64,000 bases of DNA from the NCBI RefSeq assembly GCF_018304945.1, contig NZ_JAGQEE010000002.1, forward strand, positions 372,001-436,000, in the 5' to 3' direction. The notes below the pieces were generated by a model that was not told where the DNA came from, searched no databases, and saw only the letters and a program-made list of their open reading frames with translations. Within the stretch, counting starts at the first letter, position 1; each line of letters starts with the position of its first letter. The stretch is from Collimonas humicola. GTDB taxonomy: Bacteria > Pseudomonadota > Gammaproteobacteria > Burkholderiales > Burkholderiaceae_D. The translations under genes were made by a program, and so were the position numbers. Positions 1 to 64,000 of the stretch are shown here, piece by piece.

Positions 1-2691
1 TGCAAGAGCAATTTTGTATTTGGTGTTGGCAAGCGGATTGCCCGTTTTAATATCATTTACCAGGAAAAAAATGTCGTGAGTAGCTGCCTTTTTCTGGGAT
101 AACTCAAGGGATAGAGCTGTCGGCTTTTCGGTGAATACTCGTTGGGTAAAACCGTCGACGTCACTTACGCCTTCCCATATTTTCCCGCAGGAGCTGCGGA
201 TGATATATGGCGTATTCGGGAGTGCGGTGTCATGTTCGTCCACCAGCCTGAATTGCTCGTCAAAACCATCGACGACCGGCAAATTCATTGGCGGTACGGG
301 CAGATTCTTTTCCGCTGGCAGACTGTGCACTGCGGCATGGGCCACATACGAGCCATTCGTCCCATGCTCAATCCCACCGGCATTGAACTTGGCATAACTG
401 CCGCCGCCGTTGATCACCACTTCTTCCTTGGCCGTGATCGTGATGCGGTTAGCTGTGTGCGTAATATTGAGCTTGGCCAGCAAGTTAACGTTGTTGGTCA
501 ATGCTTGTACGTCGATGTCACCCGCTGCCGCGATCATCTTCATACCGGCTTTATGCACGAACAGCCGGAAGGTCCGGCGGATGCTGGCAAACAGGCTGTC
601 GCCATTGGCAATCGACAGGGATTTGCCGGTAGTCAGTGCCGTATGCTGGGTGCTGACAACGTGGGTACTGCCGCTGGTGGTAGTCTCGATCCCGGCAGGA
701 CTGGCCAGCACGAGATGCGGTTGCGACAGCTCCGGGAAACTGCCCTCCTCGCTTGCGCCACCTCCCTTGATCGCATCGTTCTGCGCCTTCAAGGTTTGCG
801 CGACATCAGCCTGCTGCCCCTGCTTCTCCTGCGCCCCCGCCTGCTGCGCCGCATCGGCCAGCGACTCATGCTGATCCCGTGCAGCCGTCAGCCGGCTGAC
901 CGTCTCGCCCATATCCTTGATATGCGAGCTCGCATTGCTGCGTGCCTCGGTGGTGATCAGCATCCCCTTGGCCGCACGCGCCACACCATGACCATCAGTG
1001 CGCAACTCCCAGCCCTCGCCGCGCGCATCCTTGCGCCCCGCATTGTCTTCGATGCGGCTGATGCTGCCCAGGCTCAGCTGGCTGTGCTGGTGATCGCTTT
1101 TGAGCTGCGCCTGGATCTTGCCGTTGGTGTCGTCCAGCACCAGGTGGTTGCTCCTGCCGCCGGGCTGGTTGCCGCCGTTGGGCGTGAGCTCTCGGCTCCT
1201 GAAGCCCATCAAGGACTGCTGGGTCGCCAGTTTCCACGGCGGCATGTTGCGCTGGTTGTAGACGCTGCCGGTGACGATGGGGCGGTCGGGATTGCCGTCT
1301 AGCCATTGCACCAGGCATTCCGAACCAACGCGCGGAATCGATTTGGCGCCCAGTTCTCCGCCGGCCCAGGCACTGGCGACCCGCACCCAGGCCGAGCTGC
1401 GCTCGTCGTTGTTGCCGATGCGGTCCCAGTGGAACTGGACCCGGATGCGGCCGTATTCGTCGGTATGGACGCTGCCTTGGCCGGATGGGCCGACCACTGT
1501 CACCGTTTGCGGCGACAGGATCTTGGTGGCGACGCTATGGTAATTGCGGCCCGGACGCCAGGGGATGGTCTTGCGCAGGCAGGTCAGCTCATTACGGTAT
1601 TCGGCCTTCTCGCTTGCCTGCTGCAGGTAGTTGTTGCTGGCGATGTGGTGCACCGAGATGATCAGGAATTCGTTCTTGCCGGCGTCTTCATGGCTGGCAA
1701 ACGGGCTGGAAGCAAAATGGCCACTCAGGCGGTACCAGCGTCCCGGCAGCACGTAGCGGTTGTTGCCTGTTGCTTCAAAGTGCTTGCCTGCCGCTTCGAT
1801 CTCTTCCATGCGCAGCCGCGACAGCTTGTCCGCATCCTGGACGCCCTTGACGCCATAGGCGCCGGCATATTCGTAGGATTCGACATCGAGCACATTGCCT
1901 TGCTTGTTCAGGGTCGGCACGCCGGCATGGATCGGCACCGGGCTCTTGAAGTTGAAGCCGGACAGCGACACGGAACCGGGCACGATCTGGCGCACCGGGG
2001 AGAATTCGCCGATGCCGTCTTCTTCTATCGCCCCGCCATGGCGCTGGAAGCGGATTTCCTCCCCGCCGTCGATGGGCGCGGCCTGGGTCGAGTCATCGGT
2101 GATGATGAGCTTGTGGCCCTGGTCGGTATGTTCGTAGTAGTACAGCAGGCCGGCCGCTTCCAGCCGGCGATGGAGATAGTTATGGTCGCTTTCGTCGAAC
2201 TGGATGGCGTCCGTCATGATCGGGTCTGCGCCGCTGACGCGGAAATCCCAGTCGGGCAAGGTGCCGTAGTCGGCGCAGATGCTGTCGATCTGCTCGCGCA
2301 GGGTCTTGCCGTGGAAGATGTAGTTGTCCTTGCGCAGGCGCAGGTATTGGGTCCAGGGTCCCAGCTTGGCCTGGTAGAAGGCGATATTGCCGTCGGTGCG
2401 CGCGAGGCGGAATTCGAAGCAGTAGCCGGAGAAGTAACGCAGGCTGCCGTCGCCACGCACCAGCTCCACGCAGAACAGCTTGCCTTGCAAATCCTTCAGG
2501 GCCAGCTCGGCGTCATCGGACAGCAATTCCACGGTGTAGTCAAAATCGCGCGACAGGCTTTCGACGGCGTTGAGCTTGTTCACCAGCAGCTGAGCGTGCG
2601 GGCCGTCGTCGTGGGGGAAGGAGAGGCGGAGGATACGCTTGTTCTGGCGGCCGTTGATAAGGCTTTGCAGGCTTTGAAGTATGTTGCTCAT
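1..2691 (-). CDS. vgrG: Type VI secretion tip protein VgrG, 3' end outside window
   Basis: Spike protein that caps the type VI secretion tube. The minus-strand frame is open from the ATG at 2691 to base 1, at least 897 codons, so the C-terminus is missing. My translation starts MSNILQSLQSLINGRQNKR and continues with the Gp27-like opening typical of VgrG (a Phe-Asp-Tyr segment, then 'KDNYIFHGKTLREQ' and 'ESDHNYLHRRLE'). The Gp5/OB-fold 'VTGSVYNQRNMPPW' follows near residue 470. A DUF2345 domain follows at about residues 640-810. A transthyretin-like tail ('DEHDTALPNTPY') leads into sequence cut by the window edge. The tail suggests a VgrG carrying an adaptor or effector extension. No other type VI genes lie in the window, so this is an orphan vgrG island; an effector or immunity gene would be expected beyond base 1. 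Confidence 0.93.
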   Translation of the reverse strand, partial: MSNILQSLQSLINGRQNKRILRLSFPHDDGPHAQLLVNKLNAVESLSRDFDYTVELLSDDAELALKDLQGKLFCVELVRGDGSLRYFSGYCFEFRLARTDGNIAFYQAKLGPWTQYLRLRKDNYIFHGKTLREQIDSICADYGTLPDWDFRVSGADPIMTDAIQFDESDHNYLHRRLEAAGLLYYYEHTDQGHKLIITDDSTQAAPIDGGEEIRFQRHGGAIEEDGIGEFSPVRQIVPGSVSLSGFNFKSPVPIHAGVPTLNKQGNVLDVESYEYAGAYGVKGVQDADKLSRLRMEEIEAAGKHFEATGNNRYVLPGRWYRLSGHFASSPFASHEDAGKNEFLIISVHHIASNNYLQQASEKAEYRNELTCLRKTIPWRPGRNYHSVATKILSPQTVTVVGPSGQGSVHTDEYGRIRVQFHWDRIGNNDERSSAWVRVASAWAGGELGAKSIPRVGSECLVQWLDGNPDRPIVTGSVYNQRNMPPWKLATQQSLMGFRSRELTPNGGNQPGGRSNHLVLDDTNGKIQAQLKSDHQHSQLSLGSISRIEDNAGRKDARGEGWELRTDGHGVARAAKGMLITTEARSNASSHIKDMGETVSRLTAARDQHESLADAAQQAGAQEKQGQQADVAQTLKAQNDAIKGGGASEEGSFPELSQPHLVLASPAGIETTTSGSTHVVSTQHTALTTGKSLSIANGDSLFASIRRTFRLFVHKAGMKMIAAAGDIDVQALTNNVNLLAKLNITHTANRITITAKEEVVINGGGSYAKFNAGGIEHGTNGSYVAHAAVHSLPAEKNLPVPPMNLPVVDGFDEQFRLVDEHDTALPNTPYIIRSSCGKIWEGVSDVDGFTQRVFTEKPTALSLELSQKKAATHDIFFLVNDIKTGNPLANTKYKIALA

Positions 2692-2870
2692 GCCGTGATC
2701 CTGTCGTTACCGATAAATATTGTCGTGCGGGAATAATTGAGAACGAGATAGTACCAAACATACAAGCAAATAATGCTTGGAACTGTCTGTCTAGTTGCAA
2801 AAACAACACTTGCGCATGCCGCGCTGGAAACCAACACCCCGGCTGTACATCGGCGTTTAGCTTTGAACTC
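2692..2870. other. Short intergenic gap with no recognisable gene
   Basis: 179 bases between the vgrG start and the end of the NIPSNAP gene, both on the minus strand. It should hold the vgrG promoter. I see no convincing hairpin terminator or RNA gene. Confidence 0.5.
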
Positions 2871-3176
2871 CTATTCGAATACCGGTCGAAAGAAGCTTCT
2901 CTCGTAACTGAAAATGCACTTGGTCTGCTCCGCATACCTGAAGGCGGCCTGGCACTCTGCGTCATCCGCCATCCTGATGCGGTACTGCTCATAGGCGGCG
3001 AGGCTGGGGAAGGTAAACAGGGCCAGGGCGACGTTGTTTGCGCCCTCGGACGGCAGGAAGTAGCCGTGGTGGGCGCCGCCGAATTTTTCCACCAGCGGAA
3101 TCCACAATTTTCCATAGTGCTCAAACTCCTTGAGTTTGCCGGCGTCGATGATGTAGCGCAGATAGCAAGTGACCAT
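2871..3176 (-). CDS. NIPSNAP family protein
   Basis: Small 101-residue protein of the NIPSNAP/dimeric alpha-beta barrel type. It begins MVTCYLRYIIDAGKLKEFE, and the 'YLRYIID...EFEHYGKLWIPLVEKFGG..HGYF' pattern is the family signature. The start at 3176 is preferred over an upstream in-frame ATG at 3200 because GGGAGA lies just before it. The gene sits 27 bases after the DMT exporter on the same strand and may be co-transcribed with it. The biochemical role is unknown; proteins of this fold are often small-molecule-binding or monooxygenase-like. Confidence 0.85.
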   Translation of the reverse strand: MVTCYLRYIIDAGKLKEFEHYGKLWIPLVEKFGGAHHGYFLPSEGANNVALALFTFPSLAAYEQYRIRMADDAECQAAFRYAEQTKCIFSYERSFFRPVFE

Positions 3177-3203
3177 TTTTTCTCCCTGATTTCGAATCAA
3201 ACT

Positions 3204-4103
3204 TTAATTACGCTGCCAGTTCACCAGCACGATGCCGCTCAGCACCAGCAAGGCGCCAAACACGAACGGCAAGCCGATGGGATCGTCCAGCAGCAGCACG
3301 CCGAAACTGACGCCGAACAGCGGCGTCAGGAATGAAAATACCGTCAGCCGCGAAGCCAGGTAACGGCGCAGCATCCAGAACCAGGCGAGGAAACTGCCGA
3401 AGGCGACGATCAGCGACTGGAACGCCAGGCTGACCCACATGATGCCGCTCAGCGGCGCGACCCCGGCCTGGCCGGAAACCAGCGCCAGCAGCGGCAGCGA
3501 CAGCGCCGCCACCACCAGCTGGTACCACAGGGTCATGCTGGGCGAGGCATTGGTGAGGACGCTGCGCTTGATCATGATGGTGGTTGCGGCCCAGAAGACC
3601 GCGGCCAGCACGCCCAATGCATCGCCGATCAGCATGCGGCTGAAACCGGCGCCGGCTTCGAAGCCGCCGGCGAACGCCACCGCGATGCCGGCAAACGCAG
3701 CGATCACGCCCAGCCACTGGGTCAGGCCGAAACGCTCGCCCGGCACCAGCCAGTGCAAACCCAGCACGGTGAAAATCGGCGCGGTGTAAACGAAGACCGA
3801 CATGTGCGACGCAGTGGTGTAGTTCAAACCGACGGAAACGCACAGGAATTCGCCGGCGAACAGCAGGCCGGTGGCCAGCCCCGGCCAGAAGCTGCCGTCG
3901 GTCAGCGAGAATTTGCTGCCGCGCCACCACATCAGGCCGCTCACCAGCAGCGCGGCGACAGCGGAACGCAGGCCGTTCTGCAGGATCGGCGAGATGCTCG
4001 GCGCCGCCACTTTGATCGCCACCTGCTGCAGCCCCCAGCACATGCAAAGGATTAACATCAGGCTCATGGCCAAGCCGTCTAGCGGCTTGCGGGTGGTAGG
4101 CAT
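3204..4103 (-). CDS. EamA-family (DMT superfamily) transporter
   Basis: 299-residue inner-membrane protein with about ten hydrophobic helices arranged as two EamA repeats (roughly residues 10-140 and 155-295). It begins MPTTRKPLDGLAMSLMLILC. The second repeat contains the typical 'LGVLAAVFWAATTIMIKR' segment and ends with short helices and 'LSGIVLVNWQRN'. Members export amino acids, metabolites or drugs; the substrate cannot be read from sequence. It is divergent from the glycosyltransferase, and the NIPSNAP gene follows it. Confidence 0.9.
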   Translation of the reverse strand: MPTTRKPLDGLAMSLMLILCMCWGLQQVAIKVAAPSISPILQNGLRSAVAALLVSGLMWWRGSKFSLTDGSFWPGLATGLLFAGEFLCVSVGLNYTTASHMSVFVYTAPIFTVLGLHWLVPGERFGLTQWLGVIAAFAGIAVAFAGGFEAGAGFSRMLIGDALGVLAAVFWAATTIMIKRSVLTNASPSMTLWYQLVVAALSLPLLALVSGQAGVAPLSGIMWVSLAFQSLIVAFGSFLAWFWMLRRYLASRLTVFSFLTPLFGVSFGVLLLDDPIGLPFVFGALLVLSGIVLVNWQRN

Positions 4104-4285
4104 AGTACGTCTTTCTGGAACGGTTGCAGGCAGGGATGGTTTGTCATAAATGTCATTTTACTCAGCGTTGATTTATCCCTATCATCAACGTCATCGGCCA
4201 CCGCGGTGGCCCAGTCTCGGCGCCCCCGTTTCGGCGCCTCCGTCAAAATGCAGATTGCAAGGAGTATGCTTGAAAGTAGTCACTT
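4104..4285. promoter_or_regulatory. Divergent intergenic region, DMT exporter / glycosyltransferase
   Basis: 182 bases between two divergent genes, so promoters for both directions should lie here. An AAGGAG at 4259-4264 is a good ribosome-binding site but is placed for a TTG at 4270 that opens only a 20-codon frame ending at 4332. It is not spaced for the glycosyltransferase frame. Confidence 0.4.
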
Positions 4286-5527
4286 TTGCATTGCCGGCAG
4301 CAAACCACATCGCCGGAGTCCATCATTCATAAGCCAGACCATGCGCCCCATCTGGGCGCCGCCGCCAAACCACCACGCCCCCGCAAGCTATTGCTGTTAA
4401 GCGTTTCCGCCGGCGCCGGCCACATGCGCGCTGCGGAAGCGCTCAGGGCTTATGCCGCCGCCGAATTCCCGGGCGCCGAAGCGATCCACCTGGATGCCAT
4501 GGATTTCGTGCCTGCCGGCTTCCGCGCCGTCTACACCGATTTCTACCTGCACCTGGTGAACCGCCATCCGGCGCTGTGGGGTTATGTCTACCAGAAGAGC
4601 GACAAGGCGCTCAGCAGCTCGCCGACGCAAAAACTGCGGCGCGCAATCGAGCGCATCAGCACCCGTCCCTTGCGCAAGGCGATACAGGCAGCAGCGCCGG
4701 ACGCCATCATCTGCACCCATTTCCTGCCGGCCGAATTGCTGGCGCGCGAAATCGGCAAGCAGCGCATGGTCTGTCCGGTGTGGGTGCAGGTCACGGATTT
4801 CGACCTGCACAGCATGTGGCTGCAGCCGCTGATGCAAGGCTATTTCGCCGCCACCGAGGAAATCGCCTACCGCATGCGCACGCGCGGGCTGGCGGCCGAT
4901 GCGGTGCACGTCACCGGCATCCCGATCATGCCCGGCTTCGGCCGGATCCTGGAGCGCGAATCATGTGCGCGCCAGTTCGGGCTTGATCCGCAGCGCAAGA
5001 TCATCCTCATGATGTCAGGCGGCGCCGGCATCGGCGATCTCGACAAGACTGTGCAGCGGCTGCTGGCGCTGCCGGACGATTTCCAGCTGGTGGCGCTGGC
5101 CGGCAAGAATGCCGCCATGCTGGCCGACCTGCAGCAGCTGGCGGCGGCGCATCCGGGCCGGCTGTTCCCGTTCGGCTTCACCAGCCAGGTCGATGAACTG
5201 ATGGCCTGCGCCGACCTGGCGATCACCAAGCCGGGCGGCCTGACCACTTCGGAATGCCTGGCGATGGGAGTGCCGATGATCATCCACTCGCCGATCCCGG
5301 GACAGGAGGAACGCAACGCCGACTACCTGCTGGAACAAGGCGCGGCGCTGAAAGCCATCGACCTCATCGCGCTGGAATACCGGGTCCAGCAATTGCTGCA
5401 GCAGCCGCAACTGCTGCAGCGCCTGCGCCAGCGCAGCCTGGAACTGGGCCGGCCGCGCGCAGCGCGCGCGGTGCTGCAAACCGTGCTTAGCAAACTCGAC
5501 TCTCCATTCACTACGCTCTCGCCATGA
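4286..5527 (+). CDS. MGDG synthase-type (diacylglycerol) glycosyltransferase
   Basis: GT28/MGDG-synthase-like enzyme expected to transfer a sugar from UDP-sugar to diacylglycerol at the inner membrane. The N-terminal domain starts with the nucleotide-independent lipid-side motif 'LLLSVSAGAGHMRAAEAL'. The C-terminal UDP-sugar domain contains 'MSGGAGIGDLDKTVQRLL' and 'ITKPGGLTTSECLAMGVPM', the expected donor-binding Gly/Glu loop, followed by 'PGQEERNADYL'. The length of 413 residues is usual for the family. The start is uncertain: no in-frame ATG precedes the first motif and the frame opens at a TTG. The gene overlaps the next one by ATGA. Similar enzymes make glycolipids when phosphate is scarce; that role here is inference. 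Confidence 0.85.
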   Translation: MHCRQQTTSPESIIHKPDHAPHLGAAAKPPRPRKLLLLSVSAGAGHMRAAEALRAYAAAEFPGAEAIHLDAMDFVPAGFRAVYTDFYLHLVNRHPALWGYVYQKSDKALSSSPTQKLRRAIERISTRPLRKAIQAAAPDAIICTHFLPAELLAREIGKQRMVCPVWVQVTDFDLHSMWLQPLMQGYFAATEEIAYRMRTRGLAADAVHVTGIPIMPGFGRILERESCARQFGLDPQRKIILMMSGGAGIGDLDKTVQRLLALPDDFQLVALAGKNAAMLADLQQLAAAHPGRLFPFGFTSQVDELMACADLAITKPGGLTTSECLAMGVPMIIHSPIPGQEERNADYLLEQGAALKAIDLIALEYRVQQLLQQPQLLQRLRQRSLELGRPRAARAVLQTVLSKLDSPFTTLSP

Positions 5528-6030
5528 CTGCCTCCACACCTTTTCGCCGCGTGTTCGGCATGCTGTTCTGGGCGGTGCTGACCGCCTTCTTTTTCGCCAA
5601 TGTCGAAATCCAGATCGAGGGCGCCGCCGGCTGGGCCGCCAACCTGCCGACCTGGCGCATCGAGCATCACTGGCTGCTCGACATCTTCTGGGGCGGGCGC
5701 GCCATGACCGGTTATCACGCCTGGATTTTCCCTTTTATCGCCCTGATGTTCCACTATCCGATCTGGTTCAACGGCAGCTGGGACTGGCGCGGCGAGTGCC
5801 GCATCATGGCTTCCATCATGGTGTTCTGGATCAGCGAAGACTGGCTCTGGTTTGTGCTCAACCCGGCTTACGGGCTGGCGCGCTTCAATCCGATCGACGT
5901 GCCGTGGCACAAGCACTGGCTGGGCGGCGTGCCGGTCGACTACTGGATTTATTCGGCAGTGGCGATCATGCTGTTGTGGCTGGCCGAGCGCAAGCCGCGC
6001 CCGGTGGGCGTCGCGCTCAGCCGGAGCTGA
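5524..6030 (+). CDS. Conserved membrane protein, partner of the glycosyltransferase
   Basis: 168-residue protein with about four or five hydrophobic helices, begins MTASTPFRRVFGMLFWAVL. It is rich in Trp and aromatic residues, with conserved-looking motifs such as 'NLPTWRIEHHWLLDIFWGGR' and 'VFWISEDWLWFVLNP'. Its ATG overlaps the stop of the glycosyltransferase (ATGA), so the two are translationally coupled and probably act together, perhaps on lipids. I do not recognise a named family. Confidence 0.8.
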   Translation: MTASTPFRRVFGMLFWAVLTAFFFANVEIQIEGAAGWAANLPTWRIEHHWLLDIFWGGRAMTGYHAWIFPFIALMFHYPIWFNGSWDWRGECRIMASIMVFWISEDWLWFVLNPAYGLARFNPIDVPWHKHWLGGVPVDYWIYSAVAIMLLWLAERKPRPVGVALSRS

Positions 6031-6034
6031 ACCG

Positions 6035-6078
6035 ATATGTGAATCTCTGGTTCTGTATAGAAGTAGAGATGCACATAT
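6035..6078. promoter_or_regulatory. 13-bp inverted repeat after the membrane protein gene
   Basis: Arms ATATGTGAATCTC (6035-6047) and GAGATGCACATAT (6066-6078) match at 12 of 13 positions around an 18-base spacer. It lies 5 bases after the upstream stop codon and 64 bases before the GntR start, with no T-run after it. An operator for the GntR regulator or a weak terminator are both possible. Confidence 0.4.
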
Positions 6079-6141
6079 GTATTGTAAAAACAACTGGAAC
6101 TTGGTAAATTGCGGACCCGTTCCAAGTTTGAAATGTTGTAA

Positions 6142-7011
6142 ATGCTGATCAAAAAAAGTGCAAAAAACGCGTCTCTCTCCCAAAAAAACGCGTCTCTCTC
6201 GAAAAAAAACGCGCCTCTCCTGAAAAAAAACGCGTCTCTTTCCAAAAAAAACGCGCCTCTCTCGAAAAAAATTACGCCTCTCCCGCCAGAAAATAGCTCC
6301 GATCCGCGCTTGCCGCGCTACCTGCAAGTCCGTGACGATTTGCTGCAAAGGATCGCTTTGCGCAGCTGGGCCGCCGATGAAGCGCTGCCGTCCGAAGACA
6401 AACTAGCCGCCGAATATGAAATCGCCGTCGGCACCATGCGCAAGGTGCTGGACGCGCTGGTCACCGATGGCGTCGTCGATCGCGTGCGGGGACGCGGCAC
6501 ATTCGTCGCGCGCGCTGCCGAGCGCTCTTCGATGCTGCGTTTCGTGCGCCGGCAGGGCAAGGCCAAGAACCAGTTGCCGATTGCCGAGATCCGTTCGATG
6601 ACGAGCGCCATACCTCCCGCCGCGGTGGCGGAAAAGCTCAAGCTCAAGCCGCGCGACAAGGCGCTGTACTTGCATCGCACCCGTTCGCTGGACGATGAAA
6701 TCGTGCTGTCCGAACATATCTGGCTGCCGCTGGCGCGCTTCAGGAAGCTGCAGAAATACCTGAAAAACAACTCTCCATCGTCCCTGTATCCGGTCTATGA
6801 GAGCGAATGCGATGTACTGGTCTCGCGCGCCATCGATGACCTGACGGCAAAACCGCTGAACCGCGCCAACGCTTCGGTGTTCAAGCTGAAAACCAAGACC
6901 GTGGCGATCTGCGTCGAGCGGCTGATGCTGGATCACGCCGGCGAACCGGTCGAATGGCGCACTTCTTTTGTGCCGGCGGAACGCTTCCAGTACTCGGCGG
7001 AAGTCCGCTAG
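6142..7011 (+). CDS. GntR/HutC-family regulator with heptad-repeat N-terminal tail
   Basis: 289-residue transcription factor. The winged-helix GntR domain runs from about residue 55 ('PRYLQVRDDLLQRI') to 125 ('VRGRGTFVARA'). The HutC/UTRA ligand domain follows to the end, with the typical 'LYLHRTRSLDDEIVLSEHIWLP' segment and C-terminal 'EPVEWRTSFVPAERF'. The first ~50 residues are unusual: a lysine-rich repeat of KNASLSK/KNAPLSK encoded by 21-bp tandem repeats with A7-A8 runs. No in-frame ATG or GTG lies between the repeat and the DNA-binding domain, so the tail is probably translated, although a TTG at codon 56 is possible. No strong ribosome-binding site precedes the ATG. The target is unknown; autoregulation through nearby dyads is plausible. 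Confidence 0.85.
   Translation: MLIKKSAKNASLSQKNASLSKKNAPLLKKNASLSKKNAPLSKKITPLPPENSSDPRLPRYLQVRDDLLQRIALRSWAADEALPSEDKLAAEYEIAVGTMRKVLDALVTDGVVDRVRGRGTFVARAAERSSMLRFVRRQGKAKNQLPIAEIRSMTSAIPPAAVAEKLKLKPRDKALYLHRTRSLDDEIVLSEHIWLPLARFRKLQKYLKNNSPSSLYPVYESECDVLVSRAIDDLTAKPLNRANASVFKLKTKTVAICVERLMLDHAGEPVEWRTSFVPAERFQYSAEVR
6161..6272 (+). repeat. 21-bp tandem repeat, about five copies
   Basis: The unit is a run of 6-8 A followed by CGCG(T/C)CTCTC. CGCG occurs at 6168, 6189, 6210, 6231 and 6252, exactly 21 bases apart, with a decayed last copy near 6275. Each unit encodes one heptad of the basic N-terminal tail of the GntR regulator. The homopolymer A-tracts are slippage-prone. Confidence 0.9.
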
Positions 7012-7159
7012 CGGCAGGGGCAGGGGACAAAGCGGTTGCATGCCGTCCTCCCTGGCAGTCGATTCGCGACGTATTCCTGCATTTCGTCGCTTTCCGCTTC
7101 TCCCGCCTCTGCGGCGACCAGATAATCGCCGCAGATCACTTACTTAACGGGAGAACCAC

Positions 7160-7687
7160 ATGCTTGCACAAATCATTTCACACACACCAATCTGGGTCTG
7201 GGCGCTGCTGGCATTCCTGGTTTACCGCGGCATCGTCGCCAGCGTCGACAGCGAAGTGGCGCTCAAAAGACTGGCCATCATCCCGTTGGTGATGCTGGCG
7301 CTGTCCTGGCAGGGCGTATCCACCGTGTTCGGCATTACCGCGCTGCCGATGCTGTGCTGGCTGCTGGCGGCAGCCGTGGCGGCGACGCTGAACTGGCGCC
7401 TGTTCCGCAAGGATCGCGTGATGGCCTATCCGGAGCGCGGCGTGGTGTTCCAGCGCGGCAGCTGGCTGCCATTGATGCTGATGATGGGGGTTTTCCTGAC
7501 CAAATATGCGGTGGGTGTGACGCTGGCCATGCATCCGGCGCTGGCGCAGGACACTGTATTTACCGTCGTTGTCTGCACGCTCTACGGTATCTTCAACGGC
7601 ATGTTCCTCGGTCGCCTGCTGCGCATCGTCAACCTTTACTACAGTCCGCAGCCGGCGCCGGGCGCCTATAACGGTCAATTGAATTGA
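7160..7687 (+). CDS. DUF6622-like integral membrane protein
   Basis: 175-residue membrane protein with five or so helices, begins MLAQIISHTPIWVWALLAFL, which fits the family of short permease-like hypothetical proteins named DUF6622. 'RGIVASVDSEVALKRL' and 'TKYAVGVTLAMHP' lie between helices. GGGAG lies 10 bases upstream of the ATG. It appears monocistronic, with a terminator-like hairpin beyond it that serves the opposite strand. Function unknown. Confidence 0.75.
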   Translation: MLAQIISHTPIWVWALLAFLVYRGIVASVDSEVALKRLAIIPLVMLALSWQGVSTVFGITALPMLCWLLAAAVAATLNWRLFRKDRVMAYPERGVVFQRGSWLPLMLMMGVFLTKYAVGVTLAMHPALAQDTVFTVVVCTLYGIFNGMFLGRLLRIVNLYYSPQPAPGAYNGQLN

Positions 7688-7705
7688 GCCGTTGAAAGCA
7701 GGGGC

Positions 7706-7737
7706 AAAAAAATGCCGGCCGGCGAACCGGTCGGCAT
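7706..7737 (-). terminator. Rho-independent terminator for cstA-ybdD
   Basis: Read on the minus strand, ATGCCGACCGG pairs with CCGGCCGGCAT around a four-base loop (one mismatch), followed by seven T. It lies 35 bases after the ybdD stop. Confidence 0.75.
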
Positions 7738-7771
7738 CAACATCCCCATAGGACGCTTAACTTTCAAGCAG

Positions 7772-7972
7772 CTAGCAGCAGCGCCCAACCCGGCCGTTGC
7801 CGCCGTAGCGCGCTTCCTGGCGCTCCTTGAAAAACTCTTCGTAGCTCATCATCGGTTCACCCGGATGGGTGTTTTCCATGTGCGTCACGTAAGTGCCGTA
7901 CTCGGGCAAACCCACCATCAGGCGCATGGTCTGACCGAGATAACGTCCGGCTTTCGACAGTTCTTCCAGCAT
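7772..7972 (-). CDS. ybdD: YbdD/YjiX family protein (DUF466)
   Basis: 66-residue protein beginning MLEELSKAGRYLGQTMRLM and ending GRVGRCC. It matches the YbdD/YjiX family in the order 'GxPEYxxYVxHMxxxHP' then 'MSYEEFFKERQEARYGG'. These small proteins accompany CstA/BtsT peptide and pyruvate transporters and are thought to act with them. The start at 7972 is chosen because it lies 10 bases after the cstA stop and gives the family's usual length; a longer in-frame version starting inside cstA is unlikely. Confidence 0.9.
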   Translation of the reverse strand: MLEELSKAGRYLGQTMRLMVGLPEYGTYVTHMENTHPGEPMMSYEEFFKERQEARYGGNGRVGRCC

Positions 7973-7982
7973 GGCCGGCCTT

Positions 7983-10055
7983 TCAGGTTGAGGGCAAGGC
8001 GCTGGCAGGCAGCGCTTCAAACGGCGTTTCGCTGGTGCTCGGCTTGCTGGCGGCTCGCGCTGCCAGTACGGTTTTGATGCCGAAACCGAGTATGCTCAGC
8101 AGCACCAGGATGAAGAAGGCCGCCAGCCCTGCATCCAGGTAATCGTTGAAAATGATCTGCTGCATTTGCGCCACCGACTTGGCCGGCGCCAGCAATTTTC
8201 CTTCCGCCAGCGCGGCCTGGTACTTGCCGGCGTGGGTCAGGAAACCGACGCGCGGATTGGCGTCGAAAATCTTTTGCCAGCCGGCGGTCAGGGTACAGAT
8301 CAAGATCCAGACGGTCGGCACGATAGTGACCCAGGCAAAGCGGTCGCGCTTCATCTTGAACAGCACGCAGGTCGCCAGGATCAACGCTATCCCCGCCAGC
8401 ATCTGGTTGGAAATGCCAAACAGCGGCCACAAGGTATTGATGCCGCCGAGCGGATCGACCACGCCCTGGTACAGGAAGTAGCCCCAGCCGGCCACGCACA
8501 GGGCGGTGGCGATCAGGCTGGCCGGCAGCGAATCGATCTTGCGCATGGAGGGCACGAAGGTGCCGAGCAAGTCCTGCAGCATGAAGCGGCCGGCGCGCGT
8601 GCCGGCATCCACCGCGGTGAGGATGAACAAAGCTTCGAACAGGATCGCGAAGTGGTACCAGAACGCCATCATGGCCTTGCCGCCGCCGATGCTGGACAGG
8701 ATGTGGGCCATGCCGACCGCCAGCGTCGGCGCGCCGCCGGCGCGTGAAATGATGCTGTGCTCGCCGACATCCTTGGCCACCTGGGCCAGCATTTCCGGCG
8801 TCACGTAAAAGCCCCATTGCGAGACCGCGTGCGCGGCCGTATCGACGGTCGTGCCGATCAGCGCCGCCGGACTGTTCATCGCAAAATACACGCCCGGCTC
8901 GATGCAGGACGCCGCGATCAGCGCCATGATGGCGACAAACGATTCCATCAGCATCGCGCCGTAGCCGATGAAACGCGCATGGCGTTCGTTTTCCAGCAGC
9001 TTGGGCGTGGTGCCGGACGCAATCAGCGCATGGAAGCCGGAGACCGCGCCGCAAGCAATGGTGATGAACAGGAAGGGGAACAGGCTGCCCGACCAGACCG
9101 GGCCGGAGCCGTCCATGAACTGCGTGAAAGCCGGCATCTTCAGTTCCGGCGCGACAAACACGATACCCAGCGCCAGGCCGACGATGGTGCCGATCTTCAG
9201 GAAAGTAGACAGGTAGTCGCGTGGCGCCAGCAGCAGCCAGACCGGCAGCACCGAGGCGATGAAGCCGTAGCCGATCAGCATCCAGGTCAGTTCCTTGCCG
9301 GTGAAGGTGAACATCGCGCCCAGCACAGGATGCTCCTGCACATACTGGCCGCCGACAATCGCCAACATCAGCAGCACAAAGCCGATCATGGAAATTTCGC
9401 CAATGCGTCCCGGCCTTATGTAGCGGGTGTAGACGCCCATGAACAGCGCGATCGGAATCGTCACCGCCACGGTAAAGGTGCCCCAGGGCGATTCCGCCAG
9501 CGCCTTGACCACGATCAGCGCCAGCACCGCCAGGATGATCACCATGATCATGAAGGTACCGAACAGGGCGATCACGCCTGGCACCGGGCCCAGCTCCGAT
9601 TTAATGAGGTCACCGAGCGAGCGGCCGTCGCGCCGGGTGGAGATGAACAGCACCATCAAGTCCTGCACGGCGCCGGCAAACACCACCCCGGCCAGTATCC
9701 ACAGCATGCCGGGCAAGTAGCCCATCTGCGCCGCCAGCACCGGACCGACCAGCGGACCGGCGCCGGCAATCGCGGCAAAATGGTGGCCGAACAAGACATT
9801 CTTGTTGGTCGGCACGTAGTCCAGCCCGTCGTTGTACTTGTAGGCAGGCGTCATGCGGGTGGCGTCCAGGCCCAGCACCTTGTCGGAAATATAGAGGCTG
9901 TAGAAACGGTAGGCGATCAGATAGACGCAGATAGCGGCAATCACGATCCAGATGGCGCTGATGGATTCGCCGCGCTGCAGGCCGATGTAGCCAAACGCGA
10001 ATGCACCGAGCAGGGCCAGCGCAAGCCAGCCCATCTTTGAAGATAGACGATTCAT
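7983..10055 (-). CDS. cstA: Carbon starvation protein CstA, peptide/pyruvate transporter
   Basis: 690-residue inner-membrane transporter, begins MNRLSSKMGWLALALLGAFA, with about 16 helices. Family signatures visible are 'FGHHFAAIAGAGPLVGPVLAAQMGYLPGMLWI', spread over residues 100-135, and 'GAVQDLMVLFISTRRDGRSLG'. Known members import pyruvate or peptides and are induced when carbon is short. The start is fixed by GGGAGGAG six bases upstream. ybdD follows in the same operon. A divergent Cache kinase/NarL regulator pair and palindromic TACTACG elements in the shared upstream region suggest two-component control. Confidence 0.95.
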   Translation of the reverse strand: MNRLSSKMGWLALALLGAFAFGYIGLQRGESISAIWIVIAAICVYLIAYRFYSLYISDKVLGLDATRMTPAYKYNDGLDYVPTNKNVLFGHHFAAIAGAGPLVGPVLAAQMGYLPGMLWILAGVVFAGAVQDLMVLFISTRRDGRSLGDLIKSELGPVPGVIALFGTFMIMVIILAVLALIVVKALAESPWGTFTVAVTIPIALFMGVYTRYIRPGRIGEISMIGFVLLMLAIVGGQYVQEHPVLGAMFTFTGKELTWMLIGYGFIASVLPVWLLLAPRDYLSTFLKIGTIVGLALGIVFVAPELKMPAFTQFMDGSGPVWSGSLFPFLFITIACGAVSGFHALIASGTTPKLLENERHARFIGYGAMLMESFVAIMALIAASCIEPGVYFAMNSPAALIGTTVDTAAHAVSQWGFYVTPEMLAQVAKDVGEHSIISRAGGAPTLAVGMAHILSSIGGGKAMMAFWYHFAILFEALFILTAVDAGTRAGRFMLQDLLGTFVPSMRKIDSLPASLIATALCVAGWGYFLYQGVVDPLGGINTLWPLFGISNQMLAGIALILATCVLFKMKRDRFAWVTIVPTVWILICTLTAGWQKIFDANPRVGFLTHAGKYQAALAEGKLLAPAKSVAQMQQIIFNDYLDAGLAAFFILVLLSILGFGIKTVLAARAASKPSTSETPFEALPASALPST

Positions 10056-10180
10056 TGTTCTCCTCCCAGGCGGGAATGAATGTTGTGAAATATTGTTTTT
10101 ATTGGATCGCGGCAAGCACTCGCCGAGCAACAGGGCCGCCGCCAAAGTATTTGGCATATGGGGCATGAGGACAAGCGAGG

Positions 10181-10210
10181 TACTACGCAACATGCCTGCG
10201 TAGTACTACG
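10181..10210. promoter_or_regulatory. TACTACG dyad, candidate NarL-type regulator site
   Basis: TACTACGCA (10181-10189) and TGCGTAGTA (10197-10205) form a perfect 9-bp inverted repeat with a 7-base spacer, and a further TACTACG begins at 10204. The element sits between divergent cstA and the sensor kinase. NarL/LuxR-type regulators often bind such TAC-rich dyads, so the neighbouring regulator is the obvious candidate. Confidence 0.6.
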
Positions 10211-10286
10211 TAGAGAGAGTTGGCAGCGCTGCAATGCCGGCGCAGGTTTTGGTGGAACCGGACCTGATTCCGAGTAAAGTAGCGCC

Positions 10287-11651
10287 ATGAAATTACGGCA
10301 AAAAATCATCTTCCTGGCGATCGTCCCCCTGATCCTGGCGCTCTGCGCGATCGCGCTGGCGGTGCGGCACCAGGCGATTGCGCTCGGCCAGCAGCAGCGC
10401 GCCACTATCCAGGCCGCCTACCTGGCCAGCAAGGAAGCCGAACTCAAGCACTATGTCGAGCTGGCCACCTGGTCGATTGCACATCTCTACGATTCCGGCC
10501 GCAAGGACCAGGCCACGCGGGACGAGGCCATGGCCATCCTGTCCAAGCTGTCCTATGGCGACGACGGTTATTTCTTCATCTACGACATGCAGGGCAAGAG
10601 CCTGATGCATCCGCGCCAGCCGGAACTGGTCGGGCGCGACCTGTGGGACATGAAAGACGCCGACGGCAACTTCACCATCCAGCACCTCATAGAACGCGCC
10701 CGCAGCGGCGGCGGCTTTGAACGCTACCAGTGGGAGAAGCCATCCAGCCACCATGTGGCGACCAAGCTCGGCTACGTGGTGGCGCTGCCCAACTGGGGCT
10801 GGATGCTGGGCACCGGCATTTATATGGACGACGTCGACGCCGCGCTCAGCAAGATCGATACCCAGGTTTCCGGCAATATCCGCAACACCATGTGGTGGAT
10901 CGCCGCAATCGCGACTCTGAGCGCACTGGTGGTGGGAGCCTCCGGACTGGTGCTGAATATCAGCGAGCACAGGGTCGCCGACGCCAAGCTGAAAGTGCTG
11001 GCGCAGCGCGTGGTGCGATCGCAGGAAGAGGAACGCGCGCGGCTCTCGCGCGACCTGCACGACGGCATCAGCCAGTGGCTGGTCTCGATCAAGCTGCAGA
11101 TCGAGGCCGGCATCGCCAAGCTCGACCGCGGCCCGCAGCAGGCAGCCGCCGCGCGCAGCAATTTCGAGCGCACCGCCGGCCAGCTGAACGACGTGCTGGG
11201 CGAGGTGCGCCGCATTTCCCACGATTTGCGGCCGGCCATCCTGGACGATCTCGGCCTGGCGGCGGCGCTCGAACACCTGACCCAGGAATGGCTGGAACAC
11301 GCCGGCATTCCGATCGCCTTCAAGCACAGCGGCAACAGCGACGGCTTGCCGGCGGTCGCCAATACGGTGCTGTTCCGCATTGCCCAGGAAGCCTTGACCA
11401 ACATCGCGCGCCACTCGCAGGCGACGCAGATCGAAGTGCTGCTGCTAGGCGACAGCCAGGCCGTTTCGCTCGCCGTACACGACAACGGCGTCGGTTTCGA
11501 CGTCGGCAAGATCGACAGCAACCCCAAGCGCGGCATCGGCTTGCGCAACATGGTCGAGCGGCTGGAAGCGGTAGGCGGCCATCTCAACATCAGTTCATCG
11601 CCGGCGGGCACCCGCGTGCTGGCCACCATTCCTCATGCCGCTTATATTTGA
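10287..11651 (+). CDS. Cache-domain sensor histidine kinase (HisKA_3)
   Basis: 454-residue membrane kinase. There is a first helix at residues 5-25, then a periplasmic single Cache domain (about 35-190) with the typical 'DGYFFIYDMQGKSLMHP' and 'PNWGWMLGTGIYMDD', and a second helix near 205-225. A HisKA_3 dimerisation domain has the phospho-His in 'LSRDLHDGISQWL'. A HATPase domain follows with 'NIARHS', 'DNGVGFD' and 'GIGLRNMVERL'. Cache domains of this type sense small organic acids. Its stop and the following regulator's ATG are 2 bases apart. The likely output is divergent cstA. Confidence 0.93.
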   Translation: MKLRQKIIFLAIVPLILALCAIALAVRHQAIALGQQQRATIQAAYLASKEAELKHYVELATWSIAHLYDSGRKDQATRDEAMAILSKLSYGDDGYFFIYDMQGKSLMHPRQPELVGRDLWDMKDADGNFTIQHLIERARSGGGFERYQWEKPSSHHVATKLGYVVALPNWGWMLGTGIYMDDVDAALSKIDTQVSGNIRNTMWWIAAIATLSALVVGASGLVLNISEHRVADAKLKVLAQRVVRSQEEERARLSRDLHDGISQWLVSIKLQIEAGIAKLDRGPQQAAAARSNFERTAGQLNDVLGEVRRISHDLRPAILDDLGLAAALEHLTQEWLEHAGIPIAFKHSGNSDGLPAVANTVLFRIAQEALTNIARHSQATQIEVLLLGDSQAVSLAVHDNGVGFDVGKIDSNPKRGIGLRNMVERLEAVGGHLNISSSPAGTRVLATIPHAAYI

Positions 11652-11653
11652 AT

Positions 11654-12292
11654 ATGTCTGAAAAAAATACCAGAATCATGCTGGTCGACGACCATCCGCT
11701 GGTGCGCGACGGCTTGCGCGCGCGCCTGGAAGCGGTGCCGGGCTTCGCCATCGTGGCCGAGGCGGGCAGCGCCGAAGAAGCCTTGCAGCGCGCCGAGGAA
11801 CAGCCTATGGACCTGATCCTGATGGATATCAACCTGCGCGGCAATTGCAACAGCAGCAGCAACGGCATCGACCTGACGGCGCGTTTCCACGCCAGTTTCC
11901 CGGAGATCGCGGTGCTGATCCTGAGCATGCACGACAAGACCGAATACCTGATGCAGTCGGTGCAGGCCGGCGCCCGCGGCTACGTGCTCAAGGATGCGCC
12001 GGGCAAGGATATCGTGCATGCGATAGAAACCGTGATTTCCGGCGGCATGTATTACAGCGCGGCGCTGGCGCAGAAGCTGGCGCGGCCGATGACTCCCGGC
12101 CAGCTGCTGACGGCGCGCGAACGGCAGGTGCTGCAGCACATCGCCAACGGCGCATCGAACAAGCAGATCGCCCGCGAGCTGGACTTGAGCGTGCGCACGG
12201 TGGAGACCCACCGGCTGAACATCAAGCGCAAGCTGGAGATCGAAGGGCAGGCGGAACTGATCAAGTTCGCGGTGGAAAATAATTTCCGCTGA
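11654..12292 (+). CDS. NarL/FixJ-family response regulator
   Basis: 212-residue regulator with a receiver domain (residues 6-130) and LuxR-type helix-turn-helix ('LTARERQVLQHIANGASNK' to 'VETHRLNIKRKLEI'). The acidic pair is at D12/D13 and the phosphoacceptor is Asp58 in 'LILMDINLRG'. A short Asn/Ser-rich insertion (NCNSSSN) follows the phosphorylation loop, which most relatives lack. Lys is present in 'YVLKDAP'. It forms an operon with the Cache kinase and probably binds the TACTACG dyad upstream of cstA. Confidence 0.93.
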   Translation: MSEKNTRIMLVDDHPLVRDGLRARLEAVPGFAIVAEAGSAEEALQRAEEQPMDLILMDINLRGNCNSSSNGIDLTARFHASFPEIAVLILSMHDKTEYLMQSVQAGARGYVLKDAPGKDIVHAIETVISGGMYYSAALAQKLARPMTPGQLLTARERQVLQHIANGASNKQIARELDLSVRTVETHRLNIKRKLEIEGQAELIKFAVENNFR

Positions 12293-12329
12293 CAGCCGGC
12301 ATAGCCAGGCGGCAGGGCAGCGCCGATTG

Positions 12330-12809
12330 TTACCCTAGCTTGCCCTCGGCCGCCAGCTCGCGGATCACGCGGATGGTGTCGATGTCGGCTTCCTGGTAGG
12401 CAGAACGGCGGAATTCGTCGTAAAACTCTTGCTCGGCCTGCGCCGCCGGCTGTCGCTCGACGGCGTCGTCTTCATATTCAAAGCGCACGAACAGCATTTC
12501 CTGTTCCGGCTCTTCAATCGTCATGATCAGGCTGGAACCGGCGATATCTTGCTGTTTCGGCACCTGGTAGCGCACCTGCAGCTGCGGCAGGTAGCTGACC
12601 ACGTCCTTGACGATCACTTTGCCGTAACGCAATTCGCGCGCCACCGACTGCACCGACTTGTCCGACAGCCGGCAATCGTCCAGATGTTCAACGAACAACA
12701 GCGGCTGCTCGGCCCGCATCACCAGCCCGCGCCATAGCTGTTCGCGGGTCAGGGTGTCGATCAGCGGGTTGAGAGGATCGTTGATTTCGATCAGATGACT
12801 GAATTTCAT
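12330..12809 (-). CDS. SRPBCC / DUF1857 family protein
   Basis: 159-residue protein beginning [20 protein letters not shown], matching the DUF1857 (AtaL-like) branch of the SRPBCC fold: 'LTREQLWRGLVMRAEQP' at the N-terminus and 'SLIMTIEEPEQEMLFVRFEYE' in the middle. It probably binds a hydrophobic ligand; function unknown. An upstream ATG at 12857 would add 16 residues outside the conserved domain, so the start at 12809 is preferred. It converges on the two-component operon. Confidence 0.85.
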   Translation of the reverse strand: MKFSHLIEINDPLNPLIDTLTREQLWRGLVMRAEQPLLFVEHLDDCRLSDKSVQSVARELRYGKVIVKDVVSYLPQLQVRYQVPKQQDIAGSSLIMTIEEPEQEMLFVRFEYEDDAVERQPAAQAEQEFYDEFRRSAYQEADIDTIRVIRELAAEGKLG

Positions 12810-12943
12810 GGCATGTCCGGCAAAATGGTTGATGAGCGATTGTCCCATATTCGGCACAGGAACTCATGCGGCGTCTGCCGCAGCGCCCGCGCTGTTAAAA
12901 TACAGCGCTTTGCTCCTTCCGGCCTGCCGCTTTCTTGTCATCT

Positions 12944-15007
12944 ATGTCGTCTACCCCCAATTTCGGCCTGAACGCTCCCCAACGGGAAGCCGTCAAGTAT
13001 CTGGACGGCCCCTGCCTGGTGCTGGCCGGCGCCGGTTCGGGCAAGACGCGCGTGATCACCCAGAAGATCCAGCACCTGATCGAAGATTGCGGCTACGACG
13101 CCAGGCATATCGCGGCGCTGACCTTCACCAACAAGGCGGCCACCGAAATGCAGGAGCGCATCGCCAAGCTGCTGAAGGATCCGAAACAGGCCAAGCACAT
13201 CACGGTCAGCACCTTCCATTCGCTGGGCGTCAAGATCCTGCGCCAGGAAGCGCGCGAGCTGGGCCTGAAGGACCGCTTTTCGATCATGGACAGCGACGAT
13301 TGCTTTTCTATCGTGCAAGACCTCGCGATCACCACCGACAAGCAGCTGGTGCGCCGCATCCAGACCGCCATGTCGCTGTGGAAGAACGGCCTGGTCGATC
13401 CCGAGCAAGCCATCAAGCAGGCCGTGACCGAGGATGAAGCGCAGTCGGCGCGCATCTACCGCAGCTATGTGGCGACGCTGGCGGCCTATCAGGCGGTCGA
13501 TTTCGACGACCTGATCCGCCTGCCGGTGGAACTGTTCCGCAGCAATGAAGCGGTGCGCGATAAATGGCAGCGCCGTCTGCGCTATCTGCTGGTCGATGAA
13601 TATCAGGATACCAACACCTGCCAGTACGAACTGGTCAAGCTGCTGGTGACCGGACTCGGCAAGAAGCCGATGTTCACCGCGGTGGGCGACGACGACCAGG
13701 CGATCTACGCCTGGCGCGGCGCGACCATCGAAAACCTGAAAACCCTGCAGGTCGATTTTCCTGACCTGAAAGTGATCAAGCTGGAACAGAATTACCGGTC
13801 CTCCACGCGCATCCTGCAAGCCGCCAACGCGGTGATCGGCAACAATCCCAAGCTGTTCGACAAGAAACTGTGGTCGGAACACGGGCTGGGCGATCCGATC
13901 AAGGTGATGGGCATGGAGGATGACGAAAAAGAAGCGGAGCAGGTGGCGATCATGCTGTCGGCGCACCGTTTCGAGCGGCGCGCCAAGTTTTCCGACTACG
14001 CCATCCTGTACCGCGGCAACCATCAGGCGCGCACCTTCGAAAAAGCCCTGCGGCGCGAACGCATCCCGTACACGATGTCGGGCGGCCAGAGTTTTTTCGA
14101 CCGCGCCGAAATCAAGGACATCATCAGCTACCTGCGCCTGATCGCCAACGAAGACGACGATCCGGCCTTCATCCGCGCCATCACCACGCCCAAGCGCGGC
14201 GTCGGCCAGGCCACGCTGGAGGTGCTGGGCACGGTGGCCGGCCAGTGGCAGTGTTCGCTGTTCGAAGCGGTGTTCAAGGGCGGCATCGAAGCCAAGCTGA
14301 CCGACCGCCAGCTCTATCCGCTGCGCGAATTCTGCCACTTCATCAACCAGCTGGAAGCCCGCGCCAGCCGCGTCGGCCCGGCCGGCAGCGGTGAAAACGC
14401 CGCCGCCGTGCTGGACGACATGATGAAGGAAATCAATTACGAGCATTATCTGTACGACAGCTTCGACGACCGCGCGGCCCAGGGCAAGTGGCAGAATGTG
14501 CTGGATTTCACCAACTGGCTGAAAGAAAAGGGCACCGGCGGCAAGGATGGCGCCGGCGACGAGCGCAATCTGCTGGAACTGACGCAGATGGTGGCGCTGA
14601 TGTCGATGCTGGAAGGGCGCGACGAAGAGCCGGATGCGGTGCGCATGTCGACCCTGCACGCCTCCAAGGGACTAGAATATCCGCATGTGTTCCTGATCGG
14701 CGTCGAGGAGGGCATCCTGCCGCACAAGGGCGATCCCGATGCACCGCCGGAAACCATCGCCGCCCGCATCGAAGAAGAGCGGCGGCTGATGTATGTCGGC
14801 ATCACGCGCGCCCAGCGCAGCCTGCATGTCAGCTGGTGCAAGCGGCGCAAGCGCGCCGGCGAAGCGGTCGTCTGCGAAATCTCCCGCTTCGTCAAGGAAA
14901 TGAAGCTGGACGAGGGCGACGCGCCGCCGACCGAGGCCGAACAGATCACCCCGCAGAACCGTCTGGCCAATTTGAAGGCTTTGTTGCAGAAGCCGAGAGC
15001 GGCATGA
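12944..15007 (+). CDS. rep: ATP-dependent DNA helicase Rep
   Basis: 687-residue superfamily 1A helicase that moves 3'-5' and clears proteins ahead of the replication fork. Motif I is 'LAGAGSGKTRVITQKI', motif II 'LVDEYQDTN', motif III 'GDDDQAIYAWRGA', motif IV 'LEQNYRSS', motif V 'STLHASKGLEYPHVFL' and motif VI 'LMYVGITRAQRSL'. The DDQ and 'SGGQSFFDRAEIKD' features favour Rep over UvrD, as does the length. The ATG at 12944 is preferred over an in-frame TTG nine bases upstream. The DUF4404 gene follows it. Confidence 0.95.
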   Translation: MSSTPNFGLNAPQREAVKYLDGPCLVLAGAGSGKTRVITQKIQHLIEDCGYDARHIAALTFTNKAATEMQERIAKLLKDPKQAKHITVSTFHSLGVKILRQEARELGLKDRFSIMDSDDCFSIVQDLAITTDKQLVRRIQTAMSLWKNGLVDPEQAIKQAVTEDEAQSARIYRSYVATLAAYQAVDFDDLIRLPVELFRSNEAVRDKWQRRLRYLLVDEYQDTNTCQYELVKLLVTGLGKKPMFTAVGDDDQAIYAWRGATIENLKTLQVDFPDLKVIKLEQNYRSSTRILQAANAVIGNNPKLFDKKLWSEHGLGDPIKVMGMEDDEKEAEQVAIMLSAHRFERRAKFSDYAILYRGNHQARTFEKALRRERIPYTMSGGQSFFDRAEIKDIISYLRLIANEDDDPAFIRAITTPKRGVGQATLEVLGTVAGQWQCSLFEAVFKGGIEAKLTDRQLYPLREFCHFINQLEARASRVGPAGSGENAAAVLDDMMKEINYEHYLYDSFDDRAAQGKWQNVLDFTNWLKEKGTGGKDGAGDERNLLELTQMVALMSMLEGRDEEPDAVRMSTLHASKGLEYPHVFLIGVEEGILPHKGDPDAPPETIAARIEEERRLMYVGITRAQRSLHVSWCKRRKRAGEAVVCEISRFVKEMKLDEGDAPPTEAEQITPQNRLANLKALLQKPRAA

Positions 15008-15046
15008 GATGATAAGCATCACAGCGTTTCCATTCTGGAGTAATAC

Positions 15047-15334
15047 ATGAGCATAGACAACATCAAGACATCGCTGGAAAAACTGCGCAGCACGCTCGAG
15101 AGCAACGGCGCCGTAGACAACGAATTGAAGACTTTGCTGCAAACCCTGGATACCGACATCCAGCAGCTGCTGAAATCCGCCGATACGACGCCGGCAGCGG
15201 CGCCGGCGACCGGCATCCGCTCCGAGCTGGTGGAGCGCGCCCAGGGCATTTCGGCGCGGCTGGCGGTGAAACACCCGCATCTGGAGCCGGTATTGCGCGA
15301 AATCGCCGATACGCTGACCAATATGGGTATCTGA
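15047..15334 (+). CDS. DUF4404 family protein
   Basis: 95-residue, mostly helical, soluble protein, begins MSIDNIKTSLEKLRSTLES and ends 'HPHLEPVLREIADTLTNMGI', the DUF4404 signature. GGAG precedes the ATG by six bases. Function unknown. It follows rep by 39 bases and may share its transcript. Confidence 0.85.
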   Translation: MSIDNIKTSLEKLRSTLESNGAVDNELKTLLQTLDTDIQQLLKSADTTPAAAPATGIRSELVERAQGISARLAVKHPHLEPVLREIADTLTNMGI

Positions 15335-15498
15335 TACCCAGCCAATCCGACATTGCAGGGTGGGGTCGCCTGGCGCGGCCTTGCCCGCAACTGCAGCTTG
15401 AAACTTCCCGCTTAACCCATTAATCGATACGACACCGCGTCATTGCCGCCCATGGGGCGGCAGCCGTGTCTGCGATTGCTTTATTTTATTGGAACACC

Positions 15499-16398
15499 AT
15501 GTGGTTTAAAAATCTTCAGATCTTCCGTATCCCCGCACCATGGGCCATTTCGGCCGAGCAGCTGGAAGCCTTCCTGGCGCCGCAGGCCTTCGCCAAGTGC
15601 AGCAGCCTGGAACTGCAAAGCCAGGGCTGGCTGTCGCCGCGCGACAACGGCATGCTGGTGCACAGCGTGAACCGCCAGATGATGATCTTGCTGGGCACGG
15701 AAAAGAAGCTGCTGCCAGCTACCGTGGTCAACCAGGTGACCAAGGCGCGCGCCGCCGAGATCGAAGAACAGCAAGGCTATGCGCCCGGCCGCAAGCAGCT
15801 GAAAGACCTCAAGGAGCAGGTTACCGACGAATTGCTGCCGCGCGCCTTCAGCATCCAGCGCAATACCTGGGTCTGGATCGATCCGGTCAACGGCTGGCTG
15901 GTGATCGATGCGGCCAGCCCGACCAAGGCCGAGGAAATCCTCAAGCTGCTGCTGGGTTCGGTCGACAAACTGCAGATTTCCGGCCTGCGCACGGCCCATT
16001 CGCCGCTGACTTCGATGACCAACTGGCTGGCCTCGGACGAAGCGCCGCACGGCTTTACCGTCGACCAGGACACCGAACTGCGCGCCGCCGGCGAAAGCAA
16101 GGCCACCGTGCGCTACGTGCGCCACACTATCGAAGCGGACGACGTGCGGCGCCATATTGCCTCCGGCAAGCAATGCACGCGGCTGGCGATGACCTGGGCC
16201 GACCATATCTCCTTCGTGCTGACCGAATCACTGGCGATCAAGCGCATCGCGCCGCTCGACGTCCTGAAGGAAGGCAACGACACCAGCAGCAAGAATGACG
16301 ACGAACGTTTCGATTCCGACATGATGCTGATGACCGGCGAGCTCAACAAGATGCTGGGCGACCTGGTGTTTGCGCTGGGCGGCGAACCGGCGGTCTGA
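15499..16398 (+). CDS. rdgC: Recombination-associated protein RdgC
   Basis: 299-residue DNA-binding protein forming a ring around duplex DNA; in other bacteria it restrains RecA. It starts [20 protein letters not shown], and 'WLSPR' and '[23 protein letters not shown]' are RdgC hallmarks. The C-terminus is '[19 protein letters not shown]'. Length is close to the E. coli protein. The start at 15499 fits the family; an upstream ATG at 15466 would add 11 unmatched residues. Confidence 0.95.
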
Positions 16399-16425
16399 GG
16401 CTTGGCTTACCGCTAGCGGCCTTAT

Positions 16426-16456
16426 GGCGCTGCTTCAGGTCTGCTGAAGCAGCGCC
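16426..16456. terminator. Perfect 13-bp hairpin between convergent genes
   Basis: GGCGCTGCTTCAG and CTGAAGCAGCGCC flank the five-base loop GTCTG, between rdgC and the convergent diguanylate cyclase. There is no T-run, so it would be a weak or protein-assisted bidirectional terminator. Confidence 0.5.
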
Positions 16457-16461
16457 GATCC

Positions 16462-17592
16462 TTAAAACGCCCGGATGGTGGTGCCGCCGTCGGAAGACTC
16501 GAAGCTATCCGGGCTGATCATGACGCGGTTGCGGCCGGCGGCCTTGGCGCCGTAGAGGGCCATGTCGGCGCGCTGGAAGGCTTCGTCTATGCTCTCGCCG
16601 GGGCGGAAGTCGGTAATCCCGATCGACGCCGTCAGGATAATATCCTTGCCGAACTTGCTCCAGTCGTACATTTCCGTCTCGGCGCAGATGCGGTCGAGCG
16701 CTGTCACGCCTTCCTGCACCGTGGTGCCGGTCAGCACCAGCACGAACTCGTCGCCGCCGTAGCGGGCGAAATGGTCGCTCAGGCGCATCTCGTTGCGCAC
16801 GATCTCGACGAAGGTCTTGAGCACCATGTCGCCGGCGGCGTGGCCGAAATTGTCATTCACCGACTTGAAGCCGTCCAGATCGAGGATGGCGATGCAGAAC
16901 GGCGTGCCGCCGCGCTGGAAGCGTTTTTGCTCGACCGCCAGGATTTCCATCAGCGAACGGCGGTTTTCGATATTGGTCAGCTCGTCGCGGGTAGCCAGTT
17001 CCTGCACCCGTTTCATGGCTTTCACCAGTTGCTGGTTCTGTTCGGTGATCTTGCGCTGCATGCGGCTCATCATGTTGGCCAGGTAGATACAGCGGCCCAG
17101 GGTCATGATGAAGGACAGGCACACCAGCAGCTGGCTCAGGTTGCTGGCTACCGGGAACCGCAAATGCGATCCGGACACGCTGAACGCCAGCACCAGTGCA
17201 AGCGATCCGATCAGCCAGCTCACCGCATTCCAGAAGGTGCTCAGGCCGAGCGCGCCGAAAGCATAGATCACGAAAAAATTGATCAGGAACAGATAGCCGA
17301 CCTGCGGCGCCAGGATCAAGAACCCGGTCTGCATCAGCAACGCCGTCACCACTTGCGGGAAAGTCAGGCCGGGATCCTTGGAGCGGCGCCGGTAGCCGCC
17401 TCTGATCAGCAGATAGAAGAGCAGGGTCACCAAGGCCACCGCCACGCCGTAGAACAGCGCGATATCGGCCGGAATCACGCCGGCAAGGACAAATCCCGAT
17501 AGCAGCAAGGCGTCCAGCAGCCCGCTCAGGGCGACCCGCCCCAGCATGCCCAGCGCCATCGCATTCATTTCTTTCCGTCGTTGCGCTTTCAT
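16462..17592 (-). CDS. Membrane-bound diguanylate cyclase (GGDEF)
   Basis: 376-residue protein with about six N-terminal membrane helices (residues 15-185), a short coiled coil ('RMQRKITEQNQQLVKAMKR'), and a GGDEF domain from about 195. 'RDELTNIENRRSLMEIL' opens the domain, and the active site is 'YGGDEFVLVL'. The inhibitory I-site RLSD sits five residues before it, so product inhibition is expected. The enzyme makes c-di-GMP from two GTP. The start at 17592 is chosen; MNAMALG eight residues in is an alternative. Confidence 0.93.
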   Translation of the reverse strand: MKAQRRKEMNAMALGMLGRVALSGLLDALLLSGFVLAGVIPADIALFYGVAVALVTLLFYLLIRGGYRRRSKDPGLTFPQVVTALLMQTGFLILAPQVGYLFLINFFVIYAFGALGLSTFWNAVSWLIGSLALVLAFSVSGSHLRFPVASNLSQLLVCLSFIMTLGRCIYLANMMSRMQRKITEQNQQLVKAMKRVQELATRDELTNIENRRSLMEILAVEQKRFQRGGTPFCIAILDLDGFKSVNDNFGHAAGDMVLKTFVEIVRNEMRLSDHFARYGGDEFVLVLTGTTVQEGVTALDRICAETEMYDWSKFGKDIILTASIGITDFRPGESIDEAFQRADMALYGAKAAGRNRVMISPDSFESSDGGTTIRAF

Positions 17593-17923
17593 GTACCCGA
17601 ATTCCCTTTGAACGCCTTGGTTGTCACTGGTTTCTTCAGCCCGACTGGCAATAAGCAGCCACGCATGACAGACAGCAATTCATTTTTTTGGGAGAAATGG
17701 ATGCAGGGCATGGCACTAAAGGGGAACAATAATGCCATGTTTTGGCCATCGCACGAATGCGGGATTGAGTAATGTATCAAAATTGTTGCACAACAGATAT
17801 TCTATAGCTTATCGGAAATTTAAGCCGCATCTGTCCATCCTGGCGAAGGTGTAGAAGCAGATCGGCGCAAATGGGACCGTCACAGTGGAATGTCTTGCGT
17901 GTTAAAAAAGGGGTCAGGGGAGT
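17593..17923. other. Intergenic region, no gene seen
   Basis: 331 bases between the divergent diguanylate cyclase and small anchored protein genes. Small overlapping frames exist on both strands but none has a family pattern. A GGGGAG ribosome-binding site precedes the next start. Confidence 0.5.
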
Positions 17924-18436
17924 ATGAGAGTCATTATTTTGTTATTAGTTGCTGTCGGGATAGGCGGTTGGTACTGGAATCGTCAAAATACTATCGATGA
18001 AGCCAGCGTCACGCGCTTTTACGACACCGCCACCGAGCATGTCCTGAACGGCCGCGGCCAGGAACTGTGCGCCATGCTGACCAAGGATTTTACGCGCAGC
18101 GGGATCAACTCGACCAGCCAGGGACGGATCCAGGAAAACGCCGACAAGCAGGAAACCTGCGACAAATACACCAAGATGTTCGATGCCATGGCGCGCACCG
18201 GCGGCATGATGTCGACCAACTACCAGGTCTACATCGAGCATATCGAGGTCAGCAAGGACAAGCGCAGCGCCGAAGTGAAGCTGGCGACCAACGTCAGCAT
18301 GGCGATCGGGCCGGTCGGCAGGGTCGCCGAGACCCGGGACAAGAGCGTGGAGACGCTGGTGATACGCAATGGCAAGGTGATGCTGCAGAAATCCGAGGGG
18401 ACGGCGATTACCAGGACTATCGGCGATCGGTTCTGA
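17924..18436 (+). CDS. Small membrane-anchored periplasmic protein, unknown
   Basis: 170 residues, begins MRVIILLLVAVGIGGWYWNR, an N-terminal anchor or uncleaved signal, then a soluble NTF2-like-looking domain ('ASVTRFYDTATEHVLNGRG' to 'ETLVIRNGKVMLQKSEG'). Two Cys (in 'QELCAML' and 'QETCDKY') could pair. I do not recognise a named family. A terminator hairpin follows. Confidence 0.7.
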   Translation: MRVIILLLVAVGIGGWYWNRQNTIDEASVTRFYDTATEHVLNGRGQELCAMLTKDFTRSGINSTSQGRIQENADKQETCDKYTKMFDAMARTGGMMSTNYQVYIEHIEVSKDKRSAEVKLATNVSMAIGPVGRVAETRDKSVETLVIRNGKVMLQKSEGTAITRTIGDRF

Positions 18437-18462
18437 GACGGACAGGAATGCTTTAGGAAAAT

Positions 18463-18487
18463 AAGACGGCTGCGAGGTCGTCTTTTT
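18463..18487 (+). terminator. Rho-independent terminator
   Basis: AAGACG (18463-18468) pairs with CGTCTT (18479-18484) around a 10-base loop, followed by TTT. It lies 27 bases after the stop of the anchored protein. Confidence 0.65.
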
Positions 18488-18561
18488 CATTTCAAGCACG
18501 AAGAGCGATATTCCCGCAAACGGGGATATAAATTTGGACCTGCAAAATTTGGACCACAAAT

Positions 18562-18583
18562 AAAAACGCCCGCTTGCGCGGGC
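18562..18583 (-). terminator. Terminator after the tRNA pair
   Basis: On the minus strand GCCCGC pairs with GCGGGC around a four-base loop, followed by a T5 run. It lies just after tRNA-Asp. Confidence 0.8.
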
Positions 18584-18594
18584 ATTTGTATTCT

Positions 18595-18671
18595 TGGCGG
18601 AGTGGACGGGACTCGAACCCGCGACCCCCGGCGTGACAGGCCGGTATTCTAACCAACTGAACTACCACTCC
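18595..18671 (-). tRNA. tRNA-Asp (GTC)
   Basis: 77-nt cloverleaf with encoded CCA. The 5' acceptor GGAGTGG pairs with CCACTCC, the anticodon loop is CTGTCAC with GTC, and the T-loop GTTCGAGTC is present. It is second in a minus-strand pair after tRNA-Val. Confidence 0.97.
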
Positions 18672-18705
18672 TAAACTGCTCTTCAGTGCCGCCAGATAAT
18701 CTGCT

Positions 18706-18781
18706 TGGTGGGTGCTGAGAGGCTCGAACTCCCGACCTACGCCTTGTAAGGGCGCCGCTCTACCAACTGAGCTAAGCACCC
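18706..18781 (-). tRNA. tRNA-Val (TAC)
   Basis: 76-nt cloverleaf with encoded CCA. The acceptor GGGTGCT pairs with AGCACCC, the anticodon loop is CTTACAA with TAC, and the T-loop is GTTCGAGCC. It is first in the pair, 34 bases before tRNA-Asp, probably one transcript. Confidence 0.97.
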
Positions 18782-19214
18782 GAATTGCACACTTAGTCAG
18801 ACTATCTTTCGGTGCGTATGTCACTACGCCTGAAGGGGGCAGATTGTACAACGGTTTTTTTAAAAAAACCAGCGCTTCGCTAAAAATTGTTTAAAAAGTT
18901 TTTAGCGGCTCTGCATTTCCCTCTGCAAGCATCGCGGATTCCGCCCGCAAAATCGCAGCCCGGCGGCCACGCGGTACGGCGCACTCTGCTATTCTTTCGG
19001 GTGAATTGGTTTTCCGGAACAATGGAACGCCGGGTTCACCTCGACTGTCGTAACTGCCGGAATGTTGCGCAGCTTATCACCCTGACGCAGACCGATGCGC
19101 GCGGCGCGGTTTCATTACGGCGCCGCCGTGACGGACTATCGTCCCCATAGAAATATACAATTAATGCTATCAACAGATTGTATATAATTAACTTTTACTA
19201 TCGAAAGGAATCAG
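18782..19214. promoter_or_regulatory. Divergent region between tRNA-Val and ahpC
   Basis: 433 bases without a supported gene. Upstream of the tRNAs lie a perfect 18-bp palindrome, GG-T7-A7-CC (18853-18870), and a 9-bp dyad CGCTAAAAA/TTTTTAGCG (18878-18907). Near ahpC lies a 9-bp dyad ATATACAAT/ATTGTATAT (19153-19185) overlapping a TATAAT at 19183-19188, a candidate ahpC promoter and operator. Confidence 0.5.
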
Positions 19215-19760
19215 ATGAAAACAATCGGACAATCTCTCGCACCATTCAAGGTCGAAGGCGTAAAACCTGGCTTCAACCTGCCTGAAGAAAACGGCGTGTC
19301 GGCGTTTGAAACCGTCACCGAAACTTCGTTTCCTGGCAAATGGAAAGTCTTGTACTTCTACCCGAAAGATTTCACATTCGTCTGCCCGACTGAAATCGTT
19401 GCCTACAACAAGCTGGCGCGCGACTTCGATGACCGCGATGCAGTCTTGCTGGGCGGCTCGTCCGATAATGAATTCGTCAAGCTGGCATGGCGTCGCGAGC
19501 ACTCCGACCTGAGCAAGCTGGGCCACTGGCAGTTCGCCGACACGACCGGCGCCCTGATCGACCAGCTGGGTATCCGTCATGAAGCCGGCGTTGCACTGCG
19601 CGCGACTTTCATCATCGATCCGAACAACGTCATCCAGCACGTTACCGTCAACAACCTGGATGTCGGCCGCAACCCGGAAGAAACACTGCGCGTCCTTGAC
19701 GCTCTGCAAACCGGCGAACTGTGCGCCTGCAACCGCGCTCCTGGCGGCGAAACCCTGTAA
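19215..19760 (+). CDS. ahpC: AhpC-type peroxiredoxin
   Basis: 181-residue peroxidase that reduces hydrogen and alkyl peroxides. The peroxidatic Cys is C57 in 'FTFVCPTEI', and the C-terminus carries the resolving pair C170/C172 in 'GELCACNRAPGG'. This three-Cys layout is that of the AhpD-dependent AhpC of mycobacteria rather than the AhpF-dependent enteric type. AAAGGA precedes the ATG. ahpD follows 194 bases downstream, giving the electron donor. A dyad overlaps the putative -10. Confidence 0.95.
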   Translation: MKTIGQSLAPFKVEGVKPGFNLPEENGVSAFETVTETSFPGKWKVLYFYPKDFTFVCPTEIVAYNKLARDFDDRDAVLLGGSSDNEFVKLAWRREHSDLSKLGHWQFADTTGALIDQLGIRHEAGVALRATFIIDPNNVIQHVTVNNLDVGRNPEETLRVLDALQTGELCACNRAPGGETL

Positions 19761-19891
19761 TCCATCCGGATCCGGTCAGGCGTGGCGCGCCTGATCCGCT
19801 TGTTACAGCAAGCAATTCTGCCATGCAGCAAACGTCCGCAGCGGGGTCGGCCCAGACGGCCTGCCCCGCGCACGGACGCGATTTGAATTCC

Positions 19892-19943
19892 GTATTTCAG
19901 TATTCAGTATTTCAGTATTTCAGTATTTCAGTATTCAGTATTT
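19892..19943 (+). repeat. 7/8-bp tandem repeat before ahpD
   Basis: CAGTATT(T) is repeated six times, at 19898, 19905, 19913, 19921, 19929 and 19936, after one degenerate GTATTT. Units alternate 7 and 8 bases. It ends exactly at the AAGGAG ribosome-binding site of ahpD (19944-19949). Confidence 0.9.
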
Positions 19944-19954
19944 AAGGAGAAACC

Positions 19955-20464
19955 ATGGATATGCTTCAACTACGAGACGCCATCCCATCGTATGCCAAGG
20001 ACGTCTGGATCACCCTGGACGGCGCTTTGAACAAGTCTGGCCTGGCGCCCGAAGTCGCGGCGGCTGCAGGCATTGCGGCAGCGATCTCGGCCGGCAGTCC
20101 GCAACTGGTTAAAGCGTTCCAGGGTTTGACCACGGAAGTGGAAGCCACCGCCGCCAAGACCGCGGCCGCCATCATGGGCATGACCAACATCTGGTACAGC
20201 TACCTGGACCTGGCAGAGGACGCGGAACTGAAAACCCAGCCGCCGCAAATCCGCATGCAAGGCTACGCCACCCACGGCGGCGTCGACAAGAAGCACTTCG
20301 AGATCTACACGCTGGCGGCATCGATCGTCGGCAAATGCCGCGGTTGCGTCAGCGGCCATATCGCCGAGCTGAAAAAGCTGGGCATCACGCCGGCCGAACT
20401 GCGCGACATCGGCAAGCTGGCGGCAGCCGTCAACGCCACCAGCAAACTGATCAAGCTGAACTGA
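19955..20464 (+). CDS. ahpD: AhpD, alkylhydroperoxidase / carboxymuconolactone decarboxylase fold
   Basis: 169-residue all-helical disulfide reductase that recycles AhpC. The catalytic relay is visible: E116, C128, C131 (C-R-G-C) and H135, matching the E118/C130/C133/H137 order known for mycobacterial AhpD. It begins MDMLQLRDAIPSYAKDVWIT. AAGGAG lies six bases before the ATG, directly after the tandem repeat. A strong terminator follows. It functions with ahpC just upstream. Confidence 0.95.
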   Translation: MDMLQLRDAIPSYAKDVWITLDGALNKSGLAPEVAAAAGIAAAISAGSPQLVKAFQGLTTEVEATAAKTAAAIMGMTNIWYSYLDLAEDAELKTQPPQIRMQGYATHGGVDKKHFEIYTLAASIVGKCRGCVSGHIAELKKLGITPAELRDIGKLAAAVNATSKLIKLN

Positions 20465-20490
20465 TCCGGCATCCGTCATGCCGCTCAAAA

Positions 20491-20518
20491 GCCATCCGCA
20501 GCAGCCGATGGCTTTTTT
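20491..20518 (+). terminator. Rho-independent terminator after ahpD
   Basis: GCCATC pairs with GATGGC around a 10-base loop, followed by T6. Confidence 0.85.
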
Positions 20519-20592
20519 ATTTGGACCAGCGCTTGCTCTCGTCCTAAAATGGTTTACAGCTTGTCTTAATCTGTCCAGTCGAGGAGAGCGCG

Positions 20593-21066
20593 ATGAACGC
20601 CAGGATCCATCTAGGCTTGTACTGCGGCGCGGCGCTCTTGCTGGCAGCCTGTAATCTCATACCGGGGCAGGCGCCGCCACCGCCAGTGCCTGCCACCACA
20701 CCCAATGCCACCTCGACTGCCACCACGCTGGACGACTACAAGCGCGGGCTGGCGCAAAGAATCGTCGCCGTCAACTCCACCGAAGTGTATGTCGGCCGGC
20801 CGCAGGCGCTGCTGCGCGCGGTGATCGTGGTGAAATATTATGTGAACGCCGACGGCCAGCTGCTGCGCGCTGAAATCCTGCGCAGCAACAAGGACCGCAC
20901 GGCCGAGGCCAGCGCCCTGGCGGCGGTGCGCCGCGCTGCGCCCTTCCCTAAACCGGACAGCAAATTCCTGCGCCGCGGCGAGGTCGAGATCGCGGAAAGC
21001 TGGCTGTTCAACGACGACGGCCGCTTCCAGCTGCGCTCGGTCGCCGAACAGCAGATGGACCAGTAG
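20593..21066 (+). CDS. Lipoprotein with TonB C-terminal-like domain
   Basis: 157 residues. There is a signal peptide with lipobox LLAAC (Cys at residue 20), a Pro-rich linker, then a domain resembling the TonB C-terminal fold ('AVIVVKYYVNADGQLLRAEI', 'ALAAVRRAAPFPKPD'). Without a TonB membrane helix it is probably an outer-membrane or periplasmic lipoprotein that binds cell-envelope partners. A GAGGAG sits before the ATG. The function is not established. Confidence 0.75.
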   Translation: MNARIHLGLYCGAALLLAACNLIPGQAPPPPVPATTPNATSTATTLDDYKRGLAQRIVAVNSTEVYVGRPQALLRAVIVVKYYVNADGQLLRAEILRSNKDRTAEASALAAVRRAAPFPKPDSKFLRRGEVEIAESWLFNDDGRFQLRSVAEQQMDQ

Positions 21067-21241
21067 CGCGCTGTACATGCTGGCGGTCGCGCCCTGGCGC
21101 CGGCGCGGCCGGCGAAACTTGCTTCGCGCGCACTTCTCGCCTACCATCGAGCTACCAGCCAGGACGCAAGGAAGCACTCGCGCGACTCTTCATCGCGCCG
21201 CGTCCGCACCTACTCCCCTTTTTCTACGAGACCGCACAGTC

Positions 21242-21652
21242 ATGGATATCAAGCCGCCAATCACCATTTCCAGCTTCGACCTGGAACGCATTGAACAACT
21301 GCTGGCATCGGCCGCCTACCGCAACCTGCCAGGAATCGATGCTCTGGAACAGGAGCTGCAACGCGCCACGGTGGTCGATCCGGAACAGATTCCGCCGGGC
21401 CTGATCACCATGAATTCCGCCGTGCGCTTCATTGACGATGTCAGCAAGGTCGAATACGACATGACGCTGGCCTATCCCGGCCCGTCCAATCCGCCCGATG
21501 CGGTATCGATCCTGGCGCCGGTCGGCAGCGCCCTGCTCGGCCTGTCGGTAGGACAGTCGATTTCCTGGCAGGGTCCGGGAGGCCGCCCGCTGCAGCTGCG
21601 CATCCTGGACGTGACGTACCAGCCGGAAGCCAACGGCGAGTTTCACCTTTAA
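21242..21652 (+). CDS. rnk: Rnk, nucleoside diphosphate kinase regulator (GreA/GreB fold)
   Basis: 136-residue RNA-polymerase-binding protein. The N-terminal part starts MDIKPPITISSFDLERIEQLL and the C-terminal domain has 'TMNSAVRFIDDVSKVEYDMTLAYP' and 'ILAPVGSALLGLSVGQSISW', typical of Rnk. The start at 21242 fits the family; a longer frame from 21077 adds 55 residues with no match. Confidence 0.92.
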   Translation: MDIKPPITISSFDLERIEQLLASAAYRNLPGIDALEQELQRATVVDPEQIPPGLITMNSAVRFIDDVSKVEYDMTLAYPGPSNPPDAVSILAPVGSALLGLSVGQSISWQGPGGRPLQLRILDVTYQPEANGEFHL

Positions 21653-21759
21653 CTCCCTCTGCAATCGCATTCGTATGCGGCAGGGGCAACGCTGCTGCCG
21701 CAGGTTTTCAAGACGCCGAATCAGCGCGTCTGTTAGGCAAAAAGTAAAGACAGGTCACC

Positions 21760-22269
21760 ATGTTAAGCGCAGATTATCAACGCCCTCCCAAACTCTATCG
21801 CTATTCGGAGCGGCAATGGCTGGAACGCTCCCTGACGCTCGGCGAATTCCGCCTGCGTCCGCCGGCCGAAAGCCTGCAGATCAGCAATCTCCACCATCCG
21901 CGCAATTCCGGCAGCAAGGCCTTGCCACAACTGCTGACCCTGAGCCTGAGCAGCAGCGACGACGCCAGCCTGTTCAACGCCTTCGCGCCGTCCGACTGCT
22001 GCCTGGTGATCCACGACACCGAGCAGTTCGGCGAACTGGTGCATCGCGCCGCCCAGCGCCTGCTGCCCAACTGGGCCGGCATCGACGCCGCCATCAGCTA
22101 CGGCCAGCCGAGCCCGCTCGGGGCTACGTTTACCAAGCCGAAGCGCGACGCCGCCCAGCACGAATGGCTGTTTGCCTGGCGCCCGGCGCAGGCCACCATC
22201 GCGCTGCGGCCGATCGTGATCCAGATCGGCAATATCGAAAAGATTGCGGAACTGCGCGACCGTAAATAA
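21760..22269 (+). CDS. Hypothetical protein
   Basis: 169-residue soluble protein, begins MLSADYQRPPKLYRYSERQW with 'LTLGEFRLRP' next. Codon use resembles its neighbours, and the N-terminal 'KLYRYSERQWLERSLTLGEFRL' pattern looks like a conserved domain, but I cannot name it. It sits alone between rnk and the DUF883 operon. Confidence 0.6.
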   Translation: MLSADYQRPPKLYRYSERQWLERSLTLGEFRLRPPAESLQISNLHHPRNSGSKALPQLLTLSLSSSDDASLFNAFAPSDCCLVIHDTEQFGELVHRAAQRLLPNWAGIDAAISYGQPSPLGATFTKPKRDAAQHEWLFAWRPAQATIALRPIVIQIGNIEKIAELRDRK

Positions 22270-22471
22270 CCCGGGTGCGCCAGCACTGCCGCCGGGCCGG
22301 AAATTGCCTGCAACCGGCGCCATCCGGTGCACATTTGCGGACAAAAACACCACGTTGGCAGATAGGCACAGTAGCCTGTATCATCGGCGATATTGCCTAA
22401 GCCGGCTCGGCTGCAGCCGTCATGGCTTGTATTGGCTATACTGAAAAAATCACGAATCGAGGAGTCTCACA

Positions 22472-22774
22472 ATGCACAGATCCACTTTGAAAACCACTCG
22501 CAGCGATGTCCGTAGCCTGGTCAAGGATGCGCAAGAACTGTTCCGCGAAGCCGCGGCCACTACCGGTGAAAAAGCCGAGGATCTGCGCCAAAAAGGTTTG
22601 GAACTACTTGACGCCGCTGTATCTAAAGCACAAGACGTGCAGGCGGCAGCGATCGAGGCCGGCAAGGATCTCGCCGCCACCACTGATGACTATGTCCAGG
22701 AAAACCCATGGCGCGCAATCGCCATTTCCGCCGGCATCGGCTTGCTGGTCGGACTGGCAATTTCCCGCAAGTAA
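22472..22774 (+). CDS. DUF883 / ElaB-YqjD family membrane-anchored protein
   Basis: 100 residues. There is an amphipathic helical part ('RSLVKDAQELFREAAATTG'), then a C-terminal transmembrane anchor ending 'GLLVGLAISRK', the ElaB/YgaM/YqjD signature including 'YVQENPWRAI'. Relatives bind ribosomes at the membrane in stationary phase. First gene of a three-gene run with the YqjE-like and YqjK-like genes. Confidence 0.9.
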   Translation: MHRSTLKTTRSDVRSLVKDAQELFREAAATTGEKAEDLRQKGLELLDAAVSKAQDVQAAAIEAGKDLAATTDDYVQENPWRAIAISAGIGLLVGLAISRK

Positions 22775-22798
22775 ACGCAGCATAACCGTCAGGCACGC

Positions 22799-23185
22799 AT
22801 GAACCCACAACAAGCCAAGCACAGCAGTCCAGGCCTGGTGTCCGGCCTGGTCAGCACCGCCAAGAACATGTTTGCCCTGGTGATCAGCCGCATCGAGCTG
22901 GCCGCCCTGGAGTTTTCCGAAATCGGCGCCCATCTGCTGAAGCTGTTGCTGGTGTGCGCCCTCAGCATCGTCGCGCTGTGGTTCGCGCTGGCGTTCTGGA
23001 GCGCGCTGGTGGTAGTGCTGGCGTGGGAATCGATGGGCTGGAAGATACTGGTGATCCTGGGCGCCTTCTTCACCCTGCTGGCGCTCGGCTCGGCCTTGTA
23101 TGTGCGCAGCGTACTGCGCAACGGCCGGCTCGGCTTGCCGGTCACCATGGCTGAGCTGCGCAAAGATCGCGACGCCATACTTTGA
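22799..23185 (+). CDS. YqjE / phage-holin-like membrane protein
   Basis: 128 residues with two strong hydrophobic helices (about 47-70 and 75-100), begins MNPQQAKHSSPGLVSGLVST. It matches the DUF1469/YqjE family that follows DUF883 genes. It starts 24 bases after the DUF883 stop, and the next gene starts 14 bases after this stop. Confidence 0.85.
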   Translation: MNPQQAKHSSPGLVSGLVSTAKNMFALVISRIELAALEFSEIGAHLLKLLLVCALSIVALWFALAFWSALVVVLAWESMGWKILVILGAFFTLLALGSALYVRSVLRNGRLGLPVTMAELRKDRDAIL

Positions 23186-23199
23186 GCGGGGAAACAGAC

Positions 23200-23583
23200 A
23201 TGAGCCGACACGCAGGACTGGATAATCATCTGTCGCCCGCCGAGCGCAAGCAGAAACTGCTGGCGGAAGGCGCGAAATTCCGTACCGAGATGCTGCATTC
23301 GCGCGATATCGTGCGCGCCAACCTGAACACCAAATCGCTGGCCACCGTACTGCTGGGCCGCGCCAGCGGCATCGCTTCGTCACTGTTCAGCACTTCCCGC
23401 AGCCTCAAGGGCAGCAACCTGCCGGCCATGCTGCCGCTGCTGGTGACCGGCGCATCGTGGCTGTCCAAGCGCGGCACGCGCAAACCCCTTTTAATCGGCG
23501 CCGCCGTGATCGCAGCGATCGGCGGCGCCATTTTTGTCAGCAGTAGGAATAGTAAAGAAACAACGGATGACGAATTGCCGTAA
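23200..23583 (+). CDS. YqjK-like small membrane protein
   Basis: 127 residues, begins MSRHAGLDNHLSPAERKQKL, with hydrophobic stretches near the C-terminus ('PLLIGAAVIAAIGGAIFV'). Third gene of the DUF883 operon, in the position of yqjK. The start at 23200 is chosen because an upstream in-frame start would overlap the previous stop. Confidence 0.7.
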   Translation: MSRHAGLDNHLSPAERKQKLLAEGAKFRTEMLHSRDIVRANLNTKSLATVLLGRASGIASSLFSTSRSLKGSNLPAMLPLLVTGASWLSKRGTRKPLLIGAAVIAAIGGAIFVSSRNSKETTDDELP

Positions 23584-23642
23584 TCCCCGGCCGGGGACAC
23601 GGTTTTTTGCTGAAGCTGTCTCAACCTTCGAGAGGAAAAACC

Positions 23643-24332
23643 ATGAATAAATTCAAGATAGGCGCCCTGGTTCTGGCAGTGACCATGGCCACTGCAGGCT
23701 GCGCCGACATGTCGGAAACGCAAAAAGGCACCGCTTATGGCGCCGGTGCAGGCGCCGTTCTGGGCGGCCTGGTGGGCGGCATTGCCGGCCCTGGCGGCGC
23801 CAAGCGGACAGCCGCCGGTGCAGCGATCGGTGCTGCGATTGGCGCGGTTGGCGGCAATATCTGGGGCAAGCACCAGCAGGATCAGAAACTGGCGATGGAA
23901 AGAGCTACTGCCGGCACCAATGTCCAGGTCACCCAGACTGCCGATAACCGCCTGAAGGTCAACGTTCCGGCCGATACCGGCTTTGCTACCGGCCGCGCCG
24001 ACCTCAATCCAGCCCTGCGCCCGATCCTGGACCAATTGGCGACAACGCTGGTGCAGAACCCGGCATCACTGGTGGAAGTCTATGGCCATACGGACAACAC
24101 CGGCACTGACGCCATCAATGGTCCGCTGTCACGCCAGCGCGCGCAGAATGTCAGCAGCTACCTGAGCAGCCGCGGCGTCGCGCCGAACCGCATCACCATG
24201 GATGGCCTCGGTTCCACCCAGCCTCTGGTCGCCAACGATACGGTCGCCAACCGCGCGATCAATCGCCGTGTTGAATTGTTTGTCCGCGAACCGGCTCCTG
24301 CTCAGGGCCAGCCGCAGGCACAAGCCTATTGA
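23643..24332 (+). CDS. OmpA-family lipoprotein (YiaD-like)
   Basis: 229-residue outer-membrane lipoprotein. There is a signal peptide with lipobox TAGC (Cys near residue 19), a glycine-zipper segment (residues 30-80: 'GAGAGAVLGGLVGGIAGP'), and an OmpA/MotB peptidoglycan-binding domain from about 110. That domain has 'YGHTDNTGTDAINGPLSRQR' and 'ANRAINRRVELFV', including the Asp and Arg that contact diaminopimelate. GAGAGGA precedes the ATG. A bidirectional terminator follows. Confidence 0.93.
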   Translation: MNKFKIGALVLAVTMATAGCADMSETQKGTAYGAGAGAVLGGLVGGIAGPGGAKRTAAGAAIGAAIGAVGGNIWGKHQQDQKLAMERATAGTNVQVTQTADNRLKVNVPADTGFATGRADLNPALRPILDQLATTLVQNPASLVEVYGHTDNTGTDAINGPLSRQRAQNVSSYLSSRGVAPNRITMDGLGSTQPLVANDTVANRAINRRVELFVREPAPAQGQPQAQAY

Positions 24333-24352
24333 TCCAAGCAGAAGTCTTGGGC

Positions 24353-24388
24353 AAAAAAAACCAGTCAATGCATCGACTGGTTTTTTTT
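24353..24388. terminator. Bidirectional terminator, OmpA lipoprotein / cytochrome c
   Basis: A8-CCAGTC, an eight-base loop, then GACTGG-T8. Poly-A on one side and poly-T on the other let it stop transcription of both convergent genes. Confidence 0.9.
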
Positions 24389-24406
24389 ACGACCGGCTAC
24401 TCAGCA

Positions 24407-25003
24407 TTACTTTGCGACCGGCTCCGAAGCAGCGCTGGCTGCGGCAGTAGCGGCAGTGCTTGCCGAGGCACCGGCAGCAGCGGCTGGCGCCGCCGGGACT
24501 TCAGGTTCCTTGAACTTGCCGCCGGACTGGTTAGCCATGTAGACCACCGCGCGCGCCACTTCGATATCGTCGAGATCCGGATTGCCGCCCTTGGCCGGCA
24601 TCGCCCGCAAACCGTGCAGCGCGTAGCCGACTACCTTGTCATAGCCGTCAGCCAGACGCGGCCCCCAGGCGCCGGCATCGCCGACCTTGGGAGCGCCGGC
24701 AACGCCAGCCGCATGGCAGGCGGCGCAGGTCGACTTGAAGACTTCTTCGCCGGAAAGCAGCTGCTTGGGCGCGTTGACGTCCTTGAAGGTGAAACCGGCA
24801 TCGGCGACCGGCTGGATACGGGCCGCAATCGCTTCCGGCGTCTGTCCTTCCGAACCGGCGCCGACTTTCTTGCCGGCGGTGACGTATTGCACCAGCAGCA
24901 CAATACAGATGATAGGTACTAGAAAACCGGCTGCAACAGCAATGATCAGTTGCTTAGGCGTCTTGATCGCGGATTGATGTTCTTCGTTTTGTGCGTCGCT
25001 CAT
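24407..25003 (-). CDS. Membrane-anchored cytochrome c5-type protein
   Basis: 198 residues. There is an N-terminal anchor at about residues 20-40, then a class I cytochrome c domain. The heme motif is CAACH and the axial Met lies in 'LRAMPAKGGNPDLDD', with 'GPRLADGYDKVVGYALHG' between. An Ala/Pro-rich tail of about 30 residues ends in EPVAK. It is an electron carrier on the periplasmic face. GAGGGA precedes the start at 25003. Confidence 0.92.
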   Translation of the reverse strand: MSDAQNEEHQSAIKTPKQLIIAVAAGFLVPIICIVLLVQYVTAGKKVGAGSEGQTPEAIAARIQPVADAGFTFKDVNAPKQLLSGEEVFKSTCAACHAAGVAGAPKVGDAGAWGPRLADGYDKVVGYALHGLRAMPAKGGNPDLDDIEVARAVVYMANQSGGKFKEPEVPAAPAAAAGASASTAATAAASAASEPVAK

Positions 25004-25203
25004 AATTCCCTCAGTGCAATTTTCAAAGCCATAGCCGGATACGCGCCAAAAAACCGTCCCAACTGCCTGAACAGTCCACGATCCCTCGCCAAACCCTTGA
25101 TTATAGTCGCAATAAATACTATTTGGAACGAACAACAGTTGCTTTAAATGGACGCGCGCGCAGAAAAACGGTATCCTTCATGCCTCTTCACCGTTCCTCT
25201 CAT

Positions 25204-25279
25204 GCGGCTGTAGCTCAGTGGATAGAGTATTGGCCTCCGAAGCCAAGGGTCGCTGGTTCGATTCCAGCCAGCCGCACCA
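25204..25279 (+). tRNA. tRNA-Arg (CCG)
   Basis: 76-nt cloverleaf with encoded CCA. The acceptor GCGGCTG pairs with CAGCCGC, the anticodon loop is CTCCGAA with CCG, and the T-loop is GTTCGATTC. A lone tRNA, transcribed toward the downstream lipoprotein gene. Confidence 0.97.
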
Positions 25280-25415
25280 GTTTTTCTCAATAAAATCAAA
25301 AACTTGATCGATCTCTTGCAGACCGCGACATGATCCTCGGACAGCCGGTCTGGCGGCTCGTTGCGTGTGGACAGCATCAACTTTTCCGCGGTTGATGCTT
25401 GCCCCAGCACGACGC

Positions 25416-25898
25416 TTATTTTTTTTCCGGCATGGCGGATGAATGGTGGCTGGTGATGAGCCATTGGGCGCCGTCCCATCGGTAGGTATAGGTGTAGCGC
25501 GCTTGGACCACCGCCCCGGTTTTGCCGAAGGTAAACGTGTACAAGCCGGCGTCAACGGCGGAATTGCAGCCTAGCTCAATGAAGCGAAAATCAATCTTCC
25601 CGGATGGACGGTTCTCAAGGAAGTGCTGGAAATAATCCTCCTTCTCGGCCGGCGTCAGCCGCGGCTTGTTTGAAACCGTCGGCAGGAGGATGGAGCGCAC
25701 GGCGTAATTAGCGACCACCTTGCGGGCATCGCCAGTCTGCAGCGATTGATTCCAGCGATCAAAGAGTCCGGCAACTTCTTGCTCCGATATCGCCCTGCAG
25801 CTCTCGGTCCTGAATGCAATCGGATTATCCGATGCGGTTTGATGCATTGCACAACCAGCTAGCGCAAGAGTCAATACGAAAACACCGGTGATCTTCAT
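25416..25898 (-). CDS. SgcJ/EcaC-family lipoprotein (NTF2-like fold)
   Basis: 160 residues. The signal peptide is MKITGVFVLTLALAGC with the lipobox Cys at residue 16. An NTF2-like domain follows with 'EVAGLFDRWNQSLQTGDA' and 'FTFGKTGAVVQARYTYTYRW', the SgcJ/EcaC pattern. It lacks obvious catalytic residues. Role unknown. Confidence 0.82.
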   Translation of the reverse strand: MKITGVFVLTLALAGCAMHQTASDNPIAFRTESCRAISEQEVAGLFDRWNQSLQTGDARKVVANYAVRSILLPTVSNKPRLTPAEKEDYFQHFLENRPSGKIDFRFIELGCNSAVDAGLYTFTFGKTGAVVQARYTYTYRWDGAQWLITSHHSSAMPEKK

Positions 25899-26089
25899 TG
25901 GCTACTCCTTGAGGTGTGGTGGAATCCTGCCCAATGCCGTGCATTGGGTTGCGAGAGCCCAATTTATCATGCCAAACGATGCTTTTGGGCAATATTTGGC
26001 ATGCACACATCAATAAGATAGCTAACCGCTTCGTGCGGAAATGGACTTGGCAGCCTTTGCTGCTCCTGTGGCAACCGGCTGGCGCCGGT

Positions 26090-27568
26090 TCAGACCAGGG
26101 ACGCCCAGAGATGCTGCGCCGCGTAGGCACGCCACGGCCGCCAGGCTTCCGCCCGCGCGCTGAGCTCCTTGGCGTTCGGCCTGGCTCCTCCTTCATGCAG
26201 CGCAATCGCATTCATCAGCGCCACATTTGCCGCAGGAAATGCATCCGGTTCGCGCAGATGCCGCAGCGCAAAGTATTGCGCGGTCCAGTCGCCGATGCCG
26301 GGCAATTCGCACAATTTTTGCACGGCTTCGGCCAGGCTGGCGCGGCTGTCCAGCAATTGCGGATCGGCCACCAGCGCGGCGGCCAGGGCCGACAAGGTAG
26401 CTGCGCGCGATTTCGGCATGCCGAGCGCCGCCAGGTCGGCTGCGGCCACGCTCGCCGGCTGAGGGAATACATGGGTGAGCCCGGGGCGGTCCGGACAGGT
26501 TTCCTTTAACGCGACACCATGCTGCGCCGTCAGCTTTCCGGCCAGCCTGATGGCGCCGCTGACCGTAATCTGCTGTCCCAGCACCGCGCGCATGGCTTGT
26601 TCAAAGCCATCCCAGGCGCCCGGTACGCGCAGCCCCGGCCGTGCGGCAGTCAACCGCGCCATCAAGGGGTCTTCACCAAGCTGGCTGTTGATGATTTGCG
26701 GGTCGGCGGCGAGATCGAACATTCTTCTCAGACGGGCGATGATGCCCGCCAGCGATGCCAGGCGCGGAAAACGGATGGTGACTTGCAAGGCGTGGCCGGC
26801 GCCTTGCCGCACCAGCACCGTGCCCTGTGCGCCATCAAGGCTGATGCTGCGGGAATAGCAGCCGTCGGCCACCAGTTCCACGCCGGTGATCGCGCGCGCC
26901 TGCAAAAACGCCAGCATGGCCGGCCAGTCGTAAGGCGGGTGGTAGCGCAACAATAGCGTGACTTCGCCGTGCTTTCCGGCCGATTGATCGGGCTGGCTGC
27001 TGCGCCGCAAGGCGCCCGGCGGACGTTCGTAGAGGCCGTGGAATACTTCGTTAAAGCGCCGTACGCTTCCGAAACCGGCGGCGAAGGCGATTTCAGTCAG
27101 CGGCATGCGGGTTTCGTGGATCAGCTGCTTGGCCAGCAGCACGCGACGGGTCTGGGCTACCGTCACCGGCGAGGCGCCTACATGCAGCACGAACAAGCGG
27201 CGCAGCTGGCGTTCGCCGACGCCAAGCCGGCCAGCCAGCGCGTCCATGCCGGCGTCATCGAGGGCGCCCATTTCTATCAATGCCAGCGCACGCGCCACGG
27301 TGTGCGACACGCCGGTATTGGAAACGCCGCGCCAGGCGCCCGAATCGGGCGCGGCTTCGGGCCGGCAGCGCAGGCAGGGGCGGAAACCGGCTTCCTGGGC
27401 GGCGGCGGCAGTGCGGAAAAAAAGGACATTTTCCGATTTGGCGGTGCGCGCAGGACAGATCGGCCGGCAATAGATGCCAGTGGTCTTGACGGCGACGAAG
27501 AAGCGGCCGTCGAAGCGCGCGTCGCGGCTGGCCAGCGCCCGGTAGCAGGTGTCGTGATCGAGTTCCAT
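26090..27568 (-). CDS. alkA: Ada-AlkA fusion, DNA-3-methyladenine glycosylase II
   Basis: 492-residue adaptive-response protein. The N-terminal Ada zinc domain has methyl-acceptor Cys in 'TTGIYCRPICPAR' and a second pair in 'GFRPCLRCRP'. An AraC-type helix-turn-helix follows (about residues 85-190, 'GSVRRFNEVFHGLYERPPG'). The AlkA glycosylase ends with the helix-hairpin-helix 'KLCELPGIGDWTAQYFALR'. In most relatives the catalytic Asp follows shortly in an 'FPxxD' setting; here the text reads 'DAFPAANVALMN', with Asn (codon AAT) at that place. Such a change abolishes E. coli AlkA activity, so glycosylase function is doubtful. The start at 27568 follows the family; the frame extends upstream without matches. 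Confidence 0.93.
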   Translation of the reverse strand: MELDHDTCYRALASRDARFDGRFFVAVKTTGIYCRPICPARTAKSENVLFFRTAAAAQEAGFRPCLRCRPEAAPDSGAWRGVSNTGVSHTVARALALIEMGALDDAGMDALAGRLGVGERQLRRLFVLHVGASPVTVAQTRRVLLAKQLIHETRMPLTEIAFAAGFGSVRRFNEVFHGLYERPPGALRRSSQPDQSAGKHGEVTLLLRYHPPYDWPAMLAFLQARAITGVELVADGCYSRSISLDGAQGTVLVRQGAGHALQVTIRFPRLASLAGIIARLRRMFDLAADPQIINSQLGEDPLMARLTAARPGLRVPGAWDGFEQAMRAVLGQQITVSGAIRLAGKLTAQHGVALKETCPDRPGLTHVFPQPASVAAADLAALGMPKSRAATLSALAAALVADPQLLDSRASLAEAVQKLCELPGIGDWTAQYFALRHLREPDAFPAANVALMNAIALHEGGARPNAKELSARAEAWRPWRAYAAQHLWASLV

Positions 27569-27732
27569 GGCGGCATGATCGCGCCATTGTTTTGCACTGT
27601 CTAGCGGTTTTCGGACATGGACATGACGGCAATTATCATGAAAATGTTGAGGTCCGAAAAGCACCAGTACGCGATATTACGGCACGCAATAATCGGCGCC
27701 GTTCACAACCCATCGGAGACGCGCGTGCTGAT

Positions 27733-27940
27733 GCAGATTGGGCGCCGTGCAACGACCGCGCTGTTTACCGCCGGCGCGCAACGCATCAGCCTGGGTGCCT
27801 GTCCGATGCTGGCGGCGATGGGCACGATCCGGGATATTGCCTTGGAAGTGCGCGCCAGCGGCAGCCGGGAAGCCATGCAGCGCAGTTTCTATGGCTTCCA
27901 CCAGGCTGAAGCTCTATTTGCCGTTGAGGGCCGGCCATAG
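27733..27940 (+). pseudogene. Possible fragment of isocitrate lyase/PEP-mutase family gene
   Basis: In one plus-strand frame the text reads 'AGAQRISLGACPMLAAMGT' then 'GFHQAEALFAVEG', which resembles the C-terminal end of ICL/PEP-mutase family enzymes. The upstream three quarters of such a gene is absent; the preceding frame is short and unmatched. It overlaps the end of the opposite gene. I call it a remnant with low certainty. Confidence 0.3.
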
Positions 27941-28273
27941 GCGCGGACCGCCGTCGCCGTAGCGGTCGTCAAAGCGTTTCAATACCGCTTCGCGCGTGGC
28001 GTCGCTCAAGCTCGGATATTTATCGCCCTGCTCGATGGCGGCATAGGCTTCGCCGGCCTTGGCAAGGTCGTCGGGGATATGGAAGCTGCTGACGAACTCC
28101 TGCTGCCACTGCTCGGTCACCTTGGCCACCAGCACCGCGCGCGCGGAATGGTTCAATACGCTGAATTCATCGACGCCTGCCGTAATCCGCTGCAACGTTT
28201 CAGTCAATCCCTCTTCGGTCAGCGGCGCCTTGGTGAATTCTTTAACGGCATGTGAGCCACTCGTCTTACTCAT
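27914..28273 (-). CDS. Hypothetical protein
   Basis: 119-residue soluble protein, begins MSKTSGSHAVKEFTKAPLTE and ends 'YGDGGPRLWPALNGK'. AAGGAGA lies seven bases before the ATG, so translation is credible. No family recognised; composition fits the chromosome. Confidence 0.65.
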   Translation of the reverse strand: MSKTSGSHAVKEFTKAPLTEEGLTETLQRITAGVDEFSVLNHSARAVLVAKVTEQWQQEFVSSFHIPDDLAKAGEAYAAIEQGDKYPSLSDATREAVLKRFDDRYGDGGPRLWPALNGK

Positions 28274-28382
28274 GTCACTCTCCTTGGGTTAAGTGGTGTG
28301 ATGGTGGACGACCCGCTTGCCGCGGGCGGATGTTGCAGACTCGGTATTGTTTGGATTTGCCAGGACTTTTTCGCGGAGAAAA

Positions 28383-29252
28383 TCAGTGCGAGGTGAAAAA
28401 GCGTTCCTGCATTTCTTCCAGCCCGAGCGTGTGCAGCACTTCGTGCAGACGCTCGGTCGGTCGTTTGCGCGGCAGATTTTTGTAATTGGCGATAATCAAT
28501 TCATTCTTCATCGAATGCTCCCAGCCGACCAGTTCGGTCACGCTGACTTGATAGCCATGCGCTTCCAGCTGCAGACAGCGCAGCACATTAGTGACCTGGC
28601 TGCCGAATTCCCGGGTATGCAGGGGATGGCGCCAGATTTCGGTCAATGCATCCTTACCCAGCGACTTACCCTTGTTCTTTTTCAGCACAGAAGCCACTTC
28701 GGCCTGGCAGCAAGGCACCAGCACCATGAAGCGCGCCTGTTTCTTCAGGCCGAATTGGATCGCATCGTCCGTCGCGGTATTACACGCATGCAATGCCGTG
28801 ACAACATCGATCCGGTTCGGCAGCAAGGTGGACTCTATCGATTCCGCCACCGACAAATTCAGGAACGACATGCCTGGAAATTCCAGCCGCTGCGCCAGCT
28901 CCTGCGATTTCTTCACCAGCTCTTCGCGCGTCTCGATACCGAAGATGTGCGAATTGTCCTTGAGCGTCTTGAAGAACAGGTCGTACAGAATGAAGCCCAG
29001 GTAGGACTTGCCCGCTCCATGGTCGACCAGCTGCACGCCGCTTTGTTCCCGCTGGATTTCCTGCAGCAAGGGTTCGATGAATTGATATAGATGATATACC
29101 TGCTTGAGCTTGCGGCGGCTGTCCTGGTTCAATTTGCCGTCGCGCGTCAGGATATGCAGCTCTTTGAGCAGTTCTATCGATTGGCCGGGACGAATTTCAT
29201 GCTTGGCCGCCTGCTGGCCGGAGGTGCTGGATTCTGCTTTGATGCCGTTCAT
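28383..29252 (-). CDS. Class I SAM-dependent methyltransferase
   Basis: 289 residues. The SAM motif I is 'VQLVDHGAGKSYLGFILYD' (about residue 73), with an acidic 'GIETREELV' in motif II position and 'ALHACNTATDDAIQFG' in the motif IV region. The C-terminus 'CLQLEAHGYQVSVTELVGWEHSMKNELI' fits the METTL25/GSTCD-like branch (methyltransferase domain 32), often acting on RNA or proteins. The actual substrate is not known. Confidence 0.82.
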   Translation of the reverse strand: MNGIKAESSTSGQQAAKHEIRPGQSIELLKELHILTRDGKLNQDSRRKLKQVYHLYQFIEPLLQEIQREQSGVQLVDHGAGKSYLGFILYDLFFKTLKDNSHIFGIETREELVKKSQELAQRLEFPGMSFLNLSVAESIESTLLPNRIDVVTALHACNTATDDAIQFGLKKQARFMVLVPCCQAEVASVLKKNKGKSLGKDALTEIWRHPLHTREFGSQVTNVLRCLQLEAHGYQVSVTELVGWEHSMKNELIIANYKNLPRKRPTERLHEVLHTLGLEEMQERFFTSH

Positions 29253-29350
29253 GGAGCTTGCTTTCTGTCGGCCAGGCTGGCCCGTTATCCCCCAAGTATA
29301 ACGGCTTCAAGGACCAGAGGTCTTGAAACACCAGCGACCGGCCAAAAATG

Positions 29351-29983
29351 CTAGCGCCGCATCAGGTTCACGCGACCGATCGTGCAAGAGTAACGGCCCA
29401 GCTCGATATCGTTGCGCAAGCCCATTTTTCTCATGGCAGAGGCTTTTTGCAAGCCCACGGTCTTGACGCTCTTTTGGAGGCTGGCGGCGATTTCCCGCAG
29501 GCTGTTGCCTACCACATACATCTTCAGCACCTCGACTTCACGCCTGGTCGGCGCTTTGCCGCTCGGGCCCTTCTTGAGCAGCAGCCGCGCCGCCTTGCTC
29601 ACGTATGGCACGCGGCGAGAGCCCTCCACGACAGCGCGCCCCAGCTCGTTCATATCGTCGCTCTTGTGCACCACGCCGCTCACGCCGCTATTCGTAATCT
29701 GATACAGCACGGCCGGAATGTCGATGGTGGTCAGCACGATCAGCGCTATCTCCGGGTATTCGCACTTCAGCTGGTTAAACAGGGTGCAGCCGTCGCCGAT
29801 CCGGTTGTTCGGCAGCGAAAACTCGGAAATCAGCATGTCGCAGGGCGTATCTTGCAGCCGCGCCGACAGTTCCGCAGTCGAGGTCGCCGTGGCCACCACC
29901 GCATAGCCGGGCGTCAGGTCTATATATTGCCGGACACCCGAAATAACGGCTGGGTGATCGTCGGCCAGGATGATTTTGATCAT
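29351..29983 (-). CDS. RcsB-like response regulator, Glu at phosphoacceptor site
   Basis: 210-residue receiver plus LuxR-type DNA-binding domain. 'IILADDHPAVISGVRQYID' opens the receiver, and the helix-turn-helix 'REIAASLQKSVKTVGLQKAS' followed by 'LRNDIELGRY' is close to RcsB. The residue at the phosphorylation site is Glu54 in 'LISEFSLP' (codon GAG) where RcsB has Asp in 'LITDLSMP'. It may therefore be locked in an active-like state and needs no kinase; none is encoded nearby. GGGAGGA precedes the ATG. It is divergent from a paralogue that shares the change. Confidence 0.9.
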   Translation of the reverse strand: MIKIILADDHPAVISGVRQYIDLTPGYAVVATATSTAELSARLQDTPCDMLISEFSLPNNRIGDGCTLFNQLKCEYPEIALIVLTTIDIPAVLYQITNSGVSGVVHKSDDMNELGRAVVEGSRRVPYVSKAARLLLKKGPSGKAPTRREVEVLKMYVVGNSLREIAASLQKSVKTVGLQKASAMRKMGLRNDIELGRYSCTIGRVNLMRR

Positions 29984-30231
29984 GGAGTTCCTCCCGAAAA
30001 TAAATGATTGAAGTAGCGCGCTAGGGATTTACTTATTGTTAAGGAATAGAAAGTATCCGGCTTACATGTTATTAAATATATATGCAAATTTCTTAAATGT
30101 GCACTTGAATTGATAACTTAGATGCAAAATAGTTAATATTTAACCAGCAGTCGCAGGTTGTTGGGACTTACGGAATACCGATCTTGCTGGACCAAGCCAG
30201 TCCGGTTTGGTTTTACCAAGGAGTACGCACA
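29984..30231. promoter_or_regulatory. AT-rich divergent promoter region of the RcsB-like pair
   Basis: 248 AT-rich bases between the two paralogous regulators, with stretches such as TTATTAAATATATATG (from about 30068). Its composition stands out from the GC-rich surroundings. Both promoters must lie here. AAGGAG at 30218-30223 serves the plus-strand gene. Confidence 0.5.
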
Positions 30232-30930
30232 GTGAAAATCATTCTTGCAGACGATCACCCCGTATTTACCGCTGGGGTGCGCGTTTATCTGAATCACCTG
30301 CCGGATTGCCGGGTAGTGGCCAGCGTTTCCAGCGCCGATGCGCTGGTCGAGTGCCTTCAATCAACCCCGTGCGATCTGGTCATCACCGAGTTTTCGATGC
30401 CGATGACGCGCGTCAGCGATGGCTTGCACCTGCTCTCGTACATACGGCGCCATCACCCGCATACATGGCTGGTAGTGCTGACCACGAATGATTTTCCGGT
30501 GGTGCTGCACCAGATCATCAACAGCGGCGTGAACGGCTTGCTGCACAAGAGCGACGCCATTCCCGAGATCGGCAAGACCATCCGGCATCTGGGTAACAGC
30601 ACGCCTTACGTGGGCCCTTCGTTTGAGGCTTTGCTGCGCAACGGCATGGAGGAACAAGTCAGGTATCCGATCCCCAGCCCGCGCGAGACCGAGGTGCTGC
30701 GCCTGTACGTGGCGGGCAACAGCTTGCGCGATATTGCCAGGCGCTTCAGCAAAAGCGTGAAGACGGTCAGCCTGCAAAAAGCATCAGCAATGAAAAAACT
30801 GGGTTTGCGCAACGATATCGAGCTGGGCCGCTACTGCGCCACGGTCAGCGGCGACAATATCCAGCCGGAAGGCCAGGAAGACTGGTGTCTGCCGGAGCTC
30901 GAAAGCCGCGAGCGGCCGCGCACGGCGTGA
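30232..30930 (+). CDS. RcsB-like response regulator, Glu at phosphoacceptor site
   Basis: 232 residues, GTG start chosen because AAGGAG lies eight bases before it; an upstream ATG at 30184 would add 16 unmatched residues. The receiver begins VKIILADDHPVFTAGVRVYL. The expected Asp is Glu53 in 'VITEFSMP'. The LuxR-type domain has 'SPRETEVLRLYVAGNSLRDI' and 'KLGLRNDIELGRY'. A 20-residue tail after the HTH is extra. It is paralogous to the divergent gene at 29351-29983. Confidence 0.9.
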   Translation: MKIILADDHPVFTAGVRVYLNHLPDCRVVASVSSADALVECLQSTPCDLVITEFSMPMTRVSDGLHLLSYIRRHHPHTWLVVLTTNDFPVVLHQIINSGVNGLLHKSDAIPEIGKTIRHLGNSTPYVGPSFEALLRNGMEEQVRYPIPSPRETEVLRLYVAGNSLRDIARRFSKSVKTVSLQKASAMKKLGLRNDIELGRYCATVSGDNIQPEGQEDWCLPELESRERPRTA

Positions 30931-30933
30931 GGC

Positions 30934-31275
30934 TCAACGCTGCCGGCCGAGATTGAAGATCTGCGTCATCGGCGTCCATTTTTCGCCCGCCGGAGTCCAT
31001 GGCGTGGCAGCCTGGAACCGCCACATCAAGGTTTCCCATTCCAGCACCCAGGGATTGCCGCGGGCGGCCTGCGCCATCCGCTCTGCGCTGTAGACGGCGT
31101 CGTCGGTGTCCATCACCATCACCAGCCGCGTGCCGAGGCGATAGATTTCCATGGCGAGCACGCCCTGCTGCCGCAGATGCGCGGCGATCTCGGGCCAGAT
31201 CTCGCGATGATATTGTTCGTATTCTTGAATCAGAGCCGGATCGTCTTGCAGATCCAGCGCCAGGCAGTAGCGCAT
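30934..31275 (-). CDS. L-rhamnose mutarotase family protein
   Basis: 113 residues, begins MRYCLALDLQDDPALIQEYE, a dimeric alpha-beta barrel of the RhaM/FucU-type mutarotase family ('YEQYHREIWPEIAAHLRQQG', 'MEIYRLGTRLVMVMDTDD'). It interconverts sugar anomers. No sugar catabolic gene adjoins it in the window, so it may be a stray from a larger pathway or serve fucose/rhamnose uptake. It converges with the preceding regulator (stop to stop, 3 bases apart) and is divergent from a FadR-type regulator. Confidence 0.87.
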   Translation of the reverse strand: MRYCLALDLQDDPALIQEYEQYHREIWPEIAAHLRQQGVLAMEIYRLGTRLVMVMDTDDAVYSAERMAQAARGNPWVLEWETLMWRFQAATPWTPAGEKWTPMTQIFNLGRQR

Positions 31276-31369
31276 ATCGGCAGCTCCTTGCAGTCCAGTC
31301 CCTGGTTCGGCCAGCCGCCGCCGATCAGATGAATAGCGTCGGACCGGATCGATGTCATTTTTACAGGTC

Positions 31370-31386
31370 TATTGGCTGGACCAATA
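31370..31386. promoter_or_regulatory. TATTGG-N5-CCAATA dyad, candidate GntR operator
   Basis: Perfect 6-bp arms with a 5-base spacer, between the mutarotase and the FadR-type regulator. The core TTGG...CCAA resembles operators of FadR-subfamily regulators. Confidence 0.45.
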
Positions 31387-31522
31387 ATAGCACGCCAAAA
31401 ATCCCGGCGGCAACGCCTGAATCCCGCTGTCTATCTTGCCTGGGACGAGTTTCCCCCGCATCTGTTTCGACTGCCGGCAGCTCCGGCATGGCACAATATG
31501 AAAAATATCTTTCAATGCTGCC

Positions 31523-32359
31523 ATGCCCATACACGTCATCCATAACCGTCGCCTGTATCAACAAATCGCCGATCAGCTGCGCGACATGATTGACCGCGGC
31601 GAATACGGTCCCGGCGACAACCTGCCGCCCGAACGGGAGCTGGCCAAGCAGTTCGGCGTCAGCCGCACTTCCGTGAGGGAAGCCTTGATTGCGCTGGAAG
31701 TCATCGGGATTGTCAGCGTGCGGGTCGGCAATGGCGTGACGGTGCTGCCGCCCGAGGAGCAGGCCGCAGCCAAGGATGAAGCCAAGCCATCGGCGCTGCA
31801 GCAGGCCGCGCGCCGCAGCGGCTGGGAAATCGATCCGGAACTCGACCTGGAAATCAGCCACGAGCTCGACGATGAAATCCCGCCGTTCAAGCTGCTGCAG
31901 GCGCGCCGTCTGGTTGAGCCGGAAACCGCCGCCCTCGCCGCAGTCAACGCCACCGACGAGCAGCTGCGCAGCATCGCCGCAGCGTATGCGCGCAATGTCG
32001 AAGACAACCGCAACGGTTCGCATACCCATCCCGGCGACCGCCTGTTCCATATCCGCATCGCCGAAGCCAGCGGCAACCCAGCCTATCTGCTGCTGGTCAG
32101 CCATCTGCTGGGCCGCAAGTACGGCATGATGTTCCAGCGCCTGCAAACGCTGTACACCTCGAAAGACATGCCGAACCGTTCAGAGCATGAACACCAGCTG
32201 ATCCTGGAAGCGCTGCAGGCGCGCGATCCGGTGGCTGCGCGCAAGGCGATGCGCGCCCACATGGATTCGGTGGTGAAGATTTTTTCCCGTTCGGTGCCGG
32301 AGCACAGCGTCAAATATCAACCGGATCCACTTCCAAAGACCACTTCGCGCGCGTCTTGA
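31523..32359 (+). CDS. FadR-subfamily GntR transcriptional regulator
   Basis: 278 residues. The GntR winged helix is at about residues 8-75 ('[20 protein letters not shown]' to '[19 protein letters not shown]'). A long acidic linker follows, then an all-helical FCD ligand domain (about 125-255) with '[17 protein letters not shown]' and the His pair in '[18 protein letters not shown]' and '[11 protein letters not shown]' that binds metal. It is divergent from the mutarotase and probably controls it. Its last 50 bases overlap the 3' end of priA on the other strand. Confidence 0.92.
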
Positions 32360-34352
32360 TCTGCCGCAGTTCGGCCATCCAGTCGCCCAGGAAAGCCTGC
32401 AGGCCGGGACGCGACGGGCACTCGATCAGCAATTGCGCGCGGTCGACGTTGGCGACCCGGGTCATGGTCATCGGAATCGGATCATGCATGGTGATGCCCT
32501 CGTGCTCGATGCAATGGGCCGCCTGCTGCAGGAATTCAATCGCAGTTTCCAGCTCTTTCGCTTCTGCACGCAATAAAGCCTGGTAGATGTAAGGCGGCAA
32601 GCAGGCTTGTGCGCGCTCTTCCAGCAAGGACGTGGCGAAGTGGTCATAATCGTGGGCGATCACGGCGGCATACAGCGGATGCTGCGGATAGCGCGTCTGG
32701 ATCAGCACTTCGCTGGGACTGCCGCCCTCTTTCTGGGCGGCGCGGCCGGCGCGGCCGGCCACCTGCATCAGCTGCGCAAACAGCCGTTCGCTGGCGCGGT
32801 AGTCGTGGGAAAACAGCGCTGTATCCGGATTCAGGATGCCTACCAGCGTCAGGTTTTTGAAGTCATGTCCCTTGGCCACCATCTGGGTGCCGATCAAGAT
32901 ATCCACCTCGCCATTGTGGACACTGTCGAATGCGGCTTGCGCGCTGCCCTTGCGGCGGGTCGAATCGGCATCGATGCGCAGCACCCGCGCTTCCGGAAAC
33001 ATGGCTTGCAGCCCTTCTTCCAGTCTTTGCGTGCCGCGGCCAAGCGGCTGCAAATCGATATTGCCGCAGGTCGGGCAGGATTTCGGGATGCGCAACTCCA
33101 GGCTGCAGTGATGGCAGCGCAGCCGATGCTCGGGTTTGTGCAGCACCATGAAAGAAGTGCAGCGGGTGCAGTTGCTGACCCAGCCGCAGGCGTCGCAAGC
33201 AATCACCGGCGCATAGCCGCGCCGGTTCAGGAACAGCAGCGACTGCTCGCCGCGTTCCAGCCTTTGCTTCAGTGCGCTGACCAGGGTCGAGGTCAGGCCT
33301 TCGCTGGGTTTGTCGCGCTCCATGTCGATCCGGCGCACCTTCGGCAACACCGCATCCTTGACCGCGCGCTCGCGCAGTTCCAGTTTCTTGTAGCGGCCGG
33401 ACTGCGCGTGATGCCAGGTTTCCAGCGACGGCGTGGCGGAGCCCAGCACGATCGGGATGCTCAGCTGATGGGCGCGCCATACCGCCAGATCGCGCGCCGA
33501 ATAGCGCAAGCCTTCTTGCTGTTTGTAGGAGGGATCGTGTTCCTCGTCGATGACGATGAGCTTCAAATGTGGCAAGGAAGCCAGCACCGCCAGCCGCGTA
33601 CCCAGGATGATGCGCGCCTGTCCCAGGTGCGCCGCCAGCCAGTGGCGCATGCGCTCGCCTTCGGCCAGGCCGCTGTGCAGGGTGGCCACCGTGACACCGG
33701 GGAAACGGGCGCGGATATTCCCTTCCAGCTGCGGCGTCAGGTTAATTTCCGGCACCAGGATCAGGATTTGCGAGAGGTTGTCGGCGCCGTTCTCGTTGTG
33801 CGCCAGAATCTGCGCTGCCGCTTGTAAATAGACCTCGGTCTTGCCGCTGCCAGTGACGCCATATAAAAGGGTAGGCGCAAAACCGGTGGCGCCGGCGATC
33901 GCATCGGCCGCCTGCTGCTGCGCCGGATTGAGCCGCGCCACGTCGATCGGCGTGGCGTCGTGCGCGCTGCCGGCCTGCTGCAATTTCTTCAATCCACGGT
34001 CCAGGGCGACCGGCTTTTGCGCCCGCAAATTCTTCGGCAAGCCCGGCAAGGCCACCTCGCCCAGCGGCCGCTGATAGTAGTCGGCGGCAAAGCGGCACAG
34101 CGCCAGCCATTGCGTCGACAAGGGCGGCAGCTGATGGCGTACGGCTTGTACATTTTTTAATTTTTCGACAGGAACGTCGCTCTCGTCGCTGAGGCCGACG
34201 ATCATGCCCACCACTTCGCGCCTGCCGAACGACAGTTGCACCAGCTGGCCGACCTGCGGCGCAGGCTCGCTGTCGTCGCTGGCCTGCCAGCGATAATCGA
34301 AGCTGCTATCGAGGGGGGTATCGAGGACGATTTGAAGAATGCTTTGTTTCAC
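32310..34352 (-). CDS. priA: Primosomal protein N' (PriA helicase)
   Basis: 680 residues; restarts stalled replication forks. Walker A is '[15 protein letters not shown]', the DEEH box is '[13 protein letters not shown]', and '[11 protein letters not shown]' is motif III. The zinc site is Cys-rich: '[13 protein letters not shown]', 'CHHC', 'CPTCG'. Late helicase motifs are '[13 protein letters not shown]' and 'QVAGRAGRA'. It begins [20 protein letters not shown]. Convergent with a FadR-type gene and overlapping it by 50 bases. The region upstream holds the DnaA-box repeats. Confidence 0.96.
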
Positions 34353-34388
34353 GAACTTAATGTGATTCCCGAAGAAATAGGCTAACTG

Positions 34389-34443
34389 TCGGTTTCATAA
34401 GTGCTTTTGAAAGTGCCCGCATTATCTGTGGATAACTTTGTGG
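34389..34443 (+). repeat. 55-bp direct repeat, copy 1 (ends in DnaA box pair)
   Basis: Starts TCGGTTTCATAAG and ends TGTGGATAACTTTGTGG. Copy 2 lies at 34832-34886; the first 24 bases differ at two positions and the last 17 are identical, while the middle 14 are largely different. Confidence 0.9.
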
Positions 34444-34831
34444 ACAACGTCAGCTACACATTCAAAAACAGCGTGTTTACATCTGATTCTGGCTTTTGCC
34501 AATACTGAAATAAAAATTAATATCTTTTTAAATCAAAGACTTAATTTATACGCTACGGAGGGAAAAAATTTCCGGCGTATTTAAAAAATGGCCTTGCGGA
34601 AACTAAATTATGTGCATAACTAAATTTCGAATGTTCCAAAATGGAGCACAAAAGGTAACATTCATGTCGGCATCCGAAACCGGCACGATGCACCATCATG
34701 TGACTTTTTTCGTAGAATCCATCCCATTTTGTTCCGGAAAAATTAGCGGCGCGTCAACTGTGGTGAAATCATCAAGATTTCAAATTCGTAAGATTCCACT
34801 TAAAGTAAAACATGAGGAAACGCCCTAAGCA

Positions 34832-34886
34832 TCGGTTTCATAAGCGCTTTTCAAATTATCCACAATGTCTGTGGATAACTTTGTGG
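34832..34886 (+). repeat. 55-bp direct repeat, copy 2 (adds one extra DnaA box)
   Basis: Same start and end as copy 1, 443 bases away. In this copy the middle segment contains TTATCCACA (34856-34864), giving two opposed perfect DnaA boxes 5 bases apart. Confidence 0.9.
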
Positions 34887-35167
34887 GTAACCTGCTCTTG
34901 ACAGGCTGCAGCCTCATATTTGATGCGGGTTTCAATACATTGCCTAAACTAAAAGCAGAAAATATATCCTTAAAAATCAAATACTTACAAAACACAATCC
35001 GTCTGCAAAATAAAAATATCGATATAAATAATTACCGTGGTGCAGCAGATTTATTTTGTGCATAACTAGCGGCTATGGATGTCCGCAGCCGTGCTGAATG
35101 TGTTATGCGTGACGCTATGTGACAGTAAAATTTTCCGCAAGGAAATCTAAAAGCCGCTTTGCCAGCC

Positions 35168-36247
35168 CTATGCGCGCAACTTGCGGCTGATTTCGTGGAC
35201 CGCATCCACCATCACCGCCACCGATTCCGGCGGCGTAAATTGCGAAATGCCGTGGCCGAGGTTGAAAACGTGGCCGTGGCCGGCTTGCGGGGTGCCATAG
35301 GCGTCCAGCAAGCGGCTGACTTCGCTGCGGATCTGTTCAGGATTGGCAAACAGCACGGCAGGATCGAGATTGCCCTGCAGCGCGACGCGGTCGCCGACGC
35401 GGGCGCGCGCTTGCGCCAGGTTGACGCTCCAGTCGAGGCCGACGGCATCGGTGCCGATGTCGGCGATCTCCTCCAGCCAGAGGCCGCCGCCCTTGGTAAA
35501 GACGATCGCAGGAATCGGCACGCCGTCTTTCTCGCGCTTGAGCTGGGACATCACCTGGCGCATGTAGTCCAGCGAAAATTCCTGGTAGGCGCCATCGGCC
35601 AGCGCCCCGCCCCACGAATCGAAAATCATCACGGCCTGCGCGCCGGCATCGATTTGCGCATTCAGGTAGGCCGCCACCGCTGCCGCGTTGGTGCTGAGCA
35701 CGTGATGCATCAGGTCCGGGCGGTTGTACAACATGGTCTTGACGGTATGGAACTCGCGCGAACCCTCGCCTTCCACCATATAACAGGCCAGAGTCCAGGG
35801 GCTGCCGGCAAACCCGATCAGCGGCACCCGTCCGTCCAGTTCAGTGCGGATTTGCGTAACGGCCTTGAAAACGTAGTCCAGCTTGGCCAGATCCGGCGCC
35901 TGCAGCGCCATTACGTCTTTTTCATCGCGCAGCGGGCGTTGGAACTTGGGCCCTTCGCCATCGGCGAAATACAAACCCAGCCCCATGGCGTCCGGCACTG
36001 TCAGGATGTCGGAAAACAGGATGGCGGCATCCAGCGGAAAGCGGTCCAGCGGTTGCAGCGTGACTTCGGTGGCGTAATCGGGATTGGTCGCCAGGCCCAT
36101 GAAAGACCCGGCGCGGCTGCGGGTTTTACGATATTCCGGCAGGTAGCGGCCAGCCTGACGCATCAGCCACAGAGGCGTGTATTCGGTCGGCTGGCGCAGC
36201 AGCGCGCGCAGGAAGGCATCGTTCTTCAGGGGGGCGAATTGTGACAT
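35168..36247 (-). CDS. hemE: Uroporphyrinogen decarboxylase
   Basis: 359 residues; removes four acetate carboxyls to give coproporphyrinogen III in heme synthesis. '[19 protein letters not shown]' carries the conserved Arg residues, with '[17 protein letters not shown]' for the catalytic Asp and '[16 protein letters not shown]' later. The end is '[19 protein letters not shown]'. The start at 36247 ([10 protein letters not shown]) matches the family; a frame 12 residues longer is unlikely. Confidence 0.97.
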
Positions 36248-36333
36248 ATGAGGCAGTATGAATGCAGGTGATAACGGGCTCATTATCTCATCCTAAGCCC
36301 CTGCTGCGGCAACGCTTTGCCATATGGTCGGTA

Positions 36334-37263
36334 TTAGGGCCGGTCAAGCTGAGCGCCGCCCTGGTGCGCCGCGACCAGGTCATCGAGGAAGGCTTGCAGC
36401 ACTTCGCCGCGGCTGGACTGGCGCCGCAGCACCATATGCAGGGTGACGTCATAGCACAGCACTGCGGGATGCAGCGGCGCCAGCAATCCCTGCTCCACCA
36501 GCGGCGCGGCAAAATGCTCCGGTAGGAAACCGAGATGCCGGCCCGACAGCAGCAGCACCGCGACCGCTTCCATATTGTCGGCCAGGGCGGTCACGCGCGC
36601 CGGCGCAAACCCGCCGTCCGCACCATCGGCTTCCGGCAAAGGATAGCTGCGCCAGACCCAGTCGTATTCGGCCACCGCGGCCCGGCTCAGATTGCCGGCC
36701 TGCCCGAACAGCGGATGGCCGGCGGCGCAATACGCTACCTGATGCTCTGAATACAGCGGCACATATTCCAGGTTCGGCAAACGATGCCAGAAGTAGCCGA
36801 TGCCGAGATCGAGCCGGCCGTTGATCACTTCTTCCTCAAGCTGGCCCGGCGCCAGCACCGCCAGCGACAAGGTCACCGCCTCGTCCCTGGCGCGGAACCT
36901 GGCGATGGCCTGGCTCAGGCGGGCATTGGCGCTGATGGCGGCGTGGCCGATCAGGCCCAGTTGAAGCTTGCCGGCCAGCTTGCAGCCGATCTGCCGCGCG
37001 TTCAGGCAAAAGTGGTCGATATTTTCGATCAGGCGGCGGCTGCTCAGCGCGAACTGCTCGCCGCGCGGGGTCAGGCGGAAACCGGCGCGGCCGCGCTCGC
37101 ACAGGCGAAAGCCAAGCCGTGTTTCCAGCGTCGCCAGCTGGGTGCTGATGGTGGACTGGCTGACATTCAACGTCGTCTGGGCAGCTGAAATGCCGCCGGC
37201 GTCCAGCATCGACAGAAAAACACGGATCAGGCGCAGGTCGAGATCGGATAGCTGGTTGAGCAT
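36334..37263 (-). CDS. LysR-family regulator, divergent from ureohydrolase
   Basis: 309 residues. The N-terminal winged helix is 'MLNQLSDLDLRLIRVFLSML' with 'STISTQLATLETRLGFRLCER', then a periplasmic-binding-type effector domain. It is divergent from the guanidinobutyrase gene and probably activates it in response to its substrate. A TACAT-N12-ATGTA dyad (37300-37321) lies between them. Confidence 0.92.
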   Translation of the reverse strand: MLNQLSDLDLRLIRVFLSMLDAGGISAAQTTLNVSQSTISTQLATLETRLGFRLCERGRAGFRLTPRGEQFALSSRRLIENIDHFCLNARQIGCKLAGKLQLGLIGHAAISANARLSQAIARFRARDEAVTLSLAVLAPGQLEEEVINGRLDLGIGYFWHRLPNLEYVPLYSEHQVAYCAAGHPLFGQAGNLSRAAVAEYDWVWRSYPLPEADGADGGFAPARVTALADNMEAVAVLLLSGRHLGFLPEHFAAPLVEQGLLAPLHPAVLCYDVTLHMVLRRQSSRGEVLQAFLDDLVAAHQGGAQLDRP

Positions 37264-37299
37264 GCTTGACGGCGGAAGGGTCGGGGATCAGACCGATAA

Positions 37300-37321
37300 T
37301 ACATCTATCAATATCAATGTA
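37300..37321. promoter_or_regulatory. TACAT-N12-ATGTA dyad, candidate LysR-type operator
   Basis: Perfect 5-bp arms with a 12-base spacer in the LysR/ureohydrolase divergent promoter region, 37 bases from the LysR start. The type of site (interrupted dyad with T and A ends) suits a LysR regulator. Confidence 0.4.
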
Positions 37322-37420
37322 AGTACATAACTACACGTATTTTTTCCGAAGTAATTTGCCGTTAGAGTAACTGCAATACGCCACTCTTAACGCTGCGCCT
37401 TCCCGGCCCCGGAGACCATC

Positions 37421-38374
37421 ATGTCAGAAACCCCACTTTACCAACCGCTAGGCGGCAACGACATGCCGCGTTTCGGCGGCATCGCCACCATGATGCGCTT
37501 GCCGCATGTGGCCAGCAGCGCCGGACTGGACGCCTGCTTCATCGGCGTGCCGTTCGACCTCGGCACCTCGAACCGCTCCGGCGCCCGTTTCGGCCCGCGC
37601 CAGATCCGCAGCGAATCGGTGCTGCTGCGTCCCTATAACATGGCGACCCGGGCGGCGCCCTTCGATGCCTTGCGCGTGGCCGACCTGGGCGATGTCGCCA
37701 TCAATCCGTATAACCTGCTGGATTCGATCCGGCTGGTCGAAAATGCCTACGACGGCATCGTCGCCTCCGGCTGCCGTCCGATTTCGCTGGGCGGCGACCA
37801 CACCATCGCGCTGCCCATCCTGCGCGCGCTGCATCGCAAATACGGCAAGATCGGCCTGATCCATGTCGACGCCCATGCCGATGTCAACGACACCATGTTC
37901 GGCGAAAAGATTGCGCATGGCACGCCATTCCGCCGCGCTGTCGAAGAAGGTTTGCTGGATTGCCGGCGGGTGGTGCAGATCGGCCTGCGCGGCACCGGCT
38001 ATACCGCGGAAGATTTCGACTGGTGCCGCGACCAGGGTTTCAAGGTGGTGCCGGTGGAAGAGTGCTGGAACAAGTCGCTGGCGCCGCTGATGGAAGAAGT
38101 GCGGGCCCGCGTGGCCGGCGGTCCGGTGTACCTGAGTTTCGATATCGACGGTATCGATCCGGCTTACGCCCCCGGCACCGGCACCCCGGAAATCGCCGGC
38201 CTGACCGTGCCGCAGGCGCTGGAAATCATCCGCGGCGCCTGGGGCCTGGACATCGTCGGCGCCGATCTGGTGGAGGTATCGCCGCCGTATGATCCGCTCG
38301 GCAGCACCGCTTTGCTGGGCGCGAACCTGGCGTACGAGATGCTGTGCGTGCTGCCGGGCGTGCCGCGCCGCTGA
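37421..38374 (+). CDS. gbuA: Guanidinobutyrase / agmatinase-family ureohydrolase
   Basis: 317 residues. Cleaves a guanidino group to urea plus amine; for 4-guanidinobutyrate the product is GABA. Binuclear manganese ligands are visible in 'LGGDHT', 'HVDAHADVND' and 'LSFDIDGIDPAYAPGTGTPE'. The N-terminus 'PLGGNDMPRFGGIATMMRLP' is typical of Pseudomonas guanidinobutyrase rather than classical agmatinase, which is why I prefer gbuA; an agmatinase (speB) role cannot be excluded. The product would feed the gab operon at 47-54 kb. A divergent LysR gene probably regulates it. Confidence 0.85.
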   Translation: MSETPLYQPLGGNDMPRFGGIATMMRLPHVASSAGLDACFIGVPFDLGTSNRSGARFGPRQIRSESVLLRPYNMATRAAPFDALRVADLGDVAINPYNLLDSIRLVENAYDGIVASGCRPISLGGDHTIALPILRALHRKYGKIGLIHVDAHADVNDTMFGEKIAHGTPFRRAVEEGLLDCRRVVQIGLRGTGYTAEDFDWCRDQGFKVVPVEECWNKSLAPLMEEVRARVAGGPVYLSFDIDGIDPAYAPGTGTPEIAGLTVPQALEIIRGAWGLDIVGADLVEVSPPYDPLGSTALLGANLAYEMLCVLPGVPRR

Positions 38375-38423
38375 AAATTTTTCCAAGAAAAAGTAAGTGC
38401 TGGCACTCGGTTTAAGCGAGTAT

Positions 38424-39278
38424 TTATCGATATCTCTTCTTGAAATCGCGCGGGCTGGCGCCCTTGGCCGCGCGAAACTGGCGGTTGAAATGGGCCAGGT
38501 TGCGGTAGCCGGCTTCCTGCGCTATCACCCCTATTGCCTTGTCGGTCTGGATCAGTTGCTGGCAGGCGCTGCCGATCCTCAGCTGGGCCAGGTAAGCGGT
38601 CACGGTGAGCTGGGTATGGCGTTTGAAAAAGCGATGAAACGCCCCCACCGACAGCGCGGCCCTTGCGGCCAGCAGTTCCAGCGGAATCGTCGTCTGGAAA
38701 TTGTCGTGCAGATAGTCCAGCACCTTGCCCATGCGCTGGCGCTGCGCATCGACCGCGATCGAAGCCGACGCCACCGACGCCAGCGGCCGCGCCTGCTGGT
38801 CTTGCGCCAGCAGCAGCAATAGTTCCAGCAACAAGGGCAAGCGCTGGGCCGGCGCCAGTTTCTCCATGCGCAGCATCAAGGGCCTGGCGCTGCTCGCTAC
38901 CTCCGCCGAAAACTGCAAGCCGCGGTCGGCGCGCTTGCCCAGCTGCAGCAGCCCGGCCAGTTCCGGCAGGCTGGTTTGCAGCTGCACCAGCCAGTCCTTC
39001 GAAAACCACACCACCACCGCCAGCATCTGCCGCTCGGGAGCAATGCGTTCACCGGCCGACCAGGTGTGCGGCAGGTTCGGACCGAGCAAGACCAGGTCGC
39101 CATCCGCAAAATCGGCCAGGTGGTCGCCGACATAGCGCTGCCCGCGCGCGTTCAAGGTCAGGGTCAGCTCGAATTCCGGATGGTAGTGCCATAGGAACGG
39201 CAGTTCGGGCAGCTCACGCCACAGCAGCCGCCAGGACTGTCCGGGGGACAGGCTGAGATGTTCGTATTGCGGTCGCAT
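38424..39278 (-). CDS. AraC-family regulator with cupin N-terminus
   Basis: 284 residues. The N-terminal cupin-like sensor has '[17 protein letters not shown]' and '[17 protein letters not shown]'. The C-terminal pair of helix-turn-helices follows ('[20 protein letters not shown]', '[20 protein letters not shown]'). It begins [20 protein letters not shown]. Divergent from the PhyH dioxygenase gene with a 125-base gap, so that gene is its likely target. Confidence 0.9.
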
Positions 39279-39403
39279 ACTGACCTTTAGTTGAGCAATA
39301 ACATCAGAATAGTATCAATAAGCGGCATTTGCAGCGAAATCTCCCTTGGAGGGCGGGCGCAGAATCGAACTGCCCTAGCCTGAAAAACCAATACGGAGAT
39401 CCC

Positions 39404-40390
39404 ATGAACCAGTCCCAGACGGAGCAACGCCTCAGCAATCCTTCCGTGCTGTATCCCGACCAGGCGCAACTGCGCGATATCAAGAAGACTCTGCCGCTGC
39501 GGGTGCTGACCGCTTCCGATTTCTATCACTGGCAAACCTACGGCTATGTGATTGTCAGGAATGCCGTCAGCGCCGCGCAGGTGCAGCGCACCGCCGATTT
39601 CCTGTGGGAGTTCCAGGAGCTCGATCCGCATGCGCCCGAGACCTGGAACCGGGCGCAGCTGCGCGATCATGAAATGACCGAGCTGAACGGTTCCGGCATG
39701 GTCGAGGCCTATCATCACCAGACCTTCTGGGACAATCGCCAGACGCCGCGCGTAGTCGATGCCTTCGTCGACATCTGGGACCGCGAAGACCTGTGGGTGA
39801 CCATAGACCGCGCCAACCTGAATACGCCGAACCAGGGTGCGCGGCGCTTCGGCGGCTTCATCCACTGGGATGCCGATACCTCGGCCGAGCCGCTGCCGGT
39901 CAACGTCCAGGGCGTGCTGGCGCTGTCCGACACCACGCCGGAAAGCGGCGGCTTCCAATGCATCCCGGAGCTGTTCCAGCACTTCAGCGCATGGCGCAAG
40001 AGCGCGCCCAAGGACCGCAATCCCTGGCGCCCGGAGCTGGCGTCACTGCCGTGGGAAGTGAAATTCATTCCGATGAAAGCCGGCGACCTGCTGATCTTCA
40101 ACAGCCTGCTGGCGCACGGCATCCGGCCGAACACGTCGGCCAGCCAGGTGCGGCTGGCGCAGTACATCGCGTTCACGCCCGCGCGCGAAGAGCAGGCCGA
40201 CTTGCGGAAATGGCGGATCGACAGCTGGCGCCAGCGCACGCGGCCGGACAGCTATGCCTTTCCCGGCGATCCGCGCGAATGGGAAAAGACGCGCTATGAG
40301 CTGGCGCAGCTGAGCGAACTGGGTGAAAAAATCCTCGGCCTGCGCGACTGGCAAGCCATGCGCGGCCACGGTAGCAAATGGCGCGGCTGA
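39404..40390 (+). CDS. Phytanoyl-CoA dioxygenase (PhyH) family enzyme
   Basis: 328-residue Fe(II)/2-oxoglutarate oxygenase. The metal-binding triad is His and Asp in 'FIHWDADTS' with the distal His in 'NSLLAHGIRPN'; Arg for 2-oxoglutarate lies in 'SQVRLAQYIAF'. GGAG lies five bases before the ATG at 39404. An upstream start at 39329 adds 25 unmatched residues. Substrate unknown. Regulated probably by the divergent AraC-type gene. Confidence 0.9.
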   Translation: MNQSQTEQRLSNPSVLYPDQAQLRDIKKTLPLRVLTASDFYHWQTYGYVIVRNAVSAAQVQRTADFLWEFQELDPHAPETWNRAQLRDHEMTELNGSGMVEAYHHQTFWDNRQTPRVVDAFVDIWDREDLWVTIDRANLNTPNQGARRFGGFIHWDADTSAEPLPVNVQGVLALSDTTPESGGFQCIPELFQHFSAWRKSAPKDRNPWRPELASLPWEVKFIPMKAGDLLIFNSLLAHGIRPNTSASQVRLAQYIAFTPAREEQADLRKWRIDSWRQRTRPDSYAFPGDPREWEKTRYELAQLSELGEKILGLRDWQAMRGHGSKWRG

Positions 40391-40429
40391 TAGCGATACC
40401 GTTCGTTGCAGCTCTCATAAAAAAAAACT

Positions 40430-40475
40430 AACAATGAAACGATTGTCCTCTGAATGGTCGGAGGCGGTCATTGTT
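40430..40475. promoter_or_regulatory. Inverted repeat before the thioesterase gene
   Basis: AACAATGA (40430-40437) and TCATTGTT (40468-40475) form 8-bp arms around a 30-base spacer, 34 bases before the thioesterase start. An operator or the first stem of an mRNA structure. Confidence 0.35.
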
Positions 40476-40509
40476 CATTTGTTAACGTTTTGATACTTAT
40501 GGAGCTTCT

Positions 40510-41022
40510 ATGACTACCACGCTACAAAAAACATCGCTGTTTCAAGAAGCCGGGATGACATCGACCATGTTTTCCCACGGTGCCTCATCGCCCCTTTCAC
40601 CTAAGATCTTCCGGCACTCGATTGACATTTACCTGAAGGATTCCAACGCCACCGGCAATATCTACTTTGCCCGCTACTTTGAATGGCAAGGCATCTGCCG
40701 CGAGCGTTGGTTCTTCGAATGCATTTCCGCCGACATGCTGGCGCCGCTGGGCGTATTCATCACCAAGGACGCACAGCAGAAATATATCCACGAGACCTTT
40801 GCCTTCCAGAAGGTGGAGTGCGAAGTCAGCACGGCCGCCATCAAGCAATGCTCGTTTTCCTTATTGTTCCAGTTTTTTGTGGAAGGAAGGCTGGTGTCCA
40901 CCGGCCATCAGCAGATCGTCTTCGCCAACAAGGACAAGAAGATCAGCCGTTTGCCGGAGCATATCCTGGAAAAGATACGGCAGTATGAAAATCCTAGAAA
41001 CATAGCAACGCTCTCTAACTAG
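40510..41022 (+). CDS. Acyl-CoA thioesterase (hot-dog fold)
   Basis: 170 residues. The FcbC/enediyne-thioesterase-like pattern is in 'IYLKDSNATGNIYFARYFEW' followed by 'QGICRERWFFE', where Asp is replaced or shifted relative to the 4HBT motif but the Asn/Gly-N-Y-F-x-x-Y core is kept. It probably hydrolyses an acyl-CoA or acyl-ACP. GGAGC precedes the ATG. It ends 43 bases before the end of an opposed histidine kinase. Confidence 0.78.
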   Translation: MTTTLQKTSLFQEAGMTSTMFSHGASSPLSPKIFRHSIDIYLKDSNATGNIYFARYFEWQGICRERWFFECISADMLAPLGVFITKDAQQKYIHETFAFQKVECEVSTAAIKQCSFSLLFQFFVEGRLVSTGHQQIVFANKDKKISRLPEHILEKIRQYENPRNIATLSN

Positions 41023-41065
41023 GACCGGAACGCAGCCGTCCGGTTCGTCCGGGCGGCTTGCCGGG

Positions 41066-42454
41066 CTAGGCCTGCGCGACCGCCGCAACCGCGGGGAATT
41101 CCAGCGTGAAGCGCGTATATTCTCCGGCTGCCGATTCGCAGCGGATGCTGCCGCCGAACACCGCCATCACCTGATGGCAGAACGCCAGCCCGATGCCGGA
41201 ACCGGCGCCCTTCTTGGTCGTATAGTGGGCATCGAAAATATGCGGCAGGACATTGGACGCGATGCCGGCGCCGGTGTCGGTAAAACAGAGGACATTGAAT
41301 TTCCCCGCGCGCGTGGTAGAGATGCTGATCTCACCCTTGGACGCCGCCTTCAGCGCGTACAGGGAATTCTTCAGCAGGTTGAACAGGACAAACACGAACA
41401 GCCGGTCCGAACCGAAGAATGCGTAATCCTCCATGACAGCCAGGTAGATCTTGGCGCGTTCACCCCGCTCGAAGGGATAGCGCTCCAGCGCCTCGTCGAC
41501 CAGCTGCACCACCGAGTAGTTGGCAAAGGCGTCGGTATCGATGCGATCCAGCTTGGCCGAGGCCAGCATCATGTCGATCACCACCGTCGTGCGGTCGACT
41601 TCCTGTGTAATCGAATTGGTGGCCTTCGATAGCTGGTTGACCGTATCCGGCCTGATCGACGGCGCCAGCAGGCCGTGTTCCACCGCCAGCCGGTAGCCCT
41701 CCAGCAAAGTCGGCAGGGACTGCTCCATGCCCTTCGCCAGCATGCGGATCGACGTCAGCGGCGTGCGCATTTCATGGCCGACCGTGCTGGCGACAGTCAT
41801 CGGGTCCAGCAAGTGATGGCGGACGATGGCGACCGACATGACGCCCAGGCTGACCGCGATGAACAGGACGCCGGGCGGATAGAATTCAATGCCGTAGTTG
41901 CATAGGTAATCGACGGCGGCGAAGAAATAAATCAGTATCGCGCCTATGCACAGGCGCATCTTGATGCGTTTGCCGAGTTCAGCCACCTGCTGCTCGCGAT
42001 AGGTGATGTACAGCCCGCGGTTCACCACGATGACCGTTTGCAGCACATGCAGCGGATGCAGCAGCCCGGCCTTCGGATAGTAGCCCCAGAAATACTGGTA
42101 GTAGCCGGATACCAGCAGATCCGATCCCAGCAGGAAAATCGCCAGGATGGCGGCGAACGCGTAGGAGGCATAGACGTACTTGCGCTCCGTCGTGCGTTCG
42201 CAGATCTCGGTGAGGAAATGGTAGAGGCTGGTCGGCAGGAACAGGATCAGCAGATAGCCGAACTTCACCACGAACATCGCCATATGCGGATCGCGCAAGG
42301 TAAACAGGAAAGCCCAGGTGCCTTGCCAAAACGCCGAAGTAATGCACAGCACCAGGAAGCTGATGCCGATGCGCGTGAATCCCTTGGTGCATACCACGTA
42401 CAGGCCGTAGGCCAGGAAGATCGAAGCAACGACTGCGGGCAGTATCGAATACAT
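41066..42454 (-). CDS. Orphan membrane histidine kinase with N-terminal 7TM domain
   Basis: 462 residues. Seven or so N-terminal helices (about residues 1-220) of the HisKA_7TM type, directly followed by 'STVGHEMRTPLTSIRMLAKG' with the phospho-His. The dimerisation region is unusually long, with an extra loop of about 30 residues after the H-box, as in autoinducer-sensing CqsS-type kinases. The ATPase domain has N-box 'NLLKNSLYALKA' and G-boxes 'DTGAGIASN' and 'GSGIGLAFCHQVM'. No response regulator lies beside it. It may sense a hydrophobic ligand in the membrane. Confidence 0.88.
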   Translation of the reverse strand: MYSILPAVVASIFLAYGLYVVCTKGFTRIGISFLVLCITSAFWQGTWAFLFTLRDPHMAMFVVKFGYLLILFLPTSLYHFLTEICERTTERKYVYASYAFAAILAIFLLGSDLLVSGYYQYFWGYYPKAGLLHPLHVLQTVIVVNRGLYITYREQQVAELGKRIKMRLCIGAILIYFFAAVDYLCNYGIEFYPPGVLFIAVSLGVMSVAIVRHHLLDPMTVASTVGHEMRTPLTSIRMLAKGMEQSLPTLLEGYRLAVEHGLLAPSIRPDTVNQLSKATNSITQEVDRTTVVIDMMLASAKLDRIDTDAFANYSVVQLVDEALERYPFERGERAKIYLAVMEDYAFFGSDRLFVFVLFNLLKNSLYALKAASKGEISISTTRAGKFNVLCFTDTGAGIASNVLPHIFDAHYTTKKGAGSGIGLAFCHQVMAVFGGSIRCESAAGEYTRFTLEFPAVAAVAQA

Positions 42455-42853
42455 GGACGACGATCAGGATGAATGCTTAGGCTATAAAGTGCGCCGATGC
42501 CGTGCAATGACGGCTGCCTGGCGTGGCTCGGCGCATACGCTGCGACAACTGGGTCCTTCTTTGCTCAAATCAGTAAATTTACAGCCGTTCTTGCTTTGAA
42601 GCAAGATTTTGGCGCAAACCATTATCCAGGATCGCTTTACCGGGGCCGCCAGCGGACAGCAAGGCGTATGGTAGCAATGGATAAAAAATAATAATAATGC
42701 AAAATCGGTATAGGGGTGATCCGATCGATTGCGCCCCGGGATTCGGGGCGCGGCGGGATTATCCGCCGGCAAGGAGCCCGGCGCGCCAGGCAGTTGAAGC
42801 AACCTGGAAGAATATCAGAAAAACAATAAAAAGCGGCGGCGAGGCTGTCCTGC
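42455..42853. other. Intergenic region, no gene seen
   Basis: 399 bases between the minus-strand kinase start and the end of an MFS gene. It includes a stem GCGCCCCG-N5-CGGGGCGC (42731-42751) that may act as terminator for the upstream MFS gene, though it lacks a T-run. No protein-like frame. Confidence 0.45.
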
Positions 42854-44026
42854 CTATTCGCTAGGCGTCATTGCCAGACCGTTGCTGCGCTCTATCGATG
42901 CCGACCACAGGGTCAGGCCGAGCGCCAGCACCGCCAGCGCCACGCCGACATAGGGCAAGGTGGTCAGCTGGAAACCGGCGCCGATCGCCATGCCGCCAAA
43001 CCAGGCGCCGCCGGCGTTGCCCAGGTTGAAGGCGCCCTGGTTCAGGGTCGACGCCAGGTTCGGCGCCGCGCTGGCGCGTTCCACCACCAGCACCTGCAAC
43101 GGCGGCACAATCGCAAAGGCCAGCACGCCCCAGACAAAAATCGTGACCACTGCCGGCAAGGGCGTGCGCATGGTCAGGGTAAACACCGTCAGGACCAACG
43201 CCAGCGCTAGCAGGAAGCCGATCAGCGACGGCAGCAGGCGCCAGTCGGCCAGCTTGCCGCCGAGCGCGCTGCCCACGGTCAGGCCAAGGCCGAACACCAG
43301 CAGCACCAGGGTCACCGCATGCGGGGTCAGCCCGGTGACGTCTTCCAGGATCGGCGTGATGTAGGTGAATACTGAAAACAGGCTGGCAGAGGCCAGCGCG
43401 CTGATTGCCAGCACCATCACCACTTGCCGGTCCTTGAGCACGGCAAATTCCTGGAGCAGGCTGGTCTTTTGCATGTCGATCTTCTTCGGCAGCCACAATG
43501 CCAGCGCAATCGCAGCCAGCACGCCGATCACCGTCACCGCCCAGAAAGTCGAACGCCAGCCCAGCTGCTGGCCGAGAGCGGTGCCGAACGGCACGCCCAG
43601 CACATTGGCCAGGGTCAGGCCGGCAAACATCAGGGCGATCGCCTGCGCGCGCCGGTTCGGCGGCACCAGGCCGGCAGCCACCACCGAGCCGATGCCGAAA
43701 AACGCGCCGTGGCAAAACGCCGTCACCACCCGCGCCAGCATCAGCACCGCATAGTTCGGCGACAAGGCGCACAGCACGTTGCCGATGATGAACAGGCCGA
43801 TCAGGCTCAGCAGCGCCGTGCGGCGCGGCATGTTGGCGGTGGCGATGGCGACGATGGGCGCGCCGATGGTCACGCCCAGCGCGTAGCCCGTCACCAGCAT
43901 CCCTGCCGCCGGAATGGTCACCCCCAGATCGCGCGCGACGTCGGGCAGCAGGCCCATGATGACGAACTCCGTCGTACCGATGCCGAAAGCGGCAACAGCA
44001 AGGGCAAATAGGGGCAAAGACAGCAT
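42854..44026 (-). CDS. MFS efflux transporter (AraJ/NepI-like)
   Basis: 390 residues, about 12 helices, begins MLSLPLFALAVAAFGIGTTE, the 'FGIGTTEFVIMGLLPDVA' signature of the DHA1 AraJ/purine-efflux subfamily, with 'GYALGVTIGAPIVAI' and 'RRTALLSLIGLFIIGN'. It exports a small molecule or sugar. The start at 44026 is chosen by the family; an earlier start would add 21 residues. Confidence 0.9.
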   Translation of the reverse strand: MLSLPLFALAVAAFGIGTTEFVIMGLLPDVARDLGVTIPAAGMLVTGYALGVTIGAPIVAIATANMPRRTALLSLIGLFIIGNVLCALSPNYAVLMLARVVTAFCHGAFFGIGSVVAAGLVPPNRRAQAIALMFAGLTLANVLGVPFGTALGQQLGWRSTFWAVTVIGVLAAIALALWLPKKIDMQKTSLLQEFAVLKDRQVVMVLAISALASASLFSVFTYITPILEDVTGLTPHAVTLVLLVFGLGLTVGSALGGKLADWRLLPSLIGFLLALALVLTVFTLTMRTPLPAVVTIFVWGVLAFAIVPPLQVLVVERASAAPNLASTLNQGAFNLGNAGGAWFGGMAIGAGFQLTTLPYVGVALAVLALGLTLWSASIERSNGLAMTPSE

Positions 44027-44242
44027 GATGATCGTCCGGAAATGGAACCGCCGAATTGCAGGAACTGCGCGGCAGTCAAAGGCGCGCACCGGGAACCATG
44101 GTGCGAAGCAACATTATAGCAATCGCGGTTTGTTTGTGTTAGCGCTACCAGATTTGTGCGATGAAATCTGGCAGCGAACGCGGAAAGTGTTGGATTTTTG
44201 CGATAAAAAGCGGGCGGCGGGCAGCGGCGCTGCCAGGAATAA

Positions 44243-44281
44243 AAAAATGCCTCCCCGGCTTTTGCAAACCAGAGAGGCATT
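44243..44281 (-). terminator. Terminator for the sedolisin gene
   Basis: On the minus strand AATGCCTC pairs with GAGGCATT around a 20-base loop, followed by seven T. It lies 112 bases after the sedolisin stop. Confidence 0.75.
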
Positions 44282-44392
44282 GACCCATAAAGATGCTATT
44301 GCTGCGCTATACGCTGTAGCGCATATGCGATGACATCGGATCGCGGCCCTGTTGCCCCTGCAAGATCCCGGCAGGGCCGCCTGGCGTTTCCC

Positions 44393-46279
44393 TTATTTGG
44401 CCGGGAAAACTGTCGGGTTGGCCGTGATGTAGGCGTTCAGGTTATCGACGTTCAAGCTGCCGAAGCCGGTCGCGGCGCTCCATCCGGATGCAGCGGCTTT
44501 CATCCCTGGATAAGTCGCGCTCCAGCCGTTGTATTCGATTGCGTCGCCGTCCACCGTGGCGCTGGTCACAGGGAACACCAGATTCGCGTTCGATGGAATC
44601 GCCGCGTACAAGGCCGAGCTAGGGAAGCCCAGGTTATTGCCGTGCGCCGATTCCAGGCGCGACCAGAAGCCGGCGAACATCGGCGCCGCCATGCTGGTGC
44701 CGCCTACCACGCCGGCTGCGGTGCCGCCGTTGTTCGACGCCGTGATGTAGATGTAGGTGCCGCTGGCCGAAGCCGCATCGAATACGATGTCAGGCAGGCC
44801 GCGCGTAGTGTGGCCGGCACCGACGATGCTTGCAGTCTGCCAGCTTGGCGCGGTCTCATACTTGCTAAAGCCGCCGCCGGAAGACCAGATACGCACGGCG
44901 CTGCCAACGCCCGTGGCAGCGGTGCCTTCATTCCACACCGCCTGGCCGTTATAGGCGCCGGCCGAGGTAGTGAACAACGCCGTGCCGCCCACCGCAACCA
45001 CATACGGTGAGCTGGCAGGCTCGCTGACGTCATAGGTCTTTTTCTTGGTGGTGGTGTTTGCCACGCCGGGATTACCTTGCGAATCGGTATCGCAGTTGTA
45101 AGGACCGGCGTCGCCGGAGGCGACCGAGAAGGTGATCCCTTGCGCTACGCCTTGTTCAAACACCGCGTCATCCGCCGCTTGCGCGCCGGACGCCTTGGCC
45201 GAAGCCTCGCATTCGCCCAGCGACACGTTGACCACGCTGGCGACGTTGGCGGTCACAGCAGCGTTATAGGCCGCGTTCAGCGGCGCATCTTGCATCGAGC
45301 TGGCGGTATAGAAAATCAATTGCTTGACGCCGCCCGCGGCGCCGTAGATCACCTGGCTGTCCAGCGCCCATTCGACTTCGCCGGATTCGTCGGACGTCTG
45401 GCCGCCGACGTAGACCACGGTAGGCGTCAGCTTCGGCAGGCTCGGGTTATTGTTGAGGAAGGTCTGGAAATCGTTCAGGGTATACGTCATGTCGCCTTCG
45501 GCGATCGTGCCGACCACCGCGTTGGAAGCGGCTGGCGTAGTGACGGCGTTATAGATCCCCGGATATTGCACCGGCGTATGCGATGTCTGCGTGCCGGCGG
45601 CAGCTTGCACGATGCTCTTCTGCGCACCATGCACGCCACTGTGCGTCACGTGGTGGATCGCCGCATTTTGCAAGCCCAGCACCGAGCCGATGATGGTCCC
45701 CAGTTCCGGCGGCACCTGGGCGGCCGTTTCATTGGCGTACACATCGCGGCCTTCATGCGTAAAGCGTTTCAGGGAAGTGTTGAACGCTTGCTTGATGGTG
45801 GCGGCGGTGCCGTCGGCGCTCACCAGCAAGCGATTCGAGCTGACGCTGATATTCTTGAAGCCGGCTTTGCTCAAGTGGGCGGTGACGGCGTCCACTTGCG
45901 CCTGGGTAGGCGAATACTGTTCGGCGAACTGCGCCGGCGTCAGGAACTTGTGATACACCGGACTGCCTGGCGTGTAGAGTTCTTTGACGAAGTTGTCCAG
46001 CTGTGCCTTGTTGCGCAGCTGCAGACTGACGGTGACGCTCTTCTCTTCGCCTTGCGCCATGTCGACCGCGATCTTGTCAGCGGTGACGGCAAGGCCGGTG
46101 CTGTCGTGCGTCTGCACCCGCGGCAGGAACGCCTCGGTCTTGGTCGATACCCAGGTAGAGGTATCGGCGGCGGCCTGCGCCGCCATGCCGATACATGCCA
46201 GGGAGAGCGCCACTGCCAGTGCTGAAACGCGCGGGAGCGCAAAGTCCCCTGCTTTTGCTGCTGATGCCTTCGATTTCAT
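44393..46279 (-). CDS. Secreted S53 peptidase (sedolisin/pseudomonalisin)
   Basis: 628 residues with an N-terminal signal-like segment ending 'ALSLACIGMAAQAA', then an activation prodomain (about residues 45-200) and the catalytic domain. Catalytic residues are visible: Glu and Asp in 'SGEVEWALDSQ', the oxyanion Asp in 'FSVASGDAGPYNCD' and Ser in 'VGGTSMAAPMFAGF'. A calcium-site-like end is 'GWSAATGFGSLNVD'. These acid-active proteases degrade extracellular proteins. GAGGGA precedes the ATG at 46279; a longer frame from 46444 adds 55 residues. Confidence 0.93.
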   Translation of the reverse strand: MKSKASAAKAGDFALPRVSALAVALSLACIGMAAQAAADTSTWVSTKTEAFLPRVQTHDSTGLAVTADKIAVDMAQGEEKSVTVSLQLRNKAQLDNFVKELYTPGSPVYHKFLTPAQFAEQYSPTQAQVDAVTAHLSKAGFKNISVSSNRLLVSADGTAATIKQAFNTSLKRFTHEGRDVYANETAAQVPPELGTIIGSVLGLQNAAIHHVTHSGVHGAQKSIVQAAAGTQTSHTPVQYPGIYNAVTTPAASNAVVGTIAEGDMTYTLNDFQTFLNNNPSLPKLTPTVVYVGGQTSDESGEVEWALDSQVIYGAAGGVKQLIFYTASSMQDAPLNAAYNAAVTANVASVVNVSLGECEASAKASGAQAADDAVFEQGVAQGITFSVASGDAGPYNCDTDSQGNPGVANTTTKKKTYDVSEPASSPYVVAVGGTALFTTSAGAYNGQAVWNEGTAATGVGSAVRIWSSGGGFSKYETAPSWQTASIVGAGHTTRGLPDIVFDAASASGTYIYITASNNGGTAAGVVGGTSMAAPMFAGFWSRLESAHGNNLGFPSSALYAAIPSNANLVFPVTSATVDGDAIEYNGWSATYPGMKAAASGWSAATGFGSLNVDNLNAYITANPTVFPAK

Positions 46280-47197
46280 CTTCTTATCCCTCTTAAAGTA
46301 AGCAACATGGAAACAACGTGGAAACAGCTTGCGGCAACGCTTGGGCGCACCTCGCCATACACCCGGATTGCGATGCATGTGCGATGCGGCCTCCCTGCAG
46401 CCTGGAACCATGGACAGGCACAAGCGACAGATGTGCGGAACCATCGGCTTGTAAAAAGCAGCTTGGGTATGCCTAGCGTCTGATTTGCGCCGTTTTTTGC
46501 GACGCGGAGTTAACGAACTGCGAGCTCGTTACTGGGACGGCCGCTGCGTGATCTTTGGCGATCGCGCAAGCTGTGCCGGAATTGGGAAGAAGAGCGGATG
46601 AAAAGCATCCAGAGAATGTTCGGGTTGCGACTGCAGAAACACTGTCAGTTCCAAAGACTTCATGCCGGTCATCACTATTCCCTTTTAAGGACCATCGATA
46701 CGACAGCATTACGCTTGTGGGGTAAGTGTCGCTATAAGAAAATCTGCTTTTTCACCTGTTTGCCGATGCACATTACGGCCCCAGCATAAGTCTTAAATTT
46801 CCACACCGCAATATTTACTTACCCGTTTTTACAATTTGTTTCACCTTAAAAAAGAGAAAAAATCTTGTCTCCGCGAAAGATACAAAAAGATATATTTAAA
46901 TACTTGGATTTACACAGGAAATTCGGCTGGAAATCCGCATGGATACAGGCTCGCGGAGATTTTCAAGTTGCTGCATCATGGTGCATTTTCAGATCAAAAA
47001 ATGCCATATGAATTGAATGGTGCGGAACAGAATTTTCCTCTGCCGAGACATGCCAGGCACAATATTCAGGCCGTATAAAACTGCTTGTCAGAGCAATTGT
47101 TTTCACGCAAAAGACAGCGCTCTGGCCAGTGAAAATCAAACTGCGGCAGCCGGGCAAGACCGCAACCGCCGCAGATGCAATGCGTCTTCGATCCTGA
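46280..47197. other. Intergenic region, no gene seen
   Basis: 918 bases between sedolisin and gabD. It is AT-rich around 46740-46900. Small frames such as 46836-47078 have no family pattern. The minus-strand promoter of the sedolisin gene should lie in the first part. Confidence 0.5.
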
Positions 47198-48649
47198 TCA
47201 GATGCCGCCCATGCACAGGTATTTGATCACCTGGTAATCCTCTATCCCATACTTCGACCCCTCGCGCCCCAAACCGGATTGCTTGACGCCCCCGAATGGT
47301 GCGACTTCATTGGAAATCAGGCCGGTGTTGATGCCCACCATGCCGCTCTCCAGGCCTTCGGCGACGCGCCAGATGCGGCCGATGTCGCGCGAGTAGAAAT
47401 AACTGGCCAGTCCGAATTCGGTATCGTTGGCCAGCGCCACCGCTTCCTCGTCGGTCTTGAAGCGGAACAGCGGCGCCATCGGGCCGAAGGTTTCCTCGCG
47501 CGCCACCATCATGTCGGCCGTCACGCCGGCCAGCACGGTCGGCTCGAAGAAGCTGTGGCCGAGCGCATGGCGCTTGCCGCCGGCCAGCAGGCGCGCGCCT
47601 TTCGCCAGCGCATCGGCGATGTGCTGCTCAACCTTGAGCACCGCCTTTTCGTCGATCAGCGGGCCCTGGGTGACGCCTTCCTGCAAGCCGTTGCCGACTT
47701 TCAGCCGCGCTACGGCAGCCACCAGCTTGGCGGCGAAAGCATCGTAGACGCCATCCTGCACATACAGGCGATTGGCGCAGACACAGGTTTGTCCGGCGTT
47801 GCGGTACTTGGACGCCATCGCGCCCTCTACCGCGGCATCCAGGTCAGCGTCGTCAAACACGATGAAGGGCGCGTTGCCCCCCAGTTCCAGCGACAGCTTC
47901 TTGACGGTGGCGGCGCACTGCTCCATCAGCAGGCGGCCGACGCCGGTCGAGCCGGTGAAAGTCAGCTTGCGCACGGTCGGATTGCCGGTCATTTCCGCGC
48001 CGATTTCACGCGCGGCGCCGGTCACCACGCTGAACACGCCGGCCGGGATGCCGGCGCGTTCGGCCAGCACCGCCAGCGCCAGCGCCGAGAACGGCGTCGA
48101 CTCCGCCGGCTTGAGCACCATGGTGCAGCCGGCGGCCAGCGCCGGGCCGGCCTTGCGGGTAATCATCGCCGCCGGAAAATTCCACGGCGTGATGGCCGCG
48201 CACACGCCGATAGGCTCCTTCACCACCACGATGCGCGTGCCCGGGGTCGGCGATGGAATGGTGTCGCCGCCGGCGCGCTTGCCTTCTTCCGCAAACCATT
48301 CGATGAACGAGGCCGCGTAGGCGATTTCGCCGCGCGACTCGGCCAGCGGCTTGCCTTGCTCGGTGGTCATGATCAGCGCCAGGTCGTCCAGGTTGGCCAG
48401 CATCAGGTCGTTCCATTTGCGCAGGATGATGCTGCGTTCCTTGGCAGTCTTGCGCCGCCACAGGCGCCAGGCTTCATCGGCGGCGGCGATCGCGCGCCGG
48501 GTCTCGGCGGCGCCCATCAGCGGCACGCTGCCGATGGTTTCGCCGGTGGCCGGATTGCTCACCGCATGGGTGCCGCCGCCATCGGCATTGCACCATTCGC
48601 CATTCAAATAGGCTTGCTGGCGGAACAATGAAGGATCTTTTAAATTCAT
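47198..48649 (-). CDS. gabD: NAD(P)-dependent succinate-semialdehyde dehydrogenase
   Basis: 483 residues; oxidises succinate semialdehyde, the product of GABA transamination, to succinate. Rossmann-contact segment 'TFTGSTGVGRLL', Glu in 'LELGGNAPFIVFDDADLD' and catalytic Cys in 'AGQTCVCANRLYV' are all present. The start at 48649 (MNLKDPSLFRQQ) fits; an upstream in-frame ATG would add 12 residues. It is the last gene of the gab/ABC operon. Confidence 0.95.
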   Translation of the reverse strand: MNLKDPSLFRQQAYLNGEWCNADGGGTHAVSNPATGETIGSVPLMGAAETRRAIAAADEAWRLWRRKTAKERSIILRKWNDLMLANLDDLALIMTTEQGKPLAESRGEIAYAASFIEWFAEEGKRAGGDTIPSPTPGTRIVVVKEPIGVCAAITPWNFPAAMITRKAGPALAAGCTMVLKPAESTPFSALALAVLAERAGIPAGVFSVVTGAAREIGAEMTGNPTVRKLTFTGSTGVGRLLMEQCAATVKKLSLELGGNAPFIVFDDADLDAAVEGAMASKYRNAGQTCVCANRLYVQDGVYDAFAAKLVAAVARLKVGNGLQEGVTQGPLIDEKAVLKVEQHIADALAKGARLLAGGKRHALGHSFFEPTVLAGVTADMMVAREETFGPMAPLFRFKTDEEAVALANDTEFGLASYFYSRDIGRIWRVAEGLESGMVGINTGLISNEVAPFGGVKQSGLGREGSKYGIEDYQVIKYLCMGGI

Positions 48650-48730
48650 CACGAGGTAACTCCTATGAGCGGTGAAGACCGGCATATCAGGCTGCGATAT
48701 GCCGGTTGGAAAATGGCCTGGACGAAAGCG

Positions 48731-49570
48731 CTAGAACTTGGCGAGCGCCTTGTTGCGTCCGCGTATCCACTCCAGCACCAGCAGCAGGCAAGTGGAAAAC
48801 ACGATCAGGATGGTGGCCAGCGCAGCGATGGTCGGACTGATGTTTTCCTTGATGCCGGTAAACATCTGGCGCGGCAGCGTGGCTTGTCCGGGACCGGCGA
48901 CAAACAAGGTTACCACCACATCGTCGAACGAAGTGGCGAAGGCAAACAAGGCGCCGGAGATCAAACCCGGCGCGATCACCGGCAAGGTGATGCGGAAGAA
49001 GGTCGAGAGCGGATTGGCGCCCAGGCTGAGGCTGGCGCGCACCAGGTTCTGGTTGAAACCCTGCAGGGTCGCCAGCACCGTCGTCACGACGAACGGCGCG
49101 CCCAGCGCGGCATGCGCCAGGATCAGGCCGGCATAGCTGTCGGACAGGCCGATCTGCGCAAAGAACAGATAGACGCCGACGCCGACCACCACTACCGGCA
49201 CCACCATAGGCGAGATCAGCACCGCCATCAGCAAACCCTTGCCGCGGAAATCGGCCTTGTTCAAACCGACCGCCGCCAGCGTGCCGAGGATGGTCGCCAG
49301 CACGGTCGCCAGAGGCGCGACAATGAAACTGTTCTTGGCAGCGCTGACCCATTCATCCGAATGCACCAGGTTCTGGTACCAGCGCAGGGAAAAACCGTGG
49401 ATCGGATATACCAGGAAAGTACTGTCGCTGAACGACAATGGAATGATCACCAGTATCGGCAGCAGCAGGAACAGCAGCACCAGCAGGTTGAAGCCGCGCG
49501 AAAAGAAAAACCAGATGCGCTCGGTCAAGGAAACATAGGGCGGGAATTGCGGAAATAATTTCTTTTTCAT
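48731..49570 (-). CDS. Polyamine-type ABC transporter permease (PotC-like)
   Basis: 279 residues, six helices, with the ABC-permease loop 'EAA-like' segment around 'GFNQNLVRASLSLGANPLST'. It belongs to the polyamine (PotC/YdcV) branch and pairs with the upstream permease. The ATG at 49570 is four bases after the stop of that gene. It is part of the gab operon. Confidence 0.92.
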   Translation of the reverse strand: MKKKLFPQFPPYVSLTERIWFFFSRGFNLLVLLFLLLPILVIIPLSFSDSTFLVYPIHGFSLRWYQNLVHSDEWVSAAKNSFIVAPLATVLATILGTLAAVGLNKADFRGKGLLMAVLISPMVVPVVVVGVGVYLFFAQIGLSDSYAGLILAHAALGAPFVVTTVLATLQGFNQNLVRASLSLGANPLSTFFRITLPVIAPGLISGALFAFATSFDDVVVTLFVAGPGQATLPRQMFTGIKENISPTIAALATILIVFSTCLLLVLEWIRGRNKALAKF

Positions 49571-49574
49571 TTTC

Positions 49575-50858
49575 TTATCCCATCGCCACGTCGTTTTTAG
49601 TGAAGCGGCGATACACGCCGTACAGCACCAGTGTTGCGGCAAACAGCAAGGCGCCGAGCGCGCAAGCCATGCCCCAGTTGATGGTGACATTGGTGAAATA
49701 GGCGATGTAATAGCTGACCATCTGTTCGTTCGGTCCGCCCAGCAAGGCCGGCGTGATGTAATAGCCGACCGAGAGGATAAACACCAGCAAGGCGCCGGCG
49801 CCGATGCCCGGATACGTCTGCGGCACATACACGCGCCAGAAGGCGGCGAACGGATGACTGCCGAGCGACACCGCGGCCCGCATATAAGTTGGAGGAATCG
49901 CCTTCATCACGCTGTACAGCGGCAGGATCATGAACGGCAGCAGGATGTGCGTCATGGCGATGTAGACGCCGATGCGGTTGAACAGCAATTCCAGCGGCGC
50001 CTGCGTCAGGCCGGCCGCCATCAGGGCCTTGTTGACCAGGCCTTCCGACTGCAGCAGCACGATCCAGGCCGCCACCCGCACCAGGATCGAGGTCCAGAAT
50101 GGAATCAGCACCAGGATCATGAACAGGTTGGCGCGCCGTTCCGGCATGGTCGACAGCCAGTAGGCCAGCGGATAGCCGAGCGCCAGGCAAGCCAGCGTGG
50201 CGACCAGGCCCATCCAGAAGGTGCGGCCGAAAATCTTTTGGTACACCGAGGCGCTGGTGTCGGCTTTTTCAATATGGCCGAACGCATCCTGCTTCAGGTC
50301 CAGCGCCGCCAGCAGATAGTAGGGAGAATACGTTGAACCGTTCTTGGCGATGGCCTGCCAGTACGGCAGCTGGGCCCATTGTTCATCGATATCGATCAGC
50401 GCCTGCCTGATTTGTCCCGACGGCAGCGGCTTGCCGTCCGCATCCAGCAAAGGCAAGGCGCGCGCGGTTTTCATGATGATCGAACGGGCGCCGGAGATTT
50501 CTGAATTGAGACGGCGCGCGAGCGAGCCGGCGGCGCTGTTTTCCTTGGCTTGCAGCAGGTCGCCCGCCAGCCCGGCATAAGCGGCATCGGGCGGCGCGCT
50601 CTTGCGGTCCCAGTTGCTCAGGGCCGCGACCGTATGCGGCAAGGTAGCGGCGATCTCCGGATTTTCCACGGCGCGCTTGAGCAGCATGGCGATCGGCACC
50701 AGGAAAGTCAGCAGCAGGAAAATCGCCAGCGGCGCGATCAGCGCCAGCGCCGCCGCGCGCTTGCGAAATTGTGCCTGGCGCAGTTCGCGCTTGAGCTGCG
50801 AATTCTGCGGAGCCGTCGGCACGGAGTTGATGCCGGCGGAGGATGCAATGGAAGTCAT
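49575..50858 (-). CDS. Polyamine-type ABC permease (PotB-like) with long extra loop
   Basis: 427 residues, much longer than the usual 280-300 for PotB. The first helix (about 38-60) is followed by a hydrophilic stretch of some 150 residues (60-210) before the second helix, then normal permease helices with 'RAAVSLGSHPFAAFWRVYVP' in the ATPase contact loop. The extra stretch would face the periplasm. It pairs with the PotC-like permease. Confidence 0.9.
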   Translation of the reverse strand: MTSIASSAGINSVPTAPQNSQLKRELRQAQFRKRAAALALIAPLAIFLLLTFLVPIAMLLKRAVENPEIAATLPHTVAALSNWDRKSAPPDAAYAGLAGDLLQAKENSAAGSLARRLNSEISGARSIIMKTARALPLLDADGKPLPSGQIRQALIDIDEQWAQLPYWQAIAKNGSTYSPYYLLAALDLKQDAFGHIEKADTSASVYQKIFGRTFWMGLVATLACLALGYPLAYWLSTMPERRANLFMILVLIPFWTSILVRVAAWIVLLQSEGLVNKALMAAGLTQAPLELLFNRIGVYIAMTHILLPFMILPLYSVMKAIPPTYMRAAVSLGSHPFAAFWRVYVPQTYPGIGAGALLVFILSVGYYITPALLGGPNEQMVSYYIAYFTNVTINWGMACALGALLFAATLVLYGVYRRFTKNDVAMG

Positions 50859-50954
50859 GATGATCCGGCTTTAGCAAAAAGATGAATGCAAAGAACGGCC
50901 GCAAGCCAAGGGGAAACCGTCACAGCTCCTCCATGGCCCGCGGCGGCGGCCTGC

Positions 50955-51995
50955 TTACTTGGCGGCCCAGGCAGTGAAACGCTGTTCCAGTTCTTCGCCA
51001 TGATCGGTCCAGAACGACAGGCTCAGTTGCAAGGCATCCTTGGCGTTGGTCGGCGAGGTCGGCAGATTGGCCAGCGTTTTCGCATCCAGCAGCTTGAGCG
51101 CCTGGTTGTTCACCGGGCCGTAAGAAATATTGCTGGCGTAGGCCTTTTGCGAATCCGGCTTGCTGGCGAAGGCGATGAACTTCTCGGCATCGGCCTTGTT
51201 CGGCGTACCCTTTGGAATCACCCAGAAATCGAGCGTGTAGATGCTGCCGATCCAGCTGACTTTCAGGTTCTTGCCTTCGCGCTGGGCGGCGTCGATGCGG
51301 CCGTTGAACGCGGTCGACATCACCACGTCGCCGGCCACCAGGAATTGCGGCGGCTGCGCGCCGGCTTCCCACCACTGGATATTCGGCTTCAGTTCATCCA
51401 GCTTCTTGAAAGCGCGATCGACGCCGGCTTTGGTGCCGAGCAGCTTGTAGACGTCTTTCGGCGCCACGCCGTCCGCCATCAGCGCAAATTCCAGGGTGTA
51501 TTCGGCGCCCTTCTTCATGGCGCGCTTGCCGGGAAATTTCTTGGTATCCCAGAAGTCAGCCCAGGTCTTGGGCGCAGTCTTGAGCTTGTCGGCATCGTAG
51601 GCCAGCACGGTGGACCAGACGAAAGCGCCGACGCCGCATTCATGGATAGCGGCCGGGCTGAAATCGGCCTTGTTGCCGATCTTGCTGAAGTCGATTTTTT
51701 CCAGCAAGCCTTCTTCGCAGGCACGGCCGATATCGCCGGCGTCCACCTCGACCACATCCCAGCTGACTTTCTTTGCTTCGACCATGGCCTTGACCTTGGC
51801 CAGCTCGCCGTTGAATTCAACCACCGTGATCTTGTCGCCGCTGGCCTTGGCGTAGGGATCGATGTAGGCAACCTTCTGCGCCGCGCCGTTGGCGCCGCCG
51901 AAATTGACCAGGGTCAGGGCTGCAGCTTGCGCCATGCCGATGGCGGCCAGCGCCAATACCATGCTGCTCAGAACAGGTTTTAAAAACACTTTCAT
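50955..51995 (-). CDS. Polyamine-type ABC substrate-binding protein (PotD-like)
   Basis: 346 residues, signal peptide MKVFLKPVLSSMVLALAAIG ending about 'AQAA', then a type II periplasmic binding fold ('SWDVVEVDAGDIGRACEEGL', 'NIQWWEAGAQPPQFLVAGDV'). It belongs to the spermidine/putrescine family. Operon neighbours gabT and gabD suggest the ligand is a GABA precursor such as putrescine, or GABA itself; not provable here. Confidence 0.9.
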   Translation of the reverse strand: MKVFLKPVLSSMVLALAAIGMAQAAALTLVNFGGANGAAQKVAYIDPYAKASGDKITVVEFNGELAKVKAMVEAKKVSWDVVEVDAGDIGRACEEGLLEKIDFSKIGNKADFSPAAIHECGVGAFVWSTVLAYDADKLKTAPKTWADFWDTKKFPGKRAMKKGAEYTLEFALMADGVAPKDVYKLLGTKAGVDRAFKKLDELKPNIQWWEAGAQPPQFLVAGDVVMSTAFNGRIDAAQREGKNLKVSWIGSIYTLDFWVIPKGTPNKADAEKFIAFASKPDSQKAYASNISYGPVNNQALKLLDAKTLANLPTSPTNAKDALQLSLSFWTDHGEELEQRFTAWAAK

Positions 51996-52047
51996 CACGT
52001 CTCCTCGTGGTTTGAAAAACAATTGCCGAATTTAATTGCGAGCATCG

Positions 52048-53190
52048 TCAAATGAAGATGCGCAGATGCTTGGGATCTATGTCCAATGCAACTACCGTAC
52101 CTTCGTTCAGTCCGACCAGCGCCGGGTCGTTCAGCGACAGTTTGACGAAGCAATCTTCCTGCTGCGGAATCGCACAGCGCACCCGCACGTGATCGCCAAA
52201 ATAGATCAGGCTGCTGACATTCACCGGGAAGGCATTGGCGGTGGCGCTGGCGAGCGGCAGCAGATGGATGCGCTCGGGCCGGATGCAGGCCACCACCGGC
52301 TGGCCGATTTCAGCCTGGTTGGCGTTGACGCCGTGCAGCACGCCGCCATGCGGCAGGCGCACGCTGCCGCCGCTGCCTTCGGCCGCGTTCAGGATGCCGT
52401 GGAAGCGGTTGTTGTCGCCGATGAAGCCGGCCACGAACAGGTTTTCCGGATATTCGTAAAGACGGTCGACCACTGCCAGCTGCTGGATGATGCCTTGGTC
52501 GAATACGGCCACGCGATCCGACATGGTCAGCGCTTCGCTCTGGTCGTGGGTGACGTAGACAAAGGTGACGCCGAGCCGCTTGTGCAAGGCTTTCAGCTCC
52601 AGCTGCATGTGCTCGCGCAGCTGCTTGTCGAGCGCCCCCAGCGGTTCATCCATCAGCACCAGCTTGGGGTCGAACACCAGCGCCCGCGCCAGCGCGATGC
52701 GCTGCTGCTGGCCGCCGGACAGCTGGGCCGGATAGCGGTCGCCGAATTTGCCCATCTGCACCATGTCCAGCGCCTTCTTGACCTTGCCGGCGCGCTCGCT
52801 GCCGCTGATATTGCGCACTCTTAGCGGGTAGGCAACGTTCTGCGCCACGGTCATGTGCGGAAACAGCGCATAGTTCTGGAACACCATGCCGATATTGCGC
52901 TTGTGCGGCGGCACCTTGTTGAGCAGCTGGCCATCCAGGCGGATTTCGCCGCCGGTGGGAAACTCGAAGCCGGCCAGCATCATCAGGCAGGTGGTCTTGC
53001 CGGAACCGGACGGCCCCAGCAGGGTCAGGAATTCGCCCCGCTGGATATCCAGGTTGAGGTTCTTGACCACCAGGTTTTCGCCGTCATAGGTTTTCTTGAC
53101 GCCGGAGAACTGCACCAGCGTATCCTGCGCGGCTGCCGGGCTGGCCTGTGCCGGCGAGGCCAGGTGAGGGGCGATATTTTCTTGTTTCAA
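52048..53190 (-). CDS. Polyamine-type ABC transporter ATP-binding protein (PotA-like)
   Basis: 380 residues from a TTG start preceded by AGGAG; a TTG at 53214, overlapping the gabT stop, is an alternative. Walker A 'LLGPSGSGKTTCLMM', signature 'QLSGGQQQRIALARAL', Walker B 'LVLMDEPLGALD', switch His in 'YVTHDQSEAL'. A C-terminal TOBE domain ('VVACIRPERIHLLPLA') completes the PotA layout. It energises the transporter. Confidence 0.93.
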   Translation of the reverse strand: MKQENIAPHLASPAQASPAAAQDTLVQFSGVKKTYDGENLVVKNLNLDIQRGEFLTLLGPSGSGKTTCLMMLAGFEFPTGGEIRLDGQLLNKVPPHKRNIGMVFQNYALFPHMTVAQNVAYPLRVRNISGSERAGKVKKALDMVQMGKFGDRYPAQLSGGQQQRIALARALVFDPKLVLMDEPLGALDKQLREHMQLELKALHKRLGVTFVYVTHDQSEALTMSDRVAVFDQGIIQQLAVVDRLYEYPENLFVAGFIGDNNRFHGILNAAEGSGGSVRLPHGGVLHGVNANQAEIGQPVVACIRPERIHLLPLASATANAFPVNVSSLIYFGDHVRVRCAIPQQEDCFVKLSLNDPALVGLNEGTVVALDIDPKHLRIFI

Positions 53191-53210
53191 CTCGTTCTCC
53201 TGCCAGGTGA

Positions 53211-54548
53211 TCAAGCGGCCGCGACGGTGCGCATCGCGGCGCTCAGGATGGCCAGCGCTTCATCCATCAACTCATCCTCTATGGTCAGCGGAAACAAGAA
53301 GCGGATCGCATTACTGTAGACCCCGCAGCTCAGCAACAGCAAGCCGTTTTTGAGGGCTTCGGCCTGTACCTTCCTGGTGAACTCGGGATCCGGCTGGCGC
53401 GTGCCCGGCTGCAGGAACTCCACCGCCACCATCGCTCCCAGGCCGCGGATGTCGGCAATCTGCGGAATCTCTGCGCGCAAGCCTTCCAATACCTGCTTCA
53501 GCTTGCCGCCCAGCAGATTGGCGCGTTCGACCAGCTGCTCTTCTTCGATCACTTCCAGCACCGCCAGCGCCGATGCCACCGCCAGCGGGTTGCCGGCGTA
53601 GGTGCCGCCGAGGCCGCCGGGCGCCGCCGCGTCCATGATCTCCGCCTTGCCGCAGACAGCCGAGAGCGGCATGCCGCCGGCCAGGCTCTTGGCCATCGTC
53701 ATCAGGTCGGGAATCACGCCGGAATGCTCTACTGCAAACAATTTTCCGGTACGGGCGAAACCGGTTTGCACTTCGTCAACGATCAGCAGGATGCCATGTT
53801 CATCGCACAGCCTGCGCAGGGCTTGCATGAAAGCCGGCGGCGCGGCGTAGAAGCCACCCTCGCCTTGCACCGGTTCGAGGATGATGGCGGCGACGCGCTT
53901 GGGATCGACATCGGCCTTGAACAGCGATTGCAAGGCTGCCAGCGACTGTTCGATGCCGACGCCATGCAATTCGACCGGGAACGGCACGTGGTAGACCTCG
54001 GCCGGGAACGGCCCGAAGCCGACCTTGTACGGCACCACTTTGCCGGTCAGCGCCATGCCCATCATGGTGCGGCCATGGAACGCGCCCGAAAATGCAATCA
54101 CGGCGCTGCGGCCGGTGGCGGCGCGAGCGATCTTGACGGCGTTTTCCACGGCTTCGGCGCCGGTGGAAAAGAAAGTGGTCTTCTTGGCATGGGCGCCAGG
54201 GGTAATGGCATTGATGCGCTCGGCCAGTTCGATGTAGCTGGCGTAAGGGACGATCTGATACGCGGTGTGGGTGAATTTGCCGAGCTGTTCCTGCATGGCG
54301 GCGATCAGCTTGGGATGGCGGTGGCCGGTGTTCAGCACGGCGATGCCGGCGGCGAAGTCGATGAAGCGGCGGTTTTCCACATCCCAGATCTCGGCATTGA
54401 GAGCATGCGAGGCGTAGAAATCGCACATGACGCCGACGCCGCGCGGTGTCGCGGCATTCTTACGTTGATGCAACTCGGCATTGCTGGCTGCCGGCTTGGT
54501 GCTGACGCTGGCGATGGCTGCAGCTGCGTGATATCCGTCGTTTTTCAT
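53211..54548 (-). CDS. gabT: 4-aminobutyrate aminotransferase
   Basis: 445 residues, class III PLP aminotransferase that transfers the amino group of GABA to 2-oxoglutarate. The PLP Lys is in 'LMTMAKSLAGGMPLSAV'; 'FSTGAEAVENAVKIAR', 'ILEPVQGEGG' and 'LLIVDEVQTGFARTGK' are typical. CAGGAG precedes the ATG at 54548. First gene of the operon (gabT, ATPase, binding protein, two permeases, gabD). Confidence 0.95.
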   Translation of the reverse strand: MKNDGYHAAAAIASVSTKPAASNAELHQRKNAATPRGVGVMCDFYASHALNAEIWDVENRRFIDFAAGIAVLNTGHRHPKLIAAMQEQLGKFTHTAYQIVPYASYIELAERINAITPGAHAKKTTFFSTGAEAVENAVKIARAATGRSAVIAFSGAFHGRTMMGMALTGKVVPYKVGFGPFPAEVYHVPFPVELHGVGIEQSLAALQSLFKADVDPKRVAAIILEPVQGEGGFYAAPPAFMQALRRLCDEHGILLIVDEVQTGFARTGKLFAVEHSGVIPDLMTMAKSLAGGMPLSAVCGKAEIMDAAAPGGLGGTYAGNPLAVASALAVLEVIEEEQLVERANLLGGKLKQVLEGLRAEIPQIADIRGLGAMVAVEFLQPGTRQPDPEFTRKVQAEALKNGLLLLSCGVYSNAIRFLFPLTIEDELMDEALAILSAAMRTVAAA

Positions 54549-54611
54549 GCTGGCTCCTGAGTTATGCGTTTTTTGTGAAAGGCTTTGATGCATACTAAGG
54601 CCGGGCTGGCT

Positions 54612-54655
54612 CTATAATATAGTGCCACTTTGAGTTTTCTAATGGAGCCACTTTG
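54612..54655. promoter_or_regulatory. gabR promoter with GCCACTTTG direct repeats
   Basis: TATAAT at 54612-54617 is a candidate -10. GCCACTTTG occurs at 54624-54632 and 54647-54655, 23 bases apart start to start, the second covering the TTG start codon. MocR-type regulators bind direct repeats, so this may be the self-binding and gabT-controlling site. Confidence 0.5.
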
Positions 54656-56164
54656 CGCATCGCCTCGCTTACCGATTTCTTGCTGATGCGTGTCGAGCGC
54701 GGAGCCGACGGCGCCATCGCCAAGGCCGCCGCCGCTGGCGCGCCGCTCAACCGGCAGATCTACCAGGCCATCCGCGAGGCGATCCTGTCGCAGCTGCTGC
54801 CATCGGCCATGCAGCTGCCGTCATCGCGCGACCTGGCGCGTGAACTAGGCATCTCGCGCAACACTGTGACCTACGCCTACGAACAGCTGATCGCCGAAGG
54901 CTACCTGGAAACCCGCGCCGGCTCCGGCACCTACATCGCCGACACCACGCCCGACCAGATTCCCGAAACCCGCCTCAACACGCCGCCGCTGACCGATCCC
55001 AGCGGGCAGTCGGAACTGTCGGCGCACGGCGCGCAACTGATACAGCAGGCCGGCGTCAGCGATCTGCAATGGGGCGCCTTCATGCCCGGCGTGCCGGATG
55101 TGACGCTGTTTCCGAACAAGATCTGGAGCCGCCTGCAAAACAAGCACTGGCGCCGTTCGCGCGCCGACCTGCTGACTTACGGCGACGCCGGCGGCTACCT
55201 GCCGCTGCGCGAAGCCATCGCCGAATACCTGCGCATGGCGCGCTCGGTCAATTGCAACGCCAGCCAGGTCATCATCACCACCGGCATCCATCAATCGCTT
55301 GATATCGTGGTCAAACTGCTGGGCGAGCATGGCGACAGCGCCTGGGTCGAGGAGCCTTGCTACTGGGGCACCCGCAGCGTGCTCAACTCGCTGGGCATCA
55401 AGCCGGTGGCGATTCCGGTCGACGCCGAGGGCATGCGCATGCGGCTGGCCAATCTGCGGCAGCCGCCGCGCTTCATCTGCGCCACCCCCTCGCATCAATA
55501 TCCCCTGGGCATGGTGATGAGCCTGTCGCGGCGGCGCATGCTGCTGGAGTATGCGGCCCAGCGCAAGGTATGGATCATCGAGGACGACTACGACAGCGAG
55601 TTCCGCTACGGCAGCCGGCCGCTGGCTTCGCTGCAAGGCATGGATACCGACGGCCGCGTGCTCTACATGGGCACATTCAGCAAGACGATGTTCCCCAGCC
55701 TGCGCATCGGCTTCATGGTGGTGCCGGAAGCGCTGGCGGCCGCCTTCGCCGTCGGCGTTTCCGAGCTGTATCGCGGCAGCCAGGTATTCATGCAGGCGAT
55801 CATGGCCGACTTCATGACCGAGGGCCATTTTGCTTCGCATATCCGGCGCATGCGCCTGCTGTATGCGGAACGGCTGCAATTGCTGCAGGCCGCCATCGAA
55901 CGCCATTTCGGCGACGGCGTCACGCTCACCGGCGGCGAAGCCGGCCTGCACCTGGCGCTGGGCTTGCCGGCGCAATGCGACGACCTGGCCATCAGCCGCG
56001 CCGCGCGCGCCGCCGGCATCGTGGCGCGGCCTTTGTCGCGCTATTACATGAGCAGCGAGGCGGCGCGCAACGGCTTGCTGCTGGGTTATGCCTGCGTGCC
56101 GAATGAACAGATCGCGCCGGCGTTCGACAAGCTGGCGGCGATCATCAAGGCCCATTGGAAGTAG
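54653..56164 (+). CDS. gabR: MocR/GabR-family regulator with aminotransferase domain
   Basis: 503 residues. The GntR winged helix is at about residues 30-100 ('IYQAIREAILSQLLPSAMQL', 'GISRNTVTYAYEQLIAEGYL') and a fold-type I aminotransferase domain follows, with the PLP Lys in 'YMGTFSKTMFPSLRIGFM'. In Bacillus GabR binds PLP and GABA to activate gabTD. Divergent from gabT. TTG start with GGAG five bases upstream. Confidence 0.9.
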   Translation: MRIASLTDFLLMRVERGADGAIAKAAAAGAPLNRQIYQAIREAILSQLLPSAMQLPSSRDLARELGISRNTVTYAYEQLIAEGYLETRAGSGTYIADTTPDQIPETRLNTPPLTDPSGQSELSAHGAQLIQQAGVSDLQWGAFMPGVPDVTLFPNKIWSRLQNKHWRRSRADLLTYGDAGGYLPLREAIAEYLRMARSVNCNASQVIITTGIHQSLDIVVKLLGEHGDSAWVEEPCYWGTRSVLNSLGIKPVAIPVDAEGMRMRLANLRQPPRFICATPSHQYPLGMVMSLSRRRMLLEYAAQRKVWIIEDDYDSEFRYGSRPLASLQGMDTDGRVLYMGTFSKTMFPSLRIGFMVVPEALAAAFAVGVSELYRGSQVFMQAIMADFMTEGHFASHIRRMRLLYAERLQLLQAAIERHFGDGVTLTGGEAGLHLALGLPAQCDDLAISRAARAAGIVARPLSRYYMSSEAARNGLLLGYACVPNEQIAPAFDKLAAIIKAHWK

Positions 56165-56214
56165 AAGGCCATCCGTCGAACCGACATTCCATCACTTATC
56201 AACCAGGGGATTTC

Positions 56215-56988
56215 ATGAAGAAACTAATGTTTTGCTTGTTGCTGGGATGCGGCGCGCAAGCCTTGCCGGCAGCCGCCCAGGTCACGCCTTCGCGGCTGGA
56301 TGAAGTCATCAGATCGGGCAGCCTGCGCGTCTGCATGACCGGCGACTACAAGCCTTTCACCTTCCAGAAAGCCGACAACAGCTTCGAAGGCATCGATGTC
56401 GACCTCGCCAGGTCGCTGGCCAAGGCGCTCGGGGTGGAAGCGCGCTTTGTCAAAACCAGCTGGAGCAAGCTGAGCAGCGACTTCCTGGAAAAATGCGATA
56501 TCGCCATGGGCGGCGTCTCGGTGACGCTGGAGCGGCAGAAGCTGGTCTCGTTTTCGGCGCCGCACATGGTGGACGGCAAATCCGCCATCGCCCGCTGCGC
56601 CGATGCCGCCAAATTCCAGTCGCTGGCGGCGATCGACCAGCCCGGCACGCGCGCCATCGTCAATCCGGGCGGCACCAACGAACGCTTCGCCCGCGCCAAC
56701 TACAAGCAGGCGCAGCTGATCCTGCATCCGGACAATGTCACCATCTTCGACCAGATCGTGCAAGGCAAGGCGGATGTCATGGTGACCGACGCCAGCGAAA
56801 CCCTGTGGCAGGCCAAGCTGCATCCGCAGCTCTGCGCGATCCATCCGGAGCAGCCCTTGCAGTTCTCGGAAAAGGCTTTCATGCTGCCGCGCGGCGATGT
56901 GCCGTTCAAGGAATTCGTCGATACCTGGATGCACCAGCTGAAGGCCACCGGCGATTATGACCGCGTGTTCAACCAGTGGCTGAAATAG
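56215..56988 (+). CDS. pheC: Periplasmic cyclohexadienyl dehydratase (PheC-like)
   Basis: 257 residues with a signal peptide ending about 'ALPAAAQ', and a periplasmic-binding-protein fold. It carries 'LRVCMTGDYKPFTFQKADNS', 'DIAMGGVSVTLERQK' and 'AIVNPGGTNERFARANYKQA', the signature of Pseudomonas PheC, which converts prephenate or arogenate to phenylpyruvate or phenylalanine in the periplasm. An ordinary amino-acid-binding protein is the alternative. A GGGG ribosome-binding site is seven bases before the ATG. Confidence 0.8.
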   Translation: MKKLMFCLLLGCGAQALPAAAQVTPSRLDEVIRSGSLRVCMTGDYKPFTFQKADNSFEGIDVDLARSLAKALGVEARFVKTSWSKLSSDFLEKCDIAMGGVSVTLERQKLVSFSAPHMVDGKSAIARCADAAKFQSLAAIDQPGTRAIVNPGGTNERFARANYKQAQLILHPDNVTIFDQIVQGKADVMVTDASETLWQAKLHPQLCAIHPEQPLQFSEKAFMLPRGDVPFKEFVDTWMHQLKATGDYDRVFNQWLK

Positions 56989-56997
56989 TCACATCGC

Positions 56998-57645
56998 TTA
57001 ACTCTGGGGACGCCGCAGGAAAGCCAGGGCCAGGCCGAAACCGACCATCATGGCGCCGCTGATGCGGTTGAGCCAGCGGAAGCGGCTGGCGCCGCCGCTC
57101 AAGGCGCCTAGCCTGGCCCCTAGCATGGCGTAGATGGCGATCGCCGCCAGTTCCAGCAGCAGGAAGGTGGCCCCAAGCACGATGAAGCTGGCGGCATACG
57201 CGGAGCGGTCGACAAACTGCGGGAAAAACGCAGTGAAAATCAGGATCGCCTTGGGATTGCCGGCCGCTACCAGGAATTCCTGTTTTGCCAGGCGGCGCAG
57301 CTTGTCCGCAGCCGCCTCGGCATCGGCGCCGGCATTGCCTGCGCTGGCCGAGAATTGCGCCGGTCCGGAGCGAAACAGCTTGATACCCAGCCATACCAGG
57401 TAAGCCGCGCCGGCAAACTTGAGGGCCGTGAACAGCGCCTCCGACGCCAGCAGCAATGCTCCCATGCCAAGACCGGCGATGGCGATCATGATCGCAAAAG
57501 CCAGCAGGCGGCCAAAGGCGGCGATGATCGAACAACTGACGCCGTCACGCGCACCATTCGACAGCGACAATACATTGTTCGGACCGAAGGCCATGTTCAG
57601 GGCGAAACAGGCGGGCAGGAAGAGCCAGAAATTTTGCAGCGACAT
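56998..57645 (-). CDS. LysE-family amino acid exporter
   Basis: 215 residues, six helices, begins MSLQNFWLFLPACFALNMAF, with 'GPNNVLSLSNGARDG' after the first helix and 'AGAAYLVWLGIKLFRSG' later, typical of LysE/RhtB exporters. A GTG nine bases upstream is an alternative start. Convergent with pheC; the stops are about ten bases apart. Confidence 0.88.
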   Translation of the reverse strand: MSLQNFWLFLPACFALNMAFGPNNVLSLSNGARDGVSCSIIAAFGRLLAFAIMIAIAGLGMGALLLASEALFTALKFAGAAYLVWLGIKLFRSGPAQFSASAGNAGADAEAAADKLRRLAKQEFLVAAGNPKAILIFTAFFPQFVDRSAYAASFIVLGATFLLLELAAIAIYAMLGARLGALSGGASRFRWLNRISGAMMVGFGLALAFLRRPQS

Positions 57646-57727
57646 AGCGTGCACCGATTGATGGATTTTTGAATTGGGTTGTTTACCTTAGCAGATCCGC
57701 CAACTATCTTCAGCAAGCCCAGCCGCG

Positions 57728-58546
57728 CTAGCCTTGCTTGCTGACCGACTTCTGGGCGGCTTTGCTTTTCTTGATGGATTTCAGATGCGCCGCCACCGCG
57801 GTAGCCAGCTGGCGCGCCCACAGGGAAACACCGCTGGCCGAAGGGTGAAAGCCGTCGGACGCCATCAGGGCGTGGTCGTTGATGTCGATCAGCATCGGCA
57901 CCCGCGTTACACGCATGTGGTTGAGATCGGCCGGCAGGTTGAAAATCAATTGTTCCACGGTTTCATCGAGCGCCTTGGCTTTCAAACCAAGCACATAGCG
58001 CAAGGGTTCCGGCAGCGCCGGGAAGGCGTGGATGGGCGGAATGCCGGAAATCACGATCAGGCGCGGCGCCAGGTGGCTTTGCAGAGCGCGCATCAGTTGC
58101 AGCAGCTCCGCGCGATAGCGATTGCAGGAGCGGAACGCCGTGGTGTCGTTGACGCCGAAGGCGATCAGCACGATATCGACCTGTTGCGAAGCGACCTGCG
58201 GCAGCATGGTCTTGAGTGCATCGCTCAGGGTGGCGCCGTTCTGCCCGACCGCCTGCCAGGTCACCGTACGTTGCAAGCGCAGCGACAGCGCCGCGGCGAA
58301 CTGGCCGGTGATGGCTTCGTAGTGGGTGGCGACACCGACCCCCGCCACCGGCGATTCGCCGATGGTCAGCAATGCCAGCGGCCGCTGCTGCGGCTCGGGG
58401 CCGATGCCGGTCGGGATCTGCGCCTGGCCGATGGTCGGTCCCATCGCTTCCGGCAAGCGTGGCGTGATACGGCGCGTGCGACGGCCTTGTATGATCAGCC
58501 ATGGCAAGAGCGGTAATGCAATCAGTTCCGGCAACCAGCGGCGCAC
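57728..58546 (-). CDS. SGNH/GDSL-family hydrolase
   Basis: 272 residues from a GTG preceded by AAGGAG at eight bases; a longer TTG start exists but lacks this. An N-terminal hydrophobic segment (about 5-20) suggests membrane attachment. Block I is 'LLTIGESPVAGVG' (GES in place of GDS), block III 'IAFGVNDTTAF', block V 'DGFHPSASG'. An esterase or lipase on an unknown substrate. Confidence 0.82.
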   Translation of the reverse strand: MRRWLPELIALPLLPWLIIQGRRTRRITPRLPEAMGPTIGQAQIPTGIGPEPQQRPLALLTIGESPVAGVGVATHYEAITGQFAAALSLRLQRTVTWQAVGQNGATLSDALKTMLPQVASQQVDIVLIAFGVNDTTAFRSCNRYRAELLQLMRALQSHLAPRLIVISGIPPIHAFPALPEPLRYVLGLKAKALDETVEQLIFNLPADLNHMRVTRVPMLIDINDHALMASDGFHPSASGVSLWARQLATAVAAHLKSIKKSKAAQKSVSKQG

Positions 58547-58638
58547 TTCGTGTCTCCTTGGGTAGACCCCGTCAGGGATAAAACTGCTTCTATGCTTTTT
58601 TCTCAGCAGCAAGCAATTATAGAATTACTTGCGCCGAA

Positions 58639-59445
58639 TTACTCGATCTTCAAACCTTTTAATTCCGGCTTGGCGGCCGGCGGCTTCAGTTTCAGGTCGG
58701 CCAGGGTTTCCAGCAGGATGCTGGCGATCGCCAGGTTGCGATGCGTCTTGGAGTTGGCCGGGATCACATACCAGGGCGCGTGGTCGGCATCGGTGGCGCG
58801 GATCGCCTTGCCGAACAGGTCCTGATATTTGTCCCAGCTTTTGCGCTCCTCCAGGTCCTGCATATCGAATTTCCAGTGCTTGGCGGGATCGTCGATGCGT
58901 TCCTGCAGGCGGGCGCGCTGCTCGTCTTTTGAAATATGCAACAGGCACTTGATGATGGTGGTGCCGGTTTCCGCCAGCATTCTTTCGAAATCGCGGATCT
59001 GGGCATAGCGGCGCTCGCATTCGGCCTCGTCGATCCAGTCATGCACCACGGTCACCAGGACGTCTTCATAGTGGCTGCGGTTGAAGACCACGATCTCGCC
59101 CTGCCGCGGCACTTGCTGGTGCACCCGCCACAGATAATCGTGGGCGCGCTCGATGGTGCTGGGCGCCTTGAAATCGGCGATCTGTATGCCCTGCGGGTTG
59201 ACCAGGTTGAACACCCCTTTGACGGTGCCGTCCTTGCCGCTGGTGTCTATGCCTTGCAATACCACCAATACCTTGTGCTGCTGGCCGGCGTACAGCATTT
59301 CCTGCAGCGCGGCGATTTCCGCCGCCATGGCGACCACTTGTTCCTTGTCCTTGATCTTGTCGCCGCTGGATAACGGTTTCTCATCAGCGCCGGCATCCTC
59401 GATCTTGGTCTGTTTGCCGGCACGGAACTGCTTGGTTGCTTTCAT
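58639..59445 (-). CDS. Polyphosphate kinase 2 (PPK2) family
   Basis: 268 residues. Walker A is 'VVLQGIDTSGKDGTVKG', the Asp and Arg of the lid lie in 'PRQGEIVVFNRSHYEDVLV', and 'HWKFDMQDLEERKSWDKYQD' is typical. It uses polyphosphate to phosphorylate nucleotides, usually AMP or ADP/GDP. The start at 59445 is well placed. Confidence 0.93.
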   Translation of the reverse strand: MKATKQFRAGKQTKIEDAGADEKPLSSGDKIKDKEQVVAMAAEIAALQEMLYAGQQHKVLVVLQGIDTSGKDGTVKGVFNLVNPQGIQIADFKAPSTIERAHDYLWRVHQQVPRQGEIVVFNRSHYEDVLVTVVHDWIDEAECERRYAQIRDFERMLAETGTTIIKCLLHISKDEQRARLQERIDDPAKHWKFDMQDLEERKSWDKYQDLFGKAIRATDADHAPWYVIPANSKTHRNLAIASILLETLADLKLKPPAAKPELKGLKIE

Positions 59446-59502
59446 TGCTTTCTCCTGTCGATCAATATCGCGCTTCCCGGTGTTTAGCGAGCTGCTTGCC
59501 GT

Positions 59503-59943
59503 TTACAAAATGCCGTGCAGGTTGCCCAGCGCATGCTCGATCTTCAGGCAGCGATCCATCACCACCTGCATGCCATTGGCCCGCGCCTTTGCGGCAGCCG
59601 CTTCGTTGACGATGCCGAGCTGCATCCAGACACAGCGGGCATCGATCATGATCGCTTCCCCGACAACCGGCGGAATATCCTCGGCCTTGCGAAAACAATT
59701 GACGATATCGATCTTCTGTCCCTCCGCGGCCAATGCTTTCGCAGCGTCGAACAGATTGGCGTGGCAGTGCTCTCCAAGGATGTGAGTACCAACATGCATC
59801 GGATTGACCGGGATGATCCGGTAACCGCGCTCCTGCATATAGCGCGCCACGCCGAAACTGGGACGGTCCGGTTTGGTGGACAGGCCGACGATGGCAATCA
59901 CGGGATAGGCAGGATTGGGAACTGGGGCGGAAGTAATGGGCAT
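59503..59943 (-). CDS. CoA-binding protein (YccU-like)
   Basis: 146 residues. The Rossmann-type CoA-binding domain 'VIAIVGLSTKPDRPSFGVAR' and 'RIIPVNPMHVG' matches the succinyl-CoA synthetase-like CoA-binding family; 'RCVWMQLGIVNEAAAAKARA' closes it. Function unknown beyond CoA binding. Confidence 0.9.
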   Translation of the reverse strand: MPITSAPVPNPAYPVIAIVGLSTKPDRPSFGVARYMQERGYRIIPVNPMHVGTHILGEHCHANLFDAAKALAAEGQKIDIVNCFRKAEDIPPVVGEAIMIDARCVWMQLGIVNEAAAAKARANGMQVVMDRCLKIEHALGNLHGIL

Positions 59944-60083
59944 GGGAGATGGAATGGTCCGGCTGTCAGCATAAGGGAAAATCCCGGCAGTTCCGGGACG
60001 CTGTTCGTGATCTTACCGCGAGAACATGATGTATTGCTGAAACGCAGGGTGCTTGCGCCCCGCCCGTCCGGACCGGATTCCGG

Positions 60084-60854
60084 TTATTTGGCGAAATAGG
60101 CTGCGTAAATCTTGTCGTAGCCGCCATTCGCATGCAGCGCCTTCAATCCCGCATTGATCTTGGCCAGCAAGGCGGCATCGCCGGGACGCACCGCAATGCC
60201 GTAATACTCTTTTTCGAACTGGTCGCTTTCGATCAGCTTGAAGCCTTTATCCTTGTTGTACTTCATGTGATTGGCGACGGCGCCGTTGTCGCCGACCGCC
60301 GCATCGACTCCGCCGTCGTCCACTTCCTTCAGCAGCAACGGCAGGCTCTCAAAGCGGACAATCGCATTGCTGTTCTTGCCGAGCATTTTCTGCATGATGG
60401 TGTCGGCGCTGGTGCCGCCGGTGACGCCCACGCGCTTGGCCTGTTTCAGATCGTCAGGACTGGCGATCCCCTTGCCCGGCGACACCAGGATCACCTGCTT
60501 GGCCTCGAAATACGGATCGGAAAACATCATGCTTTGCTTGCGCTCATCGGTAATCGTCACGGCCGAGGCGATGATGTCGATATCGGCATTCGCCAGCGTG
60601 GTGAAGATGCCTTCCCACGGCGTATTCACCCAGACGATCTTGATCCCTGCCTGGTCGGCAATCGCCTGCATGATATCGACATCGAAACCGACGATCTTGC
60701 CAGCCGTATCGACCGAGCCGAACGGTGCAAAGGCGGCGTTCATGCCGACCTTGTAGACTTTTGGGGTAGGTGCGGTGTCGATCGGCTTTTCGCAAGCGCT
60801 GAGGCCGATGGCCAGCAGGCTGACCGCCACCATGTGTAATAGCCGGGATTTCAT
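60084..60854 (-). CDS. Amino-acid ABC transporter substrate-binding lipoprotein
   Basis: 256 residues. The signal peptide has lipobox LSAC (Cys at residue 21). A type II binding fold follows: 'FAPFGSVDTAGKIVGFDVDI', 'IDIIASAVTITDERKQSMMF', 'GGYDKIYAAYFAK'. Family 3 solute-binding protein for polar or basic amino acids. No permease or ATPase adjoins. Confidence 0.9.
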   Translation of the reverse strand: MKSRLLHMVAVSLLAIGLSACEKPIDTAPTPKVYKVGMNAAFAPFGSVDTAGKIVGFDVDIMQAIADQAGIKIVWVNTPWEGIFTTLANADIDIIASAVTITDERKQSMMFSDPYFEAKQVILVSPGKGIASPDDLKQAKRVGVTGGTSADTIMQKMLGKNSNAIVRFESLPLLLKEVDDGGVDAAVGDNGAVANHMKYNKDKGFKLIESDQFEKEYYGIAVRPGDAALLAKINAGLKALHANGGYDKIYAAYFAK

Positions 60855-61030
60855 AGCATTCCTCCTTGTTGTGGCCGCGTGCGCTTGCAGTACGGCGCGT
60901 CGCGATGAGCCAAAACATCATAGTGGAAGAACAACGGCAATGTCATTAAAAAATTGACAATTAGTGTCGAATTAGCACTTGTTCGCTGCTGCTATCCAGA
61001 GCATCACTCTGCCCCTAACAAAGTGAACAG
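60855..61030. other. Intergenic gap
   Basis: Between a minus-strand binding protein and the terminator of the atp operon; no gene. The binding protein's promoter should lie here. Confidence 0.4.
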
Positions 61031-61034
61031 GCAA

Positions 61035-61060
61035 CAAAAAAGCAGCCGAAGCTGCTTTTT
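61035..61060 (-). terminator. Terminator of the atp operon
   Basis: AGCAGC and GCTGCT with loop CGAA, flanked by A6 and T5, so it can stop transcripts in either direction; it lies 36 bases after atpC. Confidence 0.85.
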
Positions 61061-61095
61061 CATATTGCCATCCGAATTACCAGTGAATGCGCAAC

Positions 61096-61521
61096 TCAAC
61101 GTCCTTTTTGACGCAACTTCTGGATCGCCGCCAACTGCGCAATCGCCGCCGACAATTCGGACTGCGCTTTTGCGTAATCGATCAGGGATTCCTTGTTGGC
61201 CAGTGCTTCTTCAGCACGACGCTTGGCTTCGCTAGCCTTCGCTTCGTCCAGGTCGGCGCCGCGGATCGCGGTGTCGGCCAGCACGGTAACGTGGTGCGGC
61301 TGCACTTCCAGCAAACCGCCGGCAACGAATACGAACTCGTCGTTTGCCTGGCCTGGCACCTTGATGCGCACGGCACCTGGCTTGATGCGCGTGATCAGCG
61401 GCGTGTGGCGGGGATAAATCCCCAGCTCGCCCGACTCACCCGGCAACGCGACGAATTCAGCTTCGCCGGAGAAGATCATCTCTTCCGCGGAAACAACGTC
61501 TACGTGAATAGTGTTTGCCAT
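61096..61521 (-). CDS. atpC: ATP synthase epsilon subunit
   Basis: 141 residues of the F1 central stalk. '[20 protein letters not shown]', '[18 protein letters not shown]' and the C-terminal helical pair fit. Start at 61521; a longer frame adds seven residues. Last gene of the atp operon. Confidence 0.95.
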
Positions 61522-61601
61522 CTTAAACCCTTTGTTGTCCATGAAGTCACTAACCGGAAGCGCCGGAGCCGCTCAGCTGCAGCAGCTCCGATGCATGCCG
61601 C

Positions 61602-63035
<1,434 letters not shown>

Positions 63036-63051
63036 TTAAACGCAATTTGCG

Positions 63052-63924
63052 TTACACCGCAGCAGCACCGGCGACGATCTCAGACAATTCCTTGGTGATC
63101 GCAGCTTGACGCGTCTTGTTGTAGACCAGTTTCAATTCGCCGATCACGTTACCCGCGTTGTCGCTGGCCGACTTCATCGCCACCATGCGCGCCGACTGCT
63201 CGGACGCCATGTTTTCTGCGACAGCCTGATAAATCAGCGCTTCCACGTAACGCACCAGCAATTCATCGATGACGCTTTGAACATCCGGCTCATAAATGTA
63301 GTCCCATGCATGCGAACCTTCTTTATCAGCCTCAAGACGATCAGACGACAGCGGCAGCAATTGCTGCAGCATCGGCTCTTGCTTCATCGTGTTGATGAAC
63401 TTGGTGTACACCAGATAAACCGCGTCCAGGCGACCTTCCTGGTAAGCGTCGAGCAGCACCTTGACTGGCCCGATCAGCTTGTCCAGATGCGGCGTATCGC
63501 CCAGTTGCACGGCATGCGCCACAACCTTGGCGCCGATCCGGTTAAGGAAACCCAGACCCTTGTTGCCGATCGCTACTGCCTGAACCTTGTTGCCTTGTCC
63601 TTCCAGCTCACGCAGCTTCGCGGTCAGCAGACGCAAGGAATTGGTGTTCATGCCGCCGCACAGACCTTTGTCGGTCGTCACAACGATGAAACCAATGTTC
63701 TTGGAGCTGTCTTGCTTCACCATGAACGGGTGCGTGTACTCTGGATTGGCTTGTGACAAGTTGGAAGCGATATTACGAATCTTGTCACTGTAAGGACGTG
63801 CCGCATGCATCCGGTCCTGCGCCTTGCGCATTTTGGAGGCAGCGACCATTTCCATCGCCTTCGTGATCTTCTTCGTATTTTCTACGCTCTTGATCTTGCC
63901 ACGTATCTCTTTACCTGTAGCCAT
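63052..63924 (-). CDS. atpG: ATP synthase gamma subunit
   Basis: 290 residues of the rotating stalk. N-terminal '[20 protein letters not shown]' and '[17 protein letters not shown]', C-terminal '[20 protein letters not shown]' are the family signatures. Confidence 0.97.
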
Positions 63925-63941
63925 TCCGTGCTCCAGTTAAA

Positions 63942-64000
63942 TTAAGCCACGAACGATTTTTTGAAATCAGCAACGGCAGCGGACAATGCAGCTTCGCCAT
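63942..64000 (-). CDS. atpA: ATP synthase alpha subunit, C-terminal end only
   Basis: The last 18 or so codons of a minus-strand gene, ending 'AALSAAVADFKKSFVA' then TAA at 63942-63944, 17 bases before the atpG start. Position and sequence fit the end of atpA; the rest lies beyond the window. Confidence 0.88.
   Translation of the reverse strand, partial: GEAALSAAVADFKKSFVA

What the first reader, a model, noticed from the sequence alone, without database searches (positions are those of the whole stretch)
34353..35167. DnaA-box cluster with a duplicated 55-bp segment between priA and hemE: possible origin or DnaA-titration site
Three perfect and at least four near DnaA boxes lie in 815 bases with no gene. 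A 55-bp segment ending in TGTGGATAACTTTGTGG is present twice, 443 bases apart, and each copy is followed by a strongly AT-rich stretch that could melt. The pair of boxes keeps the same 12-base spacing in both copies. The atp and hemE genes are near the origin in many bacteria, and hemE borders the origin in Caulobacter; whether that holds here is inference. It could be the origin, an old duplicate, or a DnaA reservoir.
Basis: partly seen in the sequence, partly recalled or inferred. Interest (0 to 1): 0.7.

Follow-up and report, generated by a model that had tools for sequence, protein, structure and literature searches.

The report
Twin DnaA-IHF control elements beside priA
This gap between two genes is not where the chromosome starts copying; it holds two copies of an old, widely conserved DNA element that looks built to switch the replication-starting protein DnaA on or off.

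Summary
The 815-bp hemE-priA gap holds five TTATNCACA boxes (shuffle mean 0.05) and two copies, 443 bp apart, of a unit reading box D - IHF site - box III - box II - (box I). The GC-skew minimum and an oriC-like cluster lie 57 and 49 kb away; a closed relative agrees.

The unit is old. 73 of 80 named Burkholderiales loci carry one. Class-wide, a D-IHF-box pattern hits 64 of 369 genomes, against 0 of 369 with the IHF site flipped. In 27 distant units, boxes not used for the selection fall where the E. coli DARS core puts them: III at -12 in 27, inverted I at +14 in 25. The D-IHF-III half has datA's order, orientation and nearly its spacing; the same pattern recovered datA itself in five genomes. 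Box D sits at distances about one helical turn apart.

Best reading: tandem IHF-looped DnaA control elements, most likely DARS-type. Whether they reactivate or inactivate DnaA is open; no activity was measured. Bold reading: DARS and datA are halves of one ancestral element.

The parts
34413..34619 (-). Unit 1 (priA-proximal copy): D - IHF - III - II, with box I decayed
   Evidence: Box and IHF scans
34413..34421 (+). Place of box I in unit 1, GTGCCCGCA, 4 mismatches to TTWTNCACA: degenerate
   Evidence: CTATCCACA at this place in Collimonas loci L064 and L105
34427..34435 (-). DnaA box II of unit 1, TTATCCACA
34439..34447 (-). DnaA box III of unit 1, TTGTCCACA (one mismatch)
34531..34543 (+). 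IHF consensus of unit 1, AATCAAAGACTTA (WATCAANNNNTTR, no mismatch)
34611..34619 (-). Distal DnaA box D of unit 1, TTATGCACA
34856..35065 (-). Unit 2 (hemE-proximal copy): D - IHF - III - II - I, complete
34856..34864 (+). DnaA box I of unit 2, TTATCCACA, inverted, starts 14 bp from box II
34870..34878 (-). DnaA box II of unit 2, TTATCCACA
34882..34890 (-). DnaA box III of unit 2, TTACCCACA (one mismatch), 12 bp from box II
34975..34987 (+). IHF consensus of unit 2, AATCAAATACTTA, no mismatch
35057..35065 (-). Distal DnaA box D of unit 2, TTATGCACA
32310..34352 (-). priA, downstream of the units in their reading direction
   Evidence: Pfam PriA domains
35168..36283 (-). hemE, upstream of the units
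   Evidence: Pfam URO-D

Best explanation
The gap carries two tandem, non-coding DnaA control elements of DARS type, not an origin. Shown from sequence: each unit has DnaA boxes in fixed order and spacing around one IHF site (D, 67-69 bp, IHF, 83-84 bp, III, 3 bp, II, and in unit 2 a further 5 bp and inverted box I), and this layout is conserved through Burkholderiales and in other orders of the class. Inferred: IHF bends the DNA so that DnaA on box D meets DnaA on boxes III/II; where box I is present, DnaA on I and II meet head to head, the contact that at E. coli DARS makes ADP-DnaA release ADP so that it can take up ATP again. Lying about 28-53 kb from oriC, the pair would be doubled soon after initiation. 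The direction of action is the least certain step: DARS-type reactivation about 0.5, datA-type inactivation about 0.25, titration alone about 0.1, the rest something else. The confidence given below is for 'IHF-assisted DnaA control element of the DARS/datA kind, DARS-type favoured'; for the weaker claim 'a dedicated DnaA-IHF element that is not the origin' I would say 0.8.
For: E. coli DARS1 and DARS2 cores have steps of 14 and 12 bp with box I inverted; unit 2 has the same. In 27 units from outside the order, selected by D, IHF and one box 80-100 bp on, box III is at -12 in 27 and inverted box I at +14 in 25; the next-best offsets had 8 and 5. In 57 box triads found in 38 of 80 named loci by a rule that ignores IHF, the best IHF match in a 27-137 bp range lay 95-97 bp from box II in 57 of 57. 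Flipping the IHF site removes every hit: 0 of 369 against 64 of 369. Box D stands at discrete distances about 11 bp apart, as looping would demand. The unit is in 15 of 15 genomes of the genus, at one locus, and an IHF-alpha gene is present. Reviews: box I opposite to II and III with equal spacing in both DARS, head-to-head contact, IHF needed at DARS2 (PMC5742627, PMC8682772, PMC4245941; passages).
Against: No biochemistry. Box I is decayed in unit 1 and lacking in 21 of 94 Oxalobacteraceae-like units, in 18 of 26 units of other Burkholderiales fetched by pattern, and in 19 of 21 units of other named loci, so the defining DARS pair is not kept everywhere. E. coli DARS sites lie far from oriC, this one close. 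The IHF site is 96 bp from box II; the nearer-matching site of DARS2 (IBS2, one mismatch) is 86 bp. Fis sites of DARS2 were not tested. In the Oxalobacteraceae-like set a second opposite-strand offset, -11, overlapping box III, is also common (56 of 94).
Confidence: 0.6

Rival explanations
1. A datA-type site: after initiation IHF loops the DNA so that DnaA on box D and on boxes III/II touch and hydrolyse their ATP, switching DnaA off.
For: D-IHF-III has the order and orientation of E. coli datA (box, 56 bp, IHF, 84 bp, box) with 67-69 and 83-84 bp here and 58-60 bp as the other common D-IHF gap. The same pattern recovered five datA loci beside queG (5 of 5) and tRNA-Gly (4 of 5). Most other Burkholderiales keep D-IHF-III-II but not box I. 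The site is near oriC, as datA is described to be (PMC10380432, passage).
Against: datA lacks the II/I pair that is kept in 25 of 27 units outside the order and 73 of 94 Oxalobacteraceae-like units. The essential datA box 7 was not looked for.
Confidence: 0.25
2. A DnaA titration site only: strong boxes near oriC soak up DnaA, with no change of its nucleotide.
For: Densest TTATNCACA cluster of the contig together with the oriC-like one (5 each in 815 bp); 28-53 kb from oriC in 18 genomes; titration near the origin is argued for E. coli (PMC12371093, passages).
Against: Fixed order, orientation, spacing and an IHF site are conserved; only five to seven boxes per genome are involved here.
Confidence: 0.1
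3. A DnaA- and IHF-regulated promoter region of priA (or hemE).
For: priA lies downstream in the same orientation in 30 of 30 order loci and 12 of 27 distant loci fetched.
Against: 15 of 27 distant loci show no priA in the fetched stretch; in five of these (L210, L211, L212, L222, L232) the element lies between convergent ORFs (raw ORFs, not annotated genes). Genome G926 has four copies of which one is beside priA. In Oxalobacteraceae a second copy lies several hundred bp upstream of the first.
Confidence: 0.12
4. The chromosomal origin or a second origin.
For: DnaA boxes with AT-rich flanks.
Against: Skew minimum and an oriC-like cluster lie elsewhere in two genomes. My skew covers one contig of the window's genome.
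Confidence: 0.02

Closest known systems
E. coli DARS1 and DARS2 (DnaA-reactivating sequences)
   Same: Three-box core with box I inverted and steps of 14 and 12 bp; in DARS2 also IHF sites on the box III side (PMC4245941 passages).
   Different: IHF site 96 instead of 86 bp from box II; a distal box D in fixed orientation that I did not find in DARS2; two units in tandem; near oriC and beside priA; Fis sites not tested; box I decayed in unit 1.
E. coli datA (DnaA-ATP hydrolysis site)
   Same: Box - IHF - box in the same order and orientation, 56/84 bp in datA, 67-69/83-84 bp here and 58-60 bp in many relatives.
   Different: datA has no II/I pair in this arrangement; its neighbours are tRNA-Gly and queG, not priA; datA box 7 not looked for.
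DnaA titration clusters
   Same: Non-coding cluster of strong DnaA boxes near oriC.
   Different: Here spacing, orientation and an IHF site are conserved.
oriC of the same genome (C17:455.7-456.9 kb)
   Same: DnaA boxes, AT-rich stretches, repeated units.
   Different: oriC-like cluster has the AGTAGTAGTAG motif next to a box and sits near the skew turn; the strict IHF consensus is absent there.

Membership tests
DARS | Three DnaA boxes, box I inverted, steps 14 and 12 bp | tested here: met
   Unit 2: 34856+, 34870-, 34882-. Unit 1 keeps II and III but box I has 4 mismatches: not met there
DARS | IHF site on the box III side (DARS2) | tested here: met
   Perfect consensus in both units, 95-96 bp from box II; DARS2 IBS2 86 bp
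DARS | Fis sites FBS2-3 (DARS2) | not tested
   No search for Fis sites was made
DARS | Promotes ADP release from ADP-DnaA | not testable with these tools
   Needs biochemistry
datA | DnaA box 2 - IHF - DnaA box 3, same orientations | tested here: met
   D - IHF - III in both units
datA | Spacing 56 and 84 bp | tested here: inconclusive
   IHF-III 83-84 bp agrees; D-IHF 67-69 bp is about one helical turn longer; 58-60 bp in many relatives
datA | Box 7, essential in E. coli | not tested
datA | IHF-dependent hydrolysis of DnaA-ATP | not testable with these tools
   Needs biochemistry
oriC | At the GC-skew minimum | tested here: not met
   Minimum 57 kb away in this contig; in G054 the turn is 42 kb from the element
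oriC | Initiates replication | not testable with these tools
   Needs marker-frequency data

The most novel reading that the evidence does not exclude
E. coli's two opposite DnaA switches, datA (off) and DARS (on), are separated halves of one ancestral IHF-looped element, D-IHF-III-II-I, that survives whole in many Gammaproteobacteria, often upstream of priA, and may work in either direction depending on IHF and on the nucleotide bound to DnaA. In Oxalobacteraceae it is duplicated near oriC; most other Burkholderiales have drifted toward the datA half by losing box I.
Probability: 0.28. Interest if true: 0.85.

Novelty: new variant of a known kind. Interest (0 to 1): 0.66.

Why it matters
The DARS and datA work that I could read is on E. 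coli and close kin. One layout that contains both, findable by a short pattern in many other genomes of the class, gives a handle on how DnaA activity may be cycled in bacteria where no such site has been studied, and makes the origin of the on and off switches testable by removing one box at a time. It also warns origin prediction: a strong DnaA-box cluster near oriC can be a control element.

Tried and rejected
Origin at the gap: not supported by skew in two genomes. RNA gene: no Rfam match up to E = 1. Hidden protein gene: only short overlapping ORFs, whose products were not searched. Plasmid-borne relative: blastn of the 815 bp found no match in the plasmid collection. The E. coli rpmE-priA gap has one near-box only, so the priA link does not reach E. 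coli K-12. Shared gene context with DARS1/DARS2: tblastn with E. coli RppH, MutH, YgdQ and the UvrB N-terminus found nothing in the 27 distant loci nor in 45 loci. A Rayleigh test for helical phase was computed (R over families 0.45 at period 10.5, 0.49 at 11, 0.52 at 11.5), but its uniform null is unfair for such data and R still rises at 11.5, so I rest on the discrete distance classes instead. My first DARS2 location, in mutH, was wrong; one search found the core in the rppH-mutH gap.

Literature. Searches for DARS2 with DnaA box and core, oriC with hemE and priA, datA spacing, DARS with Burkholderia, DnaA box with Ralstonia, DDAH with box 7, DnaA-reactivating with Pseudomonas, box clusters, priA with DnaA box and IHF and DARS/datA evolution listed no paper whose title or shown start of abstract describes this element; most of these papers I did not open. 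Against novelty: PMC10380432 (passage) says that DARS1/DARS2-like sequences are conserved in many proteobacterial species, and PMC5742627 (passage) speaks of beta- or gamma-proteobacteria near E. coli, while PMC4245941 (passage) says the DARS2 core is conserved specifically in gamma-proteobacteria related to E. coli. The primary papers PMC2685538 and PMC5270471 are not held, so earlier sight of parts of this cannot be excluded.

Full report
What is there. The window is G000:C17:372,001-436,000 of a 5.62-Mb, 24-contig genome. Its closest named relatives by PriA are Collimonas (90-96% identity), in Oxalobacteraceae (family name recalled). The gap 34,353-35,167 lies between priA and hemE, both on the minus strand. 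It holds five TTATNCACA boxes and two near boxes. Shuffling the gap 2000 times gave at most two boxes and never the box-IHF-box skeleton; two or more IHF consensus sites turned up in 13 of 2000. The 55-bp repeat is real (47 of 55 identical, 443 bp apart) but is only the end of a larger repeated unit. Read in the direction of priA, each unit is: box D (TTATGCACA), 67-69 bp, a perfect IHF consensus, 83-84 bp, box III, 3 bp, box II (TTATCCACA), and 14 bp after the start of box II the place of an inverted box I. Box I is perfect in unit 2 and decayed in unit 1.

Not the origin. The cumulative GC skew of the 628-kb contig is lowest at 463,392. Six TTATNCACA boxes lie at 455,733-456,940, five of them, from 456,382 on, between a LysR-like and a pyrB-like ORF (names recalled from the translations). 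That cluster has AGTAGTAGTAG next to a box, which resembles a DnaA-trio, and boxes laid out much as in E. coli oriC (both recalled). Its DNA matches 73 of 116 family genomes. dnaA is at 511.6 kb. In the closed relative G054, of 20 stretches sampled outside the 400 kb around the cluster, the 9 before it are negative but for one (1.79 Mb, +0.002), and the 11 after it are positive but for two (2.70 Mb, and 4.80 Mb, which lies past half the circle). Within the 400 kb one 20-kb bin after the cluster (2.20 Mb) is negative. The fine minimum is 2,047,955, the oriC-like cluster 2,040,047-2,041,356 and the priA element about 1,998 kb. In 18 genomes for which searches listed both features on one contig they are about 28-53 kb apart. 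The skew of the window's own genome was computed on one contig only.

Conservation. The gap matches DNA in 260 of 294 family genomes; outside the genus most of the listed matches lie about query 446-640, that is one unit from left of box I to the IHF site (the list of matches is cut). In the genus a relaxed pattern finds the element in 15 of 15 genomes and at no second locus: 13 with two copies, 2 with one. Among 80 named PriA loci 73 have at least one unit by the rule (115 units). Seven have none by that rule: L117, L126, L127, L128, L132, L140, L142; L127 holds only 145 bases upstream of priA. Fifty-two loci that I sorted as Oxalobacteraceae-like from their titles and order in the list have two units in 38, one in 12 and three in 2; the other 21 loci have one each. 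Across the order the strict D-IHF-II pattern hits 85 of 399 genomes, and its reversed control none. Across the class (Gammaproteobacteria in GTDB's sense, recalled) a looser pattern hits 64 of 369, 61 of them outside the order, reversed control none. With the IHF site flipped it hits 0 of 369. Across the phylum it hits 31 of 398 genomes, one of them outside the class. No mismatch was allowed, so these counts are low; equally, most genomes searched show no match at this strictness.

The DARS core. E. coli DARS1 has boxes I, II, III at 160(+), 174(-), 186(-) of the bioD-uvrB gap, DARS2 at 1136(+), 1150(-), 1162(-) of L145, in the rppH-mutH gap: steps 14 and 12. Unit 2 has 34856(+), 34870(-), 34882(-): the same. 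Reviews describe three core boxes with equal spacing in both sites and box I inverted (PMC5742627, PMC8682772; passages). The class search asked for D, IHF and one box 80-100 bp on, so the other two boxes are nearly independent of the choice: in the 27 loci fetched from outside the order, anchored on the box 93-100 bp from IHF, III (two mismatches or fewer) is at -12 in 27 of 27 and inverted I at +14 in 25 of 27; the next-best offsets had 8 and 5. In 26 units of 25 fetched Burkholderiales loci outside the family III is kept in 24 and I in 8; in the 21 other named units III in 21 and I in 2; in 94 Oxalobacteraceae-like units III in 94 and I in 73. In that last set an opposite-strand match at -11, overlapping box III, is also common (56 of 94).

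The datA half. E. coli datA has box (745,+), 56 bp, IHF (810,-), 84 bp, box (907,+) in L177: the order and orientation of D, IHF, III. The phylum search also picked up five sites with a 56-57 and 83-84 bp layout; they lie beside queG in 5 of 5 and tRNA-Gly in 4 of 5, so I take them for datA. The pattern thus recovers a known element without being aimed at it. These sites lack the II/I pair. So the element described here contains the datA layout and the DARS layout, sharing box III and the IHF site.

Phasing. In 93 of the 94 Oxalobacteraceae-like units a box D (one mismatch or fewer) was found, starting 163-166 (28), 174-177 (38), 182-188 (25) or 197 (2) bp before box II, with none between (range searched 150-205). 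In 160 sites of the order and class searches 62 are at 173-180, 3 at 181-183 and 95 at 184-193. Steps of about 11 bp fit one helical turn: box D keeps its face of the helix while the length changes. With an IHF site always between, this points to a loop. In the other 21 named units D lies at 172-179.

IHF place. A rule that ignores IHF finds 57 box triads in 38 of the 80 named loci; the best IHF match in a range of 27-137 bp lies 95-97 bp from box II in 57 of 57, with no mismatch in 44, one in 12 and two in 1.

Context. Of the order hits 30 loci were fetched: priA lies downstream in 30 and hemE upstream in 28. Of the class hits outside the order 27 loci were fetched: priA is found in 12. In all 42 the element points the same way as priA (read off). 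Four further distant loci have an rpmE match nearby, one of them weak; rpmE neighbours priA in E. coli. Fifteen of 27 show no priA in the fetched stretch; in five of these the element lies between convergent ORFs (raw ORFs). Genome G926 has four copies, one beside priA. So the element is not simply a priA promoter. The named Alcaligenes faecalis chromosome has one match to the relaxed pattern, at its priA locus.

Mechanism. Shown: anatomy, conservation, phasing, position, and an IHF-alpha gene in this genome. Inferred: IHF bends the unit so that DnaA on D contacts DnaA on III/II; I and II place two DnaA head to head, as at DARS. The E. coli precedents act in opposite directions. The triad argues for reactivation; the oriC-proximal position, and the loss of box I in most other Burkholderiales units, argue for inactivation. 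I commit to DARS type at about 0.5 for direction, and at about 0.8 to a dedicated DnaA-IHF control element that is not the origin.

Novelty. DARS-like sequences are said in print to be conserved in many proteobacteria (PMC10380432, passage), so the kind is known. The searches named under Tried and rejected listed no paper that I could see describing the combined element, the hemE-priA site, the tandem copies or the phased box D; two primary papers could not be read.

Noticed in passing
G000:C17:456,300-457,000 (L010:16300-17000), outside the window; G054:C1:2,040,047-2,041,356: The oriC-like cluster is itself repeated in tandem: two similar units in the window's genome, three AT-rich stretch plus AGTAGTAGT-like motif plus box units in G054.
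   Followed up: partly
window 34390-34426 and 34833-34869: The stretch GGTTTCATAAGYGCTTTT beside the box I place is also duplicated and lies within the part of the unit that matches other genera; its role, promoter or part of the element, is unexplained.
   Followed up: no
G926:C1:12976, 3233864, 4199497, 4403806 (L294-L297): One distant genome carries four copies of the full element at scattered places, one beside priA.
   Followed up: partly
G1153:C22:54691-54890 (L293): One genome outside the class, by the tool's kinship label, has the full D-IHF-III-II-I unit: transfer, misplacement or a wider range of the element.
   Followed up: no
G000:C20:160770-160820: Two perfect TTATCCACA boxes in opposite orientation 42 bp apart elsewhere in the genome.
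   Followed up: no
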